From an uncultured Prevotellaceae bacterium (GTDB lineage Bacteria; Bacteroidota; Bacteroidia; Bacteroidales; Bacteroidaceae), in the NCBI GenBank assembly GCA_900318915.1, contig ONMI01000016.1, positions 1 to 35,677 on the forward strand: 35,677 nt of DNA, written 5' to 3'. The number at the start of each line of letters is the position of its first letter. Position 1 is the stretch's first letter. A program made the position numbers and the translations under genes. This document shows positions 1 to 35,677 of the stretch, in pieces. The notes beneath the pieces are model-generated. The model worked only from the letters and a program-made list of their open reading frames with translations. It was not told the DNA's origin and ran no database searches.

Positions 1-539
1 GGGCGCAGCCAGTGGAACGAACGGTCATACTCATCGGCCTCTATCACCACATAGTCGCTGTCGCTCAGGAGATAGTTGGTGCCGTAGTTTTTCAGAATGC
101 CTCCCAGAAAGGCGTTGCAGCCCAGGTGGCTGTTGTGCATGATGTGGGCGCACATCGACGAGGTAGTGGTCTTGCCGTGTGTGCCTGCCACGCAGAGTCC
201 GCGGTGCGAGCGGGTCAGCGTGCCGAGCACTTGGGCGCGTTTCTGCACTTCGAAACCGCCCTCTCTGAACCAGTTCAGCTCTTGGTGTGTGGCCGGCACG
301 GCCGGGGTGTATATCACCAGGGTCGATTTGGGGTCCCGGCACGGTTCTGGTATGCGCTGTGTGTCGTCTTCGTAGTGTATCTCGGCGCCTTCCTCCTCCA
401 GTTTGAGGGTGAGCGGAGTGGCTGTCTTGTCGTATCCTGCCACAAATACTTGCTTGTAGAGGAAGAATCGTGCGATGGCGCTCATGCCGATGCCGCCCAC
501 GCCGATAAAATAGACTGCCTTTATATCGTTCAGGTTCAT
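1..539 (-). CDS. murC: UDP-N-acetylmuramate--L-alanine ligase, N-terminal part
   Basis: MurC adds L-alanine to UDP-MurNAc in the cytoplasm, the first amino acid step of the peptidoglycan stem peptide. Only the first 179 codons lie in the window; the gene continues past the left edge. The reading starts at an ATG at 537-539 and opens with a Rossmann-type stretch (FIGVGGIGMS, residues 11-20). The ATP-binding P-loop GTHGKTTT is at residues 119-126 and the EADEYDRSF segment typical of MurC is near 167. It follows murG with a 12-base gap, so it is co-transcribed as the next dcw gene. Nothing looks broken in the visible part. Confidence 0.96.
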   Translation of the reverse strand, partial: MNLNDIKAVYFIGVGGIGMSAIARFFLYKQVFVAGYDKTATPLTLKLEEEGAEIHYEDDTQRIPEPCRDPKSTLVIYTPAVPATHQELNWFREGGFEVQKRAQVLGTLTRSHRGLCVAGTHGKTTTSSMCAHIMHNSHLGCNAFLGGILKNYGTNYLLSDSDYVVIEADEYDRSFHWLR

Positions 540-551
540 GTTCGTTTTCAG

Positions 552-1673
552 TTACTTGTTCTTGTGTCTGTTGGCTATCTTCATCACCTCGGCGGCTATC
601 GTGGCGGCGGAGTGGGGCAGGCCCATCTCCTTGCAGTGGCTGCCCAGTGACTTGAGGCGGGCCTCGTCGGTCACGGTCTCCACGGCCAGCTGCAACAGGG
701 TGGCGGGAGCTTCAGCGTCTTTCACGCACAGTGCGGCTCCCTTGTCAACCAGCGCCATGGCGTTTTTGGTCTGGTGGTCTTCGGCCACGTTGGGCGAGGG
801 TACCAATATTACCGGTTTGCCCATGAGGCAGAATTCCGAGATGCTGCTGGCTCCGGCACGGCTTATCACCAGGTCGGCTGCGTTGTAGGCGGCTCCCATG
901 TCGGAGATGAAGTCGGTCACATGGAGCATGGGCAGCGGTTTGTGGCTTTTGAGCTGTTCCTTTATGCTGGCGTGGTAGTACTTGCCGGTCTGCCATATGA
1001 ACTGCACGCCCGACTGCTCTACGATGTCCAGGTGCTGCAGTATGCTCTCATTGATGGTTCTTGCTCCCAGGCTGCCGCCTACGAGAAGTATGGTTTTTTT
1101 GTCGGGCTCGAGGCCGAACTGTTTTCTTGCCTGTTCAGGAGCGATGGTGGCATTCACCACGTCGTTTCTTACGGGGTTCCCTGTCAGGATGATTTTCTCT
1201 GCGGGGAAGAAGCGTTCCATTCCCTCATAGGCCACACAGATTTTCTCCACCTTCTTCGCCAGGAGCTTGTTGGTCACCCCGGCATAGGAGTTTTGCTCCT
1301 GTATCAGGCAGGGAATGCCCATGGCGGCACACTGGTTGAGAGTGGGGCCACTGGCGTAGCCTCCCACGCCTACGGCGGCCATGGGGCGGAACTGGCGTAT
1401 GATACGCTTGGCCATTCTCTGGCTCTTCCATATCTTGAAAAGCACGGTAATATTCTTGAGCAGGTGTTTCCTGTCGAATCCGCAGATAGGCAGTCCCACG
1501 ATTTTGTAACCGGCGTCGGGCACGCGCTGCATTTCCATTCTGCCCTCGGCTCCCACAAAGAGTATTTCGGCTGTGGGCTCCAACTCTTTTATGGCATTGG
1601 CAATAGAAATGGCCGGGAAGATGTGTCCTCCCGTGCCGCCACCGCTGATGATAATTCTCAATGGATTGTCCAT
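552..1673 (-). CDS. murG: UDP-GlcNAc:undecaprenyl-PP-MurNAc-pentapeptide GlcNAc transferase
   Basis: MurG is the peripheral inner-membrane glycosyltransferase that converts lipid I to lipid II. The protein is 373 residues, normal for the family. The N-terminal acceptor-side glycine loop GGGTGGH is at residues 11-17, and the C-terminal domain holds the UDP-GlcNAc-binding stretch GASSISE followed by the PNVAEDHQ segment, roughly residues 275-305. It lies between ftsW and murC in the dcw cluster. A gap of 109 bases separates it from ftsW, unusually long for this cluster, and that gap carries a candidate promoter (1691-1698), so murG and murC may also be transcribed independently of the upstream genes. 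Confidence 0.97.
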   Translation of the reverse strand: MDNPLRIIISGGGTGGHIFPAISIANAIKELEPTAEILFVGAEGRMEMQRVPDAGYKIVGLPICGFDRKHLLKNITVLFKIWKSQRMAKRIIRQFRPMAAVGVGGYASGPTLNQCAAMGIPCLIQEQNSYAGVTNKLLAKKVEKICVAYEGMERFFPAEKIILTGNPVRNDVVNATIAPEQARKQFGLEPDKKTILLVGGSLGARTINESILQHLDIVEQSGVQFIWQTGKYYHASIKEQLKSHKPLPMLHVTDFISDMGAAYNAADLVISRAGASSISEFCLMGKPVILVPSPNVAEDHQTKNAMALVDKGAALCVKDAEAPATLLQLAVETVTDEARLKSLGSHCKEMGLPHSAATIAAEVMKIANRHKNK

Positions 1674-1690
1674 GTATGTAATTAATGCTA

Positions 1691-1698
1691 CAAAAATA
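1691..1698 (-). promoter_or_regulatory. Candidate internal promoter -7 box for murG
   Basis: On the minus strand this reads TATTTTTG, a perfect fit to the Bacteroidota -7 consensus TAnnTTTG, 17 bases before the murG start codon. It lies in the 109-base AT-rich gap between ftsW and murG. No clear -33 TTTG was seen, so the call rests on one box and its position. Confidence 0.45.
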
Positions 1699-1782
1699 CG
1701 ATTTTTTTTTCTTTTATTCTAATTTCCGGCCTATTTTATTGTCCTAAGGCACAATTAATTGATTTAGATTGGTTTGTGCTTC

Positions 1783-3066
1783 TCAGACATGTCGTTTTAC
1801 GGCCGTTTCGGTCCTGTTGCGTTTGGGCGCCGAGATACTGATGCTCAGGATGACGCCCACATAGATGCAGTTGGCCAGCGTGGATGAGCCGCCTCGGCTG
1901 ATGAAGGGTAGGGGTTGCCCGGTGACGGGAGCCAGGCCCACGGCCACCATCATGTTGAACATGGCCTGCGCCACCATGAGTATGGCGAGTCCCATGGCCA
2001 GGAGAGCGGGGAAGTAGTGTTCGCATTCCTGCGCCACAATACCTGCCCTGTAGAGCAGCACGAGGTAGAGGAAGATGATGCCGATGCCTCCGAAAACACC
2101 CAGTTCCTCGAGGATGATGGCGAAGATGAAGTCCGAGTAGGCTTGCGGCAGATAGTCGCGTGCCCATGAGTTGCCCGGCAGTTTACCCACGATGTCCGAT
2201 TTCACAATGGCGATATTGGCATAGCTCACCTGACGGTTCAGGTCGTTGATCTTGTATTTGTCGGGGTCGTCCTCACTGCCGTTGACGAAATCGAGTATTC
2301 GGCTTTTCCAGGTGGAGGCGCGGTGGAAGATCTTGCTGACACCTCCTTTCCCCTCCTTTTCGTCGTCGGGAGCCGGTTGGTTGGCTGCCACCTCGGTGAG
2401 GTTCTGCTTGTCGTTTTCCTTTTTCTCGTCATTGGGCATGGCCATAATAACGCAGAGTCCGAGTGCGGCAACGATGGCGAGCGCGCCCAAGACTTTTCCT
2501 ATCTGCTTCATGGGCACTCCTCCTACGAAGGCCATGGCGAGCACCACCAACAGCAACAGTCCGCCGGTGGAGAAGTTCTCCACGCCGATCAACAGGATGA
2601 TGGGCGCACTGGCTATGAGTACATATTTCAGCGTGCGGGGCGAAGGGCTCTCCTCTGTTTCCGTGCGCATGGCGCTCATCACTTTTGCTACGGCCAGCAC
2701 CATGGCTCCCTTGGCGAATTCAGAGGGTTGAAACTGGAATCCGAAGATGGAGATCCACCTTGATGCCTCATTGGTTTTCTCACCCAGGAAGAGCACATAG
2801 ATGAGCAAGAGGATGGAGCCGGGGAAGACAATGTAGTAGAACGACTTGAATGAGCGGTAGTTCAAGTGCATGGTGAACACCATGAGCACCAGTCCCACCA
2901 ACAGGAATCCCACGTGCCTGATGATGGGTGCCCAGTAGTTGCCGGTCTTGTAGGTGAGTGTGCTGGTGGAGCTGAACACCTCTAGTACGCTGATGCACAC
3001 AAGGAGGAAGAACACCATCCATACTCCCTTGTCGCCTTTGAAAATATTGCTGATTTTGAATTTCAT
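1783..3066 (-). CDS. ftsW: SEDS-family septal peptidoglycan glycosyltransferase FtsW
   Basis: FtsW is the multi-pass membrane glycosyltransferase that polymerises lipid II at the septum together with the FtsI transpeptidase. The sequence is dominated by hydrophobic segments. It carries the SEDS signatures FQPSEFAKG (residues 112-120), the PQAYSDFIFAIILEELG stretch near 307-323 and GQPLPFISRGGSS from residue 383. At 427 residues it is somewhat long, because a charged periplasmic loop of about 80-90 residues (roughly 210-300, rich in Asp, Glu and Lys) is inserted before the SDFIFA motif. It lies 28 bases after murD. Gene order (murD, ftsW, murG) supports FtsW rather than RodA. Confidence 0.95.
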   Translation of the reverse strand: MKFKISNIFKGDKGVWMVFFLLVCISVLEVFSSTSTLTYKTGNYWAPIIRHVGFLLVGLVLMVFTMHLNYRSFKSFYYIVFPGSILLLIYVLFLGEKTNEASRWISIFGFQFQPSEFAKGAMVLAVAKVMSAMRTETEESPSPRTLKYVLIASAPIILLIGVENFSTGGLLLLVVLAMAFVGGVPMKQIGKVLGALAIVAALGLCVIMAMPNDEKKENDKQNLTEVAANQPAPDDEKEGKGGVSKIFHRASTWKSRILDFVNGSEDDPDKYKINDLNRQVSYANIAIVKSDIVGKLPGNSWARDYLPQAYSDFIFAIILEELGVFGGIGIIFLYLVLLYRAGIVAQECEHYFPALLAMGLAILMVAQAMFNMMVAVGLAPVTGQPLPFISRGGSSTLANCIYVGVILSISISAPKRNRTETAVKRHV

Positions 3067-3094
3067 GTCTTACATCCCGTCTTCTATGGCATGT

Positions 3095-4426
3095 TTAAAG
3101 ATTTCTTACAAGTGTCTTGAACTGCTCGCCTCTGTCTTCCATGTTCTTGAACAGGTCGAAGCTGGCGCAACAGGGACTCAGCAGCACGGTGTCGCCGGGC
3201 TGGGCCATCTCATAGCAGGCTTTCACACACTCGGCCATGCTGTGTGTGTCGCGGGTGGGTATGCCCATGCCGTCGAAGAAGTTGTGCAGCTTGGTGTTGT
3301 CGGCACCGAGATACACAAGGCCTGTGCATTTTTTTCTTACCAGTTCGCGTATGGGCTCATAGTCGTTGCCCTTGTCCTTGCCGCCTATGATGAGGATGGT
3401 GGGGGTGGTCATGCTCTCGAGGGCATACCAGCAGGCGTCCACGTTGGTGGCCTTGGAGTCGTTCACATAGTTCACACCCCTTACGGTGCACACCTTCTCA
3501 AGACGGTGCTCCACACCGGGGAAGTCGCTCAGACAGCGGCGTATGCACTCTTTCTTGATGCCGGAGATGTTGGCGGCCAGGCCGGCGGCCAACGAGTTGT
3601 ATATGTTGTGCTTGCCGGTGAGCGAAAGCTCTTCCTGCTCCATGTTGAAAGGAGTGGGTTTCTCCAACACGTATTTGCCCTCTTCGATATAGCCGATGGA
3701 CCCGTTTTCCTTGAGCAGCGAGAAGGGATACTGGATGGCCTTGATGTCATATTTGTCAAGTTCTTTCTTGATTACGGGGTCATCGTTCCAATAGATGAAA
3801 CTGTCTTCGCTGGTCTGGTTTTGCAGAATGCGCATCTTGGCGTCTACATAGTTCTGCATGCAACCGTCGTAGCGGTCCAGATGGTCGGGCGTGATGTTTA
3901 GCAAGATGGCGATGTCGGCACGGAAGTCGTACATGTTGTCGAGCTGAAACGAGCTGAGCTCAATGATGTAGTATTCGTGCGGATCTTCGGCCACCTGGAG
4001 CGCGAGGCTCTTGCCGATATTGCCGGCCAGTCCTACGTCATAGCCGGCCTGCTTGAAGATGTGGTATATCAGCGATGTGGTGGTCGTCTTGCCGTTGGAA
4101 CCGGTGATGCATACCATTTTCGAGTGGGTATAGCGGCCGGCGAATTCTATCTCGCTGATGATGTTGATGCCGCCGGCTTTTGCTTTCTGAATGATGGGCG
4201 CATTGTCGGGTATGCCAGGGCTCTTCACAATCTCGTCGGCATTGAGTATCTTCTCCTCGGTGTGATGTCCTTCCTCCCATGCTATGTCGTGGCTCTCCAA
4301 CAGAGCCTTGTACTTGTCCTTAATGGCCGACATGTCGGACACGAACACGTCGAAACCCTCTTTCTTCGCCAGGACGGCTGCACCGGCGCCGCTTTCTGCT
4401 GCGCCCAGTATCACTATTCTCTTCAT
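3095..4426 (-). CDS. murD: UDP-N-acetylmuramoyl-L-alanine--D-glutamate ligase
   Basis: MurD adds D-glutamate to UDP-MurNAc-L-Ala in the cytoplasm. The 443-residue protein has the usual three Mur ligase domains: an N-terminal nucleotide-type fold (RIVILGAAESGAG, residues 3-15), the ATP P-loop GSNGKTTTT at 109-117, the central LNITPDHLDRY segment, and the C-terminal domain containing the HRLE and NDSKATN segments. It follows mraY after only 4 bases, indicating one operon. Length and motifs are intact. Confidence 0.97.
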   Translation of the reverse strand: MKRIVILGAAESGAGAAVLAKKEGFDVFVSDMSAIKDKYKALLESHDIAWEEGHHTEEKILNADEIVKSPGIPDNAPIIQKAKAGGINIISEIEFAGRYTHSKMVCITGSNGKTTTTSLIYHIFKQAGYDVGLAGNIGKSLALQVAEDPHEYYIIELSSFQLDNMYDFRADIAILLNITPDHLDRYDGCMQNYVDAKMRILQNQTSEDSFIYWNDDPVIKKELDKYDIKAIQYPFSLLKENGSIGYIEEGKYVLEKPTPFNMEQEELSLTGKHNIYNSLAAGLAANISGIKKECIRRCLSDFPGVEHRLEKVCTVRGVNYVNDSKATNVDACWYALESMTTPTILIIGGKDKGNDYEPIRELVRKKCTGLVYLGADNTKLHNFFDGMGIPTRDTHSMAECVKACYEMAQPGDTVLLSPCCASFDLFKNMEDRGEQFKTLVRNL

Positions 4427-4430
4427 GTCT

Positions 4431-5696
4431 TTATCTTATTTTCAGTGTTATGATGGTGAGGGTTGCCAGGATGATGGTGACAATCCAGAAACGCAATGTT
4501 ATTTTCGACTCATGAACCACTCCTTTGGGTTTTTTGAACACATAGGTGCAGTCTGGATCCAGGTCCTTGTCTTCTATGCGGAAGTTGTCATGGATGGGAG
4601 TGCGTTTGAAGATGCGCTGTCTCTTGTTCTTGCGCTTGCCCAGCTTGAAGTACCACACCTGCAGAATCACACTCAGACTCTCCACGAAGAAGATGCCGCA
4701 GAGTATGGGCAGAAGCAGTTCCTTGTGGATGATGACGGCGCACACGGCTATGATGCCGCCGATGGTCAGTGAGCCGGTGTCGCCCATGAACACCTGGGCA
4801 GGATAGGCGTTGTACCAGAGGAAGCCCACCAGGGCCCCGATGAAGGCGCACATGAAGACCACAAGTTCCTGTGTGCCAGGTATATACATGATATTGAGGT
4901 AGGATGCAAACTCAATGTGACTGCTCACATAGGCCAGGATGCCCAGCGCCACGCCTATGATGGCCGAGTTGCCTGCGCACATGCCGTCCATACCGTCGTT
5001 GAGATTGGCACCGTTGGATACGGCGGTCACCACAAGGATGGTCATCAGCACGAAGATAACCCAACCAGCGGCCTCTTTCTTGTCGCCCAGCGGACTGGCT
5101 ATCTCCGAATAGTCAAGATTGTGGGTCTTGATGAAAGGGATGGTGGTCTTGAGCGATTTCTCCGCCTCCGTCTTGTGTGTGATGAGTGTCTTGCCCTGCT
5201 TCTCGGTGTTCACGTTTTCGTGAATCTTCACATCGGGGCTCGACCAGAGCACCAGTCCTACGATGAGTCCCAGTCCCACTTGTCCCACTATCTTGAACTT
5301 GCCCTTCAAGCCCTCTTTGTTGTGTCTGAATATCTTGATGTAGTCGTCGAGTCCTCCCAGCACCCCCAGCCAGATGGTGGAGATAATCATCAGGATGAGG
5401 TAGATGTTGCGCATGCGCCCCAGGAGCAGCACCGGCACCAGAATGGATACGATGATGATGATGCCGCCCATGGAAGGCACTCCTATTTTCTTCACGCCGA
5501 AGGGGTCTATCTTGCTGTCTCGTTGTGTCTCAGTGATTTGCTTCTTTTTTAGGAATTTGATAAATGCCTCGCCAAACCATGCTGAGATGAGCAGTGAGAG
5601 GATGAGTGCCAGCAGCGACCTGAAGGAAATGTAGTTCCATATATGTGAGCCGGGTATACCAAACTGCTCGAGAAATCTGAAAAAATAATACAGCAT
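4431..5696 (-). CDS. mraY: Phospho-MurNAc-pentapeptide transferase
   Basis: MraY is the integral membrane enzyme that moves phospho-MurNAc-pentapeptide onto undecaprenyl phosphate to make lipid I. The expected acidic motifs are present: LDDY at 116-119, NLNDGMDGM at 231-239 and FMGDTGSL at 303-310. The protein is 421 residues, about 60 more than E. coli MraY. The excess is mainly an insertion at roughly 152-208 between membrane segments, plus a C-terminal extension with an extra hydrophobic helix. The cytoplasmic PIHHHY motif known from E. coli reads PIHDNF here (367-372), so only the first His is kept. Flanked by murE and murD, its identity is not in doubt. Confidence 0.96.
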   Translation of the reverse strand: MLYYFFRFLEQFGIPGSHIWNYISFRSLLALILSLLISAWFGEAFIKFLKKKQITETQRDSKIDPFGVKKIGVPSMGGIIIIVSILVPVLLLGRMRNIYLILMIISTIWLGVLGGLDDYIKIFRHNKEGLKGKFKIVGQVGLGLIVGLVLWSSPDVKIHENVNTEKQGKTLITHKTEAEKSLKTTIPFIKTHNLDYSEIASPLGDKKEAAGWVIFVLMTILVVTAVSNGANLNDGMDGMCAGNSAIIGVALGILAYVSSHIEFASYLNIMYIPGTQELVVFMCAFIGALVGFLWYNAYPAQVFMGDTGSLTIGGIIAVCAVIIHKELLLPILCGIFFVESLSVILQVWYFKLGKRKNKRQRIFKRTPIHDNFRIEDKDLDPDCTYVFKKPKGVVHESKITLRFWIVTIILATLTIITLKIR

Positions 5697-5734
5697 AACC
5701 TAATGTGATCTTGTCTGATAAATAGTATGTGTTG

Positions 5735-7195
5735 TTATGATTGCTGTGCCTCGAATATGGAGGATAGAACTTCCCTGTCGTCGAAGTGATGTTTCACCCC
5801 GTTTATCTCCTGGTAGTTCTCATGACCCTTTCCCGCCACCAGGATCACGTCGCCCTTCTTGGCAAGGGCGCAGGCTGTCTTGATGGCCTCCAGACGGTTG
5901 GTTATCCGGAGCACCTTGTGCTGCTGGTTAGCGGCTACACCGGCCATCATGTCGTTGATGATGTCGTCGGGGTTCTCAAACCGCGGATTGTCGCTGGTGA
6001 TGATGACCTGGTCGCTCTGTTTCACCGCCTCTTTGGCCATGAGCGGCCGCTTGCCCTTGTCTCTGTTGCCGCCGGCGCCGCATACGGTGATTACACGCCC
6101 GGTCTTGCCGTTGAGCACCTCGTGGATGGCGTTGAGCACGTTCTCCAGGGCGTCGGGGGTGTGGGCATAGTCGACAATGGCTGTGTATCCGAGGGGCGAC
6201 TGTATGGGCTGCAGCCGTCCGCTCACGCTTTTCAGCTTGCTCAGCACCACCAGTATCTGTTCGGGGTCCTTGCCCAGCATCACGGCGGTGCCGTAGACGG
6301 CCAGGAGATTGCTGGCATTGAATTTCCCGATAAATTGCACGCCCACTTCTCTTCCGTCGATGTCAAGATACATGCCTTCGAAATGGCACTCGAGTATTCT
6401 CGCCTTGAAGTCGGCCATGGTCTTTGTCGAGTAGGTCTTCACGCAGGCTTTGGTGTTCTGCACCATCACCATGCCGTTCTTGTCGTCGGCGTTGATGACG
6501 GCGAAGGCCGTCTTGGGCAGTGAGTCGAAGAACTGTTTTTTTGCGTCGCGGTAGTTCTCGAATGTCTTATGATAGTCGAGATGGTCTCTGGTGAGGTTGG
6601 TGAAGATGCCGCCGGCGAAGGTGAGACCGCCTATCCTTTTCTGGTGAATGGCATGGCTGCTGCACTCCATAAAGGCATATTCACATCCGGCATCCACCAT
6701 TCTGGCAAGCAGTTGGTTCAGTGCGATAGGGTCGGGAGTGGTATGTTCGGTGGGTATGGCCTCGCCCTCTATGTAGTTGCACACAGTGGAGAGCAAGCCG
6801 CATTTGTGGCCCATTTCCCTGAACATATTATATAATAAGGTGGCGATGGTAGTTTTCCCGTTGGTGCCGGTCACACCCACGAGTTTCAGCTTCTTCGACG
6901 GATTGCCATAGAAAGTAGTGGCCACTTTGCCTACGATGTCCTCGGTCGAGCTGACCACGATATAGGTCACCCCGTCGGTGGGCTCGGGCATTTCCTCGCA
7001 CAGAATGGCGGTGGCTCCTTTCTCGATAGCCTTCCCTATGTATTTGTGACCGTCCACCTGTGTGCCTCTGATGGCCACGAACAGCTGTCCTTCGCCAATC
7101 AGCCTGGAGTCTATCTGTATGCCGGTTATCTCCTTTTCCAAGTCTCCGGCCACGGCTGTCACATGGATGCTTCTTATCAGTGTGCTTAGATTCAT
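5735..7195 (-). CDS. murE: UDP-MurNAc-L-Ala-D-Glu:meso-diaminopimelate ligase
   Basis: MurE adds the third stem-peptide residue in the cytoplasm. The 486-residue protein has the ATP P-loop [10 protein letters not shown] at 107-116, the central [10 protein letters not shown] segment near 200-209 and, in the C-terminal domain, the DNPR motif at 402-405. DNPR is the known signature of meso-diaminopimelate-adding MurE, as opposed to lysine-adding enzymes, so a diaminopimelate-type peptidoglycan is inferred. The gene lies 34 bases after ftsI and 38 bases before mraY on the same strand. Confidence 0.97.
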
Positions 7196-7229
7196 CTTGA
7201 TGTAGTATTGTTGTTTGTGATGTTCTGTT

Positions 7230-9383
7230 CTATTTCAGTGTCAGTACACAGGTCTGGCCCCTGTGTATCTTGTTCCCGGCGGGTATGCTTTGCGCCGCCA
7301 CCTTGCCTCTGCCCTCGAGGCGTGTCCTCAGGCCAAGCTTCTCCAGCTGATACACCGCGTCTCTGGCGCCGGCGCCTGTCACATCGGGCATGACGTCTTT
7401 GGAGGCCTTGTTGGTGTTGAACATGAAAATGTTCTCCTTGAAGGAGATGGTTCCCCAGCTGTCGGTACCGTCGGCCATGCTTGTGGGTGCCGGGGCGGAG
7501 GAGCGGTAGCCCAGATTGGTGAGCACGAAGTCGGCCGCCTTGAGGTCGCCTTTCTTCACCCTGGGTGAGAGCGTCTCGGTGGTGTCGCAGGCTTGCGAGG
7601 CGTCCACTTTCAGATAGTGGGCCATGATGCCCTCGGCAATGTCGTGGAACACAACGCCGCTCATGCCGCCGCCCGATGCGGGGAGCCCGGACTTCCTGAT
7701 GCACACGATACAGGTGTACTTGGGCTTCTCGGCAGGGAAGTATCCTGCGAAGCTCAGGAGATAGTCTACCGTGCCTGCGGTGTATCCCATCCTTCCTTTT
7801 GACACTTGGGCCGTTCCTGTCTTACCTGCCACCATGAACGACTGTGATCCGGCTTGTTTTCCCAGTCCGATGCTTACCACCTGTTCGAGCATGGTCCTTA
7901 TTTTCGACAGGGTGGTGGGCTTGCATATCTGCTCGCGCATCACCTCGGTGGGATATTCGCGTATCACTTTGCCGTCTCTCATCACAGCCTTTACGATGCG
8001 CGGTCTCATCATCCTGCCGTTGTTGGCGATGGCGTTGTAGAAGGTGACCATGGAGATGGGCGGTATCTGTGTCTCGTAGCCGATGCTCATCCACGGCAGT
8101 TTGGTCAGGGGCCAGTCGATGAGTTTCCCGTTGCTCGAGCGTCGGGGTTTGCGTATGATGGGCTTTGCATAGCCGGGCAGAGGAAGACGAAGGTCGTCGG
8201 CCAGTCCCAGCCGGTAGATGCCGTCGACAAACTGTTCCGGGTTCTTGCCGTAGTTCTCGTCGATAATGCGACTCACACCGATGTTCGAGCTCACCTGGAG
8301 TATGCGTGGCACGGAAATTCTGCCGTAGCCGCCTTTCCGCCAGTTGTGGTCCTTCATGTCGCGGGTGTGCATGTGGTAGATGCCGTTGCCTGTGTCAACC
8401 ATGGCGGTGGTGTCTACCTTACCGTCGTCGAGAGCCACCATGAGCGATGCGGTCTTGAATACAGAGCCGGGCTCCAGGAGGTCGGAGATGGCATGGCTCA
8501 TAATCTCGCCGTATTCGCCGTTGGCCATCCGCTCCATGTTCACCATGGCCTTGATGTCGCCTGTCTCCACCTCCATGACGATGGCCACGCCCGTCTCGCC
8601 GTTTATGAGTTTCAGCTCTTTCACCACGGCGGCCTCGGCGATGTCCTGCATCCTCATGTTGATGGTGGTCACGATGTCGTCGCCGTTGACGGGATTTTCG
8701 TCCACCACACTGAGGTTGGTGCGGCTCACCCTCTTAATGTGCCTGAGGCCGGGGGTGCCTCTGAGCACGCTGTCGAACGACATTTCAAGTCCGAAGCGTG
8801 GCGAGTCCATCTCGCCGTGCAGGTCGCCGATGACGCGCTTGGCGAGTGACCCGAAGGGCCTTTCTCTGGAGTTGAGGAACGACTCGTTGTGGAATCCTCC
8901 CTTGTAGGGGCTCAAATTGAACACCGGCAGCGCTTCCACTCTCTTGTAGGCATTGTGGTCTATGCGCTGCGGCACGAGGAGCCAGTGGCGGCTGCCTTTT
9001 TTCCTGCCTTCCAGGATATGCTGTCTGAAGTATTCTTCTTCTATCTCGGGGAAGATGTTGTGCAGCCCCTCGCAGATGCTGTCGAGTTTCACCATCAGCA
9101 GCGAGTCTTTCTCCTCACCTCCCGTCTGGAAGTCCATGTATACCTTGTATCTTGGCATCGAGCTGGCCATGAGCTGTCCGTCATCACTCAGTATGTCGCC
9201 TCTCGTGGGCCAGATGGTGTCTTGCTTGTCGGTGCCCATTTGAGTAAGGACCTTGTTCCAAAACTCTCGCTTGGCTGTCATGATGTAGAGCGCTTTCACC
9301 ATGACGGCGATACCCAGAAGTGTCATGAAGATGATGACGCCTCTGTATCGTGGGAGTATTTTCTTCCGGTTGTATTTACTCAT
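7230..9383 (-). CDS. ftsI: Septal peptidoglycan transpeptidase (class B PBP, FtsI/PBP3) with PASTA domain
   Basis: FtsI cross-links septal peptidoglycan in the periplasm in partnership with FtsW. The 717-residue protein has a short cytoplasmic tail, one membrane anchor (about residues 14-35), a dimerisation domain and a transpeptidase domain with all three active-site motifs: SVFK at 307-310 (nucleophile Ser307), SSN at 365-367 and KTG at 521-523. A C-terminal PASTA-like domain (about 655-717, starting near [12 protein letters not shown]) makes it longer than proteobacterial FtsI. Its start overlaps the end of the ftsL-like gene by 8 bases, suggesting coupled translation. Confidence 0.96.
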
Positions 9384-9879
9384 TTCCGTTTACGATTATA
9401 ATATAAGGTGGCTGGTCGGCTGTGTGCAGCAGGCTGTCGTTGTTTTCTTTGAGCATATCCAGCACATGGCTCTCCCGGCAATGCTCGGTGAGTTCGCTCG
9501 AAATGGCCAGTGCCTTGTATTGTGAGTTTTTCAGCAGTTTTGTAAGCCGTGCTATCTCCACCTCGTCTTTCTGACAACTGTATCTATTGGATATGTAGAG
9601 CACGAAGAAACCTATGATGAGCAGCATGAGCCATATTTGTTTCCGTATGGCTTGTGTGTAGAGGATGTCGCCGCCCAGAATTTTCCTAAGTGAGAGCTTT
9701 GTACCCTGCGGGCGCTCGTCTTCTCGGCTCTCCTCCTTGATGTATTCTTTCAGCGATATGCCCGCAGGCTCCTCCTTGGCGGGTTCGGCTTCTGCCGGTT
9801 CCTCGTCGCTATAGGTGTCGTCCTGTGTCAGGGCATCGACCTCTTCTTCAGGATTGTATGTAGGGTCTTCTTTTTTCAT
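9376..9879 (-). CDS. ftsL: FtsL-like bitopic division protein
   Basis: This is a 167-residue protein with an acidic cytoplasmic N terminus (about 1-80, rich in Glu, Asp and Pro), one membrane helix at about 81-97 and a short periplasmic coiled-coil-like segment. That is the topology of FtsL, which with FtsQ and FtsB holds FtsW and FtsI in the divisome. FtsL proteins share little sequence, so the call rests on topology and on the position between rsmH and ftsI, where ftsL is normally found. It overlaps rsmH by 4 bases (ATGA) and ftsI by 8. The long acidic N-terminal tail is unlike the short tail of E. coli FtsL. Confidence 0.82.
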   Translation of the reverse strand: MKKEDPTYNPEEEVDALTQDDTYSDEEPAEAEPAKEEPAGISLKEYIKEESREDERPQGTKLSLRKILGGDILYTQAIRKQIWLMLLIIGFFVLYISNRYSCQKDEVEIARLTKLLKNSQYKALAISSELTEHCRESHVLDMLKENNDSLLHTADQPPYIIIVNGNE

Positions 9880-10811
9880 TTCTTCTTGGCAATTCGTAGT
9901 TTTGCACTTCTGCTTCTTGGGTTGGCCGCTATTTCTTCTTCCGACGGGAGTATCACCTTGGTGTTCACGGCTTCGAGCGGCACCTGCGTGCGTCCGTAGA
10001 AGTCCTGTGTCACCTTCCCCTCGATGTTGCCCGACCGGATGAGGTTCTTCACGAGCCGGTCCTCCAGACTGTGGTAGGTGATGACCACCAGACGGCCGCC
10101 CGGTTTGAGAAGCTCCACCGAACTTTTCAGGAGATCGCCCAGCGCTCTCATCTCCTGGTTCACCTCGATGCGAAGGGCCTGAAACAAGCGTGCCATGTCT
10201 TTCTTCTCCCTTTCTTTGTGGAAGAGACCGGTCACCGACTCCTGCAGATTGCCGGTGGTGAGGATGGGGCTGATGCCTCTTCTCCTCACGATGGCCGAAG
10301 CGATGCGCCGGGCGTTCTTCAGCTCTCCATACAGGTAGAAGATGTCGGCCAGTTGACTTTCGCTGTAAAGATTCACGATGTCGGCGGCGGTGGTGGCGGC
10401 GTTCTTGTTCATCCTCATGTCGAGGGGAGCCTCGAACCGTAGGGAGAAACCTCTCGACTCTTCATCGAGATGATGCGACGAGACACCGAGGTCGGCCATG
10501 ATGCCGTCGAGTCCGCTTACACCATAATAGCGCATCCAGTTGCTTATGTACCTGAAGTTGCTTCGTATGAATACAAAGCGTGGGTCGTTTGCCAACCAAC
10601 CGGCGTCGCTGGTGAGCAGGTTGTTCATCGCGTCGGAGTCTTGGTCGAATCCGAAGAGCCTCCCTCCCTCACCGAGCCGGCGCACAATCTCCTGGCTATG
10701 GCCGCCGCCTCCGAAGGTGACGTCGGCGTATACGCCGTTGGGTCGGATATTGAGCCCGTCGATGCTCTCCGTCCTTAGAACGGGGATATGGTATGTCTGA
10801 GCATTTGTCAT
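9876..10811 (-). CDS. rsmH: 16S rRNA (cytosine(1402)-N(4))-methyltransferase
   Basis: RsmH (MraW) methylates N4 of C1402 of 16S rRNA in the decoding centre, using S-adenosylmethionine. The 311-residue protein has the family N terminus HIPVL, the SAM-binding loop GGGGHS at 34-39 within YADVTFGGGGHSQEI, the DLGVSSHHLD segment, and a C terminus with the LVVITYHSLEDR segment. Length is typical. It lies 13 bases after mraZ and overlaps the ftsL-like gene by 4 bases, the usual mraZ-rsmH-ftsL order. Confidence 0.97.
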   Translation of the reverse strand: MTNAQTYHIPVLRTESIDGLNIRPNGVYADVTFGGGGHSQEIVRRLGEGGRLFGFDQDSDAMNNLLTSDAGWLANDPRFVFIRSNFRYISNWMRYYGVSGLDGIMADLGVSSHHLDEESRGFSLRFEAPLDMRMNKNAATTAADIVNLYSESQLADIFYLYGELKNARRIASAIVRRRGISPILTTGNLQESVTGLFHKEREKKDMARLFQALRIEVNQEMRALGDLLKSSVELLKPGGRLVVITYHSLEDRLVKNLIRSGNIEGKVTQDFYGRTQVPLEAVNTKVILPSEEEIAANPRSRSAKLRIAKKK

Positions 10812-10824
10812 AAATGTCTGTGCG

Positions 10825-11283
10825 TTATAAGGGAGTTGGTTCTGCGGGATCGTTCATGAGTTCTTCCATCGCCTTGCGGAATGACTCCTGGTCCATAAAC
10901 GTTTCTCCGTCGTTCTTCCATATCTCAATGTAGTCGCCCATTCCCAAAAACTTGATGTCGGCCGTTATGCCGGCGTCTTCAAGTTTTTTCTTAGGGATAA
11001 GTAAGCGGCCGCTAGCATCGAGATTCACTTCTTCCACGTCTTCCATAAACTTCCTCAGTATCAGCTGGTGCTGGGGATTCCATTTGTTCAGCCGTGCCTT
11101 TAGCGATGCCAGGTGCTCGCTCCATACCGACTTAGGGTAAAGCGCCAGGCACGATTGGTAGACATCCGGACGTAGCACCAGACTGTCATCACCATGTGCC
11201 TGAAGTGTCTTGCGAAAGGGGGCAGGCAGAAATGCCCGTCCTTTCATGTCGATTTTCGCTTCTATGTTTCCTAAGAACAGCAT
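10825..11283 (-). CDS. mraZ: Transcriptional regulator MraZ
   Basis: MraZ is an AbrB-fold DNA-binding protein that, where studied, binds repeats in front of its own gene and regulates the dcw operon. The start chosen is the ATG at 11281-11283, giving 152 residues that begin MLFLGNIEAKID as in other MraZ proteins. A longer in-frame reading to 11355 would cross the promoter and operator repeats and is not believable. Both copies of the family's D-x-x-x-R signature are visible: DMKGRAFLP near the N terminus and DASGRLLIP in the second half. It is the first gene of the cluster. Candidate operators lie at 11330-11354. Confidence 0.95.
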   Translation of the reverse strand: MLFLGNIEAKIDMKGRAFLPAPFRKTLQAHGDDSLVLRPDVYQSCLALYPKSVWSEHLASLKARLNKWNPQHQLILRKFMEDVEEVNLDASGRLLIPKKKLEDAGITADIKFLGMGDYIEIWKNDGETFMDQESFRKAMEELMNDPAEPTPL

Positions 11284-11312
11284 GCTTCTTACATTGGTAG
11301 TGAATTCGACCA

Positions 11313-11320
11313 CAAAAATA
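11313..11320 (-). promoter_or_regulatory. Candidate -7 box of the dcw operon promoter
   Basis: On the minus strand this reads TATTTTTG, matching TAnnTTTG, 29 bases before the mraZ start codon. The MraZ-type repeats begin 9 bases further upstream and cover the region where a -33 element would sit, as expected for a promoter that can be repressed by MraZ. No clean -33 TTTG is visible. Confidence 0.6.
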
Positions 11321-11329
11321 CGAATTTTC

Positions 11330-11354
11330 CTCCACTTCGCCCCACTTTGCCCCA
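11330..11354 (-). promoter_or_regulatory. Three MraZ-type operator repeats (TGGRG spaced by 10 bp)
   Basis: On the minus strand the order is TGGGG, TGGGG, TGGAG, each starting exactly 10 bases after the last (plus-strand positions 11350-11354, 11340-11344 and 11330-11334). The known E. coli MraZ site is a row of TGGGN boxes separated by 5-nucleotide spacers, which is the arrangement seen here. The spacers are also alike (AAG or CAAAG type), so the unit is close to a 10-bp direct repeat. The position directly upstream of the -7 box suggests autoregulation of the dcw operon by MraZ. Confidence 0.75.
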
Positions 11355-11616
11355 CCCTAAATTGGGGGAAAATAATAAATTAGCAAATTTTAACGGAGCG
11401 ACTCGTTTTTGAGTCGTTGTTTTCTCAGTTTCAGCTTGTTGAAAGTATCTGAAATGACCGATTCGTTTGTCGGTTCTTTCCCTGTCATGGAGATGATGAC
11501 GATGTCTTCCCGAGTGGATGGTCTTGAAGGAGGACAGTGTCGGGCCTTGTATGCCGTTTACCTGCGTCTTTTTTCTTTTTTTTCGGGAAAAAGTTAATGT
11601 TTTGAAAAAAAATAAC
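11355..11616. other. Divergent intergenic region between mraZ and glsA
   Basis: This stretch separates the minus-strand dcw operon from the plus-strand lipid operon and contains no convincing gene. A hairpin with stem CGACTC/GAGTCG and loop GTTTTT lies at 11399-11416; a G-T and an A-T pair could extend the stem. No U-run follows on either strand, so it is not a clear terminator. A second, weaker inverted repeat lies near 11457-11476. A TTG-initiated 62-codon frame in here shows no recognisable features. Confidence 0.5.
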
Positions 11617-11624
11617 TATATTTG
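11617..11624 (+). promoter_or_regulatory. Candidate -7 box of the glsA-glsB operon
   Basis: The sequence TATATTTG matches TAnnTTTG and lies 23 bases before the start codon at 11648. A TTTG at 11601-11604 is only 12 bases upstream, too close for a standard -33 box, so the upstream element is uncertain. Confidence 0.55.
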
Positions 11625-11647
11625 CAGTTTAATAGTAGCTTTTATCC

Positions 11648-12475
11648 ATGAGAGAGATTTCGGAGAAAACAATTGACCTGGACAAGGTGCTTGCCGACAA
11701 GATGGGAGCGCGTGCAAAATACGTTCCCGGTTTGCTGAAGTCATGGCTGAAGAAAATCATTCATCAGGACGAGGTGAACGATTTTCTTTGGGAGAGTCGT
11801 GATAAAACTGGCGTGGAATGGTTGGATGCTTGTGTGAAATATCTTGACATGACACTGGTGGTGGAAGGTAGCGAGAATCTTCCTTCGAAGGACGACGGCC
11901 GCTTGTATACTTTTGTGAGCAACCATCCTCTCGGCGGTATCGACGGGGTGGCCCTCGGGTCCATCATCGGCCGTCATTACGACGGTAATTTCCGCTACTT
12001 GGTCAACGACTTGCTCATGAATCTTCCTGGCCTTGCTCCGCTCTGTATTCCCATCAATAAGACAGGACGGCAGAGCCGCAATTTCCCGGCCATGGTAGAA
12101 GCCGGTTTCAAGAGCGACCACCACATGCTGATGTTCCCGGCCGGACTTTGTTCCAGGATGACCAATGGGGTGATACGCGACATCCCCTGGAAAAAAACCT
12201 TCATCTCGAAAAGTGTGGAGGCTCAGCGCGATGTGGTGCCCATCCATTTCAGTGGACAGAATTCGAATTTCTTTTACAAACTTGCCAATTTCTGCAAGAA
12301 GGCTGGCATTAAGTTTAATATTGCTATGCTGTTTCTTGTGGATGAGATGTATAAGAATGTGCACGGTAAGTTTACCGTCACTATCGGCAAACCGATACCT
12401 TGGCAAACCTTCGACAAGTCGAAGTCGCCCGCAGCTTGGGCACAGTGGGTGCAAGACAAAGTATACGAACTATAG
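11648..12475 (+). CDS. glsA: Lysophospholipid-type O-acyltransferase, GlsA-like (glycine lipid synthesis)
   Basis: This 275-residue protein belongs to the glycerolipid acyltransferase fold. The motif NHPLGGIDG at 92-100 supplies the His and Asp of the catalytic site, with five residues between them rather than the usual four, and FPAGLCSR at 163-170 takes the place of the acyl-acceptor motif. In Bacteroides, GlsA O-acylates N-acyl-3-hydroxy-fatty-acyl-glycine to make glycine lipid, working after GlsB. The next gene, 39 bases downstream, is the GlsB-type N-acyltransferase, which is the main reason for choosing GlsA over a general phospholipid acyltransferase. It probably acts at the inner face of the cytoplasmic membrane. 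Confidence 0.75.
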   Translation: MREISEKTIDLDKVLADKMGARAKYVPGLLKSWLKKIIHQDEVNDFLWESRDKTGVEWLDACVKYLDMTLVVEGSENLPSKDDGRLYTFVSNHPLGGIDGVALGSIIGRHYDGNFRYLVNDLLMNLPGLAPLCIPINKTGRQSRNFPAMVEAGFKSDHHMLMFPAGLCSRMTNGVIRDIPWKKTFISKSVEAQRDVVPIHFSGQNSNFFYKLANFCKKAGIKFNIAMLFLVDEMYKNVHGKFTVTIGKPIPWQTFDKSKSPAAWAQWVQDKVYEL

Positions 12476-12514
12476 GGCTTCAGGCCACATATATAAAACG
12501 ACATCATTATTGCT

Positions 12515-13516
12515 ATGACTCAAAAACCTATTATACCACCTGTTGACAAGGAATTGCTGAAGAAGGAGCTGACCCCCGACAAGCAGCTCCGTATGACCAA
12601 CAAGAGCCACAACGAAATCTACATAGTCGACATCCACGACTCTCCCAATGTGGTTCGTGAGATTGGACGGCAGCGTGAGGAGGTGTTTCGTGCTGCGGGC
12701 GGAGGTACGGGCAAGGAACTCGATCTCGATGAGTTCGACCTCATGGACAATTGCTACAAGCAGCTCCTGGTGTGGAATCCTGAGGAAGAGGAGATCTTGG
12801 GTGGATACCGCTATAAGCTGGGTTCTGAGGTGGACTTCGATGCTGACGGCCAGCCTATTTTGGCTACCAGCCATCTGTTCCGTTTCTCAGAGCGCTTCAT
12901 CAAGGATTATCTCCCACAGACGGTGGAACTGGCCCGCTCCTATGTCACACTGCCCTACCAGAGCAGTAAGATGGGCTCGAAGAGCCTTTTCGCCCTCGAC
13001 AATCTTTGGGACGGTTTGGGCGCCCTGACCGTTATAATGCCCAATGTGAAGTATTTTTTCGGCAAGATGACCATGTATCCCTCCTATGTGCGCAAGGGTA
13101 GGGACATGATTCTCTATTTTCTCAACAAGCATTTCAGCGACAAGGACAACCTCATCATTCCGTTCCATCCTCTGAAACTGGAATCCGACCCAGCCGAGTT
13201 GGCACAATTGTTCAATAAGTCGAGTTTCAAGGAAGACTACCGTATCCTGAACCGCGAGATACGCAAGATGGGCTTCAATATCCCGCCCTTGGTGAACGCC
13301 TATATGGGTCTGAGCCCTACCATGCGTATGTTCGGCACTGCCATCAATGATGGCTTCGGCGATGTGGAGGAAACGGGCATCCTGATTGCCGTCGACGAGA
13401 TTTTGGAGGAGAAACGCATCCGCCATATTGAGACTTTTATTGCTGAGCACCCTGAAGCCATGCGCCTCACATCGGGTGCCAACAAGGTGATTTCCCTCAA
13501 CCGTCCGGACAAGTAA
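12515..13516 (+). CDS. glsB: GNAT-type N-acyltransferase, GlsB/OlsB-like (glycine lipid synthesis)
   Basis: This 333-residue protein resembles the OlsB/hemolysin-type acyl-ACP-dependent N-acyltransferases. The central part, from about residue 45 (VVREIGRQREEVFRAAG) through the LDEFD and GGYRYKLG segments, is the GNAT-like domain of that family. The C-terminal third (PPLVNAYMGLSPTMRMFGTA) is also typical of the longer members. In Bacteroides, GlsB joins a 3-hydroxy fatty acid to the amino group of glycine. Pairing with the GlsA-like gene supports that role here. An ornithine-lipid role (OlsB) is the main alternative; the substrate cannot be told from sequence alone. Confidence 0.75.
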   Translation: MTQKPIIPPVDKELLKKELTPDKQLRMTNKSHNEIYIVDIHDSPNVVREIGRQREEVFRAAGGGTGKELDLDEFDLMDNCYKQLLVWNPEEEEILGGYRYKLGSEVDFDADGQPILATSHLFRFSERFIKDYLPQTVELARSYVTLPYQSSKMGSKSLFALDNLWDGLGALTVIMPNVKYFFGKMTMYPSYVRKGRDMILYFLNKHFSDKDNLIIPFHPLKLESDPAELAQLFNKSSFKEDYRILNREIRKMGFNIPPLVNAYMGLSPTMRMFGTAINDGFGDVEETGILIAVDEILEEKRIRHIETFIAEHPEAMRLTSGANKVISLNRPDK

Positions 13517-13531
13517 TCGGTCTGTCCGGAC
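13503..13531 (+). other. Hairpin of two GTCCGGAC palindromes around the glsB stop codon
   Basis: Two copies of the self-complementary octamer GTCCGGAC lie at 13503-13510 and 13524-13531. With one more A-T pair they can form a 9-bp stem and an 11-base loop that contains the glsB stop codon. There is no U-run after it, so it may be an mRNA processing or stability element, or a protein site, rather than an intrinsic terminator. Confidence 0.4.
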
Positions 13532-13550
13532 ACAAAGTCCCTTTGCCGGT

Positions 13551-16043
13551 ATGATGTCTTTGAAGAGAAAATTGGCAGGAGCGCTTTTCCTTGTCCATTG
13601 CCTTGTGATATGGGCGGGCTTCTGCTCCACAACCTATGCCGCTGTCCACGATATAGAGGTGGGCAACGGCTTTTTTGTTTGGCAAGGCCATCGTTATCCG
13701 CTCGACGGGACGCATCTGCTTCTCGACGGTACTTTGCCTCCTGGCCAGGCGCATCCTTTTGTCTACCGCACCTTCCAGGAGATAAACAACCATCTTTCCG
13801 ACGGTACCGAAGCCGACCCCATGACGGTCTACATCGCACCCTATGTGTATTGGATTGACGACCCCGACGATGAACGGGTGGCGGCACCGGTAGAGGGAAG
13901 GGGACCTTTCGGTATGACGGTGCGGTGCCAATACCTTCACTTGATAGGATTGACCAGTCGGCCCGAGGAGGTGGTACTGGCTTCGCAGCGCGGTCAGACC
14001 CAGGGCGCTGACGGCAATTTCACCATGTTCGACTTCTGGGGCGACGGACTGGAAGTGAGCAATCTCACCATGGGCAACTACTGCAATGTAGACCTGGACT
14101 ATCCCCTCCATCCACAGCTGAGCCGCAAAAAGCGCAGCAGTGCCATCACCCAGGCCCATGTGGCCTACTGCCACGGCGACAAGGCGGTGGCCCGCAACGT
14201 GCGGTTCATCAGTCGTCTGAACATGAACCCTCTCAACGGGGCACGACGCATCCTTTTCGACCGCTGCCACATGGAGTGTACCGACGATGCCCTTACCGGC
14301 AATGGTGTATATCTGCACTGCGACTTCGATTTCTACGGGCAGAAACCTTTCTATACCACGCATCCTTCGGGGGCGGTCTTCATCGACTGCGATTTCCGTC
14401 TGTTGGGCGGATCGCCAGAGTCGTATTTCTGCAAGGCCGACGGCCCCCTCACCTTGATTGACTGCCGCATACAGGCTCCTGAGGGCGCCTCGCTCGAATG
14501 GACGCCCTATCCGCACCGGTGGACCCGCTGTTACCAGAAAGGTGTCACTCTGAACGGCCGCCCCTATGTCGTGGGGGAAAAGCATCCGGAGAACACGGTG
14601 CAGCTGGAGGGCAAAGGGCTGCTGCGTCTTTTCTGTGATGGTGATGCCTACCGCACGGCTCCGCTGCTTACGGGCGATGATGGCTGGAATCCCGGGGACG
14701 ATGTCGCGTTGCCTGCCGAACAGTGCGCTGCCTCGCTTCGCCTCACTCCTTGTTCCGACACACTCGTCACAGGCGGCGCTTCTGTGGTGCTGGCTCCCTC
14801 CTTCACCCTGCACGGCGGCTATCCCGTCAGCCTGCGCGACGTGCTGCTCACCTGGCAGGTGGAGGAACCCTACCGGGAGGTGGTGCGGCTCCGTCCGCTC
14901 TCTGATGGGAGCTGTGAGGTCGTAAGCCTGTATGACGGAGACCAACCGGCGTCGTGCCTGGTATGGGCCACAACAGCCGACGGACTATGCGGGGCTGCCG
15001 AACTGACGCTGAAAGGCCGTCCGCTGCCGCCGCCCGTGCTCAGAAATCCGGCTTCCATCATCGTCGATGGCGGTGTGGCCCGTGTGGTCTATGATGCCGA
15101 CCTGCAGGGCAAGACCGACGACTCCTGGGTGGATTGGTACAGATGTCCCTCGTCTGACCCTCGGGGAGCGGTGCTTGTGAGCTCAGGCCGTGAGTTGCGC
15201 AGCCATTCCTACACCCTGTCGCAGTCGGATGCCGGCCATTGGCTGATGGCGGTTCTCACACTCAAGAATGTGCGCAGTGCAGCCGCTGCCCCCGACACGC
15301 TCGTCTATCCGGACCGGATTAAGAAGAAAGGCTTGCCCCGCCAGAAGACGCTGCATACCGATTTCGCCGATTTCCCCTGTCGCTGGCAGCCCGAAGTGAA
15401 GCCCGGGTTCTGGACGGTAGACGGCTATAAACCCGCCGACACGGCACCTTACGAGTGGAGTGTGGACCGCCGGAAGCCGATGTGGGTATACGGCGAGGGC
15501 TACAATGGTGCTGTGGGCCGTGGCTTGATGCAGGCGCAGAAGGGAGCCCGCTTACGCTATACACCGTCTGTCGCCCACAAAGGCGACATGAGGCTTGTGC
15601 TGCGGGTAGACCCGGCCAAGACGGCCGGCCAGGGTTTTGGAAGCGCCACCGCACAGTATATGGATGTGTGCCTGAAATTCGACACCCGCACCCTTACCGG
15701 CTATGGGCTACGCATCATCCGCACGGTGAAATACGCCAATGCTGTAGATTTCTTTCTGGTGGCCTACGACGGTGGAGAGGTGCGTGCGCTTACGGCGCCT
15801 GTAAGTGCCCTCTGCTATCGTACAGGATGTGTTATCGACTTGCAGATGGCGGGAAATATTCTTACAGCCGATGTGACAACCACATCGCCTATGCCTTCTT
15901 CGGACGATACCGCTCTGCAGCGTGAGGTGCATCTTTCGGCCGAAGTGGCTGAAAACAAGTTTGGCGGCATCCATATCCAGCATACGGGCTCTTGCGGAGA
16001 GAGCGTGACCATGCTTCACGAACTGACTGCCATTTGGGAGTAG
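13551..16043 (+). CDS. Secreted right-handed beta-helix protein, pectinesterase-like N-terminal domain
   Basis: This is an 830-residue exported protein with a signal peptide (about 1-31, ending near TTYA). Residues of about 55-345 look like a right-handed parallel beta-helix in the pectin methylesterase/pectate lyase range: repeated short strands such as VARNVRFISRLN, RRILFDRCHM and VFIDCDFRLL. The catalytic QDTLY and VDFIFG motifs of carbohydrate esterase family 8 are not kept (RLNMNPL and TDDALTG stand in similar places), so esterase activity is doubtful. The middle may hold Ig-like modules and the C-terminal part (about 620-830) looks like a jelly-roll, LamG-like domain. The start could also be the second ATG. 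It follows glsB by 34 bases and may share its transcript. A role in glycan binding or breakdown is an inference. Confidence 0.6.
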   Translation: MMSLKRKLAGALFLVHCLVIWAGFCSTTYAAVHDIEVGNGFFVWQGHRYPLDGTHLLLDGTLPPGQAHPFVYRTFQEINNHLSDGTEADPMTVYIAPYVYWIDDPDDERVAAPVEGRGPFGMTVRCQYLHLIGLTSRPEEVVLASQRGQTQGADGNFTMFDFWGDGLEVSNLTMGNYCNVDLDYPLHPQLSRKKRSSAITQAHVAYCHGDKAVARNVRFISRLNMNPLNGARRILFDRCHMECTDDALTGNGVYLHCDFDFYGQKPFYTTHPSGAVFIDCDFRLLGGSPESYFCKADGPLTLIDCRIQAPEGASLEWTPYPHRWTRCYQKGVTLNGRPYVVGEKHPENTVQLEGKGLLRLFCDGDAYRTAPLLTGDDGWNPGDDVALPAEQCAASLRLTPCSDTLVTGGASVVLAPSFTLHGGYPVSLRDVLLTWQVEEPYREVVRLRPLSDGSCEVVSLYDGDQPASCLVWATTADGLCGAAELTLKGRPLPPPVLRNPASIIVDGGVARVVYDADLQGKTDDSWVDWYRCPSSDPRGAVLVSSGRELRSHSYTLSQSDAGHWLMAVLTLKNVRSAAAAPDTLVYPDRIKKKGLPRQKTLHTDFADFPCRWQPEVKPGFWTVDGYKPADTAPYEWSVDRRKPMWVYGEGYNGAVGRGLMQAQKGARLRYTPSVAHKGDMRLVLRVDPAKTAGQGFGSATAQYMDVCLKFDTRTLTGYGLRIIRTVKYANAVDFFLVAYDGGEVRALTAPVSALCYRTGCVIDLQMAGNILTADVTTTSPMPSSDDTALQREVHLSAEVAENKFGGIHIQHTGSCGESVTMLHELTAIWE

Positions 16044-16055
16044 GAATTCCTTCTG

Positions 16056-17393
16056 TTAGACTATAGGAAGGGATATTCCGTTGATTTTCTGATAGATATC
16101 AAGTGCATAGACGTCGGTCATACCGCTGATGTAGTCGACCACGGCCATAATCCGGTCGTCCAGATTGTCGGAACTGATGTCATATTGGCTACTCACCCGC
16201 TGAATGAGCTGGCGCGAGTAGAACCGCTCGGGATACACCACCGCATTGACCATTTGCTCCATGAGCGTTTGGATGATTCTGTAACCAGACAACTCCACGT
16301 CCAGAACAGGTTTGCTGTTGTAAATCTTTTTACAAGATGTCTCGGTGCATCTCTTGTAGGCGTTCAATATCGCAGCGGGTGTGTGTTTGATTAGGCTGCC
16401 TTGGAAGGTGCCTGCCAGAATCTCTTCCTCATGGTCGATAAACACCTGTGTGCAGGCGTTGGTCAGCGTGCCGATGGCGCACGAGCGCATGTATACCACC
16501 TGTTCGTTGACGTCGTCCACTCCTTCCGTCTCCATCCGTTTGCAGATGGCCGTGCGGGTCTCCTCGTCGAAAAAGCCCAGCAGCAGTTGGCGGGTCTCGT
16601 CATAGCTCAGGATACGCAGCTTGTGCGCGTCTTCGATATCCATGATCTCATAGCAGATGTCATCGGCTGCCTCAACGAGATACACCAGCGGGTGGCGGGC
16701 ATATCTGGCCGGTTCGCCCTCGGGTTCCAGTCGCAGCAGTCCCAGCTCATCGGCTATGCGGCTATAGAGTGGTTCCTCTGGATAGAAAAAGCCGAATTTC
16801 CCGTGAGGACCGGCACTTTCCGAAGAAAAGGGATATTTCACAATAGAAGCCAGCGTGGTGTAGGTCATGACGAATCCTCCCTCGCGACGGCCCTTGAACT
16901 GGTGGGCAAGGAGGCGGAAGGCGTTGGCATTGCCTTCGAAGTGTATCACATCGCTCCACAGGCGCGAACTGACCATCCCCTTCAGGAATGCACCCCCGCC
17001 GTCGGTAAAGTAGGCCTGAATGGCCTTCTCGCCCGAGTGACCGAATGGAGGATTGCCCATGTCGTGGGCCAGACAGGCCGACGACACGATGGTGCCGATC
17101 TCTTCAAAGAAAGAATCCCTCAACTCTGGGTGGCGCTTGAGCAGTTCGGCCATCACACCGTCGCCCAGCGATTTTCCCACACTGGCCACCTCCAGGCTGT
17201 GTGTCAGGCGGTTGTGCACGAAGATGCTCCCCGGAAGCGGAAACACCTGTGTCTTGTTCTGCATCCGGCGGAACGGGGCCGAGAAAATAATCCTGTCGTA
17301 GTCGCGTTTGAACTCGGACCTGCCGTCATGCCGCTGGCTCTGTCTGGCCTCCTGCCCCAGCCGCTTGTTGGATATCAGTTTTTTCCAATCCAT
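16056..17393 (-). CDS. dgt: Deoxyguanosinetriphosphate triphosphohydrolase (HD domain)
   Basis: This 445-residue protein is a dGTPase-type HD-domain enzyme, which splits dNTPs into deoxynucleoside and triphosphate. Visible features are the RRMQNKTQVFPL substrate-site segment (42-53), the first metal His in RLTHSLEV (His65), the HD pair in LAHDMGNPPFGHSGE (110-111) and a later Asp in the EAADDICYEIMD segment. Length is near that of the family. The start is preceded by an AGAAGG ribosome-binding-like sequence and a -7 box at 17419-17426. It faces the beta-helix gene tail to tail with 12 bases between. Its plus-strand neighbour across the divergent promoter region is dut, so two nucleotide-pool enzymes are back to back. 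Confidence 0.93.
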   Translation of the reverse strand: MDWKKLISNKRLGQEARQSQRHDGRSEFKRDYDRIIFSAPFRRMQNKTQVFPLPGSIFVHNRLTHSLEVASVGKSLGDGVMAELLKRHPELRDSFFEEIGTIVSSACLAHDMGNPPFGHSGEKAIQAYFTDGGGAFLKGMVSSRLWSDVIHFEGNANAFRLLAHQFKGRREGGFVMTYTTLASIVKYPFSSESAGPHGKFGFFYPEEPLYSRIADELGLLRLEPEGEPARYARHPLVYLVEAADDICYEIMDIEDAHKLRILSYDETRQLLLGFFDEETRTAICKRMETEGVDDVNEQVVYMRSCAIGTLTNACTQVFIDHEEEILAGTFQGSLIKHTPAAILNAYKRCTETSCKKIYNSKPVLDVELSGYRIIQTLMEQMVNAVVYPERFYSRQLIQRVSSQYDISSDNLDDRIMAVVDYISGMTDVYALDIYQKINGISLPIV

Positions 17394-17418
17394 TTTTCCT
17401 TCTTTATGTAACGATGCG

Positions 17419-17426
17419 CAAAAGTA
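17419..17426 (-). promoter_or_regulatory. Candidate -7 box of dgt
   Basis: The minus strand reads TACTTTTG, matching TAnnTTTG, 25 bases before the dgt start codon. An AAGAAGGAAAA stretch lies between it and the ATG. Confidence 0.55.
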
Positions 17427-17491
17427 AACTAAATTTGACTAATTTAATTCATTTTACATCTTAAAAGTAAAGATATGTGGGCAGAAATCGT

Positions 17492-17499
17492 TAATTTTG
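17492..17499 (+). promoter_or_regulatory. Candidate -7 box of the dut operon
   Basis: The sequence TAATTTTG matches TAnnTTTG and lies 29 bases before the dut start codon. It probably drives dut and the three envelope genes after it. Confidence 0.55.
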
Positions 17500-17528
17500 C
17501 AGTCCCGTATCAATAAACCAGCGACAAT

Positions 17529-17966
17529 ATGACCGAAATATTTGTTGTAAACAAGGGACATCAGCCCTTGCCCCAATATGCCACACCGCAGAGCGCCGGA
17601 CTCGACCTCAGGGCTAATCTCGATGCTCCTGTCACCCTCCAGCCCATGCAGCGGCACCTCATCCCCACAGGGCTCCATATAGCCCTGCCCGCCGGTTTCG
17701 AGGCACAGGTGCGACCGCGGAGCGGTCTGGCTCTCCGTCATGGCATCACCGTGCTCAACAGTCCCGGTACCATCGACGCGGATTACCGTGGCGAGGTGAT
17801 GGTGCTCTTGGTGAATCTCGGTCAGGAGCCTTTTGTCGTGAACGACGGTGAGCGCATAGCCCAGCTCATAGTGGCCCGTTACGAGCAGGTGACCCTTGTA
17901 CCTGCCGACAGTCTCGACATCACCGAGCGCGGCGAAGGCGGTTATGGACATACGGGAGTGAAATAG
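17529..17966 (+). CDS. dut: dUTP diphosphatase
   Basis: dUTPase hydrolyses dUTP to dUMP and pyrophosphate, keeping uracil out of DNA and feeding dTMP synthesis. The 145-residue protein shows all five motifs of the trimeric family: AGLDLRA at 23-29, PRSGLAL at 63-69, the stretch ending [10 protein letters not shown] at 80-89, GERIAQLIV at 107-115 and [10 protein letters not shown] at 134-143. Motif V has Tyr where Phe is common and His where Ser is common. It starts a plus-strand run of closely spaced genes; the TPR gene follows after 28 bases. Confidence 0.96.
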
Positions 17967-17994
17967 ACAACAGTAAGAATCCGCTTCCCCCGAA

Positions 17995-19758
17995 ATGACA
18001 CTGCACAGGTATGTTTTGATGGTCTTGACGGCTGCCGCCTCTTTGCTGGCAGTCGTGCCGTGCCATGCCCGCAAGAAACCGGTCAAGAAGCCGGTCGCTG
18101 CTGTATCGGTCACACCGCTGAGCGACAACGACCAGAAGCGCTATGACTATTTCTACCTGCAGGCCATCTGCATGCAGGAGAAGGAAGACTATGCGGCCGC
18201 CTATGACCTGTTGCTTCACTGTCTTGAGATCAATCCTGATGCCGCAGAGGCGTATTTCACCTTGTCCAATTATGATGCAGCCCTGGGGCAGGACAGCCTG
18301 ATGCTGGACCACATGCGCCGTGCTGTGGCCCTCGACCCTGAGAACGATGCCTATGCCGAGCGCCTGGGGCAGACCTATCTTAAACTGCAGGACTATGAGC
18401 AGGCCGTCGGTCTCTATGAGTCGCTCTCCGAGGCACATCCCTCGCGTTCAGATGTGCTGCACATTCTGGGCCGCCTCTATCAGCAGCAGAAAAACTACCC
18501 CAAGGTCATAGAGACACTCAACCGTCTGGAGAACATAGAGGGCAGCTCTGAGGATATCTCACTGGCCAAGATGCAGATGTACTCCCTTCAGGGACGTAAG
18601 AAAGAAGAATTCCGCGAGTTGCGGCAGCTGGCGCAGAAACATCCCAGCGACTACAACTACCGGGTGATGATGGGCAACTGGCTGCTGAAGAACGGCAAAC
18701 CGAAGGAGGCCCTGGCTGAATACAATGCCGTGCTGAAGAAGGAACCCGACAATTATGCTGCCATGGAGTCGCTGCTCGACTATTATAAGTCGCAGCAGCA
18801 GGATTCGCTGGCGCGGGTGAAGACCGAGGAACTCCTTGTAAGCACCAAGACTCCTTCTGAGACCAAGCGCCGCCTCATCAGTCAGGTGGTCATGGAGAAC
18901 GAGCAGCAGGGAGGCGACAGCATCAAGGTGCTCAACCTGTTCGACAAAATACTTGCACAGCCTCAGGAGGATGCCGAGATGGCCAGTTGGCGGGCCGTGT
19001 ATATGAAACTGAAGAAAATGCCCGAAGATGCGCAGATGGAGGCCTGGGAACGGGTGCTCGCCATCGACCCGGCCGACAAGGCTTCCCGCCTGGAGACTCT
19101 CCAGTTGGCCATCCGCCAGCAAGACTTTGCCCGTTCGGCCGAGATTTGCCAGCGCGGTGCCGACTACAATCCCGACGAGATGATTTTTTACTACTATCTG
19201 GGCCTTTCGCATTTTCAGATGGACCATCTCGATGAGGCCCTCGAGGCATTCAGAAGAGGCGTGAGTCAGATAAACAGCGAAAGCAACCCCGACATCGTGT
19301 CCGACTTCTACGCCATCATGGGCGACATCCTCCATACCAAGCATCTCGACGTGGAGGCTTTCGCCGCCTACGACAGTTGCCTGCAGTGGAAAGCCGACAA
19401 CATCGGTTGCCTGAACAATTATGCCTACTATCTCAGCCTTGGCGACACCGACCTGAGCCGCGCCGAGAAGATGAGCTACCGCACCATCAAGGCCGAACCG
19501 GCCAATTCCACTTACCTCGACACCTATGCCTGGATCTTGTTCCGGCAGGGCCGTTATGAAGAAGCCCGTATTTATATAGACCAGGCCCTACGCAACGACA
19601 GCACGCTCAGTGCCGTCATTATTGAGCATGCGGGTGATATCTATGCCATGTGCGGCGAGACCGACCGAGCCGTGGAATACTGGCAGCAGGCATTGGAAAA
19701 AGATGGGGGCAATCTGTTGTTGCAAAGAAAGATAAAATTACGAAAATATGTGGAGTAA
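17995..19758 (+). CDS. Exported tetratricopeptide repeat protein
   Basis: This 587-residue protein has an N-terminal signal peptide (about 1-26, with a hydrophobic VLMVLTAAASLLAVV core) and then many TPR-like helix pairs, for example DYAAAYDLLLHCLEINPDAA, DYEQAVGLYESLSEAHP and the C-terminal RYEEARIYIDQAL. TPR arrays are protein-binding scaffolds, and the exported location suggests the periplasm. It overlaps the DUF4292 gene by 11 bases and precedes an EnvC-like gene, so a role in envelope assembly or peptidoglycan remodelling is inferred from context. No catalytic domain is visible. Confidence 0.8.
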   Translation: MTLHRYVLMVLTAAASLLAVVPCHARKKPVKKPVAAVSVTPLSDNDQKRYDYFYLQAICMQEKEDYAAAYDLLLHCLEINPDAAEAYFTLSNYDAALGQDSLMLDHMRRAVALDPENDAYAERLGQTYLKLQDYEQAVGLYESLSEAHPSRSDVLHILGRLYQQQKNYPKVIETLNRLENIEGSSEDISLAKMQMYSLQGRKKEEFRELRQLAQKHPSDYNYRVMMGNWLLKNGKPKEALAEYNAVLKKEPDNYAAMESLLDYYKSQQQDSLARVKTEELLVSTKTPSETKRRLISQVVMENEQQGGDSIKVLNLFDKILAQPQEDAEMASWRAVYMKLKKMPEDAQMEAWERVLAIDPADKASRLETLQLAIRQQDFARSAEICQRGADYNPDEMIFYYYLGLSHFQMDHLDEALEAFRRGVSQINSESNPDIVSDFYAIMGDILHTKHLDVEAFAAYDSCLQWKADNIGCLNNYAYYLSLGDTDLSRAEKMSYRTIKAEPANSTYLDTYAWILFRQGRYEEARIYIDQALRNDSTLSAVIIEHAGDIYAMCGETDRAVEYWQQALEKDGGNLLLQRKIKLRKYVE

Positions 19759-20632
19759 GAAATATCATGATAGTTTCCGGCTGTTCGGTGCCATGACACT
19801 GGTGGCCGTGATGGCAGCGTGTGGCGCCAAGCGCCCGCTTACCGAGAAAACTGCCGACGGCACCACCTCGGCCACACAGTCTGCTGCCGCCGACAACTCA
19901 GCGGCGAAAGCTCTGCACGATGCCTGCGTCAGCAAGGTAAGTAAGAACAAGGTGCCGAGTACGAACCTGGTGGCCAATATCGATTTCCGCCTGCAGAGCG
20001 GAAGCCGCGACATCACCGTGAGCGGAAAGCTCAGCATGCGGCGTGACGAGGTGATACGCATACAGCTCGTACCGCTCGGACTGGCCGAAGTGGGCCGGGT
20101 GGAGTTCAGCAAAGACTCGGTGCTGTTCATGGACCGTCTGCACAAGCGGTATGTCAGGGGGGCTTACACCGATGTGGGCTTCCTCAGGGACAACGGCATC
20201 GACTTCTACTCCCTGCAGGCGCTTTTCTGGAACCAGCTCTACGTAGTGGGCGGAAAGAGCCTCGAAACGGTCAGCGTGACGCAGCCATCGTCCGCTATAT
20301 GGAAACTGCAGTACTCACAGGGCAAGATGGACTATTCGTGGTGGGCCGACACCGCAAGCGGCCTCATCCGCGAGTCGGTGCTTGCCTACCGCAGCGGCAG
20401 CCACGGCACATCGCAGTTCAAGTGGACCTACGACCAGTTCCAGACCTTCTGCAAGGACCAGTTCCCCGCCAGCCACACGGTCAAGTTCAAAGGTGGCAAG
20501 AAGGACATCACCGTGCAGCTCACCCTAGGTACCATGAAGAACGACACCAAGTGGGAGACGCGTACCAGCGTGCCCTCCAAGTATAAGAAAGTAACCGTTG
20601 ACGAAGTACTCGATTTAATAACCAAAATATGA
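19748..20632 (+). CDS. DUF4292-type lipoprotein
   Basis: This 294-residue protein has a lipoprotein signal: a hydrophobic stretch ending VMAAC, with the Cys at about residue 26 as the lipidated residue. The mature part looks like the DUF4292 family of Bacteroidota, whose fold is related to LolA/LolB-type half-barrels. Its function is not established. No run of acidic residues follows the Cys, so no surface-export signal is seen and a periplasmic-facing location is more likely. It overlaps the TPR gene by 11 bases and the EnvC-like gene by 4 bases, indicating translational coupling of the three. Confidence 0.75.
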   Translation: MWSKKYHDSFRLFGAMTLVAVMAACGAKRPLTEKTADGTTSATQSAAADNSAAKALHDACVSKVSKNKVPSTNLVANIDFRLQSGSRDITVSGKLSMRRDEVIRIQLVPLGLAEVGRVEFSKDSVLFMDRLHKRYVRGAYTDVGFLRDNGIDFYSLQALFWNQLYVVGGKSLETVSVTQPSSAIWKLQYSQGKMDYSWWADTASGLIRESVLAYRSGSHGTSQFKWTYDQFQTFCKDQFPASHTVKFKGGKKDITVQLTLGTMKNDTKWETRTSVPSKYKKVTVDEVLDLITKI

Positions 20633-22434
20633 TGAGAAGATATATATTGCTGATTTTGATGGTGATGCTCACTGCCGTGTCGGCCGATGCCCAGAGCAAG
20701 GGGACAAAACGGTCGGGCACGAAGGCGCAGACCACCCAGCACAAGGGCGGCGGCAACCGCTCGGGCAAGAAGAAGGGAAAGCAAACCTATACCAACGCCC
20801 AGATACGCGGATTGGAGAGCGAGCGCTCGCAGGTGCAGAAAGACATCAAGGACCAGCAGAACAAGTTGCGGGCCAACAAGGCCGATGTTGAGGAACGCCT
20901 CAAGAACCTGCTGTCCATCAATGGAGAGATTACCGCCAAGCAGAAAGACATCGACGACTATGAGAGCGAGATACAGAACCTGAACGGTGACATCCGCATG
21001 CTCCAGTCGCAGCTCGGCAACTTGCAGCAGCAGCTCGACGAGCGCAAGGAGAAATATGTACAGTCGATGCGCTACATGGCCAAGCACAGAGCCATACAAG
21101 ACCGTCTCATGTTTATCTTCAGCGCCAAAAGCCTGGCACAGGCCTACCGCCGTATGCGGTTTGTGCGTGAGTATGCCTCGTATGAGCGTGCCCAGGGCGA
21201 GCAGATAAAAATCAAGCAGGGCGAGCTGAACCATAAGAACTCGCAGCTCGAGAACGTGAAGGGCAACAAAAGTCAGCTGCTCAGCAAAGGAAAGGCTGCC
21301 CAGCAGGAACTCAGACAGAAACAGGAAGAACAGCAGCAGATGGTGAACGACCTGCAGAAAGAGCAGCGCACCATACAGACCATCATCTCTGAGCAGGAGC
21401 GCAAAAACGCCCAGCTCAATGCCGAGATAGACCGCTTGATAGCCGTGGAGATTGAGAAGGCGAGGGCCCGTGCCGCCGCCGAGGCCCAACGCAAGGCCGA
21501 GGCCGCCGCTGCGAAGAAACGGGCAGAGGAACTGGCACGGAAGAAAGCCGCAGCCGAGGCCGCTGCCCGCGAGAACGCACGCCGTATAGCGGAGGCCAAG
21601 GCCAGGGAAGCCGAGATGAAGGCTGCTGCCGAGGCTGAACGCCGTGCTGCAGCCGAGCGCCGTGCCGCAGCCGAGGCCGCTGCCCGAAAGGCCGCCGAGG
21701 AACAGCAGCGCGCCGAGGCCGCCTCGCGTGCCGCCGAAGAGGAGAAAGCCCGTGCCGCCGCCGCTGAGGAGCGCCGTGCTGCCGAGCGCCGTGCCGCCGC
21801 CGAGCAGGCTGCCGCGCGTGCCGCCGCTGAGCGCCGTGCCGCCGCCGATGCTGCTGCCCGCAAGGCTGCTGCCGAACAGGCCGCCGCTGAGCAGGCCGCT
21901 CGTGAGGCTGAGGCCAACCGGTTGGCCGCCGAGCGCAAGGCATCGGCCGAGGCTCAGCGTCATGCCCGTGAGATGGCCGAGGTGGAACGCGAGGAAGAAC
22001 GCATGGAGACGCTCTCCGACATGGACCGTAAGATAAGCGGCAGTTTTGAGAACAACCGTGGCCGTCTGCCCATGCCCATCACTGGCAGCTACAAGATTGT
22101 GAGCCATTTCGGACAGTACAATGTGGAGGGTCTGAAGAATGTGAAGCTCGACAACAAGGGCATCAACATCCTCGGTCAGCCGGGCTCGAGCGCCCGCTCC
22201 ATTTTCGACGGTGAGGTGAGTGCCGTGTTCAACTGGGGCGGTCAGCTGGTGGTGATGGTGCGCCATGGTGAGTATATCTCCGTGTACTGCAACCTCAAGT
22301 CGGTGCATGTGAAGAAAGGCCAGAAGGTCACCACGCGCCAGGTGCTGGGCACCGTCGGTCAGGACAACATCCTGCAGTTCCAGCTGCGTAAGGAAACGGC
22401 CAAACTCAACCCTGAGGTATGGCTTGGCCGTTAG
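20629..22434 (+). CDS. EnvC-like murein hydrolase activator with degenerate LytM domain
   Basis: This 601-residue exported protein has a signal peptide (about 1-21), a long coiled coil (about 45-270), a very Ala/Glu/Arg-rich segment (about 273-450) and a C-terminal M23/LytM domain from about 482. In active M23 enzymes zinc is bound by HxxxD and HxH. Here those places read N509-KGI-N513 and L582-Q-F584, so the zinc site is missing. That pattern, with the N-terminal coiled coil, matches E. coli EnvC, which has no hydrolase activity itself but activates amidases at the septum. It overlaps the DUF4292 gene by 4 bases. Activation of a peptidoglycan amidase is inferred; no amidase gene is in the window. 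Confidence 0.8.
   Translation: MMRRYILLILMVMLTAVSADAQSKGTKRSGTKAQTTQHKGGGNRSGKKKGKQTYTNAQIRGLESERSQVQKDIKDQQNKLRANKADVEERLKNLLSINGEITAKQKDIDDYESEIQNLNGDIRMLQSQLGNLQQQLDERKEKYVQSMRYMAKHRAIQDRLMFIFSAKSLAQAYRRMRFVREYASYERAQGEQIKIKQGELNHKNSQLENVKGNKSQLLSKGKAAQQELRQKQEEQQQMVNDLQKEQRTIQTIISEQERKNAQLNAEIDRLIAVEIEKARARAAAEAQRKAEAAAAKKRAEELARKKAAAEAAARENARRIAEAKAREAEMKAAAEAERRAAAERRAAAEAAARKAAEEQQRAEAASRAAEEEKARAAAAEERRAAERRAAAEQAAARAAAERRAAADAAARKAAAEQAAAEQAAREAEANRLAAERKASAEAQRHAREMAEVEREEERMETLSDMDRKISGSFENNRGRLPMPITGSYKIVSHFGQYNVEGLKNVKLDNKGINILGQPGSSARSIFDGEVSAVFNWGGQLVVMVRHGEYISVYCNLKSVHVKKGQKVTTRQVLGTVGQDNILQFQLRKETAKLNPEVWLGR
21448..21978 (+). repeat. Ala/Arg/Glu-rich low-complexity coding repeat
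   Basis: About 175 codons of the EnvC-like gene encode irregular repeats built from AERRAAAE, EAAARKAA and EQAAARAA units, with heavy use of GCC and GCT for Ala. The predicted structure is a single continuous helix or coiled coil. DNA-level similarity between units makes copy-number change by slippage or recombination likely. The same composition keeps the opposite strand free of stops over a long stretch. Confidence 0.7.
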
Positions 22435-22474
22435 TAAAGTAAGTAGAATCTTTTTAGGACAGGGCCTGCGCCCC

Positions 22475-23536
22475 CTAAGTGATAGGAGTGCCGTCGAGCA
22501 TGCGCAAGTATGTGTCGACGGCATTTTCTATCTCGCTCAGGGTGATGAACTCGTCGGCTGTGTGCGAACGACTCGACTCGCCCGGTCCCCATTTGAATGA
22601 GGCGAAGGGCATCAGCGCCTGGTCGCTCAGCGTGGGAGAACCGAAGGGGTGCATGCCCTCGGCAGTGAGCCGGGCTATCACGGGGTGGGTGAGTGCTATT
22701 CTCGAGGAGCGGAGATGCACCGACCTGGCCTTCACCTCGCTCTTCAGGCGGCCCTGCAGAAAGTGCAGCACCTCTTCATTGTCGTAGAGCTCATTGGTGC
22801 GCACATCGGCCACCATGGTGCATACGTCGGGCACCACATTGTGCTGTGTGCCCGCCTGAATCATGGTCACATTCACCATGGTGGGACCCAGAAACTCGCT
22901 GATCCGCTCAAAGCGGTACTGCCGCAGAAAGTTGATGTCGTCGTTGGCAATGTAGAGCGCGTTCACCCCCTCGCCTCGGGCCGCATGGCCCGACTGGCCG
23001 TGGGCGGTGAGGTCGAGCACCATCAGTCCCCTCTCCGCTACCGCCGGCTGCATGCCGGTGGGTTCCCCCACGATGGCCAGCTGCACGGGAGGCAGAGCGG
23101 GCAGCACGGCGCGTATGCCGTCGGCACCCGACACCTCTTCCTCGGCCGACGCCAGGAAGAGCAGGTTGTAAGGCTGCGGCCGCTGAGCCAGCACGGTAAA
23201 AGTCTGCCAGAGCGACACCAGTCCGCCCCCGCAGTCATTGCTCCCCAGACCATACAGCCGGTCGCCCTCTATGGTGCAGACATAGGGATCGCGGCTCCAT
23301 GAGGCCACGGGCTTCACTGTGTCGAGATGGGCATTGAGCAGCAGGGTGGGGCGATGGGGCGAGAAACCGGGTGCTGTGGTCCACACATTGTTCTTCAGCC
23401 GCACGGGTTGGAACCCGCACCTGGTCATGGTGTGGGCCATGAGGTTGGCCGCATTGTCTTCCTGGCGGCTCACCGAGGGCGTTTCCACCAGTCGGCGCAG
23501 TAATTCGATGGCTTTGAGTGTGTTGTCGTTCATCAT
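22475..23536 (-). CDS. M20 family deacylase, ArgE/succinyl-ornithine deacylase-like
   Basis: This 353-residue protein is an M20 metallopeptidase-family amidohydrolase. The two-zinc site is complete: His70 and Asp72 in NAHLDTVKP, Asp101 in GSNDCGGG, the catalytic Glu pair in SAEEEVSG (132-134) and Glu158 in VGEPTG, with a C-terminal His in SRSHTADEF. The compact size and motifs resemble ArgE-type enzymes of arginine synthesis. Bacteroidota use N-succinyl rather than N-acetyl intermediates in part of that pathway, so N-succinyl- or N-acetyl-ornithine/citrulline deacylase is the likely activity. DapE-like or general dipeptidase activity remains possible. It is a single minus-strand gene, divergent from the acyl-CoA synthetase. 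Confidence 0.8.
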   Translation of the reverse strand: MMNDNTLKAIELLRRLVETPSVSRQEDNAANLMAHTMTRCGFQPVRLKNNVWTTAPGFSPHRPTLLLNAHLDTVKPVASWSRDPYVCTIEGDRLYGLGSNDCGGGLVSLWQTFTVLAQRPQPYNLLFLASAEEEVSGADGIRAVLPALPPVQLAIVGEPTGMQPAVAERGLMVLDLTAHGQSGHAARGEGVNALYIANDDINFLRQYRFERISEFLGPTMVNVTMIQAGTQHNVVPDVCTMVADVRTNELYDNEEVLHFLQGRLKSEVKARSVHLRSSRIALTHPVIARLTAEGMHPFGSPTLSDQALMPFASFKWGPGESSRSHTADEFITLSEIENAVDTYLRMLDGTPIT

Positions 23537-23543
23537 GATACTG

Positions 23544-23551
23544 CAAAGTTA
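23544..23551 (-). promoter_or_regulatory. Candidate -7 box of the M20 deacylase gene, very close to its start codon
   Basis: The minus strand reads TAACTTTG, matching TAnnTTTG. Only 7 bases lie between it and the first ATG (10 to the second), so the transcript would have almost no leader. Confidence 0.5.
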
Positions 23552-23603
23552 GGCAATAATTCAAGAATTTCGTGTTTTTTCTTGCTTTTTCAGAGAAATT
23601 CAG

Positions 23604-23611
23604 TATTTTTG
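23604..23611 (+). promoter_or_regulatory. Candidate -7 box of the acyl-CoA synthetase-prfB operon
   Basis: The sequence TATTTTTG matches TAnnTTTG, 20 bases before the ATG at 23632. A TTG at 23582-23584 lies 19 bases upstream, a suitable -33 position. A GGAAG stretch between box and ATG may act as a ribosome-binding site. Confidence 0.6.
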
Positions 23612-23631
23612 CATAATTAAAGCGGAAGATT

Positions 23632-25446
23632 ATGCAGACATTGAGTCATTTATCTGTTCTCATTCATGAGCAGGCTAAGAAGTATGGCAGCAAGCCGGCA
23701 CTTACCTACCGTGAGTTCGGTAGCTTGAAGTGGCAGTCGGTAACATGGAACTATTTCTCACAGCAAGTGAAGTTCGTTTCCAACGCCCTGCTGAATCTTG
23801 GTGTGAAAGTGCAGGAGAACATCGGCATTTTCAGTCAGAATGCCGTGCACTACCTGTATACTGACTTCGGCGCTTTCGGCGTGCGGGCGGTCACTGTGCC
23901 CTTCTATGCCACGAGCAGTGAGGAGCAGATACAGTTTATGATAGTCGATGCTCAGATACGCATCCTTTTCGTGGGGGAGCAGGAACAGTACGACAAGGCC
24001 ACGCGTGTGTTCTCGCACTGTCCTACCCTGGAGCGCATCATCATCTTCGACAACAGTGTGCGCATCAGTCCGCACGACAGCAACTCCATCTATTTCGACG
24101 ACTTCCTGAAGCTGGGAGAGAATCTGCCGCGCCAGCCGGAGGTGGAGCAGCGCTATGCCGAGGCCAATGAGGAGGATATCTGCAATATCCTCTACACCAG
24201 CGGCACCACCGGCGACAGCAAGGGTGTCATCCTGACCTACGGGCAATATCATGCCGCCATGCGCTCCAACGGTGAGAGCGTACCGGTGGGTGAAGACGAC
24301 CTGGTGATGAACTTCCTGCCCTACACCCATATCTTCGAGCGTGGATGGGCCATCCTCGCCCTCACTATGGGCGCACAGCTTATCATCAACACCTACCCCA
24401 AGGAGATACAGCAGTCGATGCGCGAGACGCACCCCACCTGCATGAGCAGCGTGCCCCGTTTCTGGGAGAAAGTGTATGCCGGCGTGCAGGCCAAAATCGA
24501 CAATTCGAGCGGTGCCCAGCGCCTCCTCTTCAATACGGCGCTCAAGGTGGGCCATAAGTACAATATCGAATATCTGAGCAAGGGACGCCGTCCGCCGCTC
24601 ACATTGTCCATGAGTTACTCGTTCTACAACAAGACCGTGTTCAGCAAGGTACGCAAGCAGCTGGGTCTTGAGCGGGCTCATTTCTTCCCTACTGCCGGTG
24701 CTACGGTGTCGCCCGAGGTCGAGGAGTTCATCCACTCCATCGGTATCAACATGATGGTGGGCTATGGCCTGACGGAGAGTCTGGCCACAGTGTCGCACGA
24801 CCGTCTGGGCAAACCCTACACCGTGGGGTCGGTAGGACGTCCGCTGTCGGGTGTAGAGGTGAAGATAGGCGAAAACAACGAGATATTGCTCAAGGGTCCC
24901 ACCATTACACGGGGCTACTATAAGCGGGAGGCGCTCACGGCTGCCAGCTTTGATGAGGACGGTTTCTTCCACACCGGCGATGCCGGCTATATGCGCGACG
25001 GAGAGCTCTTCCTCACCGAGCGTATCAAAGACCTGTTCAAGACCTCCAACGGCAAGTACATCGCTCCGCAGATGATTGAGTCGAAGATGCTGGTCGACAA
25101 GTTTATCGAGCAGATAGCCATCATAGCCGACGAACGCAAGTTTGTGTCGGCGCTTATCATTCCCGCCTTCGATCTTCTGGAAGACTATGCCAAGGAATAC
25201 GGCATCACCTATGCCGACAGGGCCGAGTTGTGTGCCGACAAACGCGTGAACAGGATGATGGCCGACCGTATAGAAACGCTCCAACAGGGTCTGGCCAGCT
25301 ATGAGAAGATAAAGAAGTTCACCCTTCTTCCCGAACTGTTCAGCATGAACAAGGGTGAGCTGACCAACACATTGAAACTGCGTCGGCCTGTCATCAACAA
25401 GAACTATGCCGATGTGATAGACGAAATGTATAAGGAAGAAGTATGA
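23632..25446 (+). CDS. Long-chain fatty acid--CoA ligase (AMP-forming)
   Basis: This 604-residue protein is an ANL-superfamily acyl-CoA synthetase. The ATP-binding P-loop YTSGTTGDSKG is at 188-198. Further along are PTAGATVSPEVEEF, the GYGLTES aromatic/adenine motif, and HTGDAGYMRDGELFLTERIKDLFKTSNGKYIAP, described here by its parts: the TGD motif, the hinge Arg region and the conserved Lys near NGKYIAP. It activates fatty acids by adenylation and thioester formation with CoA, probably at the inner membrane face. Its stop overlaps the prfB start by 4 bases. Chain-length preference cannot be read from sequence. Confidence 0.9.
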   Translation: MQTLSHLSVLIHEQAKKYGSKPALTYREFGSLKWQSVTWNYFSQQVKFVSNALLNLGVKVQENIGIFSQNAVHYLYTDFGAFGVRAVTVPFYATSSEEQIQFMIVDAQIRILFVGEQEQYDKATRVFSHCPTLERIIIFDNSVRISPHDSNSIYFDDFLKLGENLPRQPEVEQRYAEANEEDICNILYTSGTTGDSKGVILTYGQYHAAMRSNGESVPVGEDDLVMNFLPYTHIFERGWAILALTMGAQLIINTYPKEIQQSMRETHPTCMSSVPRFWEKVYAGVQAKIDNSSGAQRLLFNTALKVGHKYNIEYLSKGRRPPLTLSMSYSFYNKTVFSKVRKQLGLERAHFFPTAGATVSPEVEEFIHSIGINMMVGYGLTESLATVSHDRLGKPYTVGSVGRPLSGVEVKIGENNEILLKGPTITRGYYKREALTAASFDEDGFFHTGDAGYMRDGELFLTERIKDLFKTSNGKYIAPQMIESKMLVDKFIEQIAIIADERKFVSALIIPAFDLLEDYAKEYGITYADRAELCADKRVNRMMADRIETLQQGLASYEKIKKFTLLPELFSMNKGELTNTLKLRRPVINKNYADVIDEMYKEEV

Positions 25447-26564
25447 TTACGAGCGACCAGCTGAAAGATGTGCTTGAACGGGTGGAAGCGCTCCACCGCT
25501 ATCTCGACATTGACAAGAAGAAAATAGAATATGAGGAGGAAGACCTCCGCACACAGGCGCCCGACTTCTGGGACGACCCTGTACGTGCGCAGGAGCAGAT
25601 GAAGAAAGTGAAGGGTATCGGCAAGTGGCTCACCGGTTACAAAGAGGTGCGCGACCTGGCCGATGAACTTCAACTGGCCTTCGACTTTTACCACGACGAC
25701 ATGGTGACGGAGGAAGAGGTGGATGCCGACTATGCCAAGGCGCTCAAGGCCATTGAGGACCTTGAGCTGAAGAATATGCTCCGCCAGAAGGAAGACCCCA
25801 TGGACTGTGTGCTCAAGATAAACAGCGGTGCCGGCGGTACCGAGAGTCAGGACTGGGCGCAGATGCTCATGCGTATGTACATGCGCTGGGCCGAGGCCCA
25901 TGGTCACAAGGTGACCATCAGTAACCTGCAGGACGGCGACGAGGCCGGCATCAAGAGCGTCACCATGGAGATAGAGGGTGGCGAGTACGCCTATGGCTAT
26001 CTCAAGAGCGAGAGCGGTGTGCACCGTCTGGTGCGCGTGTCGCCTTTCAATGCCCAGGGCAAGCGCATGACGAGTTTCGCCAGCGTGTTTGTCTCGCCCT
26101 TGGTCGATGACACCATCGAGGTGTTCGTAGACCCGTCGAAGGTGTCGTGGGACCTGTTCCGCAGCGGTGGCGCCGGCGGTCAGAATGTGAACAAGGTGGA
26201 GACGGGCGTACGCCTGCGATACCAGTATGTAGACCCCGATACCGGCGAGGAGGAGGAAATCCTGATTGAGAACACCGAGAGCCGCAAGCAGTTGGAGAAC
26301 CGTAAGAACGCTATGCGTCTGCTCAAGTCGCAGCTCTACGACCGCGCCATGAAGAAGCGCCTGGAAGCCCAGGCCAAGATAGAGGCCGGCAAGAAGAAGA
26401 TAGAGTGGGGCAGCCAGATACGCAGCTATGTCTTTGACGACCGACGTGTGAAAGACCACCGCACCAACTATCAGACCACCGATGTGGACGGTGTGATGGA
26501 CGGCAAGATCGACGGGTTTATCAAGGCCTATCTGATGGAGTTCCCGGTCAATGAAGAAGAATAA
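25443..26564 (+). CDS. prfB: Peptide chain release factor 2
   Basis: RF2 releases the finished peptide at UGA and UAA stop codons. The 373-residue protein has the stop-recognition tripeptide SPF at 200-202 (RF2 type, not the PxT of RF1) and the GGQ peptidyl-hydrolysis motif at 245-247. In many bacteria prfB has an in-frame UGA near codon 25 that requires a +1 frameshift. Here the matching place (RYLDI, residues 19-23) is read through with CTC GAC in a single frame, so that autoregulatory site is absent. The start overlaps the upstream ligase gene by 4 bases. Confidence 0.96.
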   Translation: MITSDQLKDVLERVEALHRYLDIDKKKIEYEEEDLRTQAPDFWDDPVRAQEQMKKVKGIGKWLTGYKEVRDLADELQLAFDFYHDDMVTEEEVDADYAKALKAIEDLELKNMLRQKEDPMDCVLKINSGAGGTESQDWAQMLMRMYMRWAEAHGHKVTISNLQDGDEAGIKSVTMEIEGGEYAYGYLKSESGVHRLVRVSPFNAQGKRMTSFASVFVSPLVDDTIEVFVDPSKVSWDLFRSGGAGGQNVNKVETGVRLRYQYVDPDTGEEEEILIENTESRKQLENRKNAMRLLKSQLYDRAMKKRLEAQAKIEAGKKKIEWGSQIRSYVFDDRRVKDHRTNYQTTDVDGVMDGKIDGFIKAYLMEFPVNEEE

Positions 26565-26590
26565 GTCAAACCTTAATAAAATAATAAGTT

Positions 26591-26734
26591 ATGAACGAGA
26601 AAAAAGCCAATCGTATAGCAAAGAAAGAGAAGGAACAGGCCAAGCAGGCCTCCAATGTGGTGAAGGGCATCTTTATCGCCTTGATACTGCTGGCTTTGTG
26701 CTACGTTATCTATGTGACCACCACAATGGCCTAA
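26591..26734 (+). CDS. Small single-pass membrane protein, 47 residues
   Basis: The product has a strongly basic, Lys-rich first half (residues 2-19, including KKEKEQAKQ) and one hydrophobic helix at about 25-43, then a short tail. That predicts an N-in single-span inner membrane peptide. It lies 26 bases after prfB and 4 bases before the CYTH gene in the same direction. No family is recognised. There is no Shine-Dalgarno sequence, only an AT-rich leader, as is common here. Confidence 0.7.
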   Translation: MNEKKANRIAKKEKEQAKQASNVVKGIFIALILLALCYVIYVTTTMA

Positions 26735-26738
26735 GACG

Positions 26739-27242
26739 ATGAGCAGCGGAATGGAGATAGAGCGCAAGTTTCTTGTGCACAAGCAGATCGGCTTCAAACA
26801 CCTTGCTGCCTCGTCGAGCCACATTCGTCAGGGCTACATCCGTGCAGAGGGTGCCACCGTGCGCATCCGTATCCGTGACGACAAGGGCTATCTCACCATC
26901 AAAGGTCCCTCGGCCAATGGCGGTATGTCGCGTTATGAGTTTGAGAAGGAAATCTCACTCGATGAGGCCAACCACTTAATGGAACTGTGCGGCCCTGGCC
27001 AGATAGACAAGACCCGCTATCTGGTGCCTGTGGGGAAGCATGTGTTCGAGGTGGACGAGTTTCATGGCGACAACGAGGGCCTTGTGATGGCCGAGGTGGA
27101 GTTGCAGAGCGAGGACGAAGTCTATGAGTGTCCCGATTTTTTGGGCATGGAGGTCACAGGCGACCGCCGGTTCTACAATTCACACCTCCGCAAGTATCCT
27201 TTTTTCATTTGGCGCACTTCTTTGCCAGAAGAATACCGATAA
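26739..27242 (+). CDS. CYTH domain protein (triphosphatase-like)
   Basis: CYTH proteins form a tunnel fold that binds triphosphates and divalent metal; bacterial members are often inorganic triphosphatases. The 167-residue product begins with the diagnostic EIERKFLV motif (residues 6-13). Alternating charged strands follow (TVRIRIRD, YLTIKG, RYEFEKEI, FEVDEFHGDN, AEVELQSED), supplying the acidic and basic tunnel lining. The start may be the ATG at 26739 or the Met directly before EIERKF at 26751. Its last 38 bases overlap the end of the VanZ-like gene on the other strand. It is a stand-alone CYTH domain without a CHAD partner in the window. Confidence 0.88.
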   Translation: MSSGMEIERKFLVHKQIGFKHLAASSSHIRQGYIRAEGATVRIRIRDDKGYLTIKGPSANGGMSRYEFEKEISLDEANHLMELCGPGQIDKTRYLVPVGKHVFEVDEFHGDNEGLVMAEVELQSEDEVYECPDFLGMEVTGDRRFYNSHLRKYPFFIWRTSLPEEYR

Positions 27243-27594
27243 GAAGTGCCAGTGTGGCACCGGTGGCATTGGCGGCGAAATCGGCCCATTCGCCGCTTCT
27301 GCGCCCCCCGGTGCAGTAGGCCTGCAACAGTTCTATCACACCGCTCATCAGGATGGGGGCCAGCCAGGCCAGTGTCAGGACTTTGGGCCACTCCATCCGT
27401 TTGTGCTGCCTCACGTATTGTATCCAGATGACGGTGCAGGTGCCCATATACATCACCACATGGGTCCATTTGTCAATGAAACTTACATGGTCGAGCGGTG
27501 TATGGGGCGGTGTGCAGAAGCATAGCACCCATATCACGGCGATGAGTAGCAGCGAGAGGGTGTATTGGGTGGCTAAGTGGACAATATATTTCAT
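27205..27594 (-). CDS. VanZ-like family membrane protein
   Basis: This 129-residue protein has about four predicted membrane helices. It contains the VanZ-type pattern: a first helix followed by FIDKWTHVVMYMG, then SGVIELLQAY and a final RRSGEWADFAANATGATLALLIG-type segment described here by its ends. VanZ itself gives low-level teicoplanin resistance in enterococci, but short stand-alone VanZ-like proteins such as this have no established role. It has its own promoter-like box at 27614-27621 and ends within the convergent CYTH gene. Confidence 0.82.
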   Translation of the reverse strand: MKYIVHLATQYTLSLLLIAVIWVLCFCTPPHTPLDHVSFIDKWTHVVMYMGTCTVIWIQYVRQHKRMEWPKVLTLAWLAPILMSGVIELLQAYCTGGRRSGEWADFAANATGATLALLIGILLAKKCAK

Positions 27595-27613
27595 TTTTTC
27601 TGTTTTTAGGGTG

Positions 27614-27621
27614 CAAAAATA
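27614..27621 (-). promoter_or_regulatory. Candidate -7 box of the VanZ-like gene
   Basis: The minus strand reads TATTTTTG, matching TAnnTTTG, 19 bases before the start codon at 27594. It lies almost back to back with a plus-strand box at 27634-27641. Confidence 0.55.
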
Positions 27622-27633
27622 AGGATATTTTTA

Positions 27634-27641
27634 TATTTTTG
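27634..27641 (+). promoter_or_regulatory. Candidate -7 box of the symporter operon
   Basis: The sequence TATTTTTG matches TAnnTTTG and lies 69 bases before the chosen ATG at 27711, giving a longer leader than most genes here. No riboswitch or strong hairpin is evident in that leader. Confidence 0.5.
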
Positions 27642-27710
27642 CGCTTAGTTGTACAGAAAAGTTAGGTTTCGGCCTTTCTGTCTTCGTGATTTTGAAAATT
27701 GTATTTTTAT

Positions 27711-29072
27711 ATGTCGCAGAAAGAAAGAGCCAATTTTGGCAGTAAGATAGGTGTAGTGCTGGCAACCGCCGGTTCGGCCGTAGGCTTGGGCAACGTGTGG
27801 CGTTTCCCCTATATGACGGGCGAGAATGGCGGAGCCGTATTCATCATCCTTTACCTGGCCTGTGTGTTGTTCCTGGGCATTCCCTGCATGATAGGCGAGT
27901 TTATCATTGGCCGTCGGGGGGCCTCCAATACCTTCCGTGCCTACGACAAGGTGTCGGGGGGTAGCGGATGGAAGTTCGTGGGACTGCTCTCCGTGATCAC
28001 CGGTTTTCTCATCACCGGTTATTACTGCGTGGTTTCCGGTTGGTGCGTGCAGTATGTCTACGGCTCTGTGGTGGGCGAACTGAGTGGCGACGCCGCCTAT
28101 GTGGAGCAGTATTTCAGCGATTTTTCCAGTTCGCCGTGGCGACCGGTCGTCTGGACGGTGGTAGTGCTGCTCATCACCCATTTTGTCATTGTGCGGGGCG
28201 TGCGCGACGGCATTGAGAAAGCATCCAAGCTGCTCATGCCTCTGCTCTTTATCCTGCTGCTGGTTATTGTGGTGGCCTCCTGCCTGCTGCCGGGCGGTTC
28301 AAAGGGCATCTCTTTCCTCTTCTATCCTGACTTTTCCAAACTCAACAGCGATGTCTTCCTGGGCGCTTTGGGTCAGGCTTTCTATTCGCTCAGTTTGGCC
28401 ATGGGCTGTGTGTGCACCTTCGCTTCTTATTTCAGCCGTGAGACCCATCTCACCAAGTCGGCCGCGCAGGTCTGTGTGGTCGACTGTCTGGTGGCCATTC
28501 TGGCTGGCCTGATGATATTCCCGGCAGCCTTTTCGGTGGGCATCAGTCCCGATTCGGGTGCTTCGTTGGTGTTCATCACCCTGCCCAATGTGTTTCAGCA
28601 GGCCTTTGCCGACTTGCCTGTGCTGGGGCGGGTCATCTCGTTCGGCTTTTATGCCCTGCTCACCCTGGCTGCTCTCACCTCGCTTATCTCCCTGCATGAG
28701 GTGAGCACCGCCTTCCTGCACGAGGAACTCAATTGGTCGCGCGGCAAGGGTGCTGCCTTCGTCACGGGCGCCTGTATTGTCATCGGCACGTTCTGCTCGC
28801 TCTCTTTGGGCGGCAGCGGCAGTCTGACGTTCCTGGGCCGTTCGCTTTTCGACTGGTTCGATTTTATCACGGGCCAGATATTCCTGCCTGTGGGCGGATT
28901 CCTCACCTGCATCTTCCTCGGATGGTTTGTGCCCCGTTCGCTGCTGCGCGACGAGTATACCAACGGCGGCACCCTGCGCGGCACCTACTTCGGCGTGTTC
29001 TTCTTTTTGGTGCGCTATGTCTGTCCACTGAGCATCCTGCTCATCTTCCTCAATCAGTTAGGTGTCATCTAA
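27711..29072 (+). CDS. Sodium-dependent transporter, neurotransmitter:sodium symporter family (copy 1)
   Basis: This 453-residue multi-pass protein belongs to the NSS (SNF) family, Na+-coupled amino acid or amine importers with a LeuT fold. The first helix carries the signature GLGNVWRFP at 25-33, which lines the substrate and sodium sites. The length suits the 11-helix bacterial subgroup rather than the 12-helix form. The ATG at 27711 is preferred over an in-frame TTG at 27699 because the family N terminus (ERANFGSKIG) begins right after it. A paralogue follows after 12 bases. Substrate unknown; amino acids are most likely. Confidence 0.92.
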   Translation: MSQKERANFGSKIGVVLATAGSAVGLGNVWRFPYMTGENGGAVFIILYLACVLFLGIPCMIGEFIIGRRGASNTFRAYDKVSGGSGWKFVGLLSVITGFLITGYYCVVSGWCVQYVYGSVVGELSGDAAYVEQYFSDFSSSPWRPVVWTVVVLLITHFVIVRGVRDGIEKASKLLMPLLFILLLVIVVASCLLPGGSKGISFLFYPDFSKLNSDVFLGALGQAFYSLSLAMGCVCTFASYFSRETHLTKSAAQVCVVDCLVAILAGLMIFPAAFSVGISPDSGASLVFITLPNVFQQAFADLPVLGRVISFGFYALLTLAALTSLISLHEVSTAFLHEELNWSRGKGAAFVTGACIVIGTFCSLSLGGSGSLTFLGRSLFDWFDFITGQIFLPVGGFLTCIFLGWFVPRSLLRDEYTNGGTLRGTYFGVFFFLVRYVCPLSILLIFLNQLGVI

Positions 29073-29084
29073 ACGGTTGTGACT

Positions 29085-30449
29085 ATGAGTGAACATCATC
29101 ACAGAGGTTCTTTCGGCAGTAAGTTAGGCATCATTCTGGCCACGGCGGGCTCAGCGGTGGGCTTGGGCAATATATGGCGCTTCCCGTATATGACGGGGCA
29201 AAACGGCGGTGCGGCGTTTATCGTGATATACCTGGTGTGTGTGTTCTTGCTTGGTGTGCCCGGCATGGTGGCCGAGTTTGTGGTGGGCCGTCATGCCTCG
29301 TCCAATGCGGCACGCGCCTACAGCCTGCTGGCCAAAGGAACCCCTTGGCGGGTGATAGGCTATATAGGCGTGTTCACCTCCATGATTATACTCGGGTTCT
29401 ATGCTGTGGTGGCAGGGTGGTGCCTGCAGTACCTGATGGTCAGTCTGCTCGGACAGTTGCACGGTGATGCCGCTTTTGTGGCCGACTATTTCACCCGTTT
29501 CTCCTCCCATCCGCTTATTCCGGTGGGCTGGGCCTTGCTGTTCATTCTGCTCACCCATTTCGTAGTGGTGAGGGGAGTCAGAGAGGGCATAGAGCGCACT
29601 TCCAAGGTGCTCATGCCGCTGTTGCTGGTGCTGCTGGTGCTCTTGGTCGTGGCCGCCTGCATGCTGCCCGGTTCGTCCAAGGGCGTGGAGTTTCTGCTGA
29701 AGCCCGATTTCGGCAAGCTCTCGGGCGGTGTCTTCCTGGAGGCGCTTGGCCAGGCCTTCTTCTCGCTGAGCCTCGGCACAGCGTGTCTTTGCACCTATGC
29801 CTCTTATTTCGGCCGCGATACTAATCTGCTGGGTTCCGCCGTCAAGATATCCCTGCTCGACAGTCTGATAGCCATTCTGGCCGGCCTGATGATTTTTCCC
29901 GCAGCTTTCTCAGTGGGAGTGAATCCCGATTCCGGTCCGTCGCTCATCTTCATCACGCTGCCCAATGTGTTTCAGGAGGCTTTCCAGAGCGTTCCCGCGG
30001 TGGGTTATGTGGTGTCGGTGGCTTTCTATGCCCTGCTGGCCTTGGCCGCCCTCACCTCTACCATCTCCATGCACGAGATAGGCACTTCCTTCTTCCATGA
30101 GGAACTGAAAGTGTCGCGTCAGAAGGGGGGCTGGGTGGTCACCTTGATATGCTGTGTCATTGCGGTGCTCTGCTCGCTCTCGGTGGGGGCTATTCCCGCG
30201 CTCCGTGTGAAGGGCATGACGGTGCTCGACTTCTGCGACTCACTCACAGCCGATTACCTCCTGCCTCTTGGGGCTTTCCTCACTTGTCTCTTTGTAGGGT
30301 GGTATGTGCCCCGCCGATTGGTGAGCGACCAGTTCACCAACTGGGGAACCCTGTCGGGACGCCTGTTGCCCGTTTTCCTGTTCTTTGTGCGCTTTGTGTG
30401 CCCGGTCTGCATCGCCTGTGTGTTCCTGCATCAGTTGGGCGTCATCTGA
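29085..30449 (+). CDS. Sodium-dependent transporter, neurotransmitter:sodium symporter family (copy 2)
   Basis: This 454-residue protein is closely similar along its whole length to the gene just upstream, so the pair is a tandem duplication. The NSS signature GLGNIWRFP is at 26-34. The ATG at 29085 (MSEHHHRGSFGSKLG) is preferred over an in-frame GTG at 29079. Differences are spread through the protein rather than clustered, which suggests an old duplication with separate substrates. The helix-hairpin-helix gene follows after 15 bases. Confidence 0.92.
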   Translation: MSEHHHRGSFGSKLGIILATAGSAVGLGNIWRFPYMTGQNGGAAFIVIYLVCVFLLGVPGMVAEFVVGRHASSNAARAYSLLAKGTPWRVIGYIGVFTSMIILGFYAVVAGWCLQYLMVSLLGQLHGDAAFVADYFTRFSSHPLIPVGWALLFILLTHFVVVRGVREGIERTSKVLMPLLLVLLVLLVVAACMLPGSSKGVEFLLKPDFGKLSGGVFLEALGQAFFSLSLGTACLCTYASYFGRDTNLLGSAVKISLLDSLIAILAGLMIFPAAFSVGVNPDSGPSLIFITLPNVFQEAFQSVPAVGYVVSVAFYALLALAALTSTISMHEIGTSFFHEELKVSRQKGGWVVTLICCVIAVLCSLSVGAIPALRVKGMTVLDFCDSLTADYLLPLGAFLTCLFVGWYVPRRLVSDQFTNWGTLSGRLLPVFLFFVRFVCPVCIACVFLHQLGVI

Positions 30450-30464
30450 TACACCTCTCAAGCC

Positions 30465-31433
30465 ATGTCGTGGAAAGAATTTTTCTATTTTCAGAAGTCC
30501 GACCGGCAGGTCTTGCTGGTGGCGCTCACGGTGGCGGTTGTGGCGTTCGGACTGATTTTTCTGGTAGGCGAGCGGCACACCGACACTGACAGCGTTCCGA
30601 CACCTGCCGACAGTCTGGGAGCCTGGAGCGGTGCCGACTATGAGAAACAGCCCGATGAAGACTACTATGCTGTGGAGAAGAAGCCGCATGAGCGTTTTGC
30701 TTTCGACCCGAACACGGCCGACAGTAGCCAACTGCTGCGCCTGGGCCTGCAACCCTGGCAGGTGCGCAACATCTACCGCTACCGTGCCAAGGGTGGCGTG
30801 TTCAGGGTGAAGACGGACTTTGCAAGGGTCTACGGTCTCACAGCCGGACAATACAAAGAGCTGGAGCCTTATATACAAATATCACCCGACTACCGTCCGG
30901 CAGCCGAGGTCTATGGAGACCGCCGTCCTGCGGGTGGCCCGGGGTATGGCCATGCGCCCTCGGATAGAGGCATGCAGGAAAAGGAGCGGCGGGAGCGTGA
31001 GGACTATCCGCGCGACACGCTTCGCTATCCGGTAAAGCTCAAGGCCGGCGAGCATATCGACGTGAACCGGGCCGACACCACCCAACTGAAGAAAATCCCC
31101 GGTATAGGCAGTTACTATGCCCGTTCCGTCATTCGCTACCGCGAACGTCTGGGAGGCTTCTATTCAGCCGAACAGTTGTTGGAAATTGAGGGATTCCCAG
31201 TCGAGGCGTTAGAGTATGTCAGTGTGTCGGCGGGAATGGTGCGCAAACTCAACCTCAACCGGCTTTCTGTGGCCGAGCTGAGGCGTCATCCGTATGTAAA
31301 CTTTTATCAGGCCAAGGCCATTGCCGACTACCGCCGACTGAAGGGCGACCTCCACAGTCTCGACGACCTGTCGTTGCTGCCGGAGTTTCCCCAGCATCTG
31401 CTGGAGCGCCTTGCCCCTTATGTCACCTTCTGA
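30465..31433 (+). CDS. Membrane-anchored protein with three helix-hairpin-helix (ComEA-like) modules
   Basis: This 322-residue protein has one membrane helix at about 15-34 and then three related modules of the type seen in ComEA and other non-specific DNA-binding proteins. Module 1 (about 79-140) begins FDPNTADSSQL; module 2 (about 198-256) begins IDVNRADTTQL and holds the clearest hairpin, KIPGIGSYYA; module 3 (about 262-322) begins LNLNRLSVAEL. Each has the N-x-A/S-x-x-x-L pattern of the family. A flexible Pro/Gly-rich linker separates modules 1 and 2. ComEA binds incoming DNA in competent bacteria; such proteins are common in Bacteroidota with no tested role. It ends 8 bases before the convergent HIT gene. 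Confidence 0.85.
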   Translation: MSWKEFFYFQKSDRQVLLVALTVAVVAFGLIFLVGERHTDTDSVPTPADSLGAWSGADYEKQPDEDYYAVEKKPHERFAFDPNTADSSQLLRLGLQPWQVRNIYRYRAKGGVFRVKTDFARVYGLTAGQYKELEPYIQISPDYRPAAEVYGDRRPAGGPGYGHAPSDRGMQEKERREREDYPRDTLRYPVKLKAGEHIDVNRADTTQLKKIPGIGSYYARSVIRYRERLGGFYSAEQLLEIEGFPVEALEYVSVSAGMVRKLNLNRLSVAELRRHPYVNFYQAKAIADYRRLKGDLHSLDDLSLLPEFPQHLLERLAPYVTF

Positions 31434-31441
31434 CCGCTTGC

Positions 31442-31867
31442 CTACAGATACTGCTTGATGGTGTCGATGAGCTGCTGGTATTCCTCGTCGGAGAGATATA
31501 CCTTGCCCGGGTTCATCTGGAAGGTGCCGCCGTAGTCGGGACCGTCGACATATTTCGGTGCCAGGTGGAAGTGCAGATGGCTCAGTTTGTCGCTGTAGGC
31601 ACCATAGTTTATTTTCTCGGGATTGAAGGCTTTCTGCATGGCCCGCGTCACCTGTGCCACATCGGCCATGAAAGCGTTGCGCTCCTCGTCGGTGAGCTCG
31701 TTGAGGTCGTTCACATGTCCGTTGTAGGCCACGAGGCAGCGTCCGCGGTAGGTCTGCTCCTTGAAGAGGAAGGCGCGCGACACACGCAGTTCGGCAAACT
31801 GTATCATCAGGTTGTGCAGGGTCTCATTGTTGGTGCAGTAGAGACATTCGGCTGGATTGCTATACAT
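31442..31867 (-). CDS. HIT family nucleotide hydrolase/transferase
   Basis: This 141-residue protein has the histidine triad HLHFHL at 97-102, the catalytic motif of HIT proteins, which hydrolyse or transfer nucleoside monophosphates from substrates such as AMP-lysine or dinucleoside polyphosphates. An N-terminal CLYC pair (residues 8 and 11) resembles the zinc-binding Cys pair of many HIT proteins. Length is typical. It has its own promoter-like box at 31909-31916. The substrate cannot be told from sequence. Confidence 0.92.
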   Translation of the reverse strand: MYSNPAECLYCTNNETLHNLMIQFAELRVSRAFLFKEQTYRGRCLVAYNGHVNDLNELTDEERNAFMADVAQVTRAMQKAFNPEKINYGAYSDKLSHLHFHLAPKYVDGPDYGGTFQMNPGKVYLSDEEYQQLIDTIKQYL

Positions 31868-31908
31868 TTTTTTGACTGTTTTTTAGATTAGAAATCGTTA
31901 GGATAATG

Positions 31909-31916
31909 CAAAAATA
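31909..31916 (-). promoter_or_regulatory. Candidate -7 box of the HIT gene
   Basis: The minus strand reads TATTTTTG, matching TAnnTTTG, 41 bases before the HIT start codon. Confidence 0.5.
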
Positions 31917-31991
31917 GCATTTTCAGGCGAATTGCCACTATTCCTCCCGTAGAAATGTTGTCAAAGTCTTGGTTTCTCCTCCTGTAGCTAT

Positions 31992-31999
31992 TAATTTTG
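31992..31999 (+). promoter_or_regulatory. Candidate -7 box of the small lipoprotein gene
   Basis: The sequence TAATTTTG matches TAnnTTTG. The distance to the chosen ATG at 32084 is 84 bases, so a leader of about 80 bases is predicted. It contains a GGGAGGAG stretch (about 32054-32061) but nothing recognised as a riboswitch. Confidence 0.5.
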
Positions 32000-32083
32000 C
32001 ATAAGAATAAGCCGTATCCCGTCTGTGCGAGCCCATTTGAGCAGTGCTCTGCCGGGAGGAGTTGTAGTGTAAAGAATAGGTTA

Positions 32084-32368
32084 ATGACTGGAAAAATAAT
32101 TTGTGCTGTGGTGGCACTTTTGCTGCTTGTCTCCTGCAAAGAGTTGATGAGCGACATCATCTCTTCTGCAGTCGAGACAGAAGTGGACGCTGTGAAGCAG
32201 GGCTTGGAGGGTATCAACAATGTCTCCAAGGCCGACAAGCAGGCTGCCAAGGAACGAGATGAACTCAAGAAGAAGGGCATTTGTCCAGTCTGTCGGGGTA
32301 AGGGCATGACCATCGACGGCCGTTACACCTGTGGCTCCTGCAACGGCACAGGAAAAGTTCAGAAGTAG
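32084..32368 (+). CDS. Small lipoprotein with DnaJ-type CxxCxGxG motifs
   Basis: The 94-residue product has a lipoprotein signal peptide ending LLVSC (Cys18 lipidated), an amphipathic charged helix (about 25-64) and a C-terminal Cys-rich segment with CPVCRGKG at 67-74 and CGSCNGTG at 83-90. Those are two copies of the CxxCxGxG unit of the DnaJ zinc domain, enough for one zinc site. There is no J domain. The ATG at 32084 is chosen because it places a standard signal peptide at the N terminus; a longer in-frame reading to 31997 would add a Cys-rich non-signal stretch and run into the promoter. The function is unknown. It faces the anti-sigma/barrel gene across a hairpin. Confidence 0.75.
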   Translation: MTGKIICAVVALLLLVSCKELMSDIISSAVETEVDAVKQGLEGINNVSKADKQAAKERDELKKKGICPVCRGKGMTIDGRYTCGSCNGTGKVQK

Positions 32369-32384
32369 CGGTACTGCCGCTACT
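32364..32384. terminator. Hairpin between convergent genes, possible bidirectional terminator
   Basis: AGTAGCGG at 32364-32371 pairs with CCGCTACT at 32377-32384 around a 5-base loop, giving an 8-bp GC-containing stem. It spans the stop codon of the lipoprotein gene and reaches into the 3' end of the convergent gene. The downstream T content is modest on both sides, so termination strength is uncertain. Confidence 0.45.
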
Positions 32385-33705
32385 CGCTCTTGTTGATTTG
32401 GAACCTCATTCCCAAGTTCAGGTTGAAGCTGAATGGTTTCTCTTGGTAGAAGGTGGATACGCTGCTGTGGTTGTCGAAGTGGTAGGCCACGCCCGGTTCG
32501 GCATAGATGCTGAAAGCGGGGGTGAACCTGTATTCCGCTCCTGCAGCTCCGTTGAGGGAGAACTGCAGCGGGCGGATGCTTACTTTTTCTTTGTAGTCAG
32601 CGTTGGTGCGGTTGCCTTTCACCATTTTCTCCAGGGTGGCTCCGGCCGAGGCGTAGACCTGGAAGTGGCTGTTGCTCCAAAGTAGGTAGCCCACATTGAC
32701 GGGCACACCCACATAATTGAGTTCTTGCTTCATGTCGTAGCTTACGCCGTTGGAGATGCGTGTAAGGTCGGCGGTGAGGCGTGTGTAGGCCAGTCCGGCC
32801 TCTATGCTCCACCGTCTGCTGAGTTGATAGCGCAGCGACAGACCGATGCGCAGGGGCTGGTGATGGTTGTAATGCTCCTCAATCGGTGTGAACTGGTTGA
32901 AGGAGGATGGGTCAAATTCGTTGTACATCAGGCTGCTGTCATAGGGTCCCATAGGACTGGCATTGTTCATGACCGGCGTGGTGGAACTGAAGCTGCTGAT
33001 GCCGGTCATAGGGTTTGAGAGGTAGGCCTGTGCCGAGAGCCGGCTGTCGGTCGCTGTGGCGGCGTATAGGGTGGGCGACTGTTCTATGCCGGCAGGATAA
33101 TTGTTGGTAGGTCGGTGCGTGTCCTTTTGGGGTGAAGAGGGTTTCTCTTCTGGTTTGTCCGTTTCTTTTTCGGTGTCATACTCTTGGGCTGTCACTGCAC
33201 TGTCAGAGGCTTGTTCCGGTGAGGACGTTGCGTCGCCTGCCGATGATGGAACATTGTTTTCTGCCACTGTCTTCCGGAGACTTCCCGTTGACTGCTTGCC
33301 GTAGGTGCCCTGTCTTGTCCTGTCGGTATAATCTTCATACTGGGCGACAACAGGTTCTGCGGGTTCATCCGTTACCATTTCGTTCGGCTCTTTCTTCGCC
33401 GTTTCGGATGGCTCGCCTGTTGTTGGGTGGTTGGCTGCGACGGATGTCGTGGCGGGTTGGGAACCGGTGTCGGTCTGTGCCGTCTGTTGCTCGCCTGCTT
33501 GTTGTTCTGATCTCATGAGCATCCACCCTAACCCCGCCGCAAGCACTACGGCTGCTGCGGTTGCTGTCAGCCGGCCCCATATAGCGGCAGGCCTTGCCTT
33601 TGGAGCGGGCAAAGCCTTCTCCAACTCCGTCCACGAGATGTCGGGAGCTGGCCGCCGGTAGTCGGCCAGCTTCTGCTGCATTTCCTTTCTTGTCTTTTCT
33701 TTCAT
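32380..33705 (-). CDS. Dma-type dual membrane-spanning anti-sigma factor with C-terminal outer membrane barrel
   Basis: This 441-residue protein has an unusual layout. Residues 1-40 are a cytoplasmic, charged segment suited to sigma binding; 42-64 is a single inner-membrane helix; about 66-280 is a low-complexity linker rich in Thr, Ser, Pro, Glu, Gln and Lys; and 283-441 alternates as an outer-membrane beta-barrel (for example LRIGLSLRYQLSRRWSIEAG, ending FSFNLNLGMRFQINKSE). This matches the Dma family of B. thetaiotaomicron, reported to span both membranes and to control an ECF21 sigma factor and outer membrane vesiculation. The start overlaps the sigma gene's end by 4 bases, strong support for a functional pair. 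The sigma-binding role here is inferred; the barrel and helix are read from sequence pattern only. Confidence 0.82.
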   Translation of the reverse strand: MKEKTRKEMQQKLADYRRPAPDISWTELEKALPAPKARPAAIWGRLTATAAAVVLAAGLGWMLMRSEQQAGEQQTAQTDTGSQPATTSVAANHPTTGEPSETAKKEPNEMVTDEPAEPVVAQYEDYTDRTRQGTYGKQSTGSLRKTVAENNVPSSAGDATSSPEQASDSAVTAQEYDTEKETDKPEEKPSSPQKDTHRPTNNYPAGIEQSPTLYAATATDSRLSAQAYLSNPMTGISSFSSTTPVMNNASPMGPYDSSLMYNEFDPSSFNQFTPIEEHYNHHQPLRIGLSLRYQLSRRWSIEAGLAYTRLTADLTRISNGVSYDMKQELNYVGVPVNVGYLLWSNSHFQVYASAGATLEKMVKGNRTNADYKEKVSIRPLQFSLNGAAGAEYRFTPAFSIYAEPGVAYHFDNHSSVSTFYQEKPFSFNLNLGMRFQINKSE

Positions 33706-34277
33706 CGTGGTGGCTGTTTTGATTGGTAGTAGGCTTTAATCTTTTTCGCAAGCAGGTTCTTGGCTCTGCTGAACTGAGAACAGGAGGTACCTGTCTTGAT
33801 GCCGAGCAGCTGTGCTATCTCCTGATGGCTCTTGTTTTCAAAGACATAGAGGTTGAACACGGAGCGGTAGCCAGCGGGCAGCTCGCGTATCATCTGGTGT
33901 AACACTTCCGGCGGAAGGTCGCTAATGCTGGGGTCTTCGTCTTCTTCCACTTCATCGGCCACGTCCCGGTCTAAAGGGGTGAACTCTGTATGGTGTTTTT
34001 TGCGGAGGAACCGTAATGACTGGTTCACTGCTGTCTTTGTGGCCCATGCCTGCAGAGATCCCGCGCCGCGGTATTGGAAGTCGCGGATGTGTGAGATGAT
34101 GTTCACCATCGCATCCTGAAACACGTCTTTCAGGTCTTCATCATCGGCGATGTAGCGGGCGCAGACCCCCGCCAGGTAGTCGGCGTAGAGGGTATAGAAG
34201 TCTTTCAGAGCGGCATTTTCGCCGCTCTGCAGACGTCTGGCCAGGCGTTCTTCTTTATCGCCGATGAAAAATCGCAC
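33702..34277 (-). CDS. ECF RNA polymerase sigma factor, probable ECF21/Das-type
   Basis: This 191-residue protein is a two-domain extracytoplasmic-function sigma factor. Region 2 (about 22-95) has the core-binding and -10 recognition helix pattern DLKDVFQDAMVNIISHI followed by GSLQAWATKTAVNQSLRFLRKK. An acidic linker (about 106-120, EVEEDEDPS) leads to region 4 (about 122-181), with ELPAGYRSVFNLYVFEN and the helix-turn-helix SHQEIAQLLGIKTGTSCSQFSRAK for -35 contact, cited here by its ends. It starts 25 bases after the NigD-like gene and overlaps the anti-sigma/barrel gene by 4 bases. It is expected to be held inactive by that partner. The ECF21 assignment rests on context. Confidence 0.9.
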   Translation of the reverse strand: MRFFIGDKEERLARRLQSGENAALKDFYTLYADYLAGVCARYIADDEDLKDVFQDAMVNIISHIRDFQYRGAGSLQAWATKTAVNQSLRFLRKKHHTEFTPLDRDVADEVEEDEDPSISDLPPEVLHQMIRELPAGYRSVFNLYVFENKSHQEIAQLLGIKTGTSCSQFSRAKNLLAKKIKAYYQSKQPPR

Positions 34278-34302
34278 GTGGGTTGTTGCTTCTCGATACT
34301 AC

Positions 34303-35067
34303 TCAGTGTCCTTCCGATGTGCTCGACACGTTGCCTTTGTTTTGGCGGAATTTGAACTGCGTCGTTTTGGTGCCGGAGTAAGATTTCCACTCCAGGGTCA
34401 GTGTGGCATAGTCCTGGTCGCTGGGTGCCATCATCCAGTCGGCCAGTTTGAAGGCTACAAGGGCATCGCCCGTTTGTCCCTCGGTGTCGCCTTGGGCATC
34501 GTGGTAGAGGGTGAAATAATAGGGGGTGTTCACGTCTGTGCGGTGCACCAGGTTCACTCTGTGTTCAGCCTTTCCTCCCCAGCGGGTGCGGAAGCGCAGC
34601 GTCAGGTAGCCGTCTTCGGCCACCGTCGTCCAATCGTCGACTATCTCCAGCGGGTCGTCTCCGTATATCTGCAGGTTCTCCTCCGCACTGTACATGCCTT
34701 CCACCACCGGCTTGGTGAGGATGGAGTCTATCCAGTTGACGAAGACACAGGGCATGCCCGAAGTGGCACTGCCTTTCTCAATATCCGACGGCGTGGCTTG
34801 GCGGTAGTTGACCAGTGCCCTTACTTCCTTGGTGCCGAAGGGCGACTGCCGCAAATTGACGGGCCAGAGGGTGGTGCTGTCGTTGAGCTGCATGATGAAG
34901 CCTGTGTTGTCGGCATTCGGCTTTACGGTTACCAGTGCATTGGGTTGGTCAATTGGGCAAATGGCCAGATAGTCGTCGTCATAGTCGTCGTCGCTCAGGC
35001 AACTTTGCAGGAACAGAATCGGGGCCATCAAGGTGAGACCTATGAAAAGGGAATGAATTCGTTTCAT
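34303..35067 (-). CDS. NigD-like lipoprotein with probable surface-export signal
   Basis: This 254-residue protein has a lipoprotein signal peptide ending FLQSC (Cys23 lipidated). Directly after the Cys comes LSDDDYDDDY. A Ser followed by three acidic residues at this place matches the lipoprotein export signal S(D/E)3 described in Bacteroides for surface-exposed, vesicle-enriched lipoproteins. The mature part resembles NigD-like proteins, with an N-terminal small beta domain and a C-terminal beta-sandwich. It is the first gene of the sigma/anti-sigma operon and has a -7 box at 35100-35107. The molecular role is unknown; a surface sensor input or an effector of the sigma regulon is an inference. 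Confidence 0.8.
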   Translation of the reverse strand: MKRIHSLFIGLTLMAPILFLQSCLSDDDYDDDYLAICPIDQPNALVTVKPNADNTGFIMQLNDSTTLWPVNLRQSPFGTKEVRALVNYRQATPSDIEKGSATSGMPCVFVNWIDSILTKPVVEGMYSAEENLQIYGDDPLEIVDDWTTVAEDGYLTLRFRTRWGGKAEHRVNLVHRTDVNTPYYFTLYHDAQGDTEGQTGDALVAFKLADWMMAPSDQDYATLTLEWKSYSGTKTTQFKFRQNKGNVSSTSEGH

Positions 35068-35099
35068 AATTTTTTTTTAGCATTTACCCTTATAAATCG

Positions 35100-35107
35100 C
35101 AAAAGTA
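35100..35107 (-). promoter_or_regulatory. Candidate -7 box of the NigD-sigma-anti-sigma operon
   Basis: The minus strand reads TACTTTTG, matching TAnnTTTG, 32 bases before the NigD-like start codon. This is the housekeeping-type box; whether the ECF factor also drives its own operon cannot be decided from one site. Confidence 0.5.
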
Positions 35108-35114
35108 ACAATTC

Positions 35115-35378
35115 TTGCATGCCTGTCCAAAAAAAGTTTTAGGCGCTTATGCAAAAAAGGGTGCATCATCTTGTGTGCTTTTGGCCGACCTCGATATCGA
35201 GAAGGCTGGTGTCGACCTGCTCTATAAGTGCTGCGAAGGTCTCATCAACGACCCCACCACCTATGAGATCATGATTGCCTATCTGAAGGACGAGGAAGAG
35301 GATCTCTACTGGAGCCAGGGCGCTCTGGAGCTGATAGAGAAGATAGGTCAGCAGAACTGGCTTTTCACCCAGGATTAA
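35115..35378 (+). pseudogene. Probable 3' remnant of a ferritin-like (bacterioferritin-type) gene
   Basis: From about 35184 to the stop, the translation (ADLDIEKAG ... YLKDEEEDLYWSQGALELIEKIGQQN, shown by its ends) resembles the last two helices of bacterioferritin-like proteins, with the typical DEEE-x2-YW and LIEKIG pattern of the final helix. A complete protein would need roughly 90 more residues at the N terminus, but the sequence upstream is AT-rich, unrelated, and runs into the promoter of the divergent lipoprotein gene. The frame opens only with a weak TTG at 35115 (other GTG/TTG codons at 35175 and 35181), and no ATG begins it. A decayed 5'-deleted gene fits best; a short expressed protein is possible. 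Confidence 0.5.
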
Positions 35379-35396
35379 TCCCTAAAGATAACAATT

Positions 35397-35573
35397 ATGA
35401 AAGAGCAAGTATTACAGGCCATGCGCGAGGCCGGCAAGCCCGTCTCGGCAGGCGATGTGACCAAGGCACTGGGTGCCGACCGCAAGGAAGTGGACAAGGC
35501 TTTCGCTGCTCTGAAGAAGGAAGGCGCCATTGTGTCGCCCGTCCGCTGCAAGTGGGAGCCTGCAGAAAAATAA
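35397..35573 (+). CDS. Small winged-helix protein, 58 residues
   Basis: The product begins MKEQVLQAMREAGKPVSAGD and continues with an ADRKEVDKAFAALKKEGAIV segment. This is a helix-turn-helix followed by a short wing (VSPVRCKWEP), the pattern of a minimal winged-helix DNA-binding domain with no other domain attached. Such small proteins are widespread in Bacteroidales with no established role. It starts 18 bases after the ferritin-like remnant in the same direction and has no TAnnTTTG box of its own directly upstream, so it may once have been co-transcribed with that gene. The ATG at 35397 is the only sensible start. Confidence 0.75.
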   Translation: MKEQVLQAMREAGKPVSAGDVTKALGADRKEVDKAFAALKKEGAIVSPVRCKWEPAEK

Positions 35574-35677
35574 AATCCGACCTATAGCTCATTTTGCAGG
35601 ATGAGACATAGCTCAAAGTTCTGTTATTCATGCGTTTTCCTTGATTCAAACGTTTCAGGTCACAAATTGATGGTTGA

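What the first reader, a model, noticed from the sequence alone, without database searches (positions are those of the whole stretch)
32380..35107. NigD lipoprotein / ECF sigma / dual-membrane anti-sigma operon, a probable Dma-Das vesiculation regulator
Three minus-strand genes in a row encode a surface-signal lipoprotein, an ECF sigma factor and a fusion of anti-sigma head, inner-membrane helix, ~215-residue linker and outer-membrane barrel. One polypeptide seems able to reach from cytoplasm to outer membrane and could report on envelope spacing or barrel assembly. The 4-base overlap of sigma and anti-sigma genes supports pairing. The Dma family is known from B. thetaiotaomicron; what is new here is this locus, its linker composition and the NigD gene as leader of the operon.
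Basis: partly seen in the sequence, partly recalled or inferred. Interest (0 to 1): 0.85.

Follow-up and report, generated by a model that had tools for sequence, protein, structure and literature searches.

The report
Membrane-spanning stress regulator with NigD output
A bacterium of the Bacteroides family carries a three-gene operon in which one protein appears to reach from the cell interior to the outer membrane and to hold back a gene switch for its own operon and a surface lipoprotein; the system is known from Bacteroides, but relatives replace the lipoprotein by a serpin, which hints at what it is for.

Summary
The three minus-strand genes are real: nigD (35067-34303), an ECF sigma gene (34277-33702, GTG start) and a 441-residue anti-sigma/inner-membrane helix/tether/barrel gene (33705-32380) with a 4-base overlap. 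This is a diverged member of the published EcfO-Reo / Das1-Dma1 kind. The tether is about 155 residues, not 215.

New here, by computation: (1) a two-block promoter, TGCARKAWTT-N12/13-ATTTATA, recurs before these operons; the window copy (35119-35091) is the only match to a relaxed pattern in its 3.38-Mb genome. (2) The lipoprotein place is exchangeable. In 10 of 90 genomes with a match to the 441-residue protein a serpin lies within 3 kb of that match (0.19 expected). These 10 have one unlinked NigD domain each; 24 of 26 others examined have two or more.

Best reading: an autoregulated outer-membrane damage response whose product is a surface lipoprotein. Vesiculation is inferred from B. thetaiotaomicron only.

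The parts
35091..35119 (-). predicted ECF sigma promoter, TGCAAGAATT-N12-ATTTATA, 23 nt before the nigD ATG
   Evidence: only match in the window, none in 100 shuffles; only match to a relaxed pattern in the 3.38-Mb own genome, reversed-pattern control 0; top site in the window with weight matrices built without the window; recurs in related loci
34303..35067 (-). nigD: 254-aa NigD-family lipoprotein, lipobox LQSC followed by LSDDDYDDD (acidic, surface-export-like; that reading is recalled knowledge)
   Evidence: Pfam and NCBIfam matches over cut-off; lipobox
33702..34277 (-). ECF sigma factor, 191 aa, GTG start, 25 nt after nigD
   Evidence: Pfam regions 2 and 4; start supported by an ATG at the same place in relative G001; 47% identical to the P. 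vulgatus sigma at the matching locus
33571..33705 (-). residues 1-45 of the 441-aa protein: presumed sigma-binding head, with nearly invariant P21 and W25
   Evidence: alignment of 59 sequences; NCBIfam 'anti-sigma factor' match of 20.4 bits, far below its cut-off of 100, and covering residues 29-96
33511..33570 (-). residues 46-65: presumed inner-membrane helix
   Evidence: hydropathy maximum 1.85 at 46-64
33046..33510 (-). residues 66-220: presumably disordered periplasmic tether, T/A/E/S/P/Q-rich
   Evidence: composition; no strand-like windows
32380..33045 (-). residues 221-441 and stop: outer-membrane beta-barrel with a first loop of about 50 residues (about 231-283) and a beta-signal-like C-terminus (NLGMRFQI; motif recalled)
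   Evidence: Pfam OMP_b-brl, matched by 57 of 59 aligned members; strand periodicity; GxR plus hydrophobic near the end in 105 of 109 related frames, some from duplicate loci

Best explanation
The locus is an autoregulated outer-membrane damage switch of the EcfO-Reo / Das-Dma kind. At rest the head of the 441-residue protein holds the sigma factor at the inner membrane while its barrel sits in the outer membrane, joined by a tether of about 155 residues. When the barrel cannot be assembled, or the outer membrane or the barrel's surface loop is damaged, the hold is lost and the sigma factor is freed. It then transcribes from the promoter at 35119-35091: first nigD, then more sigma, then more anti-sigma to reset the switch. 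NigD goes to the cell surface as a protective or vesicle-promoting lipoprotein. Shown here by computation: gene order, domain matches, a conserved promoter-like motif, recurrence in relatives. Inferred: membrane topology, sigma holding, the release step, use of the motif by this sigma factor, surface display, and the effect of NigD.
For: Domain matches. The P. vulgatus pair at the matching place aligns with the window pair, the anti-sigma end to end, and that locus is the best hit of the window protein in the P. vulgatus genome (6.5e-39, next 1.1e-26). Promoter motif shared with related loci and found once in the own genome. nigD beside the pair in 57 of 76 counted pairs and, starting from NigD instead, beside a sigma gene in 6 of 14 other genomes with a hit, including the 4 closest, as leader. 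Literature: ecfO-reo is stated to be the most upregulated gene pair of P. vulgatus under BcpT or Bd-A, and EcfO drives three nigD genes (PMC13114119, passages); Bd-A (bacteroidetocin A) inhibits BamA, and the sigma gene rises 33-fold with BcpT (PMC9308784, passages); nigD1 is required for the vesicle increase of the dma1 mutant (PMC13088901, passages).
Against: No structure could be predicted. Orthology to EcfO is not clean: in the own genome the P. vulgatus sigma matches a second pair on contig C53 slightly better (50% against 47%), though its anti-sigma protein prefers the window. Covariation between head and sigma did not stand out. EcfO of B. fragilis is described as induced by prolonged oxygen exposure (PMC13114119) and as answering oxidative stress (PMC9308784), so outer-membrane damage may not be the only signal. 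The terms NigD and anti-sigma do not occur in the main text of the Bd-A paper (PMC8546649), so induction by Bd-A rests on the later paper's statement. The B. thetaiotaomicron proteins themselves were not retrieved. The genome is an unnamed 118-contig assembly, 85% complete. The consensus used was drawn by eye with the window in view; in two other genomes the relaxed pattern is noisy (P. vulgatus 6 matches against 1 control, B. faecalis 3 against 2). 19 of the 76 pairs have no nigD beside them.
Confidence: 0.82

Rival explanations
1. Vesiculation regulator proper: the main role is to set outer-membrane vesicle output, with NigD as the vesicle-inducing product. (The rivals here differ in emphasis or signal and are not all exclusive.)
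For: In B. thetaiotaomicron loss of dma1 raises vesicle production by relieving das1, and nigD1 is required (PMC13088901, sections and passages); the window NigD belongs to the NCBIfam family named after BT4005 and BT4719, BT_4005 being nigD1.
Against: Dma2 raises vesicles without raising nigD1; inducers in P. vulgatus are envelope toxins and the regulon gives partial protection; in relatives of the window a serpin stands in the same place, for which I know of no link to vesicles.
Confidence: 0.3
2. Barrel-assembly sensor: the barrel is a client of the BAM machinery that reports on itself; if it is not inserted, periplasmic proteases degrade it and free the sigma factor.
For: Bd-A, which inhibits BamA, is stated to induce ecfO-reo; two predicted periplasmic proteases rise under Bd-A (PMC8546649, passages); the C-terminus looks like a beta-signal.
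Against: BcpT, whose receptor is the lipid A core glycan, also induces, so assembly failure need not be the route; no protease site was tested.
Confidence: 0.35
3. Surface-attack sensor: the long, variable first loop (about 231-283) is exposed and its cutting or occupation by proteases, toxins or glycans releases the sigma factor.
For: The loop varies in length and sequence among ten aligned rows while the strands around it are conserved; serpin lipoproteins replace NigD in relatives.
Against: Exposure of the loop rests on a sequence-based barrel; no ligand or protease is known; the authors of PMC13088901 propose an unknown glycan as signal for Dma2.
Confidence: 0.25

Closest known systems
EcfO-Reo of Phocaeicola vulgatus and Bacteroides fragilis
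   Same: ECF sigma plus an anti-sigma protein described as spanning cytoplasm to surface; nigD next door in P. vulgatus ATCC 8482; the same kind of promoter motif before the sigma gene there (16 of 17)
   Different: 28% (anti-sigma) and 47% (sigma) identity; nigD head-to-head in P. vulgatus but leader of one operon here; -35 block TGCAAG here, TGCAGT there. No B. fragilis sequence was compared.
Das1-Dma1 and Das2-Dma2 of Bacteroides thetaiotaomicron
   Same: same four-part anatomy, adjacent sigma gene, nigD1 as output of the Dma1 pair (PMC13088901)
   Different: Dma2 is in an operon with BT_1557 (DUF4943), not NigD; sequences not compared here
Dma3 (sigma part and barrel in one protein)
   Same: the own genome has two such fusions, on C26 and C32
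   Different: the window has separate sigma and anti-sigma genes

Membership tests
Dma / Reo dual-membrane anti-sigma family | adjacent cognate ECF sigma gene | tested here: met
   4-base overlap; Pfam regions 2 and 4; that the two proteins bind is not tested
Dma / Reo dual-membrane anti-sigma family | single inner-membrane helix after an N-terminal head | tested here: met
   hydropathy peak 46-64; sequence only
Dma / Reo dual-membrane anti-sigma family | long disordered tether | tested here: met
   155 residues, T/A/E/S/P/Q-rich, no strand-like windows; sequence only
Dma / Reo dual-membrane anti-sigma family | C-terminal outer-membrane barrel | tested here: met
   Pfam OMP_b-brl 48.3 bits, cut-off 28.7; no structural model could be made
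Dma / Reo dual-membrane anti-sigma family | head binds and inhibits the sigma factor | tested here: inconclusive
Dma / Reo dual-membrane anti-sigma family | partner belongs to group ECF21 | not testable with these tools
   no ECF group models among the libraries used; the group name comes from PMC13088901
EcfO-Reo orthology | reciprocal best match with P. vulgatus | tested here: inconclusive
   P. vulgatus anti-sigma prefers the window, its sigma prefers C53; the window protein's best hit in P. vulgatus is that locus
EcfO-Reo orthology | a nigD gene under its promoter | tested here: met
   motif 23 nt before nigD; a prediction, not an expression result
Das1-Dma1 of B. thetaiotaomicron | sequence match to the founding proteins | not tested
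   their sequences were not among the loci returned; the founding paper is not held
NigD1/NigD2 lipoproteins | NCBIfam NF051862 above cut-off, lipobox | tested here: met
   184.8 bits against 60; LQSC
vesiculation regulator | loss of the anti-sigma raises vesicle yield | not testable with these tools
   needs a mutant

The most novel reading that the evidence does not exclude
Dual-membrane sigma/anti-sigma pairs are an exchangeable chassis for arming the cell surface: one sensor and one promoter type, with the output place filled by NigD in some lineages and by a serpin lipoprotein in others, one at a time. If so, NigD is probably a surface inhibitor, decoy or immunity protein against outer-membrane attack, vesiculation is a by-product, and the sensor may read proteolytic or toxin damage at the surface.
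Probability: 0.35. Interest if true: 0.72.

Novelty: new member of a known kind. Interest (0 to 1): 0.5.

Why it matters
NigD proteins are reported among the most highly expressed in the monocolonised mouse gut, yet their functions are not described (PMC13114119, passages). A serpin in the same operon place, in some cases behind the same promoter motif, is a direct clue: serpins are typically protease inhibitors, so NigD can be tested as an inhibitor or immunity protein. The result also extends a Bacteroides stress system to the window's lineage and gives a promoter motif with which to look for genes it may switch on.

Tried and rejected
Covariation between sigma and anti-sigma in 107 pairs did not single out the head: 12 of the top 50 column pairs involve its 42 of 355 columns, 33 the barrel's 162, 3 the helix, 2 the rest. 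PDB sequence searches gave no relative of the 441-aa protein (one hit, E 0.97) and, for NigD, five entries without a function in their names, one of them called 'putative toxin related protein'. Promoter sites before the 10 nigD genes of three named genomes are mixed: 4 score 14 or more of 17 (P. vulgatus 14; B. faecalis 15 and 17, the 17 being an unlinked nigD; B. salyersiae 14), 3 score 13, 3 score 11-12, and the own genome's second NigD scores 10; shuffled stretches reach 13 or more in 198 of 2000 and 14 or more in 29 of 2000. For P. vulgatus this is suggestive only. The relaxed pattern in P. vulgatus and B. faecalis is noisy. That the second pair on C53 is the true EcfO orthologue is not excluded: it has no nigD or serpin beside it in 10 kb and, by eye, only a -35-like block upstream. 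The 59-row alignment misplaced the first barrel strand; a smaller alignment corrected it. The hinge pattern of inhibitory serpins (recalled) was found by a simple pattern in 5 of 9 serpins and missed in 4 whose sequences look similar, so inhibition is not established.

Considered and rejected: a chance cluster (the gene set recurs); NigD as the signal (it is reported as an output); an entirely new class (the anatomy is published).
Full report
What is there. On the minus strand three genes follow one another: nigD 35067-34303 (254 aa), an ECF sigma gene 34277-33702 (191 aa, GTG) and a 441-aa gene 33705-32380 whose ATG overlaps the sigma stop by four bases. NigD has a lipobox followed by acidic residues (CLSDDDYDDD) and matches Pfam NigD_N and NigD_C and the NCBIfam NigD1/NigD2 family well above cut-off. 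The 441-aa protein has a short conserved head, one hydrophobic helix (46-64), a tether and an outer-membrane barrel (Pfam OMP_b-brl; 57 of the 59 aligned members match the same family). The NCBIfam anti-sigma model matches only weakly (20.4 bits against a cut-off of 100; 12 of 59 members at E up to 0.01).

Barrel and tether. In ten aligned rows (the window and nine relatives) the first strand (window 221-229) is followed by a loop that varies in length, about 50 residues here, and then by the conserved HHQP.R.G.S start of the second strand. Strand-like alternation is absent from 66-220 (0 of 145 windows) and common in 221-432 (69 of 211). The tether is thus about 155 residues; over 59 members the corresponding columns hold 112 to 193 residues, median 148 (that alignment is imperfect there). 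If the barrel is an ordinary one with its N-terminus in the periplasm, the 50-residue loop is exposed at the surface (inference).

Where it comes from. The window is one whole contig (C61, 35,677 bases) of a 3.38-Mb, 118-contig assembly, 85% complete. Its GC is 55%. In the sigma tree its well-supported clade (100/99) holds only unnamed members of its family; deep forks are unresolved.

Known kind. EcfO-Reo of P. vulgatus is described as a sigma factor with an anti-sigma protein spanning cytoplasm to cell surface; the pair is said to be the most upregulated under the toxins BcpT or Bd-A, and its regulon includes three nigD genes (PMC13114119 and PMC9308784, passages). EcfO of B. fragilis is described as induced by prolonged oxygen exposure. 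In B. thetaiotaomicron Dma family members have the four-part anatomy, Dma3 carries its sigma part in the same protein, and nigD1 is required for the vesicle increase of the dma1 mutant (PMC13088901: outline and abstract, sections 3 and 11, part 1 of 3 of section 4, passages). The founding papers (PNAS 2024; J Bacteriol 2013) are not held and are known to me here only through these. The P. vulgatus ATCC 8482 locus found here (L049) has nigD head-to-head with the sigma gene, then the anti-sigma gene. Its proteins align with the window's at 28% (anti-sigma, end to end), 47% (sigma) and 26% (NigD). That L049 is the ecfO-reo locus is my inference: the locus numbers of reo, ecfO and one regulon nigD in strain CL10 run in sequence, M0N98_03760 to 03762.

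Not a clean orthologue. In the own genome a second pair lies on C53 (sigma 41%, anti-sigma 33% to the window's). The P. vulgatus sigma matches C53 slightly better (50% against 47%) and its anti-sigma protein matches the window better. The genome also has sigma-barrel fusions like Dma3 on C26 and C32 and a barrel frame cut by the end of contig C30.

nigD linkage. From 80 loci of genome contigs fetched with a sigma alignment whose first row is a Phocaeicola-type sequence (the best 80 of 583 candidates, so weighted towards Bacteroides and Phocaeicola), 76 sigma frames with an anti-sigma frame within 200 bases were counted, two of them second pairs: 38 have nigD head-to-head, 19 have it as leader, 19 have none. 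Six loci were not counted by this rule (L084, L094, L095, L100, L103, L115); three of them have nigD head-to-head. In 29 unnamed family loci with 1.5-kb flanks the numbers are 13, 7 and 9; of the nine, G022 has nigD just outside the flank and three carry a serpin (below). Starting from NigD: 14 of 118 other genomes of the order gave a hit; in 6 of 14 the sigma gene lies beside nigD, 4 of them, the closest (39-51% identity), co-directional; in 7 neither gene shows in the stretch fetched and in 1 an anti-sigma-like frame only. So the leader arrangement is widespread and not new to this window.

Promoter. Upstream regions share TGCARKAWTT, 12-13 bases, ATTTATA. At least 14 of 17 positions with that spacing occur in 60 of 107 regions: 39 of 51 head-to-head, 13 of 27 leader (the window is one), 8 of 29 without nigD. 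Five of the loci are duplicates of others, several regions are cut by locus ends, and the consensus was drawn by eye with the window in view. Shuffled 310-base stretches reach 14 in 29 of 2000. As a fairer test, matrices built without the window rank its site first in the window: 11.9 against 8.7 for the next with 49 sites of loci without leader nigD, 29.4 against 14.0 with 12 leader-type sites (the sites were still chosen with the same seed). A relaxed pattern has one match in the own genome, this one, and none reversed. The EcfO motif of B. fragilis is said to be published (PMC7366714, passages) but I could not see it, so I do not claim that the motif is new.

Exchangeable output. Two of the three closest relatives (G044, G083) have a serpin lipoprotein just downstream of the anti-sigma gene. 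I then looked for serpins (PF00079) in all 90 genomes that had a match to the 441-aa protein (50, 40). Serpins occur in 31 (20 and 11), 65 hits, some of them pieces of one gene. Comparing places by hand, a serpin lies within 3 kb of the match in 10 genomes from 6 genera: leader in G021, G049, G023, G030; head-to-head in G122, G017; downstream in G044, G083, G100, G129. Random placement predicts 0.19 (genomes of one genus are not independent). The other 21 of the 31 do not: in three (G089, G120, G148) serpins lie about 7-9 kb away, and in the own genome a double serpin lies 2.3 kb before the C32 fusion gene (3.4 kb from the match), all uncounted. In G100 the contig begins inside the anti-sigma gene and in G083 inside the sigma gene, so those operons are seen in part. 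In the 80 genome-contig loci serpins appear in two: L089 (two in tandem, co-directional, after the anti-sigma gene) and L063 (one, opposite strand). Nine serpins, seven beside these pairs and two in L089, have a lipoprotein-type start; the leader serpins of G049, G023 and G030 show one by eye.

Same promoter. Of the eight serpin-linked loci whose upstream region is seen, six have the motif at 14 or more of 17: before the serpin in G021 (17), G049, G023 and G017 (14 each), before the sigma gene in G129 (17) and G044 (15); none at that threshold in G122 and G030.

One at a time. In 36 chosen genomes (the 10 with a linked serpin and 26 from the family loci), the 10 serpin-linked genomes have exactly one NigD_C match each, on another contig than the pair; 21 genomes have a linked nigD, 5 neither, and none both; 24 of the 26 without linked serpin have two or more matches (places compared by hand). 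Part of this contrast is ancestry, since Bacteroides-like genomes often have three or four; among ten others that I picked as nearest in kind (G001, G092, G150, G033, G005, G075, G015, G073, G087, G022) nine have two or more. Several genomes are incomplete. Inside the window's own sigma clade of five rows nigD occurs in L001 and L018 and a serpin in L019, L020 and L028, so at least two changes are needed on the drawn tree; its inner forks are weak (94/49, 96/56). Other lipoproteins stand before the pair elsewhere: in three Chryseobacterium loci (DUF4840 in the two scanned). B. thetaiotaomicron dma2 is in an operon with a DUF4943 gene (PMC13088901).

In print? Searches for serpin with anti-sigma and Bacteroid (two papers, both on cellulosomes), serpin with NigD (18 papers, 10 listed, none bacterial by title) and a mixed search (156 papers, 8 listed) showed no paper linking serpins to these pairs; the library holds only openly licensed papers, the founding papers are not in it, and supplements were not searched.

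Mechanism. Reported for relatives: induction by envelope toxins, nigD as output, vesicles needing nigD1. Predicted here: one promoter drives nigD, sigma and anti-sigma together. Inferred: the sigma factor is held by residues 1-45, released on barrel or surface damage, and NigD protects the surface. Vesiculation in this organism is untested.

Verdict. A real, diverged member of a known kind; the exchange of NigD for serpins is the part worth following.

Noticed in passing
G000 contig C32, locus L173 6-6226: A double serpin, a peptidase C13-like gene and a gene without Pfam match lie directly before a sigma-barrel fusion, all on one strand.
   Followed up: partly
G000 contig C53, locus L170 3958-5792: A second separate sigma/anti-sigma pair of the same kind, without nigD or serpin beside it in the 10 kb fetched.
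   Followed up: partly
G000 contig C26, locus L172 5062-6747: Sigma, helix, tether and barrel in one protein, like Dma3.
   Followed up: no
window 35115-35378 (+): An 87-aa frame with a weak match, below cut-off, to the C-terminal part of ferritin-like domains (E 0.0094); it starts inside the nigD promoter region and may be a remnant.
   Followed up: no
window 31997-32368 (+): Convergent small lipoprotein-like gene with DnaJ-type CXXCXGXG motifs, below Pfam cut-offs.
   Followed up: no
window 27699-30449 (+): Two tandem sodium:neurotransmitter symporter family genes.
   Followed up: no
loci L107, L111, L120 (Chryseobacterium): A lipoprotein, DUF4840 in the two scanned (L107, L111), stands as leader before the sigma/anti-sigma pair.
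   Followed up: partly
locus L089 4558-7171 (Tannerellaceae): Two similar tandem serpin lipoproteins directly after the anti-sigma gene (the first also scanned).
   Followed up: partly
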